Virus record (IMG/VR): IMGVR_UViG_3300027279_000004
Location: 1 to 46,765 of that record
From: a virus
Reading direction: 5' to 3' (one strand)
Length of the DNA stretch: 46,765 nucleotides
Position 1 is the first letter of the stretch. The number at the start of each line of letters is the position of its first letter. The notes beneath the pieces were generated by a model. That model made no database searches. It was not told where the DNA came from and worked only from the letters and a program-made list of their open reading frames with translations. This document shows, piece by piece, positions 1-46,765 of this stretch. The translations under genes were made by a program, and so were the position numbers.

Positions 1-544
1 AGTAAGCATCTGAACCTTGTGTAGACCTGGGTAACCCAATAAATGCTCCTACAAATTGCATTGTCATCATATTTACACCCAAGCTCTGCACTACTGGAGC
101 ACCACCGGGTATAGGTATGTTGGCTGTATTTTGCAGCTGAGTAAAGGTAACTCCTGGAGGAGCACCTGGTACCGATTGACCAGATAGACCATGTGGATGC
201 GATAAATTCTGCCTAATAGCAGGCAGCATATCCATCTCAAAATACCTATCTTTAGAAACATATATTCTAAAATGTTTTTCTGCTTTAATGTTGAAATCCT
301 GCTCTCTTCTTATAGGTTCTACTGTAGGTGTTGGATTAGCTGGAAGTCTCTGAACTAAACCAGTGTCTAAAGTTACTCCTGCGGAGGAATCTGAACCTGG
401 ATTGACTATAGTTGTCTCTTTATCACCTGAAGAACCGGGTACAACAGGACTAGTCTCTACCCCTGCTTCTTGTACACTAAAAGACGTATCTGCATTTAAT
501 CGGGGAATCAGAGTTAATGGTGGAGGAGTACCAAAATAAGCCAT
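1..544 (-). CDS. Partial virion protein gene, C-terminus beyond window
   Basis: An open frame starts at an ATG at 544 (MAYFGTPPPL...) and stays open for 181 codons to the window edge, so the 3' end is missing. It begins one base after the stop of the beta-helix gene upstream, which suggests coupled translation. Residues 1-75 are rich in Pro, Gly, Ser and Thr and look like a flexible linker. Residues 80-180 look folded and include the stretch VVQSLGVNMMTMQFVGAFIG followed by SDAY near the edge. I do not recognise the family. Its place at the end of the fibre/baseplate run suggests a tail or baseplate-associated structural protein, by context only. Confidence 0.75.
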   Translation of the reverse strand, partial: MAYFGTPPPLTLIPRLNADTSFSVQEAGVETSPVVPGSSGDKETTIVNPGSDSSAGVTLDTGLVQRLPANPTPTVEPIRREQDFNIKAEKHFRIYVSKDRYFEMDMLPAIRQNLSHPHGLSGQSVPGAPPGVTFTQLQNTANIPIPGGAPVVQSLGVNMMTMQFVGAFIGLPRSTQGSDAY

Positions 545-545
545 T

Positions 546-1499
546 TTATATAAACTGACCGTATGTATCTGTATCTACTGTACCGGTAATAGAACCAAAT
601 GGAGTAGTACCTGTAATAATACTATTTGTAGCTACATTAAAGGTCTTACCAGTAATAGTATAAATATCCGCATCAAAGTTTGTATTCCTTAAGTCTGCTA
701 GGGAGAAGAACTCGCAATTTAATACGGTATTCACGGTAAAGTTGGCTAACGCAGTAACATTTCCTTCAATCTTTAATTGAGAGTACTTCTGTAGGTTAAG
801 TAGTACTCCTGTATTTGGTGCACCAGCTACAAAAAGATTCTCAACCGAAATCTTCGAACTATTAGCTAATATAGAATTTGACCCTAAACAGTTACCTAAA
901 ACAATATTCTTCAAACTAATAGAAGAATCATCTAATCTAATTAAATCTCCACTAACTAAAGAAGTAATTCTCAGTGATTCTAATTTATAGTTTTCTGTAC
1001 CAACTGCTGTTATAACAGACGTAACATTAGAAGCCTGGATGACAACAGAAGATGGATTAGATAAGTTTCCACGAAGTACAACGTTTCCATTTACTTTCTT
1101 TAACTCTATTGGTCCTGTATATATCCCGTCTGCTATTTGGATAGTTACTGTATACGGATAAATATCTAGTTGTAAAGCTTTATCGATTGCTGCTTGGATT
1201 GTTAGTAAAGGAGAACCAGCAGATAACCCGTTATTAGAGTCACTTCCCGTGGTAGAAACATAAATAGTTGTAGAACTATTTAGTTTTCTTCTAGTCGTAA
1301 ATAAACCAGATCTCAACCAACGTCCAGTACCTTGATTAGGACTGATTACATTAATATCATCAGCAACTTGTGAGTTACCAGATAGATAGCAAAACCAATC
1401 AGCTTCGGACCTAACTAATAAAGGAAACCCATCTTGTCTTAATTGACTTGGTATTGCCTTTAGTTCTGCAATTGTATCTACTGAACCTGCCCAAGGCAT
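546..1499 (-). CDS. Tail spike/fibre protein with right-handed beta-helix
   Basis: A 317-residue protein. Residues 1-70 form a short N-terminal region with phage-fibre character (NQGTGRWLRSG). From about residue 78 comes the classic entry to a DUF1565/pectate-lyase-like right-handed beta-helix: YVSTTGSDSNNGLSAGSP followed by LLTIQAAIDKAL. Regular short strands with stacked Ile/Val/Leu/Asn positions (VTIQIADGIY, VVLRGNL, ISLKNIVLG) continue for about 180 residues, consistent with helix coils. Such domains in phages make trimeric spikes that bind or cleave surface polysaccharide. No catalytic residues can be assigned from the sequence. The start is the ATG at 1499. The spike call follows from the fold; enzymatic activity is not shown. 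Confidence 0.8.
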   Translation of the reverse strand: MPWAGSVDTIAELKAIPSQLRQDGFPLLVRSEADWFCYLSGNSQVADDINVISPNQGTGRWLRSGLFTTRRKLNSSTTIYVSTTGSDSNNGLSAGSPLLTIQAAIDKALQLDIYPYTVTIQIADGIYTGPIELKKVNGNVVLRGNLSNPSSVVIQASNVTSVITAVGTENYKLESLRITSLVSGDLIRLDDSSISLKNIVLGNCLGSNSILANSSKISVENLFVAGAPNTGVLLNLQKYSQLKIEGNVTALANFTVNTVLNCEFFSLADLRNTNFDADIYTITGKTFNVATNSIITGTTPFGSITGTVDTDTYGQFI

Positions 1500-1538
1500 A
1501 TACTTACCTAAAGATTTAATGAACTAACTAGTATTTAC

Positions 1539-2255
1539 CTATAATTCAATATCTAAAAATTGATTATAGGTTGTGTATTGATACTCACTATAAGTTAGAT
1601 TTAACCAACTTATTCTGGGAGTTGTTTTTGTATAGCTGAAATAGAGATATTCAGAGTAAGTTAAGTTAAACCAATCTAAAAAAGTTTGGTTAAGTAAGCT
1701 TATAACCCTATAATTTTTATACTTAGGTAAATCAGATAAGCAGGTTAAAGTGTTTAATTCTTGCTGCTGTGAAAGAATCTGAGCTGCACGTATTGTATTT
1801 TCAATGGTGTATAACTGATGTGTTCTTAAGTCTTTAAATTCTATAAGTCTAGGTTTAGAAGGATCTGGAAACTGATCTACGTATTTATATATAACTGTCG
1901 TATCCAAATTCAGTTGTCGATAAATTGAGCGTACGATACAGGGATTTTTGATTTCGATAATAAGCTCTTGATCTTGGAGTCTAATAATTTTAATTTCTTC
2001 TTTGGGTGGTTCTTCTGGATTCGTCTGTTCGTCATTCGTATAACTATAAATTAACTTAACCGAATCAGCAAATGGGTAGTGAGTATAATTAGGTAGTCTG
2101 GCTACTCTATTTAAATCCCTATTATTTTCTGAACTAACAAAAAAAGGTAATCTATTATGAAACTGTATTTGTCCTCGTAAAGTTACATTAGTTTCGCTAA
2201 TAACTACAAAAGAATTGAGTCTATTTATCCCAACATCAATAATCTGCTTAATCAT
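1539..2255 (-). CDS. Unknown virion-region protein with C-terminal WxNLTYSEY repeats
   Basis: A 238-residue protein of unrecognised family, starting at the ATG at 2255, seven bases from the stop of its upstream neighbour. The first half is mixed alpha/beta in character and has an acidic linker (about residues 75-92, NDEQTNPEEPPKEE). The last 60 residues hold two copies of a Tyr-rich motif, WFNLTYSEY and WLNLTYSEY, about 24 residues apart, each followed by more aromatic residues. The repeat is also visible in the DNA near 1580-1675. It lies between beta-helix and fibre-type genes, so a tail-fibre accessory or attachment role is plausible but inferred only from position. Confidence 0.7.
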   Translation of the reverse strand: MIKQIIDVGINRLNSFVVISETNVTLRGQIQFHNRLPFFVSSENNRDLNRVARLPNYTHYPFADSVKLIYSYTNDEQTNPEEPPKEEIKIIRLQDQELIIEIKNPCIVRSIYRQLNLDTTVIYKYVDQFPDPSKPRLIEFKDLRTHQLYTIENTIRAAQILSQQQELNTLTCLSDLPKYKNYRVISLLNQTFLDWFNLTYSEYLYFSYTKTTPRISWLNLTYSEYQYTTYNQFLDIEL

Positions 2256-2262
2256 AATAGAC

Positions 2263-2628
2263 TCAATACTTTAGAATAATAACTTCTACATTATTTGCTC
2301 CGGGTGTAGGAGGATTTACAAAGTTAATTTGATTTCCTGAGATACTATAGTTATTTGCATTAACATAATTATTATCAACAAACACTAAAACTTGATTATC
2401 TGGATTAGGAGTTTCACTTAATAAAAAAGACCTAGTTATGTTATCCCCACTAAATCTATTCCGAACAATTGGTCTATTTAAATTATTTAGAATCAACTGT
2501 AGTTGGTCAATTAAATTATTGTACTTAATAACAAATGCAGATCCATTAGTTCCTAAAAGACTATTTTCATTGGGATTATTTGGATTCTCTCTAGGCGTTA
2601 TTTTAAAACCAGCTAAGTTAATACTCAT
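2263..2628 (-). CDS. Small fibre/adhesin-type protein
   Basis: A 121-residue protein. Residues 58-121 match a pattern frequent in phage fibre proteins: F-x-G-D-N-x-T-x-x-F-x-L, then VLVFVDNNYVNANNYSIS and INFVNPPTPGANNVEVIILKY. This is a small beta-sandwich seen at fibre joints and in accessory fibre proteins. The N-terminal half (SINLAGFKITPRENPN) is probably the attachment segment and has a short helix, IKYNNLIDQLQLILNNL. It starts at the ATG at 2628, three bases after its upstream neighbour stops. The family-level call is fairly secure; its exact position in the virion is unknown. Confidence 0.7.
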   Translation of the reverse strand: MSINLAGFKITPRENPNNPNENSLLGTNGSAFVIKYNNLIDQLQLILNNLNRPIVRNRFSGDNITRSFLLSETPNPDNQVLVFVDNNYVNANNYSISGNQINFVNPPTPGANNVEVIILKY

Positions 2629-2631
2629 AAT

Positions 2632-2862
2632 CTATGCTCCTGCCTGTAGATAGTTATCGTCTAGATAATTATCATCATCTAAATAATCAACAGGTAACCC
2701 AACTTCTGACCGTAATAAGCGGTTCTTAGAATGCACTACAGGAGCTAATAAATCTGTACTAACTACATAGCTTCCTGGTGGAGTTATACGGTATCTATAG
2801 TTAGTAGTAAGAGCGTGATTCAATTCAATATAATTTATCAACTTCTCTGTCAATGTCTGCAT
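2632..2862 (-). CDS. Small hypothetical protein with acidic Asp-Asn-Tyr tail
   Basis: A 76-residue protein tightly packed between two genes, two bases after the upstream stop. The first 25 residues look helical (LTEKLINYIELNHAL), followed by a short segment with TPPGSYVVSTDLLAPVVH. The C-terminus is a small repeat (YLDDDNYLDDNYLQAGA), mirrored in the DNA as two copies of a TAGATAATTATC-like unit near 2650-2680. I do not recognise it. Its length and placement suggest a small connector or chaperone for the fibre module, which is a guess from position. Confidence 0.6.
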   Translation of the reverse strand: MQTLTEKLINYIELNHALTTNYRYRITPPGSYVVSTDLLAPVVHSKNRLLRSEVGLPVDYLDDDNYLDDNYLQAGA

Positions 2863-2864
2863 AA

Positions 2865-3491
2865 CTAATTATTCAGTCCCTGAATAATCGCCTGTACTAC
2901 ACCAGTAGTAGTACCTGGTGTAGCTAATGCAGCAAATCCCAATTTCATATATCTCATCGATCTAGGTAGTAAAATTAATCCACCTGATAAAGGTCCAACT
3001 ACATTTAAGCTACCTAAATTAAAAGTTCTTAAAGTAGATACATCATTAGCATCTAATTTAGATAAAAAGTTGAAGGTTACATTGTCTCCGCTAAACTGAA
3101 CACGCATAGCCAAGTTAACAGCGTTTGTACTGGCAGTCACAACTTGAACTTGTATTCCAACAGAGTTAAACTCTACTAAATCTACGCTAGCTCCGAAGTT
3201 ATAAACATTAGCAGTACTAGATATAACAATGTTCTGAGTAATTGCAGAGCCAACTTTTGTTATTCTATTAATACGCTCGGATACTTGGAGTAAAGTACTC
3301 TGTGTAGCAAAATCTTTGTTACGTATATCGTTTAGATACTGATGTGTAGTTATTTGATTACTTGCAGTTGCAAAATTTTCCTGTAATATAGCTTGCTCAG
3401 GAATAAACGGATCCTGTGGATCATTTCCTGTATTTCTTCCAGCTATATATTTAATTGCACCATCCGCATCTCTATACTTGATATAACTCAT
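2865..3491 (-). CDS. Virion structural protein, fibre/baseplate region
   Basis: A 208-residue protein beginning MSYIKYRDADGAIKYIAG at an ATG that overlaps the upstream stop by four bases. Residues 30-75 are predicted helical with heptad-like spacing (LNDIRNKDFATQSTLLQVSERI), suggesting a trimeric stalk. Residues 80-208 look like a beta-sandwich (VQVVTASTNAVNLAMRVQFSGDNVTFNFLSKL and beyond), ending with LPRSMRYMKLGFAALATPGTTTGVVQAII, a pattern seen in phage head or tail decoration proteins. It is probably a small fibre or baseplate decoration. No enzymatic motif is seen and the family is not assigned. Confidence 0.65.
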   Translation of the reverse strand: MSYIKYRDADGAIKYIAGRNTGNDPQDPFIPEQAILQENFATASNQITTHQYLNDIRNKDFATQSTLLQVSERINRITKVGSAITQNIVISSTANVYNFGASVDLVEFNSVGIQVQVVTASTNAVNLAMRVQFSGDNVTFNFLSKLDANDVSTLRTFNLGSLNVVGPLSGGLILLPRSMRYMKLGFAALATPGTTTGVVQAIIQGLNN

Positions 3492-4129
3492 AACAAACCA
3501 ATTAGGTCACTGTTACTACTATCAGGATCGAGTGTTATGTATTGTGTAAACTGCTTAATATTCTCACTAAGTAAGTTGTAATCAAAAGGAAACTCCCATT
3601 GATTGACTTTTATACTTATACTTTTATTAATTTTTATGATAAATGGATTAACTATAGGTTGATTTCTAATTTTAGTAACCAATGCTATTATAGGTAACCT
3701 ACCTTCTTCATTTATAGTTACAGGATATTTTCCGGGTTTCAGTTTGTTTACAAAGCTTCTTAGAGAATTAGATTGCTGTGCTAGATAAAATAAACCTGGA
3801 TAATCACTCGATCCTTTTATTTCTAACAGGGTAAACCGATTCAAATAAACTTGATTATTTTGCTCAATAAGACTTCTCAATCTGTCTACATCTAATGATC
3901 TAGAGTAAATTACTAATCTAGAACTACTTGTATCATTACTACTGAGAAAAGGAAAATGAACATTTACAAGTGTATCTTTAGTAAAAAATCTTTTTACTAG
4001 CTGAGACTGAGTCAGCCGAATTGAAACTTGTCTTCTTGGTTGCTCTGGAAAAGCAAGAGAGTCTGTATATTCAACAGAATTACCTGCGAATAGGTTAAAT
4101 AGCTCAATTGCTAAATCTCGGTCTAGCAC
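3488..4129 (-). CDS. Hypothetical protein, 213 aa, GTG start
   Basis: The frame begins at a GTG at 4129, three bases past the upstream stop, with no in-frame ATG nearby; the stop overlaps the next gene's ATG by four bases. The protein begins LDRDLAIELFNLFAGNSVEY and is rich in Leu, Ser, Asn and Arg. It alternates short strands (RRQVSIRLTQSQLVKRFF) and helices (DVDRLRSLIEQNNQVYLNRF), consistent with a small alpha/beta protein. No motif, signal peptide or membrane segment is visible. Tight packing with structural genes makes a tail assembly or structural role likely; I do not recognise the family. Confidence 0.6.
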   Translation of the reverse strand: MLDRDLAIELFNLFAGNSVEYTDSLAFPEQPRRQVSIRLTQSQLVKRFFTKDTLVNVHFPFLSSNDTSSSRLVIYSRSLDVDRLRSLIEQNNQVYLNRFTLLEIKGSSDYPGLFYLAQQSNSLRSFVNKLKPGKYPVTINEEGRLPIIALVTKIRNQPIVNPFIIKINKSISIKVNQWEFPFDYNLLSENIKQFTQYITLDPDSSNSDLIGLL

Positions 4130-4132
4130 TGA

Positions 4133-4426
4133 CTAACTGGCCTCATATAGCTTATTTAGTTGTTTTACTAATTTACTTGTCTTGGTAACAAAATCTAGTA
4201 TATTTTTTGCCTTCTGTATATCTTCGTCATTACCGCGTATAAGAATAGAGATCTTTTTAATAGACGCTTCAGATAAATCATAATTACGTTTTAATTCATA
4301 TATAAACTCTTTTGGTAGAGATTTCACTGGAACTGGATAAACATAATTTACCTTATGAGCGTTAAATTGAATTATTAATCGCTCTAGTACAGGTTTTTGA
4401 GAGATGCACCAAATGTACTCTTCCAT
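4133..4426 (-). CDS. Small hypothetical protein, 97 aa
   Basis: The protein begins MEEYIWCISQKPVLERLIIQ, with a possible TAGGT ribosome-binding element ahead of the ATG at 4426. It appears alpha/beta, with a charged central helix (PKEFIYELKRNYDLSEASIKK) and a C-terminal helix (KTSKLVKQLNKLYEAS). It is the first gene after a 78-base gap following the 2133-residue gene, so it may head its own sub-transcript. No family recognised. Small soluble proteins next to large baseplate proteins are often chaperones, but nothing in the sequence proves that here. Confidence 0.6.
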   Translation of the reverse strand: MEEYIWCISQKPVLERLIIQFNAHKVNYVYPVPVKSLPKEFIYELKRNYDLSEASIKKISILIRGNDEDIQKAKNILDFVTKTSKLVKQLNKLYEAS

Positions 4427-4504
4427 CTTTAAACCTACATCGCGTTAATTATAAATTAACTGAAAAACAAATACAGAAAATGAGATAAAAATAAACAAAC
4501 TTAA

Positions 4505-7500
4505 TTATAAGAAATTCTTTGTCAGCCTGACATACCAAATTCCATCTGGATCGCAGTCAGTAGAACAAGCCTCATAAATACCCTCTAAAATATCTATAGC
4601 CCCAGGCTCTTGCGATAATGTAGGCACAACTCCACCTGCCCACTTAAAACATGATGGCCAAGATATAGTAACAGCTCCAGTAGGACAGTTTTGTGAGATT
4701 ATCAAGACCATCTGTTGACCAGAACCTATTGGATTAATTGGCGGTCGTAGCGAGCCAGACTGCGTAACAACTCTTTTATGTATTGTAGATTTAGATAAAT
4801 CGATTACCCAACTATCTACACTACCTATTCCATCATCCTGAATAATGTTTGCATAGTTACCATGTATTGTAAGCTTAGGTCTTATTTCATCTGTACCTAT
4901 CGTTACATTTCCAGTGAAAAGAACATCTTCAGTTAATCCTAAATCAGTCAATTTTATCTCTATATAGCTAGGTGAAGTACCTAGTGGGGACCCTACAGGA
5001 ACAATATCTATACCTCTACCGGCTACTAATTTATCTCTTAAGAAGCCAGAGCTTATATCTGCAGCATCAACTTTCACACGTCCTTCGTTTTGGGCTAGCA
5101 TTCGGTTAGAGGTTACATCATCATATGCTACGATTCGAAGGTTTCTTAAGGTCGGACTGATTGCAGTATCTATTGTAGTTATTGATATTCTAATCCTATA
5201 ACGTCTTGCATAACCACTAAGCTGAGTAAATACGCCACCTACTCTACGTCTTAGCCTATTATCATATATAAAATCACTGGCTAGTTCCCATGTACAAACA
5301 CGATGCTTAAAGTCATATCTTAATGAACTAGACAAAGGCTTAACACCTTCATCAATTCGTGTTGTAGTGATTTCTCCATGAGGCCCTAATTCGTTATTAG
5401 CAGCTATCCAAGTAACTCCTCCGTCTACACTTAAGGAATAAGTTACATTGCACTCTGGAGGCAAATATTCGTCAATTGAGAGGCGTACATTGTTAAAAGG
5501 TAAGTCTTCATTAAGTACAAACTCTCTTGTAATGTAGTTAGCTGGATGATTATACTTTCCAGTAACTACCATAGGAGAATCTTTAACTAATACTGGAGAA
5601 ATTCCATCTCTTCCATAAAATAAATGTCGTATTGCAAATGTGTTGTAGGTTTTCTTAAATATATTAAGCCTGTTATAGTGAATGTTTATCCATTCTGAGT
5701 TGCAGCTAGAAATCGAACTTGTGTACTGACAAGTTAAGTTCGTTTTATTAAATGTGTGATATTTAGCTGGCACAAATACTTGAGAGTTAGGTACATTAGG
5801 TCTCCCTCTCAAGACTAGACAACCTTCAAATCCTTCTGGATCTGATGAGGATACAACTGAACTCAAATTTAAACAATCATCACCAGAAAATCTCTCTATA
5901 GTACCTACTTTTAATCCGTAAAAATTACAACCAATTAGTTCAAAACACAATCTTCTGTTGAAAAATAAAGACCATATTGTACCGTTATTTGACACAAAGA
6001 ACTTATCAGGATCATTTTTATCTACAAGTACCGCTAAATTGCTCGGGGCACTATTGGTTCTGTTAAATATATCTGTGTTGTTAGAGTCTGCTACAGCTAC
6101 TTCAAATCCAGTATCTGTTGCTATAACTACAATGCAATAAACCTCAAATGGATTTAGATAAATTGGTTCTTTTGTAAATACAAACTCAGTAAGCTCTGGT
6201 TGACCAGCTTCACCTGTCAGAGGTTCAATACATTCGATATCTCCAGCTCTTAATTCTGCAGAGCCTAGTATTGTATCTCCTGGATAACCTACTAAAGTAT
6301 TGCGTATTTCAACTCTAATTATTTTATTTTTATCTTCTGGTACTTTAGTTATTGCCAACTTTACAGATCTAACCGGTGTTCTACGGTCTAAAGCGAAGGT
6401 ATATGCGATTGGGTTAGGTATAGATACATTCGAATAATACTCATATAGACTTTCTGGTAAGAAAGCCACACTTTTTGCTGTAGCTAATTGCTGTTCTTTG
6501 GGTTTGACGTTTGGAGCATATCCAGGTATAAATACAAAATTAAAGACATACTCAGCTGAGTTAAAGCTATCCTCCAATGTAATCTGCAAATCGTATGTAG
6601 TTGTAGATTGTGGTTTCAAAGTACTAAAACTAGCAGCACTTGTAAAATTAGTTCTTATGCTTCCAAACAAAACTAATTTAAGTGAACTAGCATCTGTAAG
6701 ATCAGATGTTTCTGTTATTTTTATTTGTAATGAATTTAGATTATCTACTAGCTCGGGTGAACCTAAAACAGATTTTACTTTGTATTGTCTATTATCAGTA
6801 GCTCTCGTATTTAAATAAACCTCATGATACCCGTTTACAAATACGAATTCATTGGAATTAGGTGCTTTTTGTAAGATCGGTAGTTGATAGCTATTTGATA
6901 CAGATATTGGGTGTGCCTCAGTAGGTGTAAAAGGTACAGACGGAGGATTATCTAAAATACAAGCCTCTTCTGTTTCATACCTGCCTAATACACTCTGAAC
7001 AGGCTTACACCTTCCATCAATATATTCCCAAGTTAGAGGAGCATACTTAGAATTAGTATCAACCGGGGTAAACTTATCTACAACTTCTTGGAATATAGAA
7101 GCTTTTGTGTCAGCTCTGTAGGTCTTGTTTACTCTATTCTTATGGTTAAAAGCAAAGAACTCACTACGTGAATAACTTCTCTGGTTACCTATAAACTCTA
7201 CAACTTTATCTCCAGTTGGAATTAACAGTAGAGGTATGTGGAAGAATCCTCTAGCATTACCATTAGCATCTGCTTTTACAGTACCAGATGTATTTTCTAT
7301 TAAGTCAAAGTTATCTAGTAGACCATCTGTTACTTCTTGTACTAGTCGATTATTCTCAGGTAAACCAAAAACTTGTTGTATTGTTCGCTTTAAGTAATGA
7401 GTAAGTATTTTATTATTAGGTTTTTGGTGTTCTAATAAACAGCTATTAGCATTTGTACCCTGCCAGTTAAACTCATAGTTTGAGTAGGCTCTACTTACTC

Positions 7501-10500
7501 TTTTCCTTAAAGCGCTGTAATCAAAATTATTGCCTTGTGGTTTTACACTTAAAAGAATAGCGTCTAGATGGAACCCCTTATCTGGAGCAAGCCCCTGTTG
7601 AGTTAACCCTAATGGAAAACATGGTAAATCAAAACCAGCAAATCTAACCCTAATGCTTTCATTGGGTAAAAATCCCTTTAACTCAAACTCTATGCGTCTT
7701 GGACGCATTAGACTATAGTCTTGAGAAATAACATCTATCAGATTGTAGTTACTTCTTCTAGTATTGTCTGTCTCTCTCTTTGTAATACCTAAATAATCAA
7801 CGTAATCCTGATTTGAAGCATGTGGAAAGTCCAATGATCTATCTACCCAAGGAAAATACGTTTCGTCTGTATCTTCTCCTTGATACCAACGAATCAAATT
7901 AATTAGTTGTGCTCGACGAGTAAATAATTCGCTAGAGTGTATCCAACCAGTCGATATTTGTTCTATCAACTGTTCATCTGTAACTCTATCCAACCACTCA
8001 TCTACGCTAGGACTAATTGTACTGCTGGGTATATTATTTGGTAATGTAATATTCTGAACAGCAGTACTAGTTGTAACTGATAGCTGGCTTTTAGCTACAT
8101 AAGTATTAAACGGCAGTGTATAAACATGCGACCAAGAAGTAGAGTCTATAAAGCTTCTCTCTAAATCTACAATTAAATCAGGACTCTTGTCATGAACTAA
8201 TAACTCACTAGGTAACTCTAAAGCAGATAATGAAGCTATGGGAATTAAAACAGAATCTGGGTTATCTCTAATTAAATTGTTTTGCGTATCCAGGTTACCT
8301 AAGCTAGTAAAGTTATCTGAGTTTGCGTCTACTAATGAAGCAGAGAAGGGAATTTCTTCTGTAACCTTCTGACGTAATGCTAGTTCAAGGAGCTGAGATT
8401 CAATTTCTTTTACTCTGGTAACAAGCTGACGTAATTCTGGTTGAGAAACAGATTTATTACCAAAGTGTCTTATAATAACATCTTTAGCAGTTGAATCGGC
8501 TGGGAGTTGGATATTAGCAATAGGCAGTACTCCATAAGGGACTGGTGGGGTAATGTAGTTTTGATACTCAGACTTACCTCTCAGTACTCTTACATTTCCA
8601 TCACTATCTAAGTAAACTAAGTCTTCCCTATTTAGATAATAGTAATAACTAACAAAAACAGGTTGCTCTAATTGATAGAATGCAGAGTCTAGTAGTTGAA
8701 TACCGTTTCTTATATCTAAAGATCTGGTGTAAAAGTTATCTACTTTAACAAGATCTGGATCAAAATTATTAAAAGCTCTTTTTACTAAGACTCTTGAATT
8801 AAAGTCGTATTTGTCAATAGAAATATATTCTCCTTGTTCATATACATGTTCATATTCAAACTCAATATCAAATGTACTACCATTAGCTGGGCCTCTCCCA
8901 TCTATAAATACAATTCCAGTTCTATCTAGATTGACATAGTAATCTACACCTAATCTATATAGTGTATTTCCAGATACAACTCTAATGACACCTAAAATGT
9001 TTCTTCTGGCTGGAGATACTAATTGCTCTCTCAAGGAAGTATTTCGAGTTAATGTCTCTGTTGCCACTAAATGCCTCGCCTTCCCTGGTCTAAGAAGCTT
9101 AGTAGTCGAATAGATTATAGTGTACTCTTGACCAGGTGTAGGGGCATTTAAGGCCGATGCCCAGCTTAATCTTCCATCCGTTGTAACGTTAAAGTCTAAA
9201 CCAGGTCTATAGTTAGTATTATTATCGAATACGAGTATAACGCCCGCTATATTTGTAATTCTCTCATCTACTCCTGGATCATCAATAGCAGTTAGAGGAT
9301 CTCGAACCAGTACTTTTCTAACCCGATTGCCTATTTCAACCGATTTAACCTGGCTTACAGGCCTAAAGTTAACAGGTACAATTGGTCTTAGTAATCCGCC
9401 TTCGAAGTTATCTATTGGCGGATCAAAGTTACTTAGTGTAAATGTAATATTTTCGTTGTTATCGGTTGTAAAAGTTAGCGTCTGTGCTCTACCTAACTCA
9501 CCAAATCTACGCGAATAAAATCTGATAGCAGGTATCGGTCTATCTAGTACATCAACTCCTGTTAGGTTTACACTTAGTATGAGAAAGTTTTGTAGAATAG
9601 CTTCCTTTACGTCGTTCTCAGTAAAGTCTACGTTTAAAATTAAATTATTATTTAACTGGTCTCTTGCAGAGTAGGTTACGTTAGGTAGGTTTCTATTAGG
9701 TAATAAAGTCAGTGCCTCATAAAGTAGGTCTCTAAGTACTACCTTTGCTTGATTATTATCTGCAGGGAGTTCAAATGCCTCTGTATGGATCGTAATTGTA
9801 ATAGATGCGTTAGGATATACTGGTCGATTTTGGCTGTCTAAAACAAAGTCAACAGGACCTAATGTAAAACTAAAGTTTATAGCTCGTCTGTGAACATCAC
9901 AATCTGTATCTAGAGTGGGAGCAAGACTATCTAATGTTGGTATTGTAGAATCCAAAGTTAAACCTAAACAAACAAATGCAGGTTTACTGGGAAAGGCATC
10001 CTTTTCCAGTAAATCAATTCTATCCCTGTCTATATAACGCTCATCTAAAGCACGAGGTATTTTAAATAATTGCTTAGAGTCTAGTTTTACCCGCTTACCT
10101 TTAACATATGCAAGACCTTCAGACAGTATAAATTCTAGGTAATCTATATCTTGATACCTAAACTTATCACCTCCACCAGTTGTAGTTAACTTTCCTGCAT
10201 TATCGCTACCGGTAATTTCTAAACCAGATACTATAAATGAGTCATGTATTTCATTTATTACGGTACTTAGATAACTACGGAAGTCGTAGTAACTATTAGT
10301 TACTCCGCTATCTGTTATTGGCCAAGAGTACACTGGAAAGAAATACTTATCTGGATTTGTATCTAAATCTTGTATTTCTAAAGGTTGGGTGAATCCAGGT
10401 AATATTGGACCATTAATTTTAAATGTCCATTGTACATCCCAAAATTCGCGATCTGCACCCTCCGTTCCAAATCCCTGAACTACTTCTTCCTCCTGATACA

Positions 10501-10906
10501 GAATTGGATTCTGTATAGCAGTTAAATACTGTCGAGTCAACAAAACACCGATTGTATAGTTACCAGTAGATTCCGCTGAACCCTGTAGGACTAAGTTACG
10601 AGCAGGAACTCTAAACAGGGTAGAGAAATACTTTACAACCGCCTCTCTAATGTTTACAGTAGATAAACCTGTACTTTCATCGACAAATTCAGTTATTTCA
10701 CCACCAGCCAACAAAGCCCCATCGGGTATTAGTCTATTAATAACTGATCCCAAACGATTAACTATAACTGATTGAATCTCATTAAGCTCTGCACCTTGAA
10801 GATACACACCCTCTTTAAAAAGCACCTGTGTCCAGTCCTGGTTATCTTGCACAGGTGTAAATCTATCTCTATAAACTTTCTTCGTATTTGGATTTACTTT
10901 GTTCAT
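4505..10906 (-). CDS. Giant baseplate/fibre protein, DUF4815-type N-terminus
   Basis: A 2133-residue protein, the largest in the window. The N-terminus (RFTPVQDNQDWTQVLFKEG followed by VYLQGAELNEIQSVI) matches the DUF4815 family of phage structural proteins. That domain runs to about residue 850 and ends in a helical segment (ELRQLVTRVKEIESQLLELA), as is usual after the family's PPVPYG motif. The rest is a long series of beta-rich modules with no clear enzymatic motif. It includes a Cys-rich patch near SDDCLNLSSVV and a beta-helical end (LFTGNVTIGTDEIRPKLTIHG) resembling fibre tips. DUF4815 proteins are usually baseplate-peripheral or fibre-base proteins. It is far too beta-rich to be a tape measure. 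Starts at the ATG at 10906, 19 bases after its upstream neighbour. Confidence 0.8.
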   Translation of the reverse strand: MNKVNPNTKKVYRDRFTPVQDNQDWTQVLFKEGVYLQGAELNEIQSVIVNRLGSVINRLIPDGALLAGGEITEFVDESTGLSTVNIREAVVKYFSTLFRVPARNLVLQGSAESTGNYTIGVLLTRQYLTAIQNPILYQEEEVVQGFGTEGADREFWDVQWTFKINGPILPGFTQPLEIQDLDTNPDKYFFPVYSWPITDSGVTNSYYDFRSYLSTVINEIHDSFIVSGLEITGSDNAGKLTTTGGGDKFRYQDIDYLEFILSEGLAYVKGKRVKLDSKQLFKIPRALDERYIDRDRIDLLEKDAFPSKPAFVCLGLTLDSTIPTLDSLAPTLDTDCDVHRRAINFSFTLGPVDFVLDSQNRPVYPNASITITIHTEAFELPADNNQAKVVLRDLLYEALTLLPNRNLPNVTYSARDQLNNNLILNVDFTENDVKEAILQNFLILSVNLTGVDVLDRPIPAIRFYSRRFGELGRAQTLTFTTDNNENITFTLSNFDPPIDNFEGGLLRPIVPVNFRPVSQVKSVEIGNRVRKVLVRDPLTAIDDPGVDERITNIAGVILVFDNNTNYRPGLDFNVTTDGRLSWASALNAPTPGQEYTIIYSTTKLLRPGKARHLVATETLTRNTSLREQLVSPARRNILGVIRVVSGNTLYRLGVDYYVNLDRTGIVFIDGRGPANGSTFDIEFEYEHVYEQGEYISIDKYDFNSRVLVKRAFNNFDPDLVKVDNFYTRSLDIRNGIQLLDSAFYQLEQPVFVSYYYYLNREDLVYLDSDGNVRVLRGKSEYQNYITPPVPYGVLPIANIQLPADSTAKDVIIRHFGNKSVSQPELRQLVTRVKEIESQLLELALRQKVTEEIPFSASLVDANSDNFTSLGNLDTQNNLIRDNPDSVLIPIASLSALELPSELLVHDKSPDLIVDLERSFIDSTSWSHVYTLPFNTYVAKSQLSVTTSTAVQNITLPNNIPSSTISPSVDEWLDRVTDEQLIEQISTGWIHSSELFTRRAQLINLIRWYQGEDTDETYFPWVDRSLDFPHASNQDYVDYLGITKRETDNTRRSNYNLIDVISQDYSLMRPRRIEFELKGFLPNESIRVRFAGFDLPCFPLGLTQQGLAPDKGFHLDAILLSVKPQGNNFDYSALRKRVSRAYSNYEFNWQGTNANSCLLEHQKPNNKILTHYLKRTIQQVFGLPENNRLVQEVTDGLLDNFDLIENTSGTVKADANGNARGFFHIPLLLIPTGDKVVEFIGNQRSYSRSEFFAFNHKNRVNKTYRADTKASIFQEVVDKFTPVDTNSKYAPLTWEYIDGRCKPVQSVLGRYETEEACILDNPPSVPFTPTEAHPISVSNSYQLPILQKAPNSNEFVFVNGYHEVYLNTRATDNRQYKVKSVLGSPELVDNLNSLQIKITETSDLTDASSLKLVLFGSIRTNFTSAASFSTLKPQSTTTYDLQITLEDSFNSAEYVFNFVFIPGYAPNVKPKEQQLATAKSVAFLPESLYEYYSNVSIPNPIAYTFALDRRTPVRSVKLAITKVPEDKNKIIRVEIRNTLVGYPGDTILGSAELRAGDIECIEPLTGEAGQPELTEFVFTKEPIYLNPFEVYCIVVIATDTGFEVAVADSNNTDIFNRTNSAPSNLAVLVDKNDPDKFFVSNNGTIWSLFFNRRLCFELIGCNFYGLKVGTIERFSGDDCLNLSSVVSSSDPEGFEGCLVLRGRPNVPNSQVFVPAKYHTFNKTNLTCQYTSSISSCNSEWINIHYNRLNIFKKTYNTFAIRHLFYGRDGISPVLVKDSPMVVTGKYNHPANYITREFVLNEDLPFNNVRLSIDEYLPPECNVTYSLSVDGGVTWIAANNELGPHGEITTTRIDEGVKPLSSSLRYDFKHRVCTWELASDFIYDNRLRRRVGGVFTQLSGYARRYRIRISITTIDTAISPTLRNLRIVAYDDVTSNRMLAQNEGRVKVDAADISSGFLRDKLVAGRGIDIVPVGSPLGTSPSYIEIKLTDLGLTEDVLFTGNVTIGTDEIRPKLTIHGNYANIIQDDGIGSVDSWVIDLSKSTIHKRVVTQSGSLRPPINPIGSGQQMVLIISQNCPTGAVTISWPSCFKWAGGVVPTLSQEPGAIDILEGIYEACSTDCDPDGIWYVRLTKNFL

Positions 10907-10925
10907 AAGTGCTTATAGACTTCTT

Positions 10926-12503
10926 CTAGAAAGATTTAGCTACTTTCAATAGTTTATATGTATTCTCATTTATAATCTGAGGTTCATGATTACTTATAAA
11001 TACTGTTTCGTATTTTTCTATTTCTGAGGATAAAAAGACAGACTTATTTGTATTTACACCACTTTTAAACACAACATTATTAAGCAATACTGTTTGTCTA
11101 TAAGTGGTATTCGGCAATTGTCCTGGCAGTATTTCAGCATACCAACCGATATGCGAGATATTAAAAGCTCTTCTGTTCAATTCCGTTTTGTTTACACCGA
11201 CGTACTTATCTGACCCATATTCAAAAATTGCAAAGTTATCTAACTCAAACTCAATTTTGTACTTATACACCCTATTTTCAGTTAAAACATAAAGCTCCTC
11301 ATTCAAGATACATATTGAAAGTAGACGCGAACTATCATCTGCAGGTATACTTAAACTGATTTTACTTAGTAGAGTATAAGTATACTTATCAAGTACATAT
11401 AAGTTATTAAGAGAACTCAGTACAATTAGATAGCTCTGTCCAAAGTAACAGTGCTTAACAAGTCTCTCGTTTGAATGTTGTAGATTGAGGAGATCTTTTA
11501 GATCTAACTGAGAATAAACATCTGATCTAGTTAGCGAGGTTGTCAAGAAAGGTATTAGAAAACCTTGATCATTCAAACAGGTTAAATATGAGTCATCTGC
11601 AGCAAGATCGATAATTTTATTAGACAGTCCTGATTGTAGGCGAGTTACTCTTATTGTTGGAGTATTACCAGTTAAAGTTAAGTTAGTTATACTAAATAAA
11701 GGTTGGCTTAAATTGGAAAGCTGATTAACAAATTCAATCTTTATAGGAGATACATTTAGAGGTTGGTTATTGCCTTGTAAACTACTACACTCTATATTAC
11801 CGACACCAATGTCGGGAAGTGCCTCTAATAAAGGTTTTAACTCGTTTGGAGTAATATTATAAGATATAGGTATAGTATTACTACCGTTAAAACTAATGAA
11901 AAATTGTCCACTTACAGCACCTACGTTACTAATTACTTGTACCTCATTTAGCCCTGGAAAGGGAACACTCTTAAAACTTCTCGACAGGTTTGTATATTTG
12001 ACCAGTCTCAAATCATTAGTGAGTTGATTTCCCACTAAACCAAATAAATACCCCAATTTGTCACTGCAAATAAGACTAGGCAACTCAAAGTCGCTTGTAA
12101 TAGATCTAGAGTTTTGTCTTGTTACTTGATCTAACACAACTGAAGTTAACAAGTTATTATTACGGTCATACAACCAAACTAGGTTATCAAAAGCTAGTAA
12201 CGATATAAACCGGTCCGAAGTTGACAAACCAATAGCTTGTTTATACTCTAGATTCTTAGGATACTTTACTAAGTCAACCGGAATTAAAGATTGTATAGCC
12301 TTTACACGTACGATCCCTATTAAATCTTGTAATCCAATATTCGGTAATATAGGTTCAGGTAGGTCTCTATTTTCAGAAATTTCATCGATTTCATTTGGCC
12401 AGGGATCTGTCTGTGCAATACCAATGTAATAAGAATTTTCTAACAAAGCTAATTTAGCTAAGTAAGATCTATATTGATCCGTAAAACTTGCCTTAGTAGT
12501 CAT
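10926..12503 (-). CDS. Baseplate/fibre protein with propeller-like repeats
   Basis: A 525-residue protein. Residues 24-85 carry a segment typical of phage baseplate and fibre-base proteins (YYIGIAQTDPWPNE, Pro-rich stretch, LIGIVRVKAI). From about 90 to 190 and again from about 290 to 420 there are recurring four-strand units (SLLAFDNLVWLYDRNNNLLT; DDSYLTCLNDQGFLIPFLTT; HCYFGQSYLIVLSSLNNLYV), as in a beta-propeller. Inserted at 195-290 is a beta-sandwich known from phage tail proteins (GQFFISFNGSNT, ISYNITPNELKPLLEALP). Propellers in fibres usually bind ligands. The start at 12503 overlaps the upstream stop by four bases. A structural role is likely; the ligand is unknown. Confidence 0.7.
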   Translation of the reverse strand: MTTKASFTDQYRSYLAKLALLENSYYIGIAQTDPWPNEIDEISENRDLPEPILPNIGLQDLIGIVRVKAIQSLIPVDLVKYPKNLEYKQAIGLSTSDRFISLLAFDNLVWLYDRNNNLLTSVVLDQVTRQNSRSITSDFELPSLICSDKLGYLFGLVGNQLTNDLRLVKYTNLSRSFKSVPFPGLNEVQVISNVGAVSGQFFISFNGSNTIPISYNITPNELKPLLEALPDIGVGNIECSSLQGNNQPLNVSPIKIEFVNQLSNLSQPLFSITNLTLTGNTPTIRVTRLQSGLSNKIIDLAADDSYLTCLNDQGFLIPFLTTSLTRSDVYSQLDLKDLLNLQHSNERLVKHCYFGQSYLIVLSSLNNLYVLDKYTYTLLSKISLSIPADDSSRLLSICILNEELYVLTENRVYKYKIEFELDNFAIFEYGSDKYVGVNKTELNRRAFNISHIGWYAEILPGQLPNTTYRQTVLLNNVVFKSGVNTNKSVFLSSEIEKYETVFISNHEPQIINENTYKLLKVAKSF

Positions 12504-13381
12504 ACTATGTAGCCAACATAAATTGTTATTATGCCAGTAGAAGCTAAGCTAGGACCTAATATAGCTAGTACATCTGTTGGTAGGGGATTTGATATAACAA
12601 CATCAAAATGTGTTGCTTGGTTAGCCTCTTGAGGTTTAATCGTACCGACATCTATAACAACATCGTTACCATATGCAATAGACACTGTTGCCGGATCATT
12701 TGCAACTTCCTTTACCTTTGACTTGAAAAATAGTACAACTGCATTACTCGGTAAAGTACCTAATACAGTCGTACGATTTTTCATTGTGTTAATCACTACA
12801 TCATAGCGATTAACTCTTAAAGAATTAGCAATATTTTCTGCTAAAGATATATTGATTTCGGTTGCATTAGACGTTAGGACAATACCATTGCTTCCAACTA
12901 AACTTTTGTACCTTAGTGTTGTACCTACTTGCCCGGCATAAATATCTTGTTTACCTGCGCTTGTACCTAAGTTAGTAGCACCAGAAATTTTATTATTAAA
13001 TATATTCCAATCGCGAGAACTTAAAGCTCCATTAGTCGTGGCACTGGCCAGAGTTAAACCTAATTCTTGTTGGTTTATAAACAGACCATTAGCATTAGTA
13101 GCACTGATTGTAACAGGACTGTGTGAATTATTAACCAGTGCCCCAATGTCTACTGGTGTAGTAAAGTTAGTTAATAGATCTAACTTAGTTTTTAACCCCG
13201 AACTTCCGCTAATAAGATCTAGACTTTCTACAGCAGAAGCAAAATCAGATATAGTAGAAGCTGGTTGAGTGCCAACATGATTTGCTCTGTTTGTTGTTAG
13301 AGCTATTATCTCATCAATATTCTGATCATACTCATCTGCAGATAGAGGTGAGCCCTTGGCGTTTCTGTATACGATTGCCAT
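12500..13381 (-). CDS. Tail fibre protein
   Basis: A 293-residue protein. Residues 30-52 hold a motif common in phage tail fibres (NRANHVGTQPASTISDFASAV), and residues 95-150 continue in fibre style with short repeats such as LASATTNGALSSRDWNIFNN. The C-terminal 110 residues (YDVVINTMKNRTTVLGTLPS onward) form a beta-rich globular domain, probably the receptor-facing tip. The gene directly follows the I-like wedge gene, where short tail fibre genes sit in Mu- and P2-type phages. It overlaps both neighbours by one to four bases, implying coupled translation. The fibre call is secure at family level; the receptor is unknown. Confidence 0.8.
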   Translation of the reverse strand: MAIVYRNAKGSPLSADEYDQNIDEIIALTTNRANHVGTQPASTISDFASAVESLDLISGSSGLKTKLDLLTNFTTPVDIGALVNNSHSPVTISATNANGLFINQQELGLTLASATTNGALSSRDWNIFNNKISGATNLGTSAGKQDIYAGQVGTTLRYKSLVGSNGIVLTSNATEINISLAENIANSLRVNRYDVVINTMKNRTTVLGTLPSNAVVLFFKSKVKEVANDPATVSIAYGNDVVIDVGTIKPQEANQATHFDVVISNPLPTDVLAILGPSLASTGIITIYVGYIV

Positions 13382-14235
13382 TATATAATCCCGGTAGCTA
13401 CTAAAAACTTATCTTCTGAGGTTTTTATGTATAATCGGTTATTTGTGAGTATCTTAGGTTGGAACGGGTTTTTTCTAGGCGGTCTGCAAATCTGCTCATA
13501 AAACACCTGAGGCTCAAAAACATCTGGTTCAAACACAGATGAGCAGAGCTCTTGATTTGTTTTATACTCTCCAAAACTAATCTTACTTTGACCTGTTGAG
13601 ATGGTACCTTGAAAACCTTGTCTAATAAATGTTTTAACGCCAAGTGTTTTTATCTCATTTATTTTTTGTACTAATAGTGCAGCTAACTCAGCATATTCGT
13701 CTTCATAAAGATCGACAGAATATGTGTTTATACGATAAAAGCTTTGATCCATCAACACACTGGAACCAGTCTTACCATTTAATAACGAAACAAAAGACTT
13801 AAAGTTAGGTTGTTGTAAGTAAGCTAATTCTCTCCAAGCTTCATAAAGCAAAAATCCGTTCTTAGCGATTAAATCTGCAACTTGATCTTTCGTTCCAGGT
13901 TTACTGGTTTTCAGGCCTAGAATCGCCATTACAACCCGTCTGCGTAGAGATATATCAGATTCCCCTTTTCTACGTTGTAGATTAGCTTCAAGTGCCCATA
14001 AATCTAAATACTCCGACCAGGCTTTCCGCATCAAAGTTGCACGTTTAGCTGACTTAATATTGAACCAAAGATGTCCAACTAAGTCAGAGAAACCTTTAGC
14101 AAATAACTTCAACTGTTCGGGGTATACCAAATTATCTCTACCAAAAAATCTATAGCCTTGGGGTACTGTTGACATAAATACCTTGAAGGCTAAATCACTC
14201 AAGAACTTCTCATCTGGTCTTAGTTCCTTAGACAC
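13381..14235 (-). CDS. Baseplate wedge protein, P2 gpI / Mu gp48-like
   Basis: A 284-residue protein immediately after the J-like gene, the position of tail protein I in P2 and gp48 in Mu. Residues 60-110 carry the diagnostic features: a segment placing the product after a conserved Trp (YLDLWALEANLQRRKGESDI) followed by SLRRRVVMAILGLKTSKPGTK, the usual gESD...R.Rv pattern with a following helix that pairs with the J protein. Such proteins are part of the wedge that joins sheath and fibres. The start is a GTG at 14235 sharing its first base with the upstream TAG stop; GAGAGG lies about ten bases ahead. The C-terminal 60 residues are Pro- and Phe-rich and may anchor the fibre encoded next. Confidence 0.8.
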   Translation of the reverse strand: MSKELRPDEKFLSDLAFKVFMSTVPQGYRFFGRDNLVYPEQLKLFAKGFSDLVGHLWFNIKSAKRATLMRKAWSEYLDLWALEANLQRRKGESDISLRRRVVMAILGLKTSKPGTKDQVADLIAKNGFLLYEAWRELAYLQQPNFKSFVSLLNGKTGSSVLMDQSFYRINTYSVDLYEDEYAELAALLVQKINEIKTLGVKTFIRQGFQGTISTGQSKISFGEYKTNQELCSSVFEPDVFEPQVFYEQICRPPRKNPFQPKILTNNRLYIKTSEDKFLVATGII

Positions 14236-15287
14236 TATAAGATCAACCTCTCAACTTTAAAGCTATTAATAATTAGACGTTCAAACTCTCTAGGCACAAT
14301 ATTGTTTCCTGGAGACAGTATAGCTACGTCAACAATACCTTTATTAGCTCTTAAGATAGAACTAATTAAGGTCGATATATTTATAGGAACTCCAATGCCA
14401 GGTTTGATGTTAGAGAGTACTCTTGTTATATCTAACTCAGCTTCATTTACAACGCTACTATTAACGTAGGTGACTCTAATTAACAAATCTATTTTCCTGC
14501 GAATAACAGGTATGATTTGATAAGGCACCCCTAAACCTTTTGTTGTTTCTACTGCTCCTTTTACTGACAGAAGTAAGTCATTCGGATCTGGGGTATTGGT
14601 ATCATAAACTACAGTAAAAACTCCTTGTATTGGGTACTGATCCAATATTATTACCTGAGTAACACCAGGTATAGCTAAAACAGCTCTACGTACCCCTCGT
14701 AAAGTACTTTCCTGGAGACTGAGTATAAAATCTTGAAACCTCTGTCTAAGCTCCTTATCTGATTCAGGAGGCGATCCGCCCTGAATTGCCTGTACTGCAG
14801 TTACAACAGCATTAGGTAAAGCCGGTATAACTAATCTAGAACCAGCAGGCAAAGAAATGGCAGTTGGGTTTGTAGAAATAATATCTACACTTGCTGCATT
14901 CCTACCACCTACTGTAATTTCTGTTTGAGTTAAAAATGATATAGTGCTATTTGGTACCTGAACTAGAGAGTATCTAGGCAACACCGCAACTGTAGGAAGA
15001 TTAGCAACTATGCTAATCCTACCTGAAGCATAACTACCATCTTTCCTTTTTAATCCAAAATCTTCTACTCTTCTATCTAGATCATCCCCAGTAGCAAGTT
15101 GGGCATAAAAGCTTAGTACTAAGTCTCTTAATTCAACTTCTGTTCGTGCTAATAATGTTAACCAAGCTCTGGATAGTGTATATAAACCTGAACCTTGTCT
15201 AAAATTAGTTAAACGTGAACCTACCTGACTTAACGTCTGTGCTAAGTCATTAAAGAGTGTATTTATATTTCTAAAAGTTATACTCAT
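14235..15287 (-). CDS. Baseplate J-like wedge protein (P2 gpJ / Mu gp47)
   Basis: A 350-residue baseplate_J family protein. The family's key stretches are present: an N-terminal helical part (RAWLTLLARTEVELRDLVLS, then ATGDDLDRRVEDFGLKRKDG), the central strand-rich core (AISLPAGSRLVIPA) and the signature GGSPPESDKELRQRFQDFIL with GVRRAVLAIPGVTQVIILDQ. C-terminal strands follow (IDLLIRVTYVNSSVVNEAEL). J proteins form the inner wedge around the baseplate hub, equivalent to T4 gp6. The gene sits between the gp25-like and I-like genes, the conserved W-J-I order. It starts at the ATG at 15287, four bases after its neighbour's stop. High confidence. Confidence 0.9.
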   Translation of the reverse strand: MSITFRNINTLFNDLAQTLSQVGSRLTNFRQGSGLYTLSRAWLTLLARTEVELRDLVLSFYAQLATGDDLDRRVEDFGLKRKDGSYASGRISIVANLPTVAVLPRYSLVQVPNSTISFLTQTEITVGGRNAASVDIISTNPTAISLPAGSRLVIPALPNAVVTAVQAIQGGSPPESDKELRQRFQDFILSLQESTLRGVRRAVLAIPGVTQVIILDQYPIQGVFTVVYDTNTPDPNDLLLSVKGAVETTKGLGVPYQIIPVIRRKIDLLIRVTYVNSSVVNEAELDITRVLSNIKPGIGVPINISTLISSILRANKGIVDVAILSPGNNIVPREFERLIINSFKVERLIL

Positions 15288-15291
15288 ACAA

Positions 15292-15798
15292 CTAATCTGG
15301 GGTTAATAGTAGTTCTTCCCCGTTAGACTCTAATTGCATCGAATATACAATGTCTGAACCAATAACTTGGTATTCTATTACAAATGTAACTAAACCTGAT
15401 TGGGGAGAAATAGAACCTACGCTAACGTTTATTAGGTTAACTCTATCCTCTTGGTTAACAGTTAAAGTAATGAAATCCAACATCGATCTCAACCACGAGC
15501 TAGTCATTGGTTCAGATAGAGCATTAAACGCTGGATTTCCATAATCCGAGTCAATTGATTTTAAACCATCTACATCTAAAATCCACCTTTCATAAAAAGC
15601 TCTAGGAGTGGACAGTCTACGTTTTAAAGACTCAACAATCTCACTTACACCTGAACGTATAACAAAATCAGAGTCAGATGCTATGGCTATATCTCCTCCG
15701 CGTAAAGCTTCTCCAGCTAAAGCAGAGTTACCTACAAACCAACCGATATCTGTATAAAGCCTCTCTAAGTCCGTTTTACTCAGTTCAGGTGTACCCAT
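15292..15798 (-). CDS. Baseplate wedge gp25/W-like (or Mu gp46-like) protein
   Basis: A 168-residue protein at the position of gpW/gp25 upstream of the J-like gene. The core resembles the family: DIAIASDSDFVIRSGVSEIVE followed by SLKRRLSTPRAFYERWILD and the DYGNP motif, where gp25 members have a similar run ending in a dyG sequence. The C-terminal half contains a helix and paired strands (LVTFVIEYQV). These proteins start sheath polymerisation and link hub and wedge. Mu gp46 fits the same slot, so the assignment between the two subfamilies is open. Its ATG at 15798 overlaps the preceding stop by one base. Function is inferred from motif plus gene order. Confidence 0.75.
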   Translation of the reverse strand: MGTPELSKTDLERLYTDIGWFVGNSALAGEALRGGDIAIASDSDFVIRSGVSEIVESLKRRLSTPRAFYERWILDVDGLKSIDSDYGNPAFNALSEPMTSSWLRSMLDFITLTVNQEDRVNLINVSVGSISPQSGLVTFVIEYQVIGSDIVYSMQLESNGEELLLTPD

Positions 15799-16094
15799 TA
15801 TTCACTTTGATTCAAATAGTTTTGTTCATAAACAGCTATGTACACTGTATATACGTGAACCCAATCTAGAGATTCTGAGCCAAATCCTGAGCTAGATTCT
15901 AGTGCAGATATAAGGAGTTTTAATGTTCTCTCATCTAAGTTCTGTTTGAGTATTTCTGGATCTTTAGTCAAGTTTATTAGCCTAGCTAATTCAATAGCAG
16001 AGGTACCTTTAAACTCTACACGGTCTAGAAATTTAGCTGTTATTCTTAAAACATCGTTATTAATTGACTCTAGCCCAACCAATTGTTGCTTCAT
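15798..16094 (-). CDS. Small baseplate-region hypothetical protein, 98 aa
   Basis: A helical, 98-residue protein between the spike candidate and the gp25-like gene. It has an amphipathic run (SAIELARLINLTKDPEILKQ then NLDERTLKLLISALESS) and an aromatic tail (VHVYTVYIAVYEQNYL). No membrane segment or known motif is seen. The stop overlaps the next ATG by one base. In related phages this slot often holds a small baseplate assembly protein, but I do not recognise the family and the role is inferred from neighbours only. Confidence 0.6.
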   Translation of the reverse strand: MKQQLVGLESINNDVLRITAKFLDRVEFKGTSAIELARLINLTKDPEILKQNLDERTLKLLISALESSSGFGSESLDWVHVYTVYIAVYEQNYLNQSE

Positions 16095-16122
16095 ACAAAT
16101 TAACCTGTTATTTGACTAGCTA

Positions 16123-18201
16123 TTACTTTACTCGTTTGTATTGACGAGCAGCAGTAACGGGAGAAACAAGATGGCTCATTATAGTACCTTCTGTTCCTAC
16201 TGTTGGAGGTGGAATTTTATCTGTATCTCTTGGTATATCACCGTAACCAGAGCTAGCAAGATTAGAAGGGTGTGAGCTTACTCTCTCGTAGTAAGGTTTA
16301 AGAGACTCTTCTTTTACAGTAGGCACCTCTGGATTACTAATTTCTACAGGTTGATAGGCACCCACCATTTGCACGCCATTTAATACTATTTCAGGTGCAT
16401 TTAAAATTAGTTTGGTATTTGATGTGATTGTTATAATACCATCTGCATTATAAGTAACTGAGCCCTTAATTTCCTTAGATTCGGAACCACCAATTAGTAT
16501 AGTCTTATTCTTTTTAATATGTTCAGTATAATTCTCTGTTCTCCAATCAGTTAGTTTAGATATATGTGAAAATCGATTACTGATTAAATGTTGTTGTTCA
16601 GATGTTCTAATTATATTAACCATAGAGTTGAACTCTATCTCATCTGAAGTAAGCCTATTAGAAACCGATTGAGTTTCCATTACTTCGCTTATTGTAGTTG
16701 TTATAGGTGCGTAATTTTGTATCTCAGCCTTGGCTAGGTTTATAAAGTGTGTAGCCTGGTTAATAACTCTACCAGCACGAAAATCGACCTTGTTACCTTG
16801 GGTAACATGAGACATAATTATATTTGCAGTAGAATAGCTATTTTGATAAATTTCCTTAGTTCTTTCTTGAGTTCTTCTGTATACACCGTCATACTTAAAA
16901 GGTATTTCCCAATAAGACTTATAAAAGTTATTATCCAATTTAAATCTATTTACTAATATCTCTGCCGTTTTAATACTGTTAGTTACACTAGACTCAATAA
17001 TTTCATACCTAGTAACATTTGCTTGATTAACAAAGTTCAAGCCTTGTGTTTCTACGTACTTGTGTATATATTTTGTAAATGTCTTTAATTTAGAAATTAT
17101 TATAGTTATATCTCTATTAATTTCTCTTAAATCTTCATGGGTTCTTCTAACAGCTATTATTTCAAACCGTGTGAATTCATCAAAAGAGATTTCTGTATTA
17201 GGAGTATCCTCAAATACACCTAGACTACTAGGACTGATATCTATACTAGGTACAGGTAAAGTTGGTGTCGACAGATTTAGATCTTTCAAATTAATACTAG
17301 AGTTAATTAAATTTCTGTTGGGCACTAAGATTGGTATAGGTTGTGTAAATAGGTTACTATTTCCAGAATTCAACACCGGCAAAAAATCTTGAGGTATATA
17401 AGGGAACCCTGGAATAAAAGGTGGAATCAGAGGATTATTTGGAATGAATATTCCAGTTACCGGGTCTCCTAAGTTTATTGGAAAACTAGTTATAGGTGAA
17501 CCAGGTATTAATCCTGAAATTCTTATATCATCCTGATGATTATCTTGATCGTCTACATCTGCAATTACGGGTTTGTAACTCTCATTAGAACCTGGTATTA
17601 AAATACCTGGTATCACTAGATTATCAACATCAAAATTCGACGATAGTCTTACAGAATCATTTGGTATAAATACGGGACTTCTAACATAATCACTGTTATA
17701 ACCTGGTAATAATGGTTCATACGGATCTATAAGATTTAGTTCTACACCTGGTATAAAATCACTAATTAAATAGTTAACTGAGTCTAAGTTTGCGAAATCC
17801 AACGCTGGTGGTTTTACATAAACTCCAGGAATACCTGGTACAAAAACACCCTCAATTGCGTTATCTACAGGTAGCTCTGGTACAAATATAGGTGGATTAT
17901 TATCGTTAGGTACTAGTATTACTCCAGGTATGCCCGGTCTATTCGGTATCTTCTCAATAAAATCAACTACAGGTAATCCAAAAGTAGGAATGAAAGGTCT
18001 TATATTTATATCTTCAGGTATAAATACTCCAGGTAAACCGATATCATCACTCTCTAAAGTAGGTATGTAAGTACCTGGTATAAATGTAAAATCTGAAGAT
18101 ATGCTCTCAATATCATTTAGATTTAGTACTTGTAGAATTTTTGGTAAAACAATATTAGTTAAACGAGTAATGTTTAAATCTGAGTTTATGCACTTTGTCA
18201 T
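16123..18201 (-). CDS. Candidate baseplate central spike protein with Pro-Gly repeats
   Basis: A 692-residue protein. Residues 39-280 are an unusual region in which a unit like (I/L)PG(V/I)(F/Y/L)(I/V)P recurs many times (FIPGTYIP, LPGVFIP, IPGVILVP, VPGIPGVYV, VIPGILIP). Residues 300-560 are predicted helical with an Asn/Thr/Ile-rich stretch. Residues 571-609 (ESKEIKGSVTYNADGIITIT, LILNAPEIVLNG) match the short beta-strand repeats of gp5/gpV-type puncturing spikes. The last 80 residues are a Pro-rich tail. It lies upstream of the gp25-like gene, where the spike gene (gpV, Mu gp45) usually is. No lysozyme domain or terminal metal-binding HxH apex is evident. The spike role is inferred. Confidence 0.6.
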   Translation of the reverse strand: MTKCINSDLNITRLTNIVLPKILQVLNLNDIESISSDFTFIPGTYIPTLESDDIGLPGVFIPEDINIRPFIPTFGLPVVDFIEKIPNRPGIPGVILVPNDNNPPIFVPELPVDNAIEGVFVPGIPGVYVKPPALDFANLDSVNYLISDFIPGVELNLIDPYEPLLPGYNSDYVRSPVFIPNDSVRLSSNFDVDNLVIPGILIPGSNESYKPVIADVDDQDNHQDDIRISGLIPGSPITSFPINLGDPVTGIFIPNNPLIPPFIPGFPYIPQDFLPVLNSGNSNLFTQPIPILVPNRNLINSSINLKDLNLSTPTLPVPSIDISPSSLGVFEDTPNTEISFDEFTRFEIIAVRRTHEDLREINRDITIIISKLKTFTKYIHKYVETQGLNFVNQANVTRYEIIESSVTNSIKTAEILVNRFKLDNNFYKSYWEIPFKYDGVYRRTQERTKEIYQNSYSTANIIMSHVTQGNKVDFRAGRVINQATHFINLAKAEIQNYAPITTTISEVMETQSVSNRLTSDEIEFNSMVNIIRTSEQQHLISNRFSHISKLTDWRTENYTEHIKKNKTILIGGSESKEIKGSVTYNADGIITITSNTKLILNAPEIVLNGVQMVGAYQPVEISNPEVPTVKEESLKPYYERVSSHPSNLASSGYGDIPRDTDKIPPPTVGTEGTIMSHLVSPVTAARQYKRVK

Positions 18202-18207
18202 TTTACT

Positions 18208-19554
18208 TTATTTAACCTTTATAGCTTTCTGTAACTGTAAAAATCTTGCGTTACTAATAGTTGCTAAAACATCAATATCAGTCTGTCTAAGAATATTGAG
18301 TACTGAAACTAATTTACCTATGATTACGTTAAACTGTTCTAACTTGCTATCGTTAATAAATTTAATACCTTGTACTAATATCGGTATACATGCTTTAAAA
18401 GCTTCTGAATCAACAATTCCTTGCGTTAGGTCATTTAAAATAAATAAGACTTTTAATATGTGTGCTGTACCAGCAGCAATATAATTGCCTGGTATACCTA
18501 AAGCACCATCTAATATACTAGATTCCTCTAGATAAATATCTAATAAATCCTGAATTGTCTCATTTGGATTTAATACGTTGATATAGGAACTAATTAATTT
18601 ATCTAAGAGTTCGTTTGACGAGTTTATTCTGCTGAGTAAAACAGAGTCGTAAAACAAGGCTGGATCGATACTTATTAGCTTTTTAATCAGCTCAATATCA
18701 TCATCTGTATAATTACCTGTAAAAATATTTTCAGCTAGCTTATTAAAGATTACAGCCTTGTCTAACTCGTCTGTCGCAATGTTACCGATGTTTATTAGCC
18801 TAGTTATAATGTCAGTTCTAGTATTGATATCAAAGCCAGGTGAGTACACTTTCGAGATTGGTAGATTCACCAAAACAATAGAATTTACAAATGCAGTTAG
18901 TATCTGCCTCGCACGTTCTAGTTTTGGCGAACTACGAAGTATAAAACTAGAGAGTAATAGAGGATCAGGTTTATTTGATTTTAAAATTGTATCCGTGTTA
19001 GATAAAATTGCTTGATAGACCTCTATATAGGTTGGATCAGGTTTATTCACTTTAAGAAAGCTAAGCATGTTACCAGGCAAGGCAGCACCTATTTCAGGTA
19101 AATTATTAGGATCTGAAAAGTCGTATTTAGGATAGAAATCTTTATCTTTAGGTTTTAACCTCCAACGTTTAGCATGTACAGTTAATTCAATTGGACTTCT
19201 GTTCGGTAAGGAATTTACAGTGTATTGTGTATTTGTAACTAGAAGTAAATCAACAATAGAAGATAGTGCAATAACTAACCTAAATAGTTGTTTATGTAAT
19301 TCAGTAGTCTGTTTTCTTCTAGGCAATCTTGGTTCAATATAACGTAAAGAGTTAGATTCCAAAAAGTTTTGCTTGTCTCTATATCTAAGATAGTACTTAC
19401 CGTGTGCAGCTAATCCGGCTACAGCTGCAAATTCTTGTGAGAATATATTCGACAACTCATCATCATCTGCAACAAGACTCGGATTCTCCAGGTACCTAGG
19501 ATCTATACCAAAAATATCTACTGGTATTTCTATGTTTGATTGTACTCTTGTCAT
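18208..19554 (-). CDS. Unknown baseplate-module protein, 448 aa
   Basis: The ATG at 19554 overlaps the upstream stop by four bases. The first 110 residues are basic and beta-rich with Arg/Tyr clusters (HGKYYLRYRDKQNFLESN). From about residue 160 onward the protein is strongly helical, with repeated leucine-rich pairs of helices (TDIITRLINIGNIATDELDK, DDDIELIKKLISIDPALF, NSSNELLDKLISSYI), an alpha-solenoid pattern. No catalytic motif is seen. Its position between hub and spike candidates suggests a baseplate assembly or structural role. Family not recognised. Confidence 0.6.
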   Translation of the reverse strand: MTRVQSNIEIPVDIFGIDPRYLENPSLVADDDELSNIFSQEFAAVAGLAAHGKYYLRYRDKQNFLESNSLRYIEPRLPRRKQTTELHKQLFRLVIALSSIVDLLLVTNTQYTVNSLPNRSPIELTVHAKRWRLKPKDKDFYPKYDFSDPNNLPEIGAALPGNMLSFLKVNKPDPTYIEVYQAILSNTDTILKSNKPDPLLLSSFILRSSPKLERARQILTAFVNSIVLVNLPISKVYSPGFDINTRTDIITRLINIGNIATDELDKAVIFNKLAENIFTGNYTDDDIELIKKLISIDPALFYDSVLLSRINSSNELLDKLISSYINVLNPNETIQDLLDIYLEESSILDGALGIPGNYIAAGTAHILKVLFILNDLTQGIVDSEAFKACIPILVQGIKFINDSKLEQFNVIIGKLVSVLNILRQTDIDVLATISNARFLQLQKAIKVK

Positions 19555-20111
19555 TTTTGTGGCTCACAACCTAAGAAATCTGATATAGGTGAAACCCAAG
19601 TAAAATCTGGTGTAGGAAAATGGAACCAGCGAGCATAATTAGTACCCCAAACTTCTGACATTACCCACTCTTTTTCCCTTATAGGATGCTCGGGATGTTT
19701 TATAAAATAACTTCCAACTTGGTAAAATGGATTCTTCAACTCTCTTACAGGGTTTAAACCAGATACACTACATTTACCTTTAGGACCAGAAAACCGCAAT
19801 CTTCTACTACGTATTAGATTAGATTTCTCCCTTGCTTCGTAAGGTCCAATTAAATCTAGAGACTGCGCAATAGTTAGAGCCTGTAATGCCAGTTTATATG
19901 TAGTATTGGTTGTATGGTCTTTCCAGTTAGGTAAGTTAGCTATATTCGGTATAGACAGCTTTGTTGCTTTTCCTACCAATAAAGTAAAGTTTGTAGAGTC
20001 TGTTTCTGGTTCCTCAAAGCTATAATTACCTGAATATCTATTCCAACCATATTGAGCTTCCTCGTTACTTTGATTGTCTAAACCTTTATTCCAACCGTAC
20101 TGAGATTTCAT
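19551..20111 (-). CDS. Unknown baseplate-module protein with QYGWN repeats
   Basis: A 186-residue protein whose N-terminus holds two copies of QYGWN at residues 4-8 and 20-24, followed by an acidic linker. Residues 50-110 are helical with a basic segment (SNLIRSRRLRFSGPKGK). The C-terminal 70 residues are aromatic (VGSYFIKHPEHPIREKEW, WFHFPTPDFTWVSPISDF), with many Trp, Phe and Pro. Two C-terminal Cys and His residues do not form an evident metal site. It overlaps the following gene by four bases. Family unknown; structural role assumed from the tight cluster. Confidence 0.6.
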   Translation of the reverse strand: MKSQYGWNKGLDNQSNEEAQYGWNRYSGNYSFEEPETDSTNFTLLVGKATKLSIPNIANLPNWKDHTTNTTYKLALQALTIAQSLDLIGPYEAREKSNLIRSRRLRFSGPKGKCSVSGLNPVRELKNPFYQVGSYFIKHPEHPIREKEWVMSEVWGTNYARWFHFPTPDFTWVSPISDFLGCEPQK

Positions 20112-20131
20112 AAGTTCTTATACATCCATTG

Positions 20132-20464
20132 TTATTCAAGGAGTATTAAGGGCAAATTTATCAAAGTTAAACCTAACAAATTAAGTTCTATAGGATCTGT
20201 TTTATTCTCAACAATAGAAGAATCATCGTTATTAAGTGAAGGTTCCATTTTGTTTATTTCCTTAGTTCGATTTAAAACTGAACTAGATTTTTTAGTTTTA
20301 TTTGCTAAATTAGGTTTATCAATAAGAACCAGAGTTGATTTACTCTGCTTAAAGACAAAAGGTTCAGAAGTAGAGAAAACTGCAAAAGCTAATTGATTCA
20401 ATAAGTCCTCCTTTTGATAGAGAGGAGTTATATTTTTTACTTCCTTTTCTAAAACACCAAACAT
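20132..20464 (-). CDS. Small hypothetical protein, 110 aa
   Basis: The protein is Lys-, Asn- and Ser-rich (LANKTKKSSSVLNRTKEINK), with a short folded-looking N-terminus (FGVLEKEVKNITPLYQKEDL) and a hydrophobic C-terminal stretch (LNLLGLTLINLPLILLE) of about 17 residues. That stretch could be a membrane tail or a buried contact. No family recognised. Its ATG at 20464 overlaps the upstream stop by one base, so it is probably co-translated with the 270-residue gene. Low certainty about any role. Confidence 0.5.
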   Translation of the reverse strand: MFGVLEKEVKNITPLYQKEDLLNQLAFAVFSTSEPFVFKQSKSTLVLIDKPNLANKTKKSSSVLNRTKEINKMEPSLNNDDSSIVENKTDPIELNLLGLTLINLPLILLE

Positions 20465-21276
20465 TACTTCATTCCAATAAGCTCTTCATTTTTAAGCCAC
20501 GCATCTATAGCTACCTTACAAGCAGCCTGCCAATAATTATGTTCATGAACATTGGCTAGCGCTCTCTGTTCAGAATAGTCTCGACGCATACCATGATCTT
20601 TGTGAAACTCATCCGAAAAATTTGTACTATTAACAGTACCCAGTTCTACTCTGCTTTTGTTACCGCTCCAATCCGTTGTTTCCATTGAACCTGGAACAAT
20701 AATTTCGGACCTAGTTGGTTCATTTTTTGTATCTAAATGGCTTATTAATTGGATAGGTCTATCAGCAGTTTCGAGAGTTTGTGGATAGTACTTTAATGTC
20801 CGTGTAAGTCTATCTACTATTGGGGAACCCTCATTACCGCCTACTAACCAAATAGGATCTCTGGGATATGATAAACCTCTACCTAAGGAAGAATCGGCCG
20901 ATTGTATAGATTCGCTGATATTGTTATCACCTCTACCAGTAAAAAACAAACCTCCACCATGCGATACGTACCGATTCATTCCGTTTACAGGAGATACAAC
21001 TAACCCTGTATTAGGAGCTGGTGGTCTTACAAACTCGCCTACACCAAAAGGAGATACAGATTCACTAGTCATTATCTGTATACCAACCTGGTGTCCACCG
21101 ATTCTCTTATTACCAATTGTTAAACCTTGTCTACGTGATTCCAAATGGGTTGCAGCAGTTAATACCTCTTCTGGACCACCCGTAGGAGTTACATATCTCT
21201 GAATCATGTCAGACTGCCTATTAAAAATAGCAGCTCTAGATCCAGGAAATACAGTATTTAGTAATTGAGTTGCCAT
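20464..21276 (-). CDS. Unknown baseplate-module structural protein, 270 aa
   Basis: The protein is rich in Gly, Arg, Ser and Pro, with long loop-like segments (GGPEEVLTAATHLESRRQGL, FGVGEFVRPPAPNTGLVVSP, GGGLFFTGRGDNNISESIQS), and ends in a short helix (NYWQAACKVAIDAWLKNEEL). It directly follows the hub gene by two bases and precedes the small 110-residue gene. The repeated Gly-Arg loops suggest an extended protein threading the baseplate. No enzymatic motif identified. Family not recognised; a hub-associated role is inferred from position. Confidence 0.6.
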   Translation of the reverse strand: MATQLLNTVFPGSRAAIFNRQSDMIQRYVTPTGGPEEVLTAATHLESRRQGLTIGNKRIGGHQVGIQIMTSESVSPFGVGEFVRPPAPNTGLVVSPVNGMNRYVSHGGGLFFTGRGDNNISESIQSADSSLGRGLSYPRDPIWLVGGNEGSPIVDRLTRTLKYYPQTLETADRPIQLISHLDTKNEPTRSEIIVPGSMETTDWSGNKSRVELGTVNSTNFSDEFHKDHGMRRDYSEQRALANVHEHNYWQAACKVAIDAWLKNEELIGMK

Positions 21277-21278
21277 AG

Positions 21279-23648
21279 CTACATTAACTCTCCTAACAAA
21301 ATTTCCGTTTGAAAGCCTTTCCGTAAATTAATACAAAATACGTGCTGAACAGTATCAACCCTCAAAATAATACCTGTTTGACGTGTTTGATTAGAACCTC
21401 TATATAGAGGTTCATTTCCTACTAACTTATCAAATTCAGTTGCTTTATCATCCTCGACTATTGAACTAGATACAGTTTTATTAGCATCATTCGCTATTGT
21501 CATAGATGCAGGTACACCAAAGTACTGTCTGTTGCTAGTCTGACCTAGTGCATTATCTCTATAACATTTATATGCGTTATTCATATATTCACTAAGTGCA
21601 CTAGGTGTAATCGATCTAGTATATTCTTCTGCAGTCATTTGTAAGGAATCTACATTAAACAATCCAGCATTAAATATCCAACAAGAATGACCGGGTAGTA
21701 ATTTAGGATCGCCATCTACAACAATTGTTCCAACTCTAATGTCTCTAGATAGAGCTCTAGCCATGCTGAGAGCAGTTACCAATGCATTTTTTGCACCGGT
21801 GCTGTCTAAAGATGCAGTGGGGTCAGCGATACGAACGTGTCTAGGTGCTATATAGCTGGGTAGAATTCTCCCACCTGGTGATTCTACTAGCGAGAAGTAG
21901 TAGTGTAGCGGTAATTCTGAACCACCACTAGACGAACCAACAGACATGACATGAAAATTATTTTTATAACCTAATGTACTCCACTCCATCTGCCATTCAT
22001 GTACGTTGGGTGGATATATCTTATTATTTATTTCAACTGGTCTACCAATCACATATACTCTGGATGGCATGCCATCTTTTCTAAAGTGAGTTGATCTCGG
22101 AATGTAGAAGAAATGACCTGTTCTATGGTCTACAAAAACTTCAGTTGGCCATAACTCAGAATTAGCTAAATACCGAATAACATCTATTGGAGGCTGACCT
22201 TCTACATTAGAATTTATTAAAGTAACTACATTTAATCCGTGTGGAGTATCAGAAGACTGAGGTGCTGCTACTACAGCAGGCATTTGTTCTCTTCTTGAAT
22301 CGAAGAAGAAAGCAGTTAGGTTATTACCACTCGCTTGACTATCGAAAAAGATTTTTACTTCTGGGTCATCGTCCCCCACTTCTATGTCATAAAAACCTGA
22401 TTTTAAACCCCGTCTAGCATCATCGGAAGTTCTAGATCGCTTTATAAGTAAATCCATAACAGCCTTCAGTCTGTTTGCACTTTCATCAAATGGTGGTTTA
22501 GAGTTTTCTAATTGAGTTTTCATAACACTGCAGTCACCGAACATAAAATCTTGCTGCAGTTTTAGTTTTTGTTCTTCACTTTGTGTACTACCACCATCTT
22601 CTACCCTATTCAAATGTGGAAAAACATCTTTATCAACTAAACTTATGCTGTCATAGCATGCATAGTCCATTACAAATGGCTTTCTAGTTTGGTCTGGACC
22701 ACCAAATATACCAGTAATTTCTAAATCATATTCTGTGTCACAAGGAAACTGTGCTTTTACAGGACTAACAGAACTGTGCGGAGAATTATATGAAGACATA
22801 ACACTAGTTCTGCGATGCGCAGCTTGGTTACGGTCATAGGCAAATTCATCTCCTACAACAGGTTCCTGTCTAAATACACCCGGTGTGAAGAAAGTCTGGT
22901 CGATAATATTTTGGAGGAACATTCCTCTAGACAGATAACCTTTTCCATCTGTATCCTCATGCTGTCTAGTGACAATGGAAATAGGTGAATGTAATACAGT
23001 GTCTACAAAGTACCTCATTTTGTCTCTAAACACTACTTCGTAGAAGACTCCACTACTAGAGCCTTTTACGGTAATCATGTCTACAACGCCCCAAAAAACG
23101 GGCTGTACATCTGGATTTGGATTCGTATACCATCTATCATCTTGCCAATCAACAGGCTCTTGATAGAGGTTTTTAGTGTATCCCATGAAAAGTCTTATTT
23201 CCATTTCAGGGAAGAGAAATAAACCTATACCAGATTCCCAATCTGGAGGTGCTTCTCGGTATTTCATAGATGGTGCTAACCTCACCAAGCCATCTCCTGC
23301 TGCCCATACCCGGGTTACTTTACATTCGGCATTTACAATAGCCCAAGGTGTACGTCTACCTGCAACAAAGATTTGGCCTAGAGAATCCATTTTATAAACA
23401 GGTCTAGGTAGAGACCTGTTTGCATATTCAATCCTAGATTGAAATAATTCTTTGTGATGCGGTTGAGGTACTGTAACTAAACAGCAAGTTGGAAAGTTAT
23501 TATTTTTTATATAGTGGTGAGGTATAAGTCTTCCTTCTGAATTTCCTTCTGTTTTTGTATAACCATCGAAGGTTTCAGGAAATCTAGTTTTAGAATTTGC
23601 AGAATCTGCAATTCTACTCTTTTTCTCAAATCCCGATAAATCTGTCAT
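21279..23648 (-). CDS. Candidate baseplate hub protein (gp27/gpD-like)
   Basis: The frame opens at a TTG (23669), but an ATG at 23648 (MTDLSGFEKK) is the more usual start, giving 789 residues; neither has a clear ribosome-binding site. Hub-like features include a central strand-rich region (TEVFVDHRTGHFFYIPRSTH) and C-terminal GTIVVDGDPKLLPGHSCWIF with FNVDSLQMTAEEY, a pattern in which tail hub proteins place a gain-of-specificity strand before a closing segment (GIILRVDTVQHVFCINLRKG). It follows the tube gene, the position of the hub when the tape measure is elsewhere. A terminator-like hairpin lies between them, so transcription of hub and downstream genes may need read-through or another promoter. 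Hub identity is inferred. Confidence 0.6.
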   Translation of the reverse strand: MTDLSGFEKKSRIADSANSKTRFPETFDGYTKTEGNSEGRLIPHHYIKNNNFPTCCLVTVPQPHHKELFQSRIEYANRSLPRPVYKMDSLGQIFVAGRRTPWAIVNAECKVTRVWAAGDGLVRLAPSMKYREAPPDWESGIGLFLFPEMEIRLFMGYTKNLYQEPVDWQDDRWYTNPNPDVQPVFWGVVDMITVKGSSSGVFYEVVFRDKMRYFVDTVLHSPISIVTRQHEDTDGKGYLSRGMFLQNIIDQTFFTPGVFRQEPVVGDEFAYDRNQAAHRRTSVMSSYNSPHSSVSPVKAQFPCDTEYDLEITGIFGGPDQTRKPFVMDYACYDSISLVDKDVFPHLNRVEDGGSTQSEEQKLKLQQDFMFGDCSVMKTQLENSKPPFDESANRLKAVMDLLIKRSRTSDDARRGLKSGFYDIEVGDDDPEVKIFFDSQASGNNLTAFFFDSRREQMPAVVAAPQSSDTPHGLNVVTLINSNVEGQPPIDVIRYLANSELWPTEVFVDHRTGHFFYIPRSTHFRKDGMPSRVYVIGRPVEINNKIYPPNVHEWQMEWSTLGYKNNFHVMSVGSSSGGSELPLHYYFSLVESPGGRILPSYIAPRHVRIADPTASLDSTGAKNALVTALSMARALSRDIRVGTIVVDGDPKLLPGHSCWIFNAGLFNVDSLQMTAEEYTRSITPSALSEYMNNAYKCYRDNALGQTSNRQYFGVPASMTIANDANKTVSSSIVEDDKATEFDKLVGNEPLYRGSNQTRQTGIILRVDTVQHVFCINLRKGFQTEILLGELM

Positions 23649-23669
23649 AATAGTTAAAGCAATCCGCAA

Positions 23670-23710
23670 ATAAAAATAAGCTAGTCCTCTATTACTAGAA
23701 CTAGCTTATT
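23670..23710 (-). terminator. Intrinsic terminator after tail tube gene
   Basis: An 11-bp perfect stem (AATAAGCTAGT at 23675-23685 with ACTAGCTTATT at 23700-23710, 14-base loop) is followed, reading minus, by TTTATTTG. It lies 22 bases past the tube stop. This is the usual arrangement behind a strongly expressed tail tube gene. Some read-through must occur if the hub gene has no promoter of its own. Confidence 0.75.
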
Positions 23711-23732
23711 AGTTTTGCGTTTTTTAGGTAAA

Positions 23733-24479
23733 TTACACGCCCTGAGGACCAAATAGATCTTGGAATCTATTAACACCTATACTAAACTGAGCGGTATTTA
23801 GACCTTCTCTATAGTACTCATAACCCTCGGCTACACCTTGCAGCTGAACGGGTACAACACCACGACCACCAGAGAAGGCTGTGTTAATAGAGTCAATTTT
23901 ACAGTTTAGTAATTTTATTCTACCTACAACAGATCTATACCGCTGCTCATCTGGACCAGTACCTAAGACAGGGGCATCACAGGCAGGATCAAAAGCAAAC
24001 TGTGGTCTACCCTCAGTTGGGTTATATATTATACTATTACCTCCTATACCTCTTAGTTGGTTGCTATATGGTCTAGTAAATAGACCTTCATCGTTTGTAG
24101 AATAAAAATCACCAGATGCATCTACACTAAACGTAACAGAGATTCTAGGTGATCTATTGATTCTGTTAGCACGAGAAATTCTCGTGTATCCCATTGCCTC
24201 CGCAAATATGTCGGTGTCAATCATTCCACGCTCAAGTACGAAGGCTATTTGTATTTCTCCATCCAAATATCTGGGTACCCGTTGGTCTAGCTCCATGTAC
24301 GCTTCAGTAGCGTTACGTATGGTCAAGACTGCGCTGGTAAATCTACCGATCATTCTAGGTGCACCATTACCGCACATACCCTGCACCCAAACATTGCAGT
24401 CAAAACCTTGTATTGGGTCAAAAATACCATTATTAAGTACACCGTTATGTGGGCGACCAGCATTTCCTGCTACAGCCAT
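23733..24479 (-). CDS. Tail tube protein
   Basis: A 248-residue protein that follows the sheath gene in transcription order, as tube genes do in contractile-tailed phages. It has the tube pattern: an N-terminal region (FDPIQGFDCNVWVQGMCGNG), the strand/turn series with MIGRFTSAVLTIRNATEAYM and ELDQRVPRYLDGEIQIAFVL, where the tube's RVPRYLDG-type motif is characteristic, and a closing strand (GVVPVQLQGVAEGYEYYREG). The start is the ATG at 24479. A possible promoter lies ahead and a strong hairpin terminator behind, consistent with high separate expression. The assignment rests on motif style plus synteny with the sheath. Confidence 0.8.
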   Translation of the reverse strand: MAVAGNAGRPHNGVLNNGIFDPIQGFDCNVWVQGMCGNGAPRMIGRFTSAVLTIRNATEAYMELDQRVPRYLDGEIQIAFVLERGMIDTDIFAEAMGYTRISRANRINRSPRISVTFSVDASGDFYSTNDEGLFTRPYSNQLRGIGGNSIIYNPTEGRPQFAFDPACDAPVLGTGPDEQRYRSVVGRIKLLNCKIDSINTAFSGGRGVVPVQLQGVAEGYEYYREGLNTAQFSIGVNRFQDLFGPQGV

Positions 24480-24514
24480 AATTAAAACCTAAATCTAAAT
24501 CTATAAATACTTAG

Positions 24515-24544
24515 ATTATATTGACTACAAGTAACTTATGTGAT
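24515..24544 (-). promoter_or_regulatory. Possible sigma-70-type promoter for tail tube gene
   Basis: On the minus strand a perfect TATAAT -10 (plus 24515-24520) is preceded at 18 bases by ATCACA (plus 24539-24544), a 4/6 match to the -35. The predicted start lies about 30 bases ahead of the tube ATG. It overlaps the plus-strand promoter head-on. The -35 match and spacing are only fair. Confidence 0.4.
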
Positions 24545-24549
24545 ATGAT
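24521..24549 (+). promoter_or_regulatory. Near-consensus sigma-70 promoter, plus strand
   Basis: TTGACT (24521-24526), exactly 17 bases, then TATGAT (24544-24549): 5/6 and 5/6 matches at optimal spacing. Transcription would start near 24556 and run into the 53-codon gene at 24671, leaving a leader of about 115 bases. The strength and orientation contrast with the surrounding minus-strand genes. Such a promoter would be read by unmodified host RNA polymerase. Confidence 0.7.
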
Positions 24550-24631
24550 ATAGCACTTTCTGCTTAAGTTATCAGATTTTGTTGTTTACTTAAAAGTAAC
24601 TTGACCAGTAAAGCTAATAATAACTAAGTTA
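24532..24631. repeat. Evenly spaced alternating TAACTT/AAGTTA motifs, possible operators
   Basis: Four copies of one 6-bp motif alternate in orientation: TAACTT 24532-24537, AAGTTA 24566-24571, TAACTT 24597-24602, AAGTTA 24626-24631. Two are extended to AAGTAACTT and two to TAAGTTA. Centre-to-centre spacing is 34, 31 and 29 bases, near three helical turns. The first lies within the promoter spacer and the rest in the predicted leader. Chance is possible in such AT-rich sequence. Confidence 0.35.
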
Positions 24632-24670
24632 ATTTGATAACATCTACTACAAGAATACTAGGAGAATTTT

Positions 24671-24832
24671 ATGCTAGATAACTTTTCTGTAATCAAAAAT
24701 ATAGTAGATGCAGTTACAGTGTTATTGGTTTATAAAGTTCTACTTGAGCTACTAATTACTTTTCACAGTAAGAAACTAGCGGTTAAATATGTACCTAAAT
24801 TAATAGATAGGTTAGATAAATACATACCGTAA
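24671..24832 (+). CDS. 53-residue putative membrane peptide, opposite strand
   Basis: An ATG-started frame lies on the plus strand in the 450-base gap between tube and sheath. AGGAG at 24660-24664 is six bases ahead of the ATG, a strong ribosome-binding site. The product (MLDNFSVIKNIVDAVTVLLV...) has a hydrophobic segment at about residues 11-31 (IVDAVTVLLVYKVLLELLIT), long enough to span a membrane, then a basic tail (HSKKLAVKYVPKLIDRLDKY). With a sigma-70 promoter upstream and a strong hairpin 47 bases after the stop, this is a complete transcription unit independent of the late genes. Small membrane proteins expressed this way in phages include superinfection-exclusion and lysis-control factors; which, if either, applies is unknown. 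No family recognised. Confidence 0.65.
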   Translation: MLDNFSVIKNIVDAVTVLLVYKVLLELLITFHSKKLAVKYVPKLIDRLDKYIP

Positions 24833-24879
24833 CTATCGCATTTAGAGAGATTTTTAGGTAAAGTTTGAATAATCATTAA

Positions 24880-24907
24880 AAAGAGGTGCAATACATTGCA
24901 CCTCTTT
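24880..24907. terminator. Bidirectional hairpin terminator between converging genes
   Basis: A 12-bp perfect stem (AAAGAGGTGCAA 24880-24891, TTGCACCTCTTT 24896-24907) with a 4-base loop. Reading minus it ends in a T run (CCTCTTTTTAATG), so it should terminate the sheath transcript. In the plus direction the run is weaker (CCTCTTTAACTT), but it can still end the small plus-strand gene. Confidence 0.8.
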
Positions 24908-24932
24908 AACTTATACCTAAGACAACTGCAAT

Positions 24933-27900
24933 TTAGAGAGCAATTGTTACACGCTCTGGTTGTCTTATTAGATTAACCATTAGTCTATCAGCAGGATAGA
25001 TTGGGGTAAAGTATGCATCTATCGTTAGGTTGCCACTAATTAAGGCACTTACAGGGTTTTTAGAGATACTAATTTCTGTCTTACTGTATTCAAGAATCAA
25101 ACCCTGTGACTTCCTAATCTCTAGATAATTATCAACTGCATCTTTAATCTGACGTACAGTTTGTTGTGTTAACGGCTCAGACTTAGCCCATTGCAGACTA
25201 AAGAATAGATCTTCCCTTATTACGTTATAAACACGTCTGATTGTATCCCAATACCAAGCAGGATCAGTAGAGAGTGTTCTTCCATTTAAGAAGTGTACAA
25301 TTCCACTACCTTCCTCTCGGTAAATAATATCTAGTCTATTCTGTGTATATTCGTTTCTAGCGGCATGCCCAACAGAAACATCAGTAGAAATTACATTTCT
25401 AATTTGAGGAGATGAAGCTCTTGCAGCAGTAGACACTTGGAACGGAGTCACTGCTATGTGACCCAGTGCGAAACCGGTAGGAGACACTGCATATTGACCT
25501 AAAATAGGTTGTCCTGCATAGGTTACCCATCCGGCAACCATTTTTCCATATCTAGAATTAGGTTGAGTTGCCATGTAGTTTCTAGCCTGTTGAGCAGTTA
25601 AGCCCTTAGGTGCAGCCAGAACAGCGAATCTCAAACCGTCTTCTTCTGAAGCAGTTTCAGCTTGCTGAATTAGCGCAAAGTGAATGCTGTCTAAGGTTTC
25701 AATAGGTCTACCTAACTCATCTGGTGTAGCAGCTACTCCAATAAGGTTTGCTTGAAGATTTCTTAGTACTTCTAAGCCATCTAAGAAATCTTTCTCATTA
25801 AGTGTAGGCCCTAAACTGCCGTATCTGAGATAAGCCTCAGTAGCTAAGTCTTGGCCACCTTCTAATCTTTCATAGTCTGCTGGAAGTACTACAATAGATA
25901 GAAGGTTACTTGTACGCGCTCTATACTCAATTAGATTACCTTGTACACCTACATCTTTAGCCTCTAGAATAAGCTCTAATCCGTTCAAACGGGCCTCAAC
26001 AGGTAGACTAGGTACACCTCCACCTAGCGTAGTTGTTTCAGTTGGATAACCTAAGAAGTTAAGTCTAGCTATCGCACTGCCATTTATATTTAGTGTTAGA
26101 GGTACAGTCGGTGTAAAAGTACCAGAAGTAGGTGTAAACGTAATAGTAGTACCAGAGGTACTAATACTATACGTTACACCATTTATTGTCCTAGATGATC
26201 CTAGTCCTGCGGCTAATTGTGCAGCAAGAGCAGAAGGTGTTGTTACGTTACCTGATATTGTAACTGCGGCGTTAGCAACGTTGATAACAGTGCCGTTTGT
26301 AACGTTTACAGGACCACTAATATTCAGAGTAAAGGTCCCTGGCCAAACACTAGACCAAGCAGCGCCGAACTGATTGCCACCTTCTTTAACAAAACCTGCG
26401 GCTGTGAAGGTTATTTCCTCAATATCTAACTCAGATGAGTCTATTAGTTTAAATTCAAGTGTGTTCGCATTAATCTTAGAGACTAATACTTCACTATTAC
26501 CGGTCCAAGAGGCTACGATTGCATTTGTAACCACTTCAATATCGGTTACAGGTGAAGCTAATGATCCTAAAGCAATAGTAGGCTGAGATAGTACTGTTCC
26601 GTCAGTTAGTTTAATTCGTGTTGTAACAATGGAACTAACTAGGTGTACGTCGGGATGCAAGTTTAGGATCTTAGAGTTATTTGATATATAGACATTTACA
26701 ACGTCAGTAGCTCGAGACTTAGTAATGTTTACAGGAGTTTCATCTACACCTGGATTTTTCTGTACAAAACGTATACCATCACCAGTAGGAAGAACGATTG
26801 TATCGTACCTTAAGTCGCCCGCAAAAGCTGCTTCTAAAGCATTTACCAATGTAAATCGGTTGTAGCCTCCAGCTGGTGCAGGTGCTGTAGTTACGCCTAA
26901 TACAGTTAAGGTATTACCTGCAGAAATGTTTGTACCACTTAAGAACCTAAGTGTAACAGCAGCTTTAGTACCAGAGTTGTTAATTAATCTTTCTACACCT
27001 TTAGCTATACTTTGAGCAGTGTCAAACTGTCTATAAGTATACTTAACTGTATTAACAATTGGAAATCCAGATCTACGATCTCTAATGTCTATAAATAGTG
27101 TTCCATCTGCAGATGCATCGGAAGCGAAAGATAGAGTTCCTATGGCTTTTGTATGGGTAGGTACTTTAGTTAGATCATCAGCAGTTTTACCTAGATATTG
27201 TAGGTTAACTAAATCTGAACGATTTGATATCGAGAGTAATGTATTACCCGAAGCTGTATAGAATACATCTTGTAGATCCAGTGAAGGTAAAAACTCCTCA
27301 AAGAAACCATTGGCAACCCTATTAGTCCTGCGGTAGTCAACAACCCGCATGTTAACTTTGCGAATAATGCCAAAGGTTTGTTGTGCAGGAGTAATTGTAA
27401 TAGCTACATCATTACCCCAGACACCAGGAGACTTTGCTAGTACCTTTAAAATCGGAGTATTATCCGCGTGATATAAAATTCTTTCAGCAACAGTCGGAGG
27501 ATCTTGCCCACCGGTAAATCTAGCCGGTGTGGTAGGAGCATACGTAGTTCCAACAGAAGGAGGAGTGGATATAATCCAACGACCGTTTGAAGCGTTGTTA
27601 TCCTTTACCCAACGACCGGGGTTAACAATAGTAAGAACCTCAGGTTTGATATGAGTAGCAGTTGTTACATCATCACCGTTATCAGTTGTTAGGTTATCTG
27701 GATCCCACTTATAAGTATTGAGAACTCCATTACCATCCCCTAGTTGAATAAGAAAAGGAGCCTCAACTCCAATCAGTGGGAAAGATCTTAATTCAGCTAG
27801 ATTTTGTCTATAAGCACCTTCTATATGATTAATTGTTACGTTAGTACCTGCTGAACTAAAATCTACAACTGGTGTCCCAGCTAAAGCATGAGCCCGAGTA

Positions 27901-28832
27901 GATGCAACTTGGAATGTGTTTGCAGTAACGTTTGTAACGTAGTAAATAGTTGTAGATGAGATGGGGTTGTTACCTACTTGTGGTGCAGTAGCAAACCCAA
28001 ATCTTATTCTGTCACCGACCTGTAAGTCATGACCGTTTAAGGTAATTACATCAGTAGTTACATCAATAGTTACAGGTAGGTTAGGTGCTATTGAGTTAAA
28101 AGTTGCTCGTATTTGCTTATCATTAGGTCTAATTACAGTAGGCAGTGATTCATCAGCATTGCTCGATGGCTCGTAGTTGTAATACAGACCAGTATAAAAT
28201 ACGTAGGCTGTTGATTGATTAGTTAACCTAGCGGACTCAACTTGCTTAAGTCTATCTACATCAACAATACCCGCACCGAACTGTTTAAGGGGGACAACAT
28301 GTACAGTCCAGTTATCTGTATGATATCCAAACTCCTGAGCAGTTACGTATAGTCTATTGCCTATTACTTCAGGTAGAACTCGCTGATTAGGGTCAGTTCC
28401 AATTGCCGTGGCAATCTTATCTCTGATCTTAAATTCACTATCACCGTTATTAATAGAGATAGAAGTAGCCTCAAATGCAACTTGACCTTTATCATCACGT
28501 ATTAATACCGTAACAACATGATTTACAGTAGCAGTGCCTCTAACTAATATTTCACCTCTACCTGCTCTGCCTTTAGACAATGCCCTAACTATAACAAAGT
28601 CTCTAGCACCTTGGTCCATGGCAGCTTGGACAGCTAGAGAACCTGGGTATAAGTCCTCTTCAAAGATTTTTCTAAGCTGTTCTCTGTTAGAAATAACAAT
28701 ACCTTCGTTTTGTGGACCTCTGGAGAAAGCTCCAACAAGACCTATTCTATTTTGAACTCTACTAACTGGTGGGCGTAACCCAACGTTATCTTCATTAAAG
28801 AATATTGAGGGATAAAGGGCGTCGATAGGCAC
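24933..28832 (-). CDS. Tail sheath protein, unusually large with beta-domain insertions
   Basis: A 1299-residue protein, about twice the size of T4 gp18. The N-terminus (YPSIFFNEDNVGLRPPVSRV, GLVGAFSRGPQNEGIVISN, SLAVQAAMDQGARDFVIVRA) and the C-terminal 300 residues (SGIVHFLNGRTLSTDPAWYW, IREDLFFSLQWAKSEPLTQQ, ALISGNLTIDAYFTPIYPAD) are clearly sheath. Between about residues 215 and 1000 are extra beta-domains. One near 235-330 has the phage module ITLNGHDLQVGDRIRF / YYVTNVTANTFQVAST; another near 840-960 is Thr/Val-rich and Ig-like. These probably decorate the outer sheath surface. The start is a GTG at 28832; an in-frame stop lies 15 bases upstream, so it cannot begin further out. Confidence 0.9.
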   Translation of the reverse strand: MPIDALYPSIFFNEDNVGLRPPVSRVQNRIGLVGAFSRGPQNEGIVISNREQLRKIFEEDLYPGSLAVQAAMDQGARDFVIVRALSKGRAGRGEILVRGTATVNHVVTVLIRDDKGQVAFEATSISINNGDSEFKIRDKIATAIGTDPNQRVLPEVIGNRLYVTAQEFGYHTDNWTVHVVPLKQFGAGIVDVDRLKQVESARLTNQSTAYVFYTGLYYNYEPSSNADESLPTVIRPNDKQIRATFNSIAPNLPVTIDVTTDVITLNGHDLQVGDRIRFGFATAPQVGNNPISSTTIYYVTNVTANTFQVASTRAHALAGTPVVDFSSAGTNVTINHIEGAYRQNLAELRSFPLIGVEAPFLIQLGDGNGVLNTYKWDPDNLTTDNGDDVTTATHIKPEVLTIVNPGRWVKDNNASNGRWIISTPPSVGTTYAPTTPARFTGGQDPPTVAERILYHADNTPILKVLAKSPGVWGNDVAITITPAQQTFGIIRKVNMRVVDYRRTNRVANGFFEEFLPSLDLQDVFYTASGNTLLSISNRSDLVNLQYLGKTADDLTKVPTHTKAIGTLSFASDASADGTLFIDIRDRRSGFPIVNTVKYTYRQFDTAQSIAKGVERLINNSGTKAAVTLRFLSGTNISAGNTLTVLGVTTAPAPAGGYNRFTLVNALEAAFAGDLRYDTIVLPTGDGIRFVQKNPGVDETPVNITKSRATDVVNVYISNNSKILNLHPDVHLVSSIVTTRIKLTDGTVLSQPTIALGSLASPVTDIEVVTNAIVASWTGNSEVLVSKINANTLEFKLIDSSELDIEEITFTAAGFVKEGGNQFGAAWSSVWPGTFTLNISGPVNVTNGTVINVANAAVTISGNVTTPSALAAQLAAGLGSSRTINGVTYSISTSGTTITFTPTSGTFTPTVPLTLNINGSAIARLNFLGYPTETTTLGGGVPSLPVEARLNGLELILEAKDVGVQGNLIEYRARTSNLLSIVVLPADYERLEGGQDLATEAYLRYGSLGPTLNEKDFLDGLEVLRNLQANLIGVAATPDELGRPIETLDSIHFALIQQAETASEEDGLRFAVLAAPKGLTAQQARNYMATQPNSRYGKMVAGWVTYAGQPILGQYAVSPTGFALGHIAVTPFQVSTAARASSPQIRNVISTDVSVGHAARNEYTQNRLDIIYREEGSGIVHFLNGRTLSTDPAWYWDTIRRVYNVIREDLFFSLQWAKSEPLTQQTVRQIKDAVDNYLEIRKSQGLILEYSKTEISISKNPVSALISGNLTIDAYFTPIYPADRLMVNLIRQPERVTIAL

Positions 28833-28941
28833 AGTCCGTCTCGCTTAGCTTGTAGGTTTACAGTATAAAGTTATTTAATACCCTAAATTACTTTTGAATC
28901 TGGGCATTAGCTAACATAAATTCAAAATCTGCGCAAGTTGT

Positions 28942-29784
28942 CTATTTTGGTACATAAATCTCCCTGGAAACCATAACAGGATCTGCTGCTACACGTTCAG
29001 TTCTAATCTTACTAAGACCTCTATAAGGCACGTCTGTAAATCTCCAATTCCACCATCTGGGAGCATTTACAGTTAGCTTCCAGAGTAAACCTATCTTATG
29101 CAGTACAACATGATCTTTCTCTGTCCAGTTCTGTGATAGAGGAGTTATATACTCAACATAGGAATCAGCATTTAGTGGCTGACCTTGTGCATATAAAATA
29201 CGCAAATCTGTTTCTAAAGCTAATCGGACTAGTTCAATATAGTCGTATAAAACATTTTCACCTGGATAAGTTACTATTGTTACCTCCCTAAAATTAGGAT
29301 TATTAGGGTTGCCACTGTCACTAAATTCTATTGGATTTTCAGGAACAATACAATCTAGTCCGGGATTCTCTGTATATGGTGCAGGTACATAATAACTAAA
29401 AAATTCTTTTTGATATCCTCGATACGTTAATACAATGTTTAAAGTTACTGTAGTCTTAGTAAACTGACCTGGGCCTGTGCCCATATTAAAGTCATGCATT
29501 ACCATTGCAGCATTTAACGAATTTGTAGTAAGTATGCTGCCTTCCCGATGATATGGGTACACTAATAGACTTAAACCATCATTTTCTATGTTTGTACCAT
29601 CATATGTTCTTGCATTTGTTATATAAAGCTTTTTAGAGGGGTCTCTAGGGTCACGTATAGGAGGATTAACCAGAAGTGGGTGGTTTAATAGACCTAACAA
29701 AGTTGCATCCATTAATAGGCCTAGAGAAGCCCTTAAGTGTGGATGTGAACCATCATTTTGAGGATAGTAAATAGGATGCGGCAT
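28942..29784 (-). CDS. Candidate tail terminator/neck protein
   Basis: A 280-residue protein immediately upstream of the sheath, where tail terminator or head-tail completion genes usually lie. It begins MPHPIYYPQNDGSHPHLRAS with a His-rich stretch, then a long helix-like segment (LGLLMDATLLGLLNHPLLVN) and a strand-rich middle (QFTKTTVTLNIVLTYRGYQK). The C-terminal part is Trp/Arg-rich (VNAPRWWNWRFTDVPYRGLS). A helix around DYIELVRLALETDLRILYA resembles gp15/gpU-type terminators in size and order, but I cannot assign the family by motif alone. A 109-base gap follows before the sheath's GTG. Confidence 0.55.
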   Translation of the reverse strand: MPHPIYYPQNDGSHPHLRASLGLLMDATLLGLLNHPLLVNPPIRDPRDPSKKLYITNARTYDGTNIENDGLSLLVYPYHREGSILTTNSLNAAMVMHDFNMGTGPGQFTKTTVTLNIVLTYRGYQKEFFSYYVPAPYTENPGLDCIVPENPIEFSDSGNPNNPNFREVTIVTYPGENVLYDYIELVRLALETDLRILYAQGQPLNADSYVEYITPLSQNWTEKDHVVLHKIGLLWKLTVNAPRWWNWRFTDVPYRGLSKIRTERVAADPVMVSREIYVPK

Positions 29785-31868
29785 TATGGTTTATACCCAC
29801 CTGCATATATACTATTTAGTTTGTCTCTAACGTACTGATGTCGGTCAGAAAACTTCTGCCTTACTAATAATGCACTACCTTTGCCATCTGTAATAAAACC
29901 ATTAGGATTTGAGCCATCTGCTTGAATTGATGTTGGTTTTACTAAAGGACTGGTTAAGTAAATAGATTTAGGTTCATTTGTAAATGAACTCAGTGGTTCA
30001 GAGTAGTTACCAGTTGCAATAGATATTGGAGCAGGTAGTTCAGTGAAGTCTATAACTACTGCTATAGTTAACGGTTCAGCTCTATTTACTGCACATGTTA
30101 CAGCATTAGTATTCTTTATGATTGCACCGATAACGTTGTTTGTTTTGTAGTAGTTAAACAAACTATGGTTAAATGCTTGCGCTATCCGTGCAGCACTAGC
30201 ACCTGCAGGCACTCTAAATGAGATAGAAGATACGATTGGTAAATTATCTGAGTCTTCAGTAGAATAGCCTGTTGTATTAGCAGGTAAAGTCGTAGTATTA
30301 GGTCCAGTGACTCTGTACTTGAAAATGCCAAACGGAATTGTATTCCCAACTACTTCTGATTCTTTAACATCTTCTTCAGTTAGAGTATGAAAATAAGAAC
30401 CCCAAGCAATTTCATTATCTACACGAAAATAAAAAGTGTTTATATTACTTAGATCTTCTAGTGGTGTTAGTCCGGTAACATCTTTGGCATCTTTTGCAGA
30501 ACCGAGTTGTAAAAAGATTCCGTGAGGACCTGTACGTGTTAACTCGTTATAATCAGCCTTTGTTCCGTATTTAATTTCATGAAAACCTAATTTAGGATAC
30601 TCCTCTTCGAGTATCCACACACCGTTATTACTAGGAAAATTAGGATCAGTACTACTAACACAACGCCATTTATATCCCTTATACAGCCTATTCCTTAAGG
30701 TAGGAGGTAGAGTTGCAGTTACATCAACCGTACCTAATGTATAATTACCAATAAACTCACTGTTTGGAACGGCTGTTACTTGCCAAAATATTGCTCCAGG
30801 AGTCGGTGTAGGTAATGTAGAGTATATCCCACCACCTGTTGTTGCTGGACTTGTAGGAGGAGCAACAGAACCACCTGGACCTACTGTAAAAACACTATTA
30901 CCTACACCAAAGGCTCTATCTAGATCACTTTGACTTGGTACGGAACCTACGAAATATAAATATCTACGGAATACTAAGTTTACAGATTCAGCACTCTGAA
31001 TAATTTCCTTATCTCTAGCTACAGCTGTTAATCGTTCTAATGCAACCTCTATTTGATAGATCTGATTGCTATCTGGCGGCAAGTCTGCTTTAGGTACGAT
31101 TTCGATCTTAGCCGGTGTTCTCCCACCTGCATTTAGCACAGTTAAAATTCGCTTCGACCTGTTGTTAATTGCATTTTGAACCTGCATTGCTAACTGCAGT
31201 GGTTTAGTGTAGTTAGGCACCTCGTAGTAAGCAGGTTCTGGAGTAGATCCTACAATTACTTCCATGATTGCTCGTTCGTACCAATTAAGCTCTATCCTCT
31301 CATACAAGGTGTCTGTTAGAGGATCATAAGCTGGAGCGAAGTAAAAAGATATATCATCAAAAGGTGATTTAGTAGGAGCTTTCAAAGGAGCTTCACTTGC
31401 TGAACAACATAGTTCCTGTTTAAGCTGTTCTAGTGTAGCTGTGGCTATCTTCTCTAAATGCTTAGCTAAATCAGCATAGTTGTCTACAATATGGAAAGTT
31501 TTAGAAGTCAGTATAGACGCTGCATACGCACTGGCTATCCAGGCAATAGAACTTGCAAACGAGTTATCCGGAGAATCAAATAAAGCTTGTCTGAAAACCT
31601 GTTCATCACCAAATTCTGTGCTAGGACTAGATTGCGGATCATAGAATACAGGTAACCCAGTATTCTTTACTTTTGCGGTTTTTAGGTAAAACCAGATTCT
31701 TGGATAGGCTAAATTCTTTAGAGTAAATTCTATTTCCTCATCCGAAACCGTATTAGGATCTAACAATACATTGTGTGTACGAACCATACGTACACATCGT
31801 TTAAAAAAAGAGTCGCCGTAACCGATTAACGACGACCCAAATACGTTATCATTGCTAGTCCAAGGCAT
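29784..31868 (-). CDS. Unknown neck/head-tail junction protein, 694 aa
   Basis: The protein begins MPWTSNDNVFGSSLIGYGDS. The first 250 residues are mixed helical and strand (FFKRCVRMVRTHNVLLDPNT, TSKTFHIVDNYADLAKHLEK). The centre carries a low-complexity Pro/Thr/Gly linker (VAPPTSPATTGGGIYSTLPT). The C-terminal half is beta-rich with a Ser/Thr/Asn-rich surface, like an adhesin or neck-fibre domain. No catalytic motif is seen. Overlap of one base with the next gene and its place between head and tail genes suggest a neck or head-completion structural protein. Family not recognised. Confidence 0.55.
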   Translation of the reverse strand: MPWTSNDNVFGSSLIGYGDSFFKRCVRMVRTHNVLLDPNTVSDEEIEFTLKNLAYPRIWFYLKTAKVKNTGLPVFYDPQSSPSTEFGDEQVFRQALFDSPDNSFASSIAWIASAYAASILTSKTFHIVDNYADLAKHLEKIATATLEQLKQELCCSASEAPLKAPTKSPFDDISFYFAPAYDPLTDTLYERIELNWYERAIMEVIVGSTPEPAYYEVPNYTKPLQLAMQVQNAINNRSKRILTVLNAGGRTPAKIEIVPKADLPPDSNQIYQIEVALERLTAVARDKEIIQSAESVNLVFRRYLYFVGSVPSQSDLDRAFGVGNSVFTVGPGGSVAPPTSPATTGGGIYSTLPTPTPGAIFWQVTAVPNSEFIGNYTLGTVDVTATLPPTLRNRLYKGYKWRCVSSTDPNFPSNNGVWILEEEYPKLGFHEIKYGTKADYNELTRTGPHGIFLQLGSAKDAKDVTGLTPLEDLSNINTFYFRVDNEIAWGSYFHTLTEEDVKESEVVGNTIPFGIFKYRVTGPNTTTLPANTTGYSTEDSDNLPIVSSISFRVPAGASAARIAQAFNHSLFNYYKTNNVIGAIIKNTNAVTCAVNRAEPLTIAVVIDFTELPAPISIATGNYSEPLSSFTNEPKSIYLTSPLVKPTSIQADGSNPNGFITDGKGSALLVRQKFSDRHQYVRDKLNSIYAGGYKP

Positions 31869-31891
31869 GCTGACCTTCTATAGATAAATCA

Positions 31892-32485
31892 CTATGACTC
31901 ATCGTTTAGGACTTCTTCTACTAAAGCTTGATCTCTAACATAATCAGGAAACTCTAACTTAAGAATTGCTTGAATTGCTTGTGCTTTATTTTTATAAGTA
32001 ATGTTCATTCTGTCGCAGAGGTCTTTTATATCCCTAGCTAGAAGTGAGTTTAATTCACTCTCTCTTTCTGAATATCTAACTTCAATTGATTTAGGCTCAG
32101 ATTCTTCGTTTACATAGTAAAAGGGATTAATTACCTCTGCAACTACGTTTGTTTCTTTTTTTCTATTTACCTCTTCATCATAGGTATTAGTATTTTCGAC
32201 AACCTCAGTTTGTCTATTATCAACATCAGATTGGTTATCAATATCTTCAATTTGTCCCTGGTTAATGTTTATTAAGATGGTAGGTTCTGGTCTCTTTATT
32301 CCAAATGAAACTAAGCCACATGAACTGGCTTTAAATTCATCTGAAACAAACATTATGTTTTCGAGTATATGTCCACTTGCACCTTGTTTAAGTACTTCAG
32401 CTTCGTAATCATCTAGTTCATAGATGTTACTAACAACTAATTCTGGATATTGTTTGATAATGCTTAGAACTTTAAAGTATGCCAT
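31892..32485 (-). CDS. Small head-module protein with SAP/HeH-like C-terminus
   Basis: A 197-residue protein. Residues 1-75 look folded (FKVLSIIKQYPELVVSNIYE). Residues 76-140 are an acidic, Asn/Asp/Glu-rich linker. Residues 146-179 (LNSLLARDIKDLCDRMNITY then KNKAQAIQAILKLEF) match the helix-extended-helix pattern of SAP, HeH and Rho-N-terminal domains, which bind nucleic acid or act as small docking modules. Similar small proteins occur after capsid genes in Mu- and lambda-type phages. The gene follows the decoration gene after a strong hairpin. The domain call is moderate; a DNA-contacting or head-completion role is inferred. Confidence 0.6.
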   Translation of the reverse strand: MAYFKVLSIIKQYPELVVSNIYELDDYEAEVLKQGASGHILENIMFVSDEFKASSCGLVSFGIKRPEPTILININQGQIEDIDNQSDVDNRQTEVVENTNTYDEEVNRKKETNVVAEVINPFYYVNEESEPKSIEVRYSERESELNSLLARDIKDLCDRMNITYKNKAQAIQAILKLEFPDYVRDQALVEEVLNDES

Positions 32486-32506
32486 ATGAATCCTAAAATC
32501 CTTTTT

Positions 32507-32546
32507 ACAGTGTGGTAGATTGATTGATTCAATACTACCACACTGT
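32507..32546. terminator. Strong intergenic hairpin after decoration gene
   Basis: A 12-bp perfect stem (ACAGTGTGGTAG 32507-32518, CTACCACACTGT 32535-32546), extended past a one-base bulge by ATTGA/TCAAT, closes on a 5-base loop. On the minus strand it is followed by AAAAAGG rather than a T run. It may therefore act as an RNA 3'-end stabiliser or processing site rather than a canonical terminator. Confidence 0.55.
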
Positions 32547-32558
32547 GAATACTAAATG

Positions 32559-33458
32559 TTAACGAGTATAAGGTTGAAAGACCTCCGCTTGGCTTGTATC
32601 AACTGTGGTAGCTCCAGTTATACGACCTAGATAGATAGACTTATCTCGGAATTCTACACGCTGTCCAGCAATTACCATACCTTTTGTAGTAAAACTGTCA
32701 CCACGCGGGGTATTAGATAAGCCGAATGCTATCTTTTTAGATAGAGAAACACCAGCAGGGGAAGATGCATTTAAACCGTGGATAACAGCATCTCTAACTA
32801 TTGCTTCAGTTACATCACCTTCATAAGTTGCGTCTCTACCAGCAACTAAGACAATTGTTAGGTTTAGACCTAAAGTAGCATCCACAGCATTGACTGTATT
32901 ACCAGAAACGGAGAAGTTCTTTCCGTTTACCCTAACTACTTGGTTTGCTGGGTTAGCGTTATGCGTAATATATTCAATACGCAGCTTATTTACTTTATGT
33001 CCAGGATTTACAACAATATCAACTACAAGAGGATTAGTACGAACTGATCCAGTCGCAGTCAACTGACTAACAGAAAATGGATCCACTTTATACATAGGAG
33101 CTGGTGTTACTGCCCAAACATCAACTGGTGCAGTAGTAGAGATAGCTCCACCAGTTACAGCATCAGATACAGCTGTAACTGCAGGAGTAGATGTTAGAGA
33201 CAGTCCTCCAGCTGCAGCGGCAACTAAATCTGGATCACTAGGTGTTAACCCGGGAAAGTCATAGACAAGTTCTCCGATTAAGAGTTTCCCAGGAGTTACA
33301 ACAAAACCTGGTTGGTTGCCAGATGTAGTTGCATCTATATCAGGTAAATACATTAATTTGACACCTTCAACGATACCTTTTCTGGTACGCTCGCTGATAG
33401 TATCACCAGCAGCTACGCTAGCTCCTGGAATTAGTTGTAACAGTTTATCTAAGGCCAT
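32559..33458 (-). CDS. Probable capsid decoration/cement protein
   Basis: A 299-residue protein immediately downstream of the major capsid gene and separated from it by a strong hairpin. It begins MALDKLLQLIPGASVAAGDT, is rich in Val, Thr, Ala and Gly and looks beta-sandwich-like throughout (GFVVTPGKLLIGELVYDFPG, VVDIVVNPGHKVNKLRIEYI, GLNLTIVLVAGRDATYEGDV). The C-terminus has GMVIAGQRVEFRDKSIYLGR. Size and composition fit capsid-stabilising or head-decoration proteins that follow capsid genes in many phages. It is flanked by hairpins on both sides, consistent with a separately stable, abundant transcript. Function is inferred from position and composition. Confidence 0.6.
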   Translation of the reverse strand: MALDKLLQLIPGASVAAGDTISERTRKGIVEGVKLMYLPDIDATTSGNQPGFVVTPGKLLIGELVYDFPGLTPSDPDLVAAAAGGLSLTSTPAVTAVSDAVTGGAISTTAPVDVWAVTPAPMYKVDPFSVSQLTATGSVRTNPLVVDIVVNPGHKVNKLRIEYITHNANPANQVVRVNGKNFSVSGNTVNAVDATLGLNLTIVLVAGRDATYEGDVTEAIVRDAVIHGLNASSPAGVSLSKKIAFGLSNTPRGDSFTTKGMVIAGQRVEFRDKSIYLGRITGATTVDTSQAEVFQPYTR

Positions 33459-33489
33459 AGTTTATATTTCTCCAACTATTTTAGGGTTT

Positions 33490-33514
33490 ACAGGGGGTAT
33501 TGAATACCCCCTGT
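33490..33514. terminator. Strong GC-rich hairpin between capsid and decoration genes
   Basis: An 11-bp perfect stem (ACAGGGGGTAT 33490-33500, ATACCCCCTGT 33504-33514) with a 3-base loop, in otherwise AT-rich DNA. The T run (GTTTTATT) follows only on the plus strand; on the minus strand AAACCC follows. It is probably a partial terminator or RNA-stabilising stem downstream of the capsid gene. Confidence 0.55.
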
Positions 33515-33527
33515 TTTATTCAACTAA

Positions 33528-34736
33528 CTACTGGACTTGAGTATGATCGAAGCTAGGTACCGTTAGAGTTACTAACCCAGTGTTCACAACTCTCTTGACT
33601 TCAGCTTCAGTGGATACATCAATTAATCTAACCCAATCAGGATAGATAAAGTGTGGGATTAAGTTATCTCCTAACTGAACTAATCTACCACCAGGTGCCT
33701 GAGGAGGCTCTAAATCGCGCGTAGAGACACGGACGTACATGCCAGGCTTCATATCGGGGTTCTCGCCAAGAGTATGGGTTGTACGCCCAACAATGGCTGA
33801 ACCACGCTGCTTAGCAACTATTGCTACTTTATGTGGAGGCCAAACTTCTGTAACCTTAAATCCATTAGCTGGGTCTTCATATAGAGTATCTACAACTACT
33901 ACTTTTAGACCAGCAATAGAAGTAAGCTTACCACCCTCCATTGTTGCATAGCCTTGATAGGCTGCTAGACTAGCACCCACGAAGCCTTGAGGAGCATTGC
34001 TACCACCAGTTAATGGAGCCGGTATGTAAAAGCCCATGTTAGCTCTTACAGCTGGGTGGTTCTCCAGAATAAACCGCATATGCTTAGACATAATAATATG
34101 CGTAGGCTCAGCTTTGCCTAACGCATGTAATTCGTACTTATGTCTAAGCAGTATTTGAATAGGATCAGAAGTCTGATTTGTAAAGAAATCACTAGTAGTT
34201 AGAGTAACTAGGTTAGCAGGGTGGAAGTTAGCCGATAGAGAAATGCCAACCTTAGTACGGGGGTCTACATAAGACACCCCACCTAGCATTTGCTTAGCAC
34301 GAACAACCCGAATAAAGTTGTTACGTCTTTCAACTAGACGTTGCATTACTCGGGCAACTTCCTCTAAACCTGCTCCAACCTCATTGTAAGTACCAAACTT
34401 ACGTAGATGGTTTATGGTTACTTGAGAAATTAGTGCAGACTCCCGAATAGGGAAGGGAGTGACTTCCTTCTCGTCATAGCTATCATCCGGAACGAATACG
34501 TCAGGTTGTCCAAAGTTGACCAGCGGAGTAATACCTACACCGGTTTTACGACGCTGGATTTTTACTTTAAAAGCTGATATATTTTCATCGGGAAAGAACT
34601 CGGCAAGTGGATCCCCATTATTTTGATCTTCTAGTTGTGCGAAGTACTCCGCAACCTCTAGAAGCTCTGTATAACCTAAGCCGAGAATAGGCGCACCATC
34701 TTGATATGGGGTGTTTAAAGCAGTAGGGGCAAGCAT
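33528..34736 (-). CDS. Major capsid protein, lambda gpE-like
   Basis: A 402-residue protein of the phage capsid E type (HK97 fold). Recognisable segments include an N-terminal region (LLEVAEYFAQLEDQNNGDPL), KVKIQRRKTGVGITPLVNFG, the spine region (EVARVMQRLVERRNNFIRVV, RAKQMLGG, DPRTKVGISL), PTHIIMSKHMRFILENHPAV, and the C-terminal VWPPHKVAIVAKQRGSAIVG. It follows the protease-scaffold gene, the usual order. The ribosome-binding site AGGAG (plus 34748-34752) lies 11 bases before the ATG. A GC-rich hairpin sits just beyond the stop. It is longer than lambda gpE (341 residues). High confidence. Confidence 0.9.
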   Translation of the reverse strand: MLAPTALNTPYQDGAPILGLGYTELLEVAEYFAQLEDQNNGDPLAEFFPDENISAFKVKIQRRKTGVGITPLVNFGQPDVFVPDDSYDEKEVTPFPIRESALISQVTINHLRKFGTYNEVGAGLEEVARVMQRLVERRNNFIRVVRAKQMLGGVSYVDPRTKVGISLSANFHPANLVTLTTSDFFTNQTSDPIQILLRHKYELHALGKAEPTHIIMSKHMRFILENHPAVRANMGFYIPAPLTGGSNAPQGFVGASLAAYQGYATMEGGKLTSIAGLKVVVVDTLYEDPANGFKVTEVWPPHKVAIVAKQRGSAIVGRTTHTLGENPDMKPGMYVRVSTRDLEPPQAPGGRLVQLGDNLIPHFIYPDWVRLIDVSTEAEVKRVVNTGLVTLTVPSFDHTQVQ

Positions 34737-34764
34737 TTATTTTATGTCTCCTAGATGGTTTACC

Positions 34765-35403
34765 TTACTTAATAATTCCAGCTTTTCTGTAGGGATTTTC
34801 TGCTTTCTGAACAGGCGTAGCAGTGCTGGAGAACTGCTGAAAGCTTACTCTAAACTCAGGAGGAAACTGAGAAAGAAGTTCCTCTAGCTGAGACTGCAAA
34901 GTAACTTGCTCACCATTAGAAAGTTTAATCTGCTGAGACGGATTAGACTGGATTATGTCAAATACTTTGTTGACGATAAAAGGCGGAACACCTTTCCGAA
35001 TATACTCAGCTTTACGATTGCTAAGTTCAGCCGCATAAGCTTGAGAAGTTAAATACTCAGTTCTTGCTTCAGTCTCTTTTAGACGAGCTTCGAGCTGTGC
35101 ATTAATAGACAAAGCTTGGTTTAGCCGTTCATCAGCTTCCTTAAGTCTTGCTTGGTAAGTACTAGATAGCTCTTCCATTTGTTTCGAAAGAGCTTGAATC
35201 TGACTTAGTAATTGTTCTGTAGATACAACTTCTGAAATATCAGCAGACTGACTCATTTTTTCCTTAGCATTTTTACTAGACATCTTTTCTTTTTTAGACA
35301 TCTCCTGTTTTTTATCTTCTTCATCCATCTCTTCCATTTCAGGTTGAGACTTCATGAACTGCTTCATAGGAGATCTCATAGACTCTTTCATAGGAGCATT
35401 CAT
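34765..35403 (-). CDS. Nested scaffold protein from internal start (Nu3/Z-like)
   Basis: Within the protease gene an in-frame ATG at 35403 (residue 584) is preceded by AGGAGGA (plus 35411-35417) at 7-base spacing, a near-perfect ribosome-binding site, far better than the one for the full-length protein. The product would be 212 residues: a Met-rich start (MNAPMKESMRSPMKQFMKS), a charged segment, a long coiled coil (LLSQIQALSKQMEELSSTYQ, LSINAQLEARLKETEARTEY) and a C-terminal capsid-binding-type tail. This is the arrangement of lambda C/Nu3 and Mu I/Z, where the scaffold is made in excess from an internal start. Not proven, but the signal is specific. Confidence 0.65.
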   Translation of the reverse strand: MNAPMKESMRSPMKQFMKSQPEMEEMDEEDKKQEMSKKEKMSSKNAKEKMSQSADISEVVSTEQLLSQIQALSKQMEELSSTYQARLKEADERLNQALSINAQLEARLKETEARTEYLTSQAYAAELSNRKAEYIRKGVPPFIVNKVFDIIQSNPSQQIKLSNGEQVTLQSQLEELLSQFPPEFRVSFQQFSSTATPVQKAENPYRKAGIIK

Positions 35404-37152
35404 GGCTAACTCCTCCTGGGAAGCTTCGCTAACTGCTCCTTCGTTAAGTGTGACATTCATTTCGTTTTCCATATGTAATTTACTAGATGATAAACTTGTA
35501 GACTCGGACAAAGTATATTTAGTTACTTCATTACCAGAGATATACTCACATGTACTAAGGTTTAATACAAAAAAATCCTTTGAATCTGGGCAGTTGATAC
35601 TCAATACTTGATTGTCAGGAAGGTTAGGTAAGAAAGGTGCATTTGTTAATGAAATTGCAGTTAGAACTGTTCCCAGGTTTTTACCTGTATTTTTATCAAT
35701 GAAGTTTCTAGTTAACTCAGGACTACTAAACCTGTATTTTTTAGTTCGTATTTCCTCTACTGTTTCATCATTATTTGGTTCAACTATTGAGTAAAGTACG
35801 TTACCCTCCTGAATCAAATCTTTAACTTCACCCACAGAAGGCTCTGCATCTACACTATTTGGATACTTTGAGTGTCCATACCTACAATAAGGCGGAAATC
35901 CGAGAACATCGTTTTTGAAATTCCGTATCATGTCATCAAAATCACGTTGAGTAAACTCAACTTTCTTATAGACTGTGTGCACCCAAGAACCAAGCTTTGC
36001 AACAGGAATTTTGAGCATTGGTCGTGGTGTATTACTGAAATTTTGAGACTTATAAGCTATAAACTTAATAGGATATGTATCCATGTCAAAGCTATTAGTC
36101 TCAATTACTTTATCTAGTAGAAGACTATTAGATAACTTAAATTCCTTAGAAGCTTTTATAAAAGAATGTAAAGCTGAAGAAGATATTTCATAGATAGATT
36201 TAAAAGATTCAGGTGGATTATGAGCTAGGTAAGCCTTCATTGCGTCTAATTGCGAAGGATAACCTAGCATAACCTTGAGTTCATCTAACACCCCTGTTTC
36301 TGCTTTCTTCTCGACAACAAAGACTTTGTTAGAAACAGGACTACCTGAGTAGTAATAAAAATCTAGCTCTTCTGAATCTAAGTTATTAGAATCTTCAAAG
36401 TAGCCATAAAAATCTAAAAATGTAGTTATACCGTTCGAATCTATCCTTTTTTCTCCAGGTGAATACTCAACATATAATGCTAAACCATCCCATTCTTTAG
36501 GTTTATTTACTTGAGCTGTTATAGTTCGATCTATATAGTTAACCGTATCTGAAAGCTCTGTTTTAACTAATTTAGGCTTATTGCCTTTACCACGTGCAGG
36601 TACACCTTCCGCTTGTTTTCTTTTTACAGCATCAATTCTTTCTTGCTTTGATAAACTTTTCCACTTTTCGTAACTCATACACTTTGGATAGGAACTATCA
36701 TCTTTACTACTTTCTCTACCGCACGGGCCTATTATCTCACCAGTTTCTCCAGATACCCGTACCCAGCCTCCAGGAAAACTTTCACCAGTCTTTTTCTCTA
36801 TTCTTTTTCTGATAGACTCTGGCGGAGTTTGCTCTTCAAACCACTTTTTCAGTCCACCTGGGTGTAAACCATACTTCTCGGATACTTGTTTTATTACAAG
36901 GTCTAATTCACTACAATCACTCGACAGCTTCTCTTTTGACTTATAGATTCTTCCATCTGCTCTGGGAATTAAACCTTGTGCTTTGCATGAAGCTATTGCA
37001 GAGAAACCTTTTGGTCCACCAGGTTGTTTACACACTTCTGGTGATACACTTAGTAATTGCTCATCTAGTTCAGTCTCATCTAATATATCTACTAATTTGG
37101 CAGATAGAAGCTGCTCATATAGTTCAGGTGATATATAGAAATACCTTTCCAT
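34765..37152 (-). CDS. Prohead protease-scaffold polyprotein, Mu gpI-like protease
   Basis: A 795-residue multidomain protein. Residues 45-185 hold Cys/Lys-rich phage modules (GFSAIASCKAQGLIPRADGR; HPGGLKKWFEEQTPPE; PCGRESSKDDSSYPKCMSYE). Residues 207-335 resemble the phage inorganic-pyrophosphatase-like domain (LDSEELDFYYYSG, KVFVVEKK, LDELKVMLGYPSQLDAMKAY). Residues 383-515 are a Mu I-type prohead protease (TQRDFDDMIRNFKNDVLGFP, YGHSKYP, YRFSSPELTRNF, LTNAPFLPNL). Residues 580-720 are coiled-coil scaffold, followed by a C-terminal capsid-binding tail. The protease matures the prohead and removes the scaffold. The ATG at 37152 lacks a ribosome-binding site and sits 3 bases from a 20-bp palindrome. 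An internal start for the scaffold is listed separately. Confidence 0.85.
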   Translation of the reverse strand: MERYFYISPELYEQLLSAKLVDILDETELDEQLLSVSPEVCKQPGGPKGFSAIASCKAQGLIPRADGRIYKSKEKLSSDCSELDLVIKQVSEKYGLHPGGLKKWFEEQTPPESIRKRIEKKTGESFPGGWVRVSGETGEIIGPCGRESSKDDSSYPKCMSYEKWKSLSKQERIDAVKRKQAEGVPARGKGNKPKLVKTELSDTVNYIDRTITAQVNKPKEWDGLALYVEYSPGEKRIDSNGITTFLDFYGYFEDSNNLDSEELDFYYYSGSPVSNKVFVVEKKAETGVLDELKVMLGYPSQLDAMKAYLAHNPPESFKSIYEISSSALHSFIKASKEFKLSNSLLLDKVIETNSFDMDTYPIKFIAYKSQNFSNTPRPMLKIPVAKLGSWVHTVYKKVEFTQRDFDDMIRNFKNDVLGFPPYCRYGHSKYPNSVDAEPSVGEVKDLIQEGNVLYSIVEPNNDETVEEIRTKKYRFSSPELTRNFIDKNTGKNLGTVLTAISLTNAPFLPNLPDNQVLSINCPDSKDFFVLNLSTCEYISGNEVTKYTLSESTSLSSSKLHMENEMNVTLNEGAVSEASQEELAMNAPMKESMRSPMKQFMKSQPEMEEMDEEDKKQEMSKKEKMSSKNAKEKMSQSADISEVVSTEQLLSQIQALSKQMEELSSTYQARLKEADERLNQALSINAQLEARLKETEARTEYLTSQAYAAELSNRKAEYIRKGVPPFIVNKVFDIIQSNPSQQIKLSNGEQVTLQSQLEELLSQFPPEFRVSFQQFSSTATPVQKAENPYRKAGIIK

Positions 37153-37155
37153 TCT

Positions 37156-37175
37156 TGACTAATTTAAATCAGTCA
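37156..37175. promoter_or_regulatory. 20-bp near-perfect palindrome at protease start
   Basis: TGACTAATTTAAATCAGTCA reads as its own complement except one mismatched pair. It lies three bases ahead of the minus-strand ATG of the protease gene, where a ribosome-binding site would normally be. It could be a dimeric repressor site or an RNA hairpin that lowers initiation of the full-length protease. The role is inferred. Confidence 0.45.
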
Positions 37176-37217
37176 TGATAAATATAGTTAGAATAAAAGT
37201 GTTAAAACTAAGCTATA

Positions 37218-39068
37218 TTAATCTCGTTTTGCAAATCTACCTCCAAGCTCTTTATAACGCTTAACCATCCACATATTTGCATATACGCTGGGGTAAACTC
37301 TGAATTTGAGCTTAGCTTCTGCCTTAGCCTGTTCGTGCTTGTCTCTGTCTAGAAAGATATTCTCAGAGTAACTTTCATAATCATCAAGATCTATTTCTTT
37401 TGTAAGTTTTAGATCGTTTAAGGCCATGTTTAATTGATCTATGTAGTAATTAGTAAGTTCAATATCATCATTATTTGATAAGTCTTCACTTCCGCTATTA
37501 GACAAACCATTCTTATAGTGGGTTTTGTATATACTATTACAGTAATGAGCTAAGCTAATATCTTTTAGAGTAACAGTATTAAACTCAATAGTAGTATCAC
37601 CAATTTTTTCATCATTTGTACTCAGCTTTATATAAACTTCCGTTACTGGAGAATTATATATAGTTAACAACTCAATAGGATGGTGCCCAACCTCTTCAGC
37701 TTTATTGTATATGTCGTTTACAAACGAAATAGCTTGACTGTAATCATTGAAAGTGTACTTCCTTAGAATGAAGTCCCTATCAACAGTAGTTAAAAATACA
37801 AACCCATCTGGAAGATCAACTTCTTCTAAACTATATGATTCCGTATTAAGTACCGATAATTTGTTTTCACCTAATTCTGAATCTGATAGATAGTACTCAA
37901 CTTCATCTAAAGATTCAGTAAAACTAGATTCAGATAAATCTAATTCCAATAAACTAAGAATAATATCCCTAGATATACTCAAAGCTAAATCTAAGGTTTC
38001 TTTAGAACAGTTTGAGTATTTATCTGAGTTTACTAGTTGAGATAAGTTATTTTCTATTACTGACAACAACTCATTGAAGTCTGCATTGAAATCAGAGTAA
38101 GTTTCTTGATAATCTAAAACATTTGCATCAAAATCATCTATATTAGAATCAACATGTTCATCTGAAGTGAGTTTTCTTACAATCGGACTTTGTATTGCCA
38201 TTCCCCTTTTCAGAGGTTTTTGTACAAGATTGTAAATAAAGTTTCTTAATCTAAGTGATTTGCTTAGCTCCTGGTTAATTTCACCAGTTTCTACATCACT
38301 AGAACTAAAAAAACTATGCCTCTGTACTCTAGGCATTTCTCTTCCTAGGGATTTATACAATGCTCTTAATTTACGCTTAGCTTTATCTTTTTGTGGACCT
38401 TTATATGGATTACCTCGGTGTCCAGATGGGTGATATAGAGCACGCCAGGCAGCTCCCATTAAACGTGGGTTAGGAACACCGTTTTCTTTTACCTGCAAAT
38501 GGTAAGTAGATACTTTATTTCTATCTTCAACTACTAAGTAATCATCTGGGTTTTTAGAAGGAATAGAGTATTGCTCGTAAACAGAGTTAATACTCGCTTT
38601 TACTCTCTTTTTGCTCTCCTTCATTCGCTTAGCCTTCTCTAGTAGGCTTCTACCTTTTGCTGCTAGTTTAGCTGCTGCAGCTCGTGTAGTAGGGGCATGC
38701 TCACCCCACGCACGGGCTGCCTTGGCCAGCCTTGTTGGTCTACCTTTTTCATCTACTAAAGGACCAACAGGATTCGTATAGAACCTAACTAAAAAACTAC
38801 CTTTCCTTCTAAAGTCCTCGGCTGTTCTAGGTTTCCAAGTAACTCCTGGCTTAAGGTTAGAGCCAGTTTTTCTGTTATAGTACTCGATTCCTTCTTTAGT
38901 TAGACCTCCCCTTGGATCTCTATGTTTACCCATTTTTAGGTAAACTGATTTGGATAACTCCTGATTTGTCGAAAGTAAGTTATACCATTCTTCAAGAAAT
39001 GAGTCAAACTCACTTTCATTTAAAGATACAGCTTGATGCAGTAAGTCTACGTCAAATTCATCACTCAT
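37218..39068 (-). CDS. Multidomain head-morphogenesis protein with PCD-like domain
   Basis: A GTG at 39077 opens the frame, but ATG at 39068 (MSDEFDVDLL, 616 residues) is preferred. Domains: residues 46-125, a basic DUF6321-like phage module (GGLTKEGIEYYNRKTGSNLK, PTRLAKAARAWGE); residues 175-248, a phage head-associated module (LMGAAWRALYHPSGHRGN, PYKGP); residues 420-515, a pterin-4a-carbinolamine dehydratase-like domain (RKYTFNDYSQAISFVNDIYN, AEEVGHHPIELLTIY, LKDISLAHY); residues 575-616, a YPSVYANMWMVKRYKELGGR module. In the dehydratase-like part the third catalytic His is Asn485 (LSTND). It sits directly upstream of the protease-scaffold gene, so it probably takes part in capsid assembly. 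The dehydratase-like domain is likely non-catalytic. Confidence 0.7.
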   Translation of the reverse strand: MSDEFDVDLLHQAVSLNESEFDSFLEEWYNLLSTNQELSKSVYLKMGKHRDPRGGLTKEGIEYYNRKTGSNLKPGVTWKPRTAEDFRRKGSFLVRFYTNPVGPLVDEKGRPTRLAKAARAWGEHAPTTRAAAAKLAAKGRSLLEKAKRMKESKKRVKASINSVYEQYSIPSKNPDDYLVVEDRNKVSTYHLQVKENGVPNPRLMGAAWRALYHPSGHRGNPYKGPQKDKAKRKLRALYKSLGREMPRVQRHSFFSSSDVETGEINQELSKSLRLRNFIYNLVQKPLKRGMAIQSPIVRKLTSDEHVDSNIDDFDANVLDYQETYSDFNADFNELLSVIENNLSQLVNSDKYSNCSKETLDLALSISRDIILSLLELDLSESSFTESLDEVEYYLSDSELGENKLSVLNTESYSLEEVDLPDGFVFLTTVDRDFILRKYTFNDYSQAISFVNDIYNKAEEVGHHPIELLTIYNSPVTEVYIKLSTNDEKIGDTTIEFNTVTLKDISLAHYCNSIYKTHYKNGLSNSGSEDLSNNDDIELTNYYIDQLNMALNDLKLTKEIDLDDYESYSENIFLDRDKHEQAKAEAKLKFRVYPSVYANMWMVKRYKELGGRFAKRD

Positions 39069-39076
39069 AGAAACCA

Positions 39077-40219
39077 CTATGCATTACCTTTAATTAAACC
39101 TAAGCTAACTAGGTCTGCACGAAGTCTGTTCAGTAAAACAGCTATTCGTGCAAAGTTATTGTTTATCGTTGTTGATTCATCTCCAGCTGAGGTATCTTGC
39201 ACTCTCTCTAATGTAAGTGCACTGGTATCGCCATTAGTGTTATCTACAACTGCTCTTTGTGCGGCACTAGCTGGCTGAGGTACAGGTGCAACACCATAGA
39301 AAGCTAAGCGTTGATTAGTTGCTGTACCAATTCTAGTACCTGTTGTAGTGCCTAAAAGTATATTGAAACCATCCTGTACACTTACATTACCAGTAAGCCT
39401 AATTAAACCAGATCCATGTGGTTCAATTTGGATATCCCCATTCTGTGTTGAGAGTATCTTTTTACCATCTACATTAATATCACCACCTAAAATGATTGGT
39501 CCGTTTAGATTAATTAAACCAGACCCATGAGGTGTAAGTCTTATATTTCTGTTTGAACTCGATACTATATCAAAACCGTTTGTATCTAGTGTCCCACCAA
39601 GTTTTACATTAGCATTGAGTAGGATTTTACCTGTACCATGAGGATCTAATTCAATATCATTATTATTAGCAGTAGTAACAATTTTATTTGTGGATACGTC
39701 TAAATTGCCCCCTAATACAGTATCCGAGTCTAAAACTACTTTTCCTGTCCCACTCGGATTTAGCACTATATTTTGGTTATTGGCGGGTTCAAGTGTAATC
39801 GGATTTGAGCCGGTTGTAATTATTTTGTGAGTTTTTAAATCTAAATCTCCGCCTAATTCAACTAATGCACTTAGTAGAATTTTACCTGTACCATGTGGAT
39901 CAATATTTATATTACCGTTGTTATTGCTTGTAATTAGAAAACCATTAGTATCTAAGTCACCACCTAAAACAGTTGGCCCTGTTAGTAAAATTCTGCCTGT
40001 ACCGTGTGGTTTGAGTTCAACGTTACCGTTATTGGACGAAACGATTTTATTACCGTTTACATCTAAGTCTGCTGACAAACTTGTAAAGTTTGCTGCAGAT
40101 ACAGGTGACCAAGCTGCAGTACCATCTGCATCAACACAGGTAAGTACATGTCCTACAACGGGGTTAGAAGTTAGCTGAATTCCAGTAAAGCTAGCGGTAT
40201 TTAGAAAAGGTATTGGCAT
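39077..40219 (-). CDS. Fibre-like protein with six tandem repeats
   Basis: A 380-residue protein. Residues 48-276 consist of six repeats of about 37 residues with the pattern LGG-x-LDTNGF-x-I-x(3)-NN-x-NI-x-L-x-PHGTG-x-I-x-L (LGGDLDTNGFLITSNNNGNI; IDPHGTGKILL). The C-terminus (TINNNFARIAVLLNRLRADL then VSLGLIKG) is the usual trimerisation helix and tip of phage fibres. Such repeats fold as a beta-helix stalk. It is one of three fibre-like genes inside the head module, between portal and protease, and shares its repeat with the next gene. Head fibre, neck whisker or tail fibre are all possible; its location favours a head or neck role. Confidence 0.7.
   Translation of the reverse strand: MPIPFLNTASFTGIQLTSNPVVGHVLTCVDADGTAAWSPVSAANFTSLSADLDVNGNKIVSSNNGNVELKPHGTGRILLTGPTVLGGDLDTNGFLITSNNNGNINIDPHGTGKILLSALVELGGDLDLKTHKIITTGSNPITLEPANNQNIVLNPSGTGKVVLDSDTVLGGNLDVSTNKIVTTANNNDIELDPHGTGKILLNANVKLGGTLDTNGFDIVSSSNRNIRLTPHGSGLINLNGPIILGGDINVDGKKILSTQNGDIQIEPHGSGLIRLTGNVSVQDGFNILLGTTTGTRIGTATNQRLAFYGVAPVPQPASAAQRAVVDNTNGDTSALTLERVQDTSAGDESTTINNNFARIAVLLNRLRADLVSLGLIKGNA
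39392..40078 (-). repeat. Six ~37-codon tandem repeats in fibre gene
   Basis: Six diverged coding repeats. Each includes a PHGTG or PHGSG (once PSGTG) turn and an LGG(D/N/T) start, except the first, which begins LSADLD. Their DNA recurs in part near 41430-41530 in the next fibre gene. Repeat number could change by recombination. Confidence 0.7.
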
Positions 40220-40220
40220 A

Positions 40221-42842
40221 TTATCCCGTCACCATCACTCTGTAAATATTATTTCCAGGTGGACTGCTAAATGTGAGCGTTATGGAGTTTACTGTAGTTG
40301 CTGCTGCTTCTACAAATACTCTTCTATATACAGGTACTCGCTGAAATACATCTATAGCTACATCTCTTGTACCTAAGTTATGGTTTATAACTATACTTGT
40401 ATTTACAGTATCATTTATATCAAAAAAGAACCTTCTTAAATTAATTGTTGCTGCAGCTTGTATAATAGCACGGTATAAACCTGGCGGAGGTGGTGTACTG
40501 AAGATAATTTGAATGTCGTTTAAATTAGTGTATATAATTTCTGGATATACAATCTGAAAATTATCAGTACGCATCACTGTTACAACCAGGTTTTGCGTTT
40601 GGAATGGATGCGAAATTAAAGCTATGTTCGTACTTGTATTAATTTCACGTACTACAGTACCTAGGTTGTTTACTGTTGTAGAACTACCTGCACCAGCATA
40701 AGTGAAACTAAGCTCACCTAAACCATTTGTAGTTAATACTTGCCCTGGTAGTCCGTCTTCCCTAGGAAACGCTAAACTTTCAATTCTTATTCTCTGAAAT
40801 CGATTATTAGACCGTATGTTGATTTCACCTAATGCTTCTAGTGCTGCAGTGAAGTTTGGGTCGTCAGGATCTCCAAAACTAGGATCAACATACCTATAAG
40901 GTGTAATTTCCATACCAATTGGTGTTGCCCGCATTCTTAGGGACACACCCTGTGGAGTTTCAAATCTAAGTTCTGACTCTTCACCAAATTTTACTTTATT
41001 TACATCAAACTCCTGTAAAACTAAATCATGCCCATTTAGTTTTAAGTCACCTCCTAAAGTGGGGTTAGTATCACCAACTAACAAAAATGATGCATTACTA
41101 ATGTTACCTAATACACTGTCAATTGCATCCAGATGAGATTTTAGGTCTGAACCAGTTGGTGTATAGTTTATAGGTGTTCTATTAGCTGCTATTTGGTTAG
41201 ACGCTAGTGTACCAAAAGTTGTTTGGTTTGCACCTTGTCTAATTAGCACATCACCCGGAGAACCTGTGTTAGTAGGCCAAGTTACTGTATTAAACTTCAG
41301 TGAACCTGTACCTTTAGGTATCAGATTTATACTAATATCAGTATCAGTGCCTGTTGCTGTTAAATCAATATTATTAGCAGTATTAGTATCAATACTTAAC
41401 CTTCTATCAACAACACCAATACGTGTTCTTCCTGTACCGTGAGGGCTAATAAGTACATCGTTATTATTACTCGATGTAATAAGAAAGTTATTTGTATTTA
41501 AGTTTCCACCTAAAGTTGGGTTTAAATCTTCTATAAGGTTGGTTATCCCACCCGATACCAAAGCTACACCTATAGCTGCATCCATAGCAGCTATATGCTC
41601 CGTTAGGCTTGTACCCGTAGGCGTGTAGTTAACTGGGGTATGAGTAGAAGTAATTAGTGATGTAGTAGGTGTAGTCCAAGTGGGTTGTCCTGAGGAAACC
41701 TGAGTTAAAAACTGTACAGTTGAAGTTGTGTTTGGAGGGACGGCTACATTGTTTGTTCCGTCAAACCAAATCATTTGTCCAGCTGTTGTAGTAGGAGCTA
41801 ATGCGTTGAAGGCTGCTGTTTTTGTAGTTGCTCCTGTGCCTCCATTAGCGATAGGTAAAGCTCCACTTACAGCATTAGCTTGATTGAGTGGTAAAGGTCC
41901 CCAAACAGCTTCACTTGAAATACTACCCGCACTGAGTAATACTTGGTGTTGAATAGAAGAGCTGCGAACTCTTAAGGAATCTGAGATAGCAGTTATAGTA
42001 TTACTACCAGTTAGATTGATATCTAATGTATCCCCAGTTTTAGTTAAACCTACACCAGCATTAACTTGACCTAAACCAGAACTTTGTTCAAATACTAAAT
42101 TACTAGCACCTAATGTAATCGTCCCAGGTGTTACTAGAGTAAATCTTCGTCTGGCATTAACATTGCCTTCTTCAACATATACAACTGAACCAGAGGTTAG
42201 TTTATCACCAGTATCTGCATCAGTAGCTCTTGTTAGTATAAATGGCGTAGACGAACTACCTAATTGAGTAACTGTATAAATACCATTTTCTACTTGATTG
42301 AGTTGATCTTTTATAAGGACTCTACTACCAACAGTTAGGTCTGTAATACCGTCGATACCAAACGTATTTATCGATCCATTATTATTAGCTGTAATTGTAC
42401 CTGAACCGTTATTGTAAGTGCTCGGAGGTAGTGGTCCAGTTGTAGCAACCCTAACAGAGTTTTTAAAGTCTAAAGTCTCTCGTATAGCATCAGCATAAGC
42501 TTTATTAACAGCATCTTTGCTATCTACCGGACTTGCTAAGTTAGTTAGTCTAACATTACCAAAATCAAAGTTAGCAGTAGGTGTTGCTAACTTCTCGAAG
42601 GACAAGCGATCTGCTGGCGAGTTTGACCAAAGTGCGTTTGTTAGAGAGCCATTGGGTATATGGTTAAATGGCAACCACTGGGAACCATTATAAAAATAAG
42701 GTCTCTGTTCGCCTATATTTGCGTTATAACCGACTTGTCCTGGTACAGGTGGGGGTGTATTAGGAAACTCTACAAACGGATGCAATACCGCTCTAAGAAG
42801 GGAGTTTTGATTAAGTTCTAAGTTTGATTCGAAGCTTGGCAT
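40221..42842 (-). CDS. Large fibre protein, 873 aa, sharing the LGG/PHGTG repeat
   Basis: Residues 25-60 hold the phage motif VPGQVGYNANIGEQRPYFYN with GSQWLP, a common fibre attachment module, then LASPVDSKDAVNKAYADAI, also widespread in tail fibres. Residues 150-260 are beta-rich (VGSRVLIKDQLNQVENGIYT). At about residues 445-475 there is one copy of the LGGNLNTNNFLITSSNNN...PHGTG repeat, and a partial copy (LGGDLKLNGHDLVL) further on. The C-terminal 120 residues carry NTSIVINHNLGTRDVAIDVF, an adhesin-type tip. It lies one base from the 380-residue fibre gene and probably forms a hetero-complex with it. Confidence 0.75.
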   Translation of the reverse strand: MPSFESNLELNQNSLLRAVLHPFVEFPNTPPPVPGQVGYNANIGEQRPYFYNGSQWLPFNHIPNGSLTNALWSNSPADRLSFEKLATPTANFDFGNVRLTNLASPVDSKDAVNKAYADAIRETLDFKNSVRVATTGPLPPSTYNNGSGTITANNNGSINTFGIDGITDLTVGSRVLIKDQLNQVENGIYTVTQLGSSSTPFILTRATDADTGDKLTSGSVVYVEEGNVNARRRFTLVTPGTITLGASNLVFEQSSGLGQVNAGVGLTKTGDTLDINLTGSNTITAISDSLRVRSSSIQHQVLLSAGSISSEAVWGPLPLNQANAVSGALPIANGGTGATTKTAAFNALAPTTTAGQMIWFDGTNNVAVPPNTTSTVQFLTQVSSGQPTWTTPTTSLITSTHTPVNYTPTGTSLTEHIAAMDAAIGVALVSGGITNLIEDLNPTLGGNLNTNNFLITSSNNNDVLISPHGTGRTRIGVVDRRLSIDTNTANNIDLTATGTDTDISINLIPKGTGSLKFNTVTWPTNTGSPGDVLIRQGANQTTFGTLASNQIAANRTPINYTPTGSDLKSHLDAIDSVLGNISNASFLLVGDTNPTLGGDLKLNGHDLVLQEFDVNKVKFGEESELRFETPQGVSLRMRATPIGMEITPYRYVDPSFGDPDDPNFTAALEALGEINIRSNNRFQRIRIESLAFPREDGLPGQVLTTNGLGELSFTYAGAGSSTTVNNLGTVVREINTSTNIALISHPFQTQNLVVTVMRTDNFQIVYPEIIYTNLNDIQIIFSTPPPPGLYRAIIQAAATINLRRFFFDINDTVNTSIVINHNLGTRDVAIDVFQRVPVYRRVFVEAAATTVNSITLTFSSPPGNNIYRVMVTG

Positions 42843-42863
42843 TGTATTTCCTAAATAATCCTA

Positions 42864-43199
42864 TTAACCTACAACAGCTAAACCAGACTTAGGGCGGGTA
42901 AAACTAACCTGAGCTGTATTCAAATCAATGTGGACTACATCCCCAATAAATTCTCTGCCATCTGCTTCTAAAGTCTGTATATTAGGGTAATAACCTAAAT
43001 TATGGTTTATCACCCAAGTAGTAGAAGGAGTTGATTGTACTTTTACAAGTCTAGTCCCGCCTACTAAATTTGAAACTGATGCTTTAGATGTTTGTTGAAG
43101 ACTTGTATTTGGATCTGTCTCAACAATAACTAAGTCTGTTGGTTTTACAACAGATGCATTAGGTAACTCAGGTATAGTTGGATTTAGCTGAAAAGCCAT
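42864..43199 (-). CDS. Small fibre-tip/attachment protein, 111 aa
   Basis: The C-terminal 65 residues match a motif widespread in phage fibres: TTWVINHNLGYYPNIQTLEA then DGREFIGDVVHIDLNTAQVSF and RPKSGLAVVG. The N-terminus (LNPTIPELPNASVVKPTDLV) looks like an attachment segment. A related INHNLG motif is at the C-terminus of the next gene, so the two may cap similar fibres. The gene follows a hairpin that may end the preceding transcript. Its role as an accessory fibre or tip is inferred from motif and neighbours. Confidence 0.7.
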   Translation of the reverse strand: MAFQLNPTIPELPNASVVKPTDLVIVETDPNTSLQQTSKASVSNLVGGTRLVKVQSTPSTTWVINHNLGYYPNIQTLEADGREFIGDVVHIDLNTAQVSFTRPKSGLAVVG

Positions 43200-43215
43200 A
43201 TTAAATTAGACACAA

Positions 43216-43247
43216 ATAATGAGTGCTGTATCTATAGCACTCATTAT
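43216..43247. terminator. Hairpin between head-module genes, possible terminator
   Basis: A 12-bp perfect stem (ATAATGAGTGCT 43216-43227, AGCACTCATTAT 43236-43247) with an 8-base loop, lying 17 bases upstream of the small fibre ATG. On the minus strand it is followed by TTGTGTC with a weak T content, so it may be a partial terminator. Confidence 0.5.
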
Positions 43248-43281
43248 ATTAACTGGTTATTACAATGTTTAGGCGTATTAA

Positions 43282-43650
43282 CTATTCAGAAGAACCATCT
43301 GCATTATCTAACCCCTCGAAGGTTTGTAAAGTAGTTGCTTGTTCATGTTTATCTAAGTTAGAAGTCTTATCACCAACTCGATCTGGTACACAAATTGCTG
43401 TCTCCAACTCATACATGAACTTGTAAACCTCTCCATAAGGTTTACTCGATAAGTACTTCTTCAGGCTTAAGAGCATATTGCTAGAAATATTGTAGTACTC
43501 TAATGGTTTCTCACTTAGCTCATTCTCTTGTCTTAGGTCTGAATCCAAAGCACTAATTAAACTATATACTTCTCGATAAGTTTGATTACCTAAATAGTTT
43601 GAAATTTCGATTAGGGTATTCTTTGATAAGGAATATCTTGATTCACTCAT
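43282..43650 (-). CDS. Hypothetical protein with internal helical duplication
   Basis: A 122-residue acidic protein with two aligned 27-residue units: residues 13-39 (LIEISNYLGNQTYREVYSLI...) and 60-86 (LLSLKKYLSSKPYGEVYKFM...). Shared positions include leucines, YL, Y-x-E-V-Y and a following amphipathic helix. This suggests duplication of a helical hairpin. The C-terminal 35 residues are Asp/Glu/Thr-rich and probably disordered. It lies between the plus-strand SWIM gene and the fibre-tip gene. Family not recognised. Confidence 0.6.
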   Translation of the reverse strand: MSESRYSLSKNTLIEISNYLGNQTYREVYSLISALDSDLRQENELSEKPLEYYNISSNMLLSLKKYLSSKPYGEVYKFMYELETAICVPDRVGDKTSNLDKHEQATTLQTFEGLDNADGSSE

Positions 43651-43702
43651 ATTTGTTTTGATCTAAAGAATAAACTAATTGTAACACAAAACGATTGGGT
43701 AT

Positions 43703-44113
43703 ATGTACAACCAACCAACAAAAAGATTTCCCAAAAGGTTAGCTGAGTTTCTGTTTCCTAATATAGATCCAAAGCAAATTAAGGACGCACACTTAAATAT
43801 TTCGGGTTATTTAACAGTGGAATTTGTCGATGGTAGTAAAAAAGTTAGAAAGATTCCTGGTAATTTGAGTCTAGATACACTCGCACGATTAGAACGAAGA
43901 TTGGTATTTGGAAAATTAATTCTCCAAGGCTATACCCTGAAAAAGGTAGAAGGCGGATACAAATGTATAACTGGAGAGGGCGTTGAGTATTATATGCAAG
44001 ATGAAACGTGTGAGTGTAAAGACTTTACTTACAATCTAGGTGAAAGAGAGCCTTGTAAACACCTGTTATTTAAAGATGCTTTTCTAGAGTTATTAGAGAT
44101 ATTTAATAGCTAA
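43703..44113 (+). CDS. Small SWIM zinc-finger protein on the opposite strand
   Basis: A 136-residue protein. The C-terminal half carries the SWIM motif CxCx(n)CxH: Cys103, Cys105, Cys118 and His120 (CECKDFTYNLGEREPCKHLL), preceded by YKCITGEGVEYYMQ, as in classic SWIM domains. SWIM domains bind zinc and take part in DNA or protein contacts. The N-terminal 65 residues (PKRLAEFLFPNIDPKQIKDA, LTVEFVDGSKKVRKIPG) look like a small beta domain. The gene is read against its neighbours. A weak promoter (TTGATC, 16 bases, TGTAAC at 43658-43685) precedes the ATG, which has only a weak ribosome-binding site. Its stop overlaps the stop of the converging gene. A moron-type insertion is likely. Confidence 0.75.
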   Translation: MYNQPTKRFPKRLAEFLFPNIDPKQIKDAHLNISGYLTVEFVDGSKKVRKIPGNLSLDTLARLERRLVFGKLILQGYTLKKVEGGYKCITGEGVEYYMQDETCECKDFTYNLGEREPCKHLLFKDAFLELLEIFNS

Positions 44114-44643
44114 ACAAGATCAGAATCATCATCATCCAAGTCTTCCTCTGCTGGGGGAGGATCGGAAAAGTAATCCCAATAGTTTTCAAGTGACACCTCT
44201 TCATCTACAAGTAAAAAATTTACATCTTTATTATTAGAACTTTCGCTGTGTTCTTCTTTTTGATTTACCTCGTTATCATCAACATCGTAAACAGAGTTTA
44301 ATACCTGTACGCCTGTAACAGGTAAACTCGAAGTGGCTGTCCAATCTGTGGCTGCAAAGATAACTTGAACTAACTCTTCATATTTATTTGCAGACTTAAA
44401 TAAAACTCCTTTTTCCTTAGCGTATATCCAAGTAAAGTAATCTTCATGTACATCACATATCAAAGCAAGATAGTTTACGGTACCAAAGTTTAGAACAATA
44501 GGTGTCAAATTTTCACTTGCTTGTTTTAGTAGGGCTTTAAAATTAGGTGCTAACTCCGATCTTATTAGAGGAGCTCCACCAATAGGGGTCCAATTAATTC
44601 TATCTCTACTATTATCTTTATTGTTATCCGTGTTTTTATTCAT
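44110..44643 (-). CDS. Unknown head-module protein with acidic tail, 177 aa
   Basis: The first 15 residues are Asn/Asp/Lys-rich. Residues 16-105 look folded (NWTPIGGAPLIRSELAPNFK, IVLNFGTVNYLALICDVHED, YFTWIYAKEKGVLFKSANKY). Residues 120-177 are strongly acidic, ending in DPPPAEEDLDDDDSDLV. It lies just after the portal gene, in a slot often held by small head-assembly or minor capsid proteins. An acidic tail could mimic DNA or bind basic capsid surfaces. Family not recognised. The stop overlaps the SWIM gene's stop by four bases. Confidence 0.6.
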   Translation of the reverse strand: MNKNTDNNKDNSRDRINWTPIGGAPLIRSELAPNFKALLKQASENLTPIVLNFGTVNYLALICDVHEDYFTWIYAKEKGVLFKSANKYEELVQVIFAATDWTATSSLPVTGVQVLNSVYDVDDNEVNQKEEHSESSNNKDVNFLLVDEEVSLENYWDYFSDPPPAEEDLDDDDSDLV

Positions 44644-44659
44644 GAGCTTAACCGTGAAC

Positions 44660-46267
44660 TTAATCTTCGTCTAACCCAGACTCATATTCTAACTCTTTTA
44701 ACAGCGTTTCTCCATCAGGTTCTTTTGGATGTTTAGATTCAAAATATTTTTGCTGTAACAACTTAAGTTGAGTGTTAATTCTATTCTCTTTAATACGATT
44801 CTCTGCAAATAGTTGATGCTGTCTAGTAACAATTCTCTGTTGTTTTAGTTCAGACTGTAAAGCTATCAGTTTAGCTTCTGCTATAGCTGCAGCAGAAGCA
44901 CGCATACTGGCTGCTGATTGACTTACTTGCTTCAACTCTTCATTATTAAGAATCGGTAAGTCTCCGATCATATCTCGCACATTCTGTAAATCTTTAGGTA
45001 ACGTAACATCAATAATTCCTCTATCAATCATAGCTGTATAAAGCTCTGTTTGTAGTCTTCTGGTGATTGGATCGGTCATACGCATAGGTATATAGCCAGG
45101 CTCTAATGAGCCAAAATTAAGCCAAACCAATTTACCTAAGCACATTTCAGTAAATGGCTCAACAACTTCAGCGTAGAGTGCCAATAAGTGCTGCTTAAAC
45201 TGTTCGAACTGTACCTCTAGCGAAGTCTGAGAAAACGCAGATACAGAGTCATCTATAAGCTGAGCTGGTAATAATAAACCACGATAAATCTGCTTATCAT
45301 GGTGTTTAATAGCTTCTGTGTAGATATCACCAAAGTTGTTTTGAGCCGTTAAGGTTGCTATTTCTGGAGCTCTGAAAGGTTCTCCTGGGTCTTCAAGAAC
45401 AATGCCATTAGAGTCATGTATATTAGCTAATGCTTCTTCTGTTTCTTCTGCTAAAGTCCTATAACGTATACCACCATCTGCCGGATCTTCTATTGATCTT
45501 GAAGACTTAGTTCTAGGTACAATAGCGTAGAGAATAGGAGAAGCAAACCTCTCTAGAGCATTTACCATGCTTGGGTAAAGTAATGTTTTTTGTAGATAAT
45601 GCGGATAAATTGATTCTAATGCAGAAACACCATAATAATTAGAATATCTTTTACTATGTGTAGTATAAATTACTTTATTTAAAGGTATATTAACAGGAGA
45701 AGCTTTATATGCTTGATACTGCCATATACCAGTTGTTACGTTGGGTATTACAGTGGGATAAGTTACCTTCTCACCTTGAGTTAGCCTACCTTGATCATTT
45801 GTTACAAAGATAATTGTAGCCGGATGTAAAGAAACAACAGACTCTAACCAAACTTGACCGTCTACTATGGTCCAATTAAACTCTGAAACTGAATAACCTG
45901 CCCATAAATTAGAAAACAAAATCTCTCCTAGAACTTGCCTAAGATTTGAACTCATCATTCTTAGGTTCGCTCTTACAAATCTCTGTATTTCTAAATCAGG
46001 GTGCTGGTATTCACCTAGTGAACTAATTAAAGACTTGATTATAAACTCTAGACCGGCTTGTATGGTTGGATCTACATTAACAGCTTGTTCGTACTCCCTA
46101 AGTTTTGAATACCTCGGTAGGTAGTAATTATAGTGAAACTTGCCTGCGTAAATAGCTGAGTTTGTTTGGCCAACTTGCTGTGCTCTTCCACCAGCTTCAG
46201 GTGGAATTCTAGAGTGTTTTATTTTAGTTTTGTAAGCACCTGCAGGTCTAGCTTGTCTAATAGGCAT
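44660..46267 (-). CDS. Portal protein, Mu gp29-like (DUF935 family)
   Basis: A 535-residue protein, close to Mu gp29 in size. The N-terminal part has LREYEQAVNVDPTIQAGLEF and IIKSLISSLGEYQHPDLEIQ, then GEILFSNLWAGYSVSEFNW, IYTTHSKRYSNYYGVSALES and IYPHYLQKTLLYPSMVNALE, with FASPILYAIVPR; together these match the DUF935 portal family. After the crown region (ETEEALANIHDSNGIVLEDP) comes the stem and C-terminal helical part (KHHDKQIYRGLLLPAQLIDD; MRASAAAIAEAKLIALQSEL). The portal is the dodecameric DNA entry ring. The gene leads the head module in this window, and the terminase is probably just beyond the edge. Confidence 0.85.
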   Translation of the reverse strand: MPIRQARPAGAYKTKIKHSRIPPEAGGRAQQVGQTNSAIYAGKFHYNYYLPRYSKLREYEQAVNVDPTIQAGLEFIIKSLISSLGEYQHPDLEIQRFVRANLRMMSSNLRQVLGEILFSNLWAGYSVSEFNWTIVDGQVWLESVVSLHPATIIFVTNDQGRLTQGEKVTYPTVIPNVTTGIWQYQAYKASPVNIPLNKVIYTTHSKRYSNYYGVSALESIYPHYLQKTLLYPSMVNALERFASPILYAIVPRTKSSRSIEDPADGGIRYRTLAEETEEALANIHDSNGIVLEDPGEPFRAPEIATLTAQNNFGDIYTEAIKHHDKQIYRGLLLPAQLIDDSVSAFSQTSLEVQFEQFKQHLLALYAEVVEPFTEMCLGKLVWLNFGSLEPGYIPMRMTDPITRRLQTELYTAMIDRGIIDVTLPKDLQNVRDMIGDLPILNNEELKQVSQSAASMRASAAAIAEAKLIALQSELKQQRIVTRQHQLFAENRIKENRINTQLKLLQQKYFESKHPKEPDGETLLKELEYESGLDED

Positions 46268-46301
46268 TATTTCGACTATTTAATAACTTTTGAGTTCTTC
46301 T

Positions 46302-46765
46302 TTATTGCAATATAGATAGGGGATTTGTCTTTATTCTATTCATTAATGAGTTAAACGGACTACTTTGCACTGTTTCGTTAAACGTACTGCTTGATCTATT
46401 TGAGTTTGGATTATATTTGTCCAGAAGATCATTAAGACTTTTCTGTCTATTGAGTTCCTCTTTGATTAAGTTATCTAAGTGCGTTGCACTTTGCAACAGT
46501 GCTTCAGTTTCTGAATAAGTCATAGACAAAAACTGATCTAAAGTAATACCACACTTCCTGTTAAGTAAAACAAATCTATCGAAATGTAAAGCCCTGCGAA
46601 CTTGATTAGCGATTAACTTTCTCCACTGTACTCTTAACTCAGCTCCTGAGGGTACACCCGAACTAAATACAGAGTAGTAGACAGCAAACCTAGCCAGGTC
46701 TGGCAAACCATACCAGCACATGTCAGGCATGTGCGGTAAGGTGTATCCCAATAAAGGAGGTCTGT
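46302..46765 (-). CDS. Partial unknown gene upstream of portal, N-terminus beyond window
   Basis: The frame runs in from the window edge with no stop (…RPPLLGYTLPHMPDMCWYGL…), so its true start is probably outside. The visible part is mostly helical: RFAVYYSVFSSGVPSGAELR, VQWRKLIANQVRRALHFDRF, SATHLDNLIKEELNRQKSLN, followed by a Ser/Asn-rich tail. It immediately precedes the portal gene by 34 bases. In Mu-type phages this slot holds a terminase-associated or small head protein. Family not recognised. Confidence 0.65.
   Translation of the reverse strand, partial: RPPLLGYTLPHMPDMCWYGLPDLARFAVYYSVFSSGVPSGAELRVQWRKLIANQVRRALHFDRFVLLNRKCGITLDQFLSMTYSETEALLQSATHLDNLIKEELNRQKSLNDLLDKYNPNSNRSSSTFNETVQSSPFNSLMNRIKTNPLSILQ

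Follow-up and report, generated by a model that had tools for sequence, protein, structure and literature searches.

Phage morons are genes that lie inserted between conserved genes and bring with them their own promoter and terminator. One described locus of comparable plan is pid of Salmonella phage P22: this small orphan gene lies among the late genes, runs against its neighbors and carries a Shine-Dalgarno sequence and a 3′ terminator. Related phages have nothing or something else at its site, and Pid, at 86 residues, has a demonstrated product and host effect (PMC3573128). For Microcystis phage Ma-LMM01, sigma-70-like promoters have been assigned to all three expression classes (PMC5780444).

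The original prediction placed a self-contained cassette of this kind between the sheath and tube genes of a 46.8-kb virus record, which was analyzed over its whole length and is referred to here as the window. On balance, we favor reading the locus as a moron-type accessory transcription unit that encodes a single-helix membrane peptide, and the analogy with pid suggests that it is probably another case of an already known kind of phage add-on gene. The cassette resembles morons in general in its promoter, its opposite orientation and its variable presence at a conserved junction, but differs from them in that its terminator is apparently not its own. With pid it shares an architecture, that of an orphan gene in antisense orientation at a variable site of the late region (no sequence relation is claimed). 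Its 53-residue product, however, is known from sequence alone, and the terminator appears to be that of the sheath gene, whereas pid has one at its 3′ end.

A plus-strand cassette in a minus-strand tail region

The window belongs to a cyanobacterial phage of a poorly studied family distantly related to Ma-LMM01, and its contractile-tail morphogenesis region, which includes sheath, major head protein, portal and baseplate genes, lies on the minus strand. The 453-bp gap between sheath and tube genes is the largest intergenic gap of the window. Scans of IMG/VR returned two close relatives and no others: G001, of 14.6 kb, and G002, of 41.5 kb, are both largely collinear with the window at 82–90% DNA identity. 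The protein encoded after the sheath, a putative tail tube by synteny, is 99% identical in these two relatives and 33–34% identical to its counterparts in Microcoleus phage My-WqHQDG and Ma-LMM01. Inspection of the gap revealed each element that had been proposed from the letters alone, all but the hairpin set out below on the plus strand, against the late genes:

23733–24479, minus strand: putative tail tube gene, a neighbor of the cassette; matches phrog_34837 (unknown function) and follows the sheath as in Ma-LMM01 gp091–gp092
24521–24549, plus strand: near-consensus sigma-70-type promoter with extended −10, TTGACT-17-TATGAT, with TGA before TATGAT
24550–24659, plus strand: leader, with its first ~50 nt conserved in three phages, 24600–24634 similar in two and the last part diverged
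24660–24664, plus strand: Shine-Dalgarno sequence AGGAG, 6 nt ahead of the ATG; GGGGG in G002
24671–24832, plus strand: 53-codon frame for a predicted single-helix membrane peptide with a basic C-terminal half; supported by a G002 homologue and a coding test, absent in G001
24880–24907, minus strand: 12-bp hairpin with loop TACA, read as the 3′ hairpin or terminator of the sheath gene and possibly used from both sides
24933–28832, minus strand: tail sheath gene, with PHROG and Pfam sheath matches, the other neighbor of the cassette

Promoter and leader in three phages

The promoter consists of TTGACT (24521–24526), a 17-bp spacer and TATGAT (24544–24549), with the TG of the extended −10 at 24541–24542. 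In 3000 dinucleotide shuffles of the 453-bp gap, the extended pattern arose on either strand in a fraction of 0.0003, while an ATG-initiated frame of 53 codons or more arose in 0.022 and one preceded by a Shine-Dalgarno sequence in 0.0007; the rarity of the promoter and of the frame with its Shine-Dalgarno sequence makes chance a poor explanation of the cassette. Over the whole window, the extended pattern is expected 0.05 times and is seen once. Nine sites in the window match at least 10 of the 12 promoter positions, and only that at 24521 has exact hexamers and spacing that recur at the corresponding position in both relatives.

Comparison of the three phages indicates that the promoter is under constraint. 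The plus-strand hexamers, the 17-bp spacing and the extended −10 are intact at the same place in the window, G001 and G002, and 28 of the 29 columns from −35 to −10 are invariant, as against 66% at the fourfold sites of the neighboring tube and sheath genes that served as the neutral reference (P = 9e-5). In IMG/VR, a search with the promoter pattern hit G001 and G002 and nothing else, and one with the leader pattern hit G002 alone.

Since each of the three phages has the conserved block immediately ahead of its tube gene, the block might instead be a minus-strand regulatory region of that gene, with the plus-strand promoter match as a by-product. A minus-strand ATCACA-18-TATAAT in the window and G002 is consistent with such a role; the −10 of this site is lost in G001, however, whereas the plus-strand elements are intact throughout, and other tail and head genes that lie behind hairpins have gaps of 63–73 bp and no evident promoter. 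We consider this alternative quite improbable. The octamer TATAAATA at 24502 was also rejected as a T4-type late promoter, since the window contains 15 of its kind and G002 has lost this one.

If the plus-strand promoter is used, host RNA polymerase carrying its primary sigma factor would start near 24556 and generate a transcript composed of a ~115-nt leader and the small gene. The host-type promoter had been taken to imply expression in the lysogen or early in infection; this does not follow, because in Ma-LMM01 sigma-70-like promoters are assigned to every class.

Beyond the promoter, 40 of the 49 leader columns at 24550–24598 are invariant in the three phages (P = 0.012); positions 24600–24634 show 4 differences in 35 between two phages, which is not significant, and 24635–24656 have diverged, with no conservation past 24635. 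The frame is therefore less well conserved than the promoter and the initial ~50 nt of leader; both of these survive in G001 without the frame, and would still yield a ~100-nt transcript with a hairpin at its end. These features point to the main rival explanation, namely that the conserved product is an RNA, a short plus-strand transcript with a regulatory role or antisense to the 3′ end of the sheath gene, with the frame as a passenger that is decaying or incidental. However, the leader folds no better than its shuffles (z 0.28 and −0.06), so that a structured leader was rejected, and none of the Rfam families attains its gathering score in the cassette region; in addition, the frame carries a coding signal (see below), and its loss in G001 may simply be recent. 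We regard an RNA product as a serious but unlikely alternative. A combination of the two, in which the conserved function is that of a regulatory RNA made within the tail operon, perhaps antisense to the last part of the sheath message, and a fast-evolving membrane peptide rides along in some lineages, seems to us a good deal more doubtful. A match of Rfam STnc40 to the hairpin (E 0.0095) lies below the gathering score and occurs on both strands, indicating that Rfam matches there reflect the hairpin only.

The frame and its predicted peptide

The frame opens with the ATG at 24671 and closes with a stop codon that ends at 24832, giving the peptide MLDNFSVIKNIVDAVTVLLVYKVLLELLITFHSKKLAVKYVPKLIDRLDKYIP. 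Searches of phages, plasmids, IMG/VR and GTDB genomes recovered a single homologue, the 39-residue G002 version MLDNLSIVLLTYVYILELLSAYQNKKLAVEYVPVTRQVR, which is about half identical; another match, to a human faecal phage record, is at chance level (E = 8) and was discarded. Compared to the window, the G002 frame lacks 9 codons through an in-frame deletion, differs by substitution at 27 of 99 sites and has its C-terminus altered by a 2-nt shift; it retains the ATG, MLDN and KKLAVxYVP. Only one of the six frames is stop-free in both phages, and this is the peptide frame. Changes between the two versions are more protein-like than expected from random substitution (P 0.003–0.004), with synonymous changes in excess (P 0.043). 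Drawn from one homologue, this evidence for coding is moderate, short of conclusive.

The lack of peptide conservation that would count against the original prediction is seen in part: 27% of the DNA sites of the peptide differ between the window and G002, compared to 20% at neutral sites, and G001 retains the promoter but lacks the frame altogether, yet the coding signal is present. With a dN of 0.25 and a dS of 0.71, the peptide exceeds every other protein measured here in dN, with a value close to the neutral rate of its neighbors, and also in dN/dS (~0.35). Its absence from G001 and the strong divergence of the G002 version suggest that the gene, if real, is dispensable, weakly constrained and fast-changing, in notable contrast to the nearly frozen promoter that precedes this drifting, losable product. 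The 28% G+C content of the frame was considered as a sign of foreign base composition and dismissed, since other gaps and the lowest-G+C genes have the same.

A hydrophobic segment of about 20 residues is seen as predicted, with a Kyte-Doolittle 19-residue maximum of 2.19 in the window and 1.65 in G002, and its core is kept in both. The value of 2.19 is reached by 7% of chance frames of at least 40 codons in this AT-rich DNA, and the segment contains D13, K22 and E26. AlphaFold2, run from two sequences only, models one helix spanning residues 2–51 (mean pLDDT 75), and the peptide is probably inserted in a membrane as a single helix. No family match was found in Pfam, PHROGs or PADLOC, and none of note among PDB sequences; similarity to superinfection exclusion, holin or antiholin families was likewise not found in these collections. 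Under the moron-type reading, the product would be a short one-helix peptide, likely residing in the host membrane with its basic C-terminal part inside, that is dispensable and fast-changing and would most likely act on a membrane process of the host or of a competitor, not in the virion. From these features we infer transcription, translation and membrane insertion, and with them any function, of which action of the membrane peptide on the host appears likeliest.

The hairpin and the sheath–tube junction

The hairpin folds strongly relative to shuffles (z −5.8 and −7.7), with the T-run following it on the minus strand, such that it would work best as a sheath terminator. Several distant relatives that lack the cassette likewise have hairpins after the sheath stop, and in G001 a different strong hairpin stands directly after it. 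Because hairpins are present where the cassette is absent, and because the T-run lies on the strand opposite to the cassette, the element does not belong to the cassette only; the most plausible reading assigns it first to the sheath gene, and it may serve both sides, cassette included. Transcription of the cassette would probably end at this hairpin, borrowed from the other side. The description of the cassette as self-contained thus holds only in part. Elsewhere in the window, strong hairpins occupy the 63–73 bp gaps between adjacent tail and head genes (32486–32558, 33459–33527 and 23670–23732), where no promoter is evident, which suggests read-through or message-end roles.

We compared ~45 distant relatives with a readable sheath–tube junction, and in nearly all of these the junction measures 1–136 bp and lacks the cassette. 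One junction (L024, 4070–4888, minus strand in the locus) holds an opposite-strand gene for a 272-residue HNH endonuclease (phrog_374, E 2.6e-69), in the same lineage as L064, a contig from the genome assembly of the cyanobacterium Elainella saxicola. The HNH gene there, the cassette here and the short, cassette-free junctions elsewhere indicate that the junction accepts inserts. Although the HNH gene has the same site and the same orientation relative to the tail genes as the cassette, the peptide matches no such endonuclease family, and a promoter of the cassette's type was not found at the L024 junction. An insert of this kind raises the prospect that a larger inserted gene, for instance one for a homing endonuclease, once stood here and left the frame as its remnant; this is highly improbable, as the peptide lacks similarity to HNH or any other family and the frame has its own start site, Shine-Dalgarno sequence and promoter.

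The moron-type reading therefore stands with respect to the opposite orientation, to a promoter that by sequence and conservation appears to be the cassette's own, and to a site that is usually cassette-free or holds another insert (~45 distant relatives, G001 and L024), and is weaker with respect to the terminator, which is apparently that of the sheath gene but may serve both sides. If translated, the cassette would add a hidden small gene to poorly studied cyanobacterial phages distantly related to Ma-LMM01, and would mark the sheath–tube junction as a site accepting opposite-strand inserts.

Several further loci were observed in passing. Several kilobases of opposite-strand frames, which may reflect either an insertion or a rearrangement, lie upstream of the tube homologue in another distant relative (L032, 500–4979). 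The minus-strand region of the window contains a second plus-strand gene of 136 codons (43703–44113), whose match to the SWIM zinc finger is weak and below cut-off (E 0.0063). G002 carries ~240 bp of extra DNA between two tail-region genes (21523–21761, opposite window positions 19554–19565), absent in the window and G001; this DNA may hold a short late-strand frame of ~40 residues.
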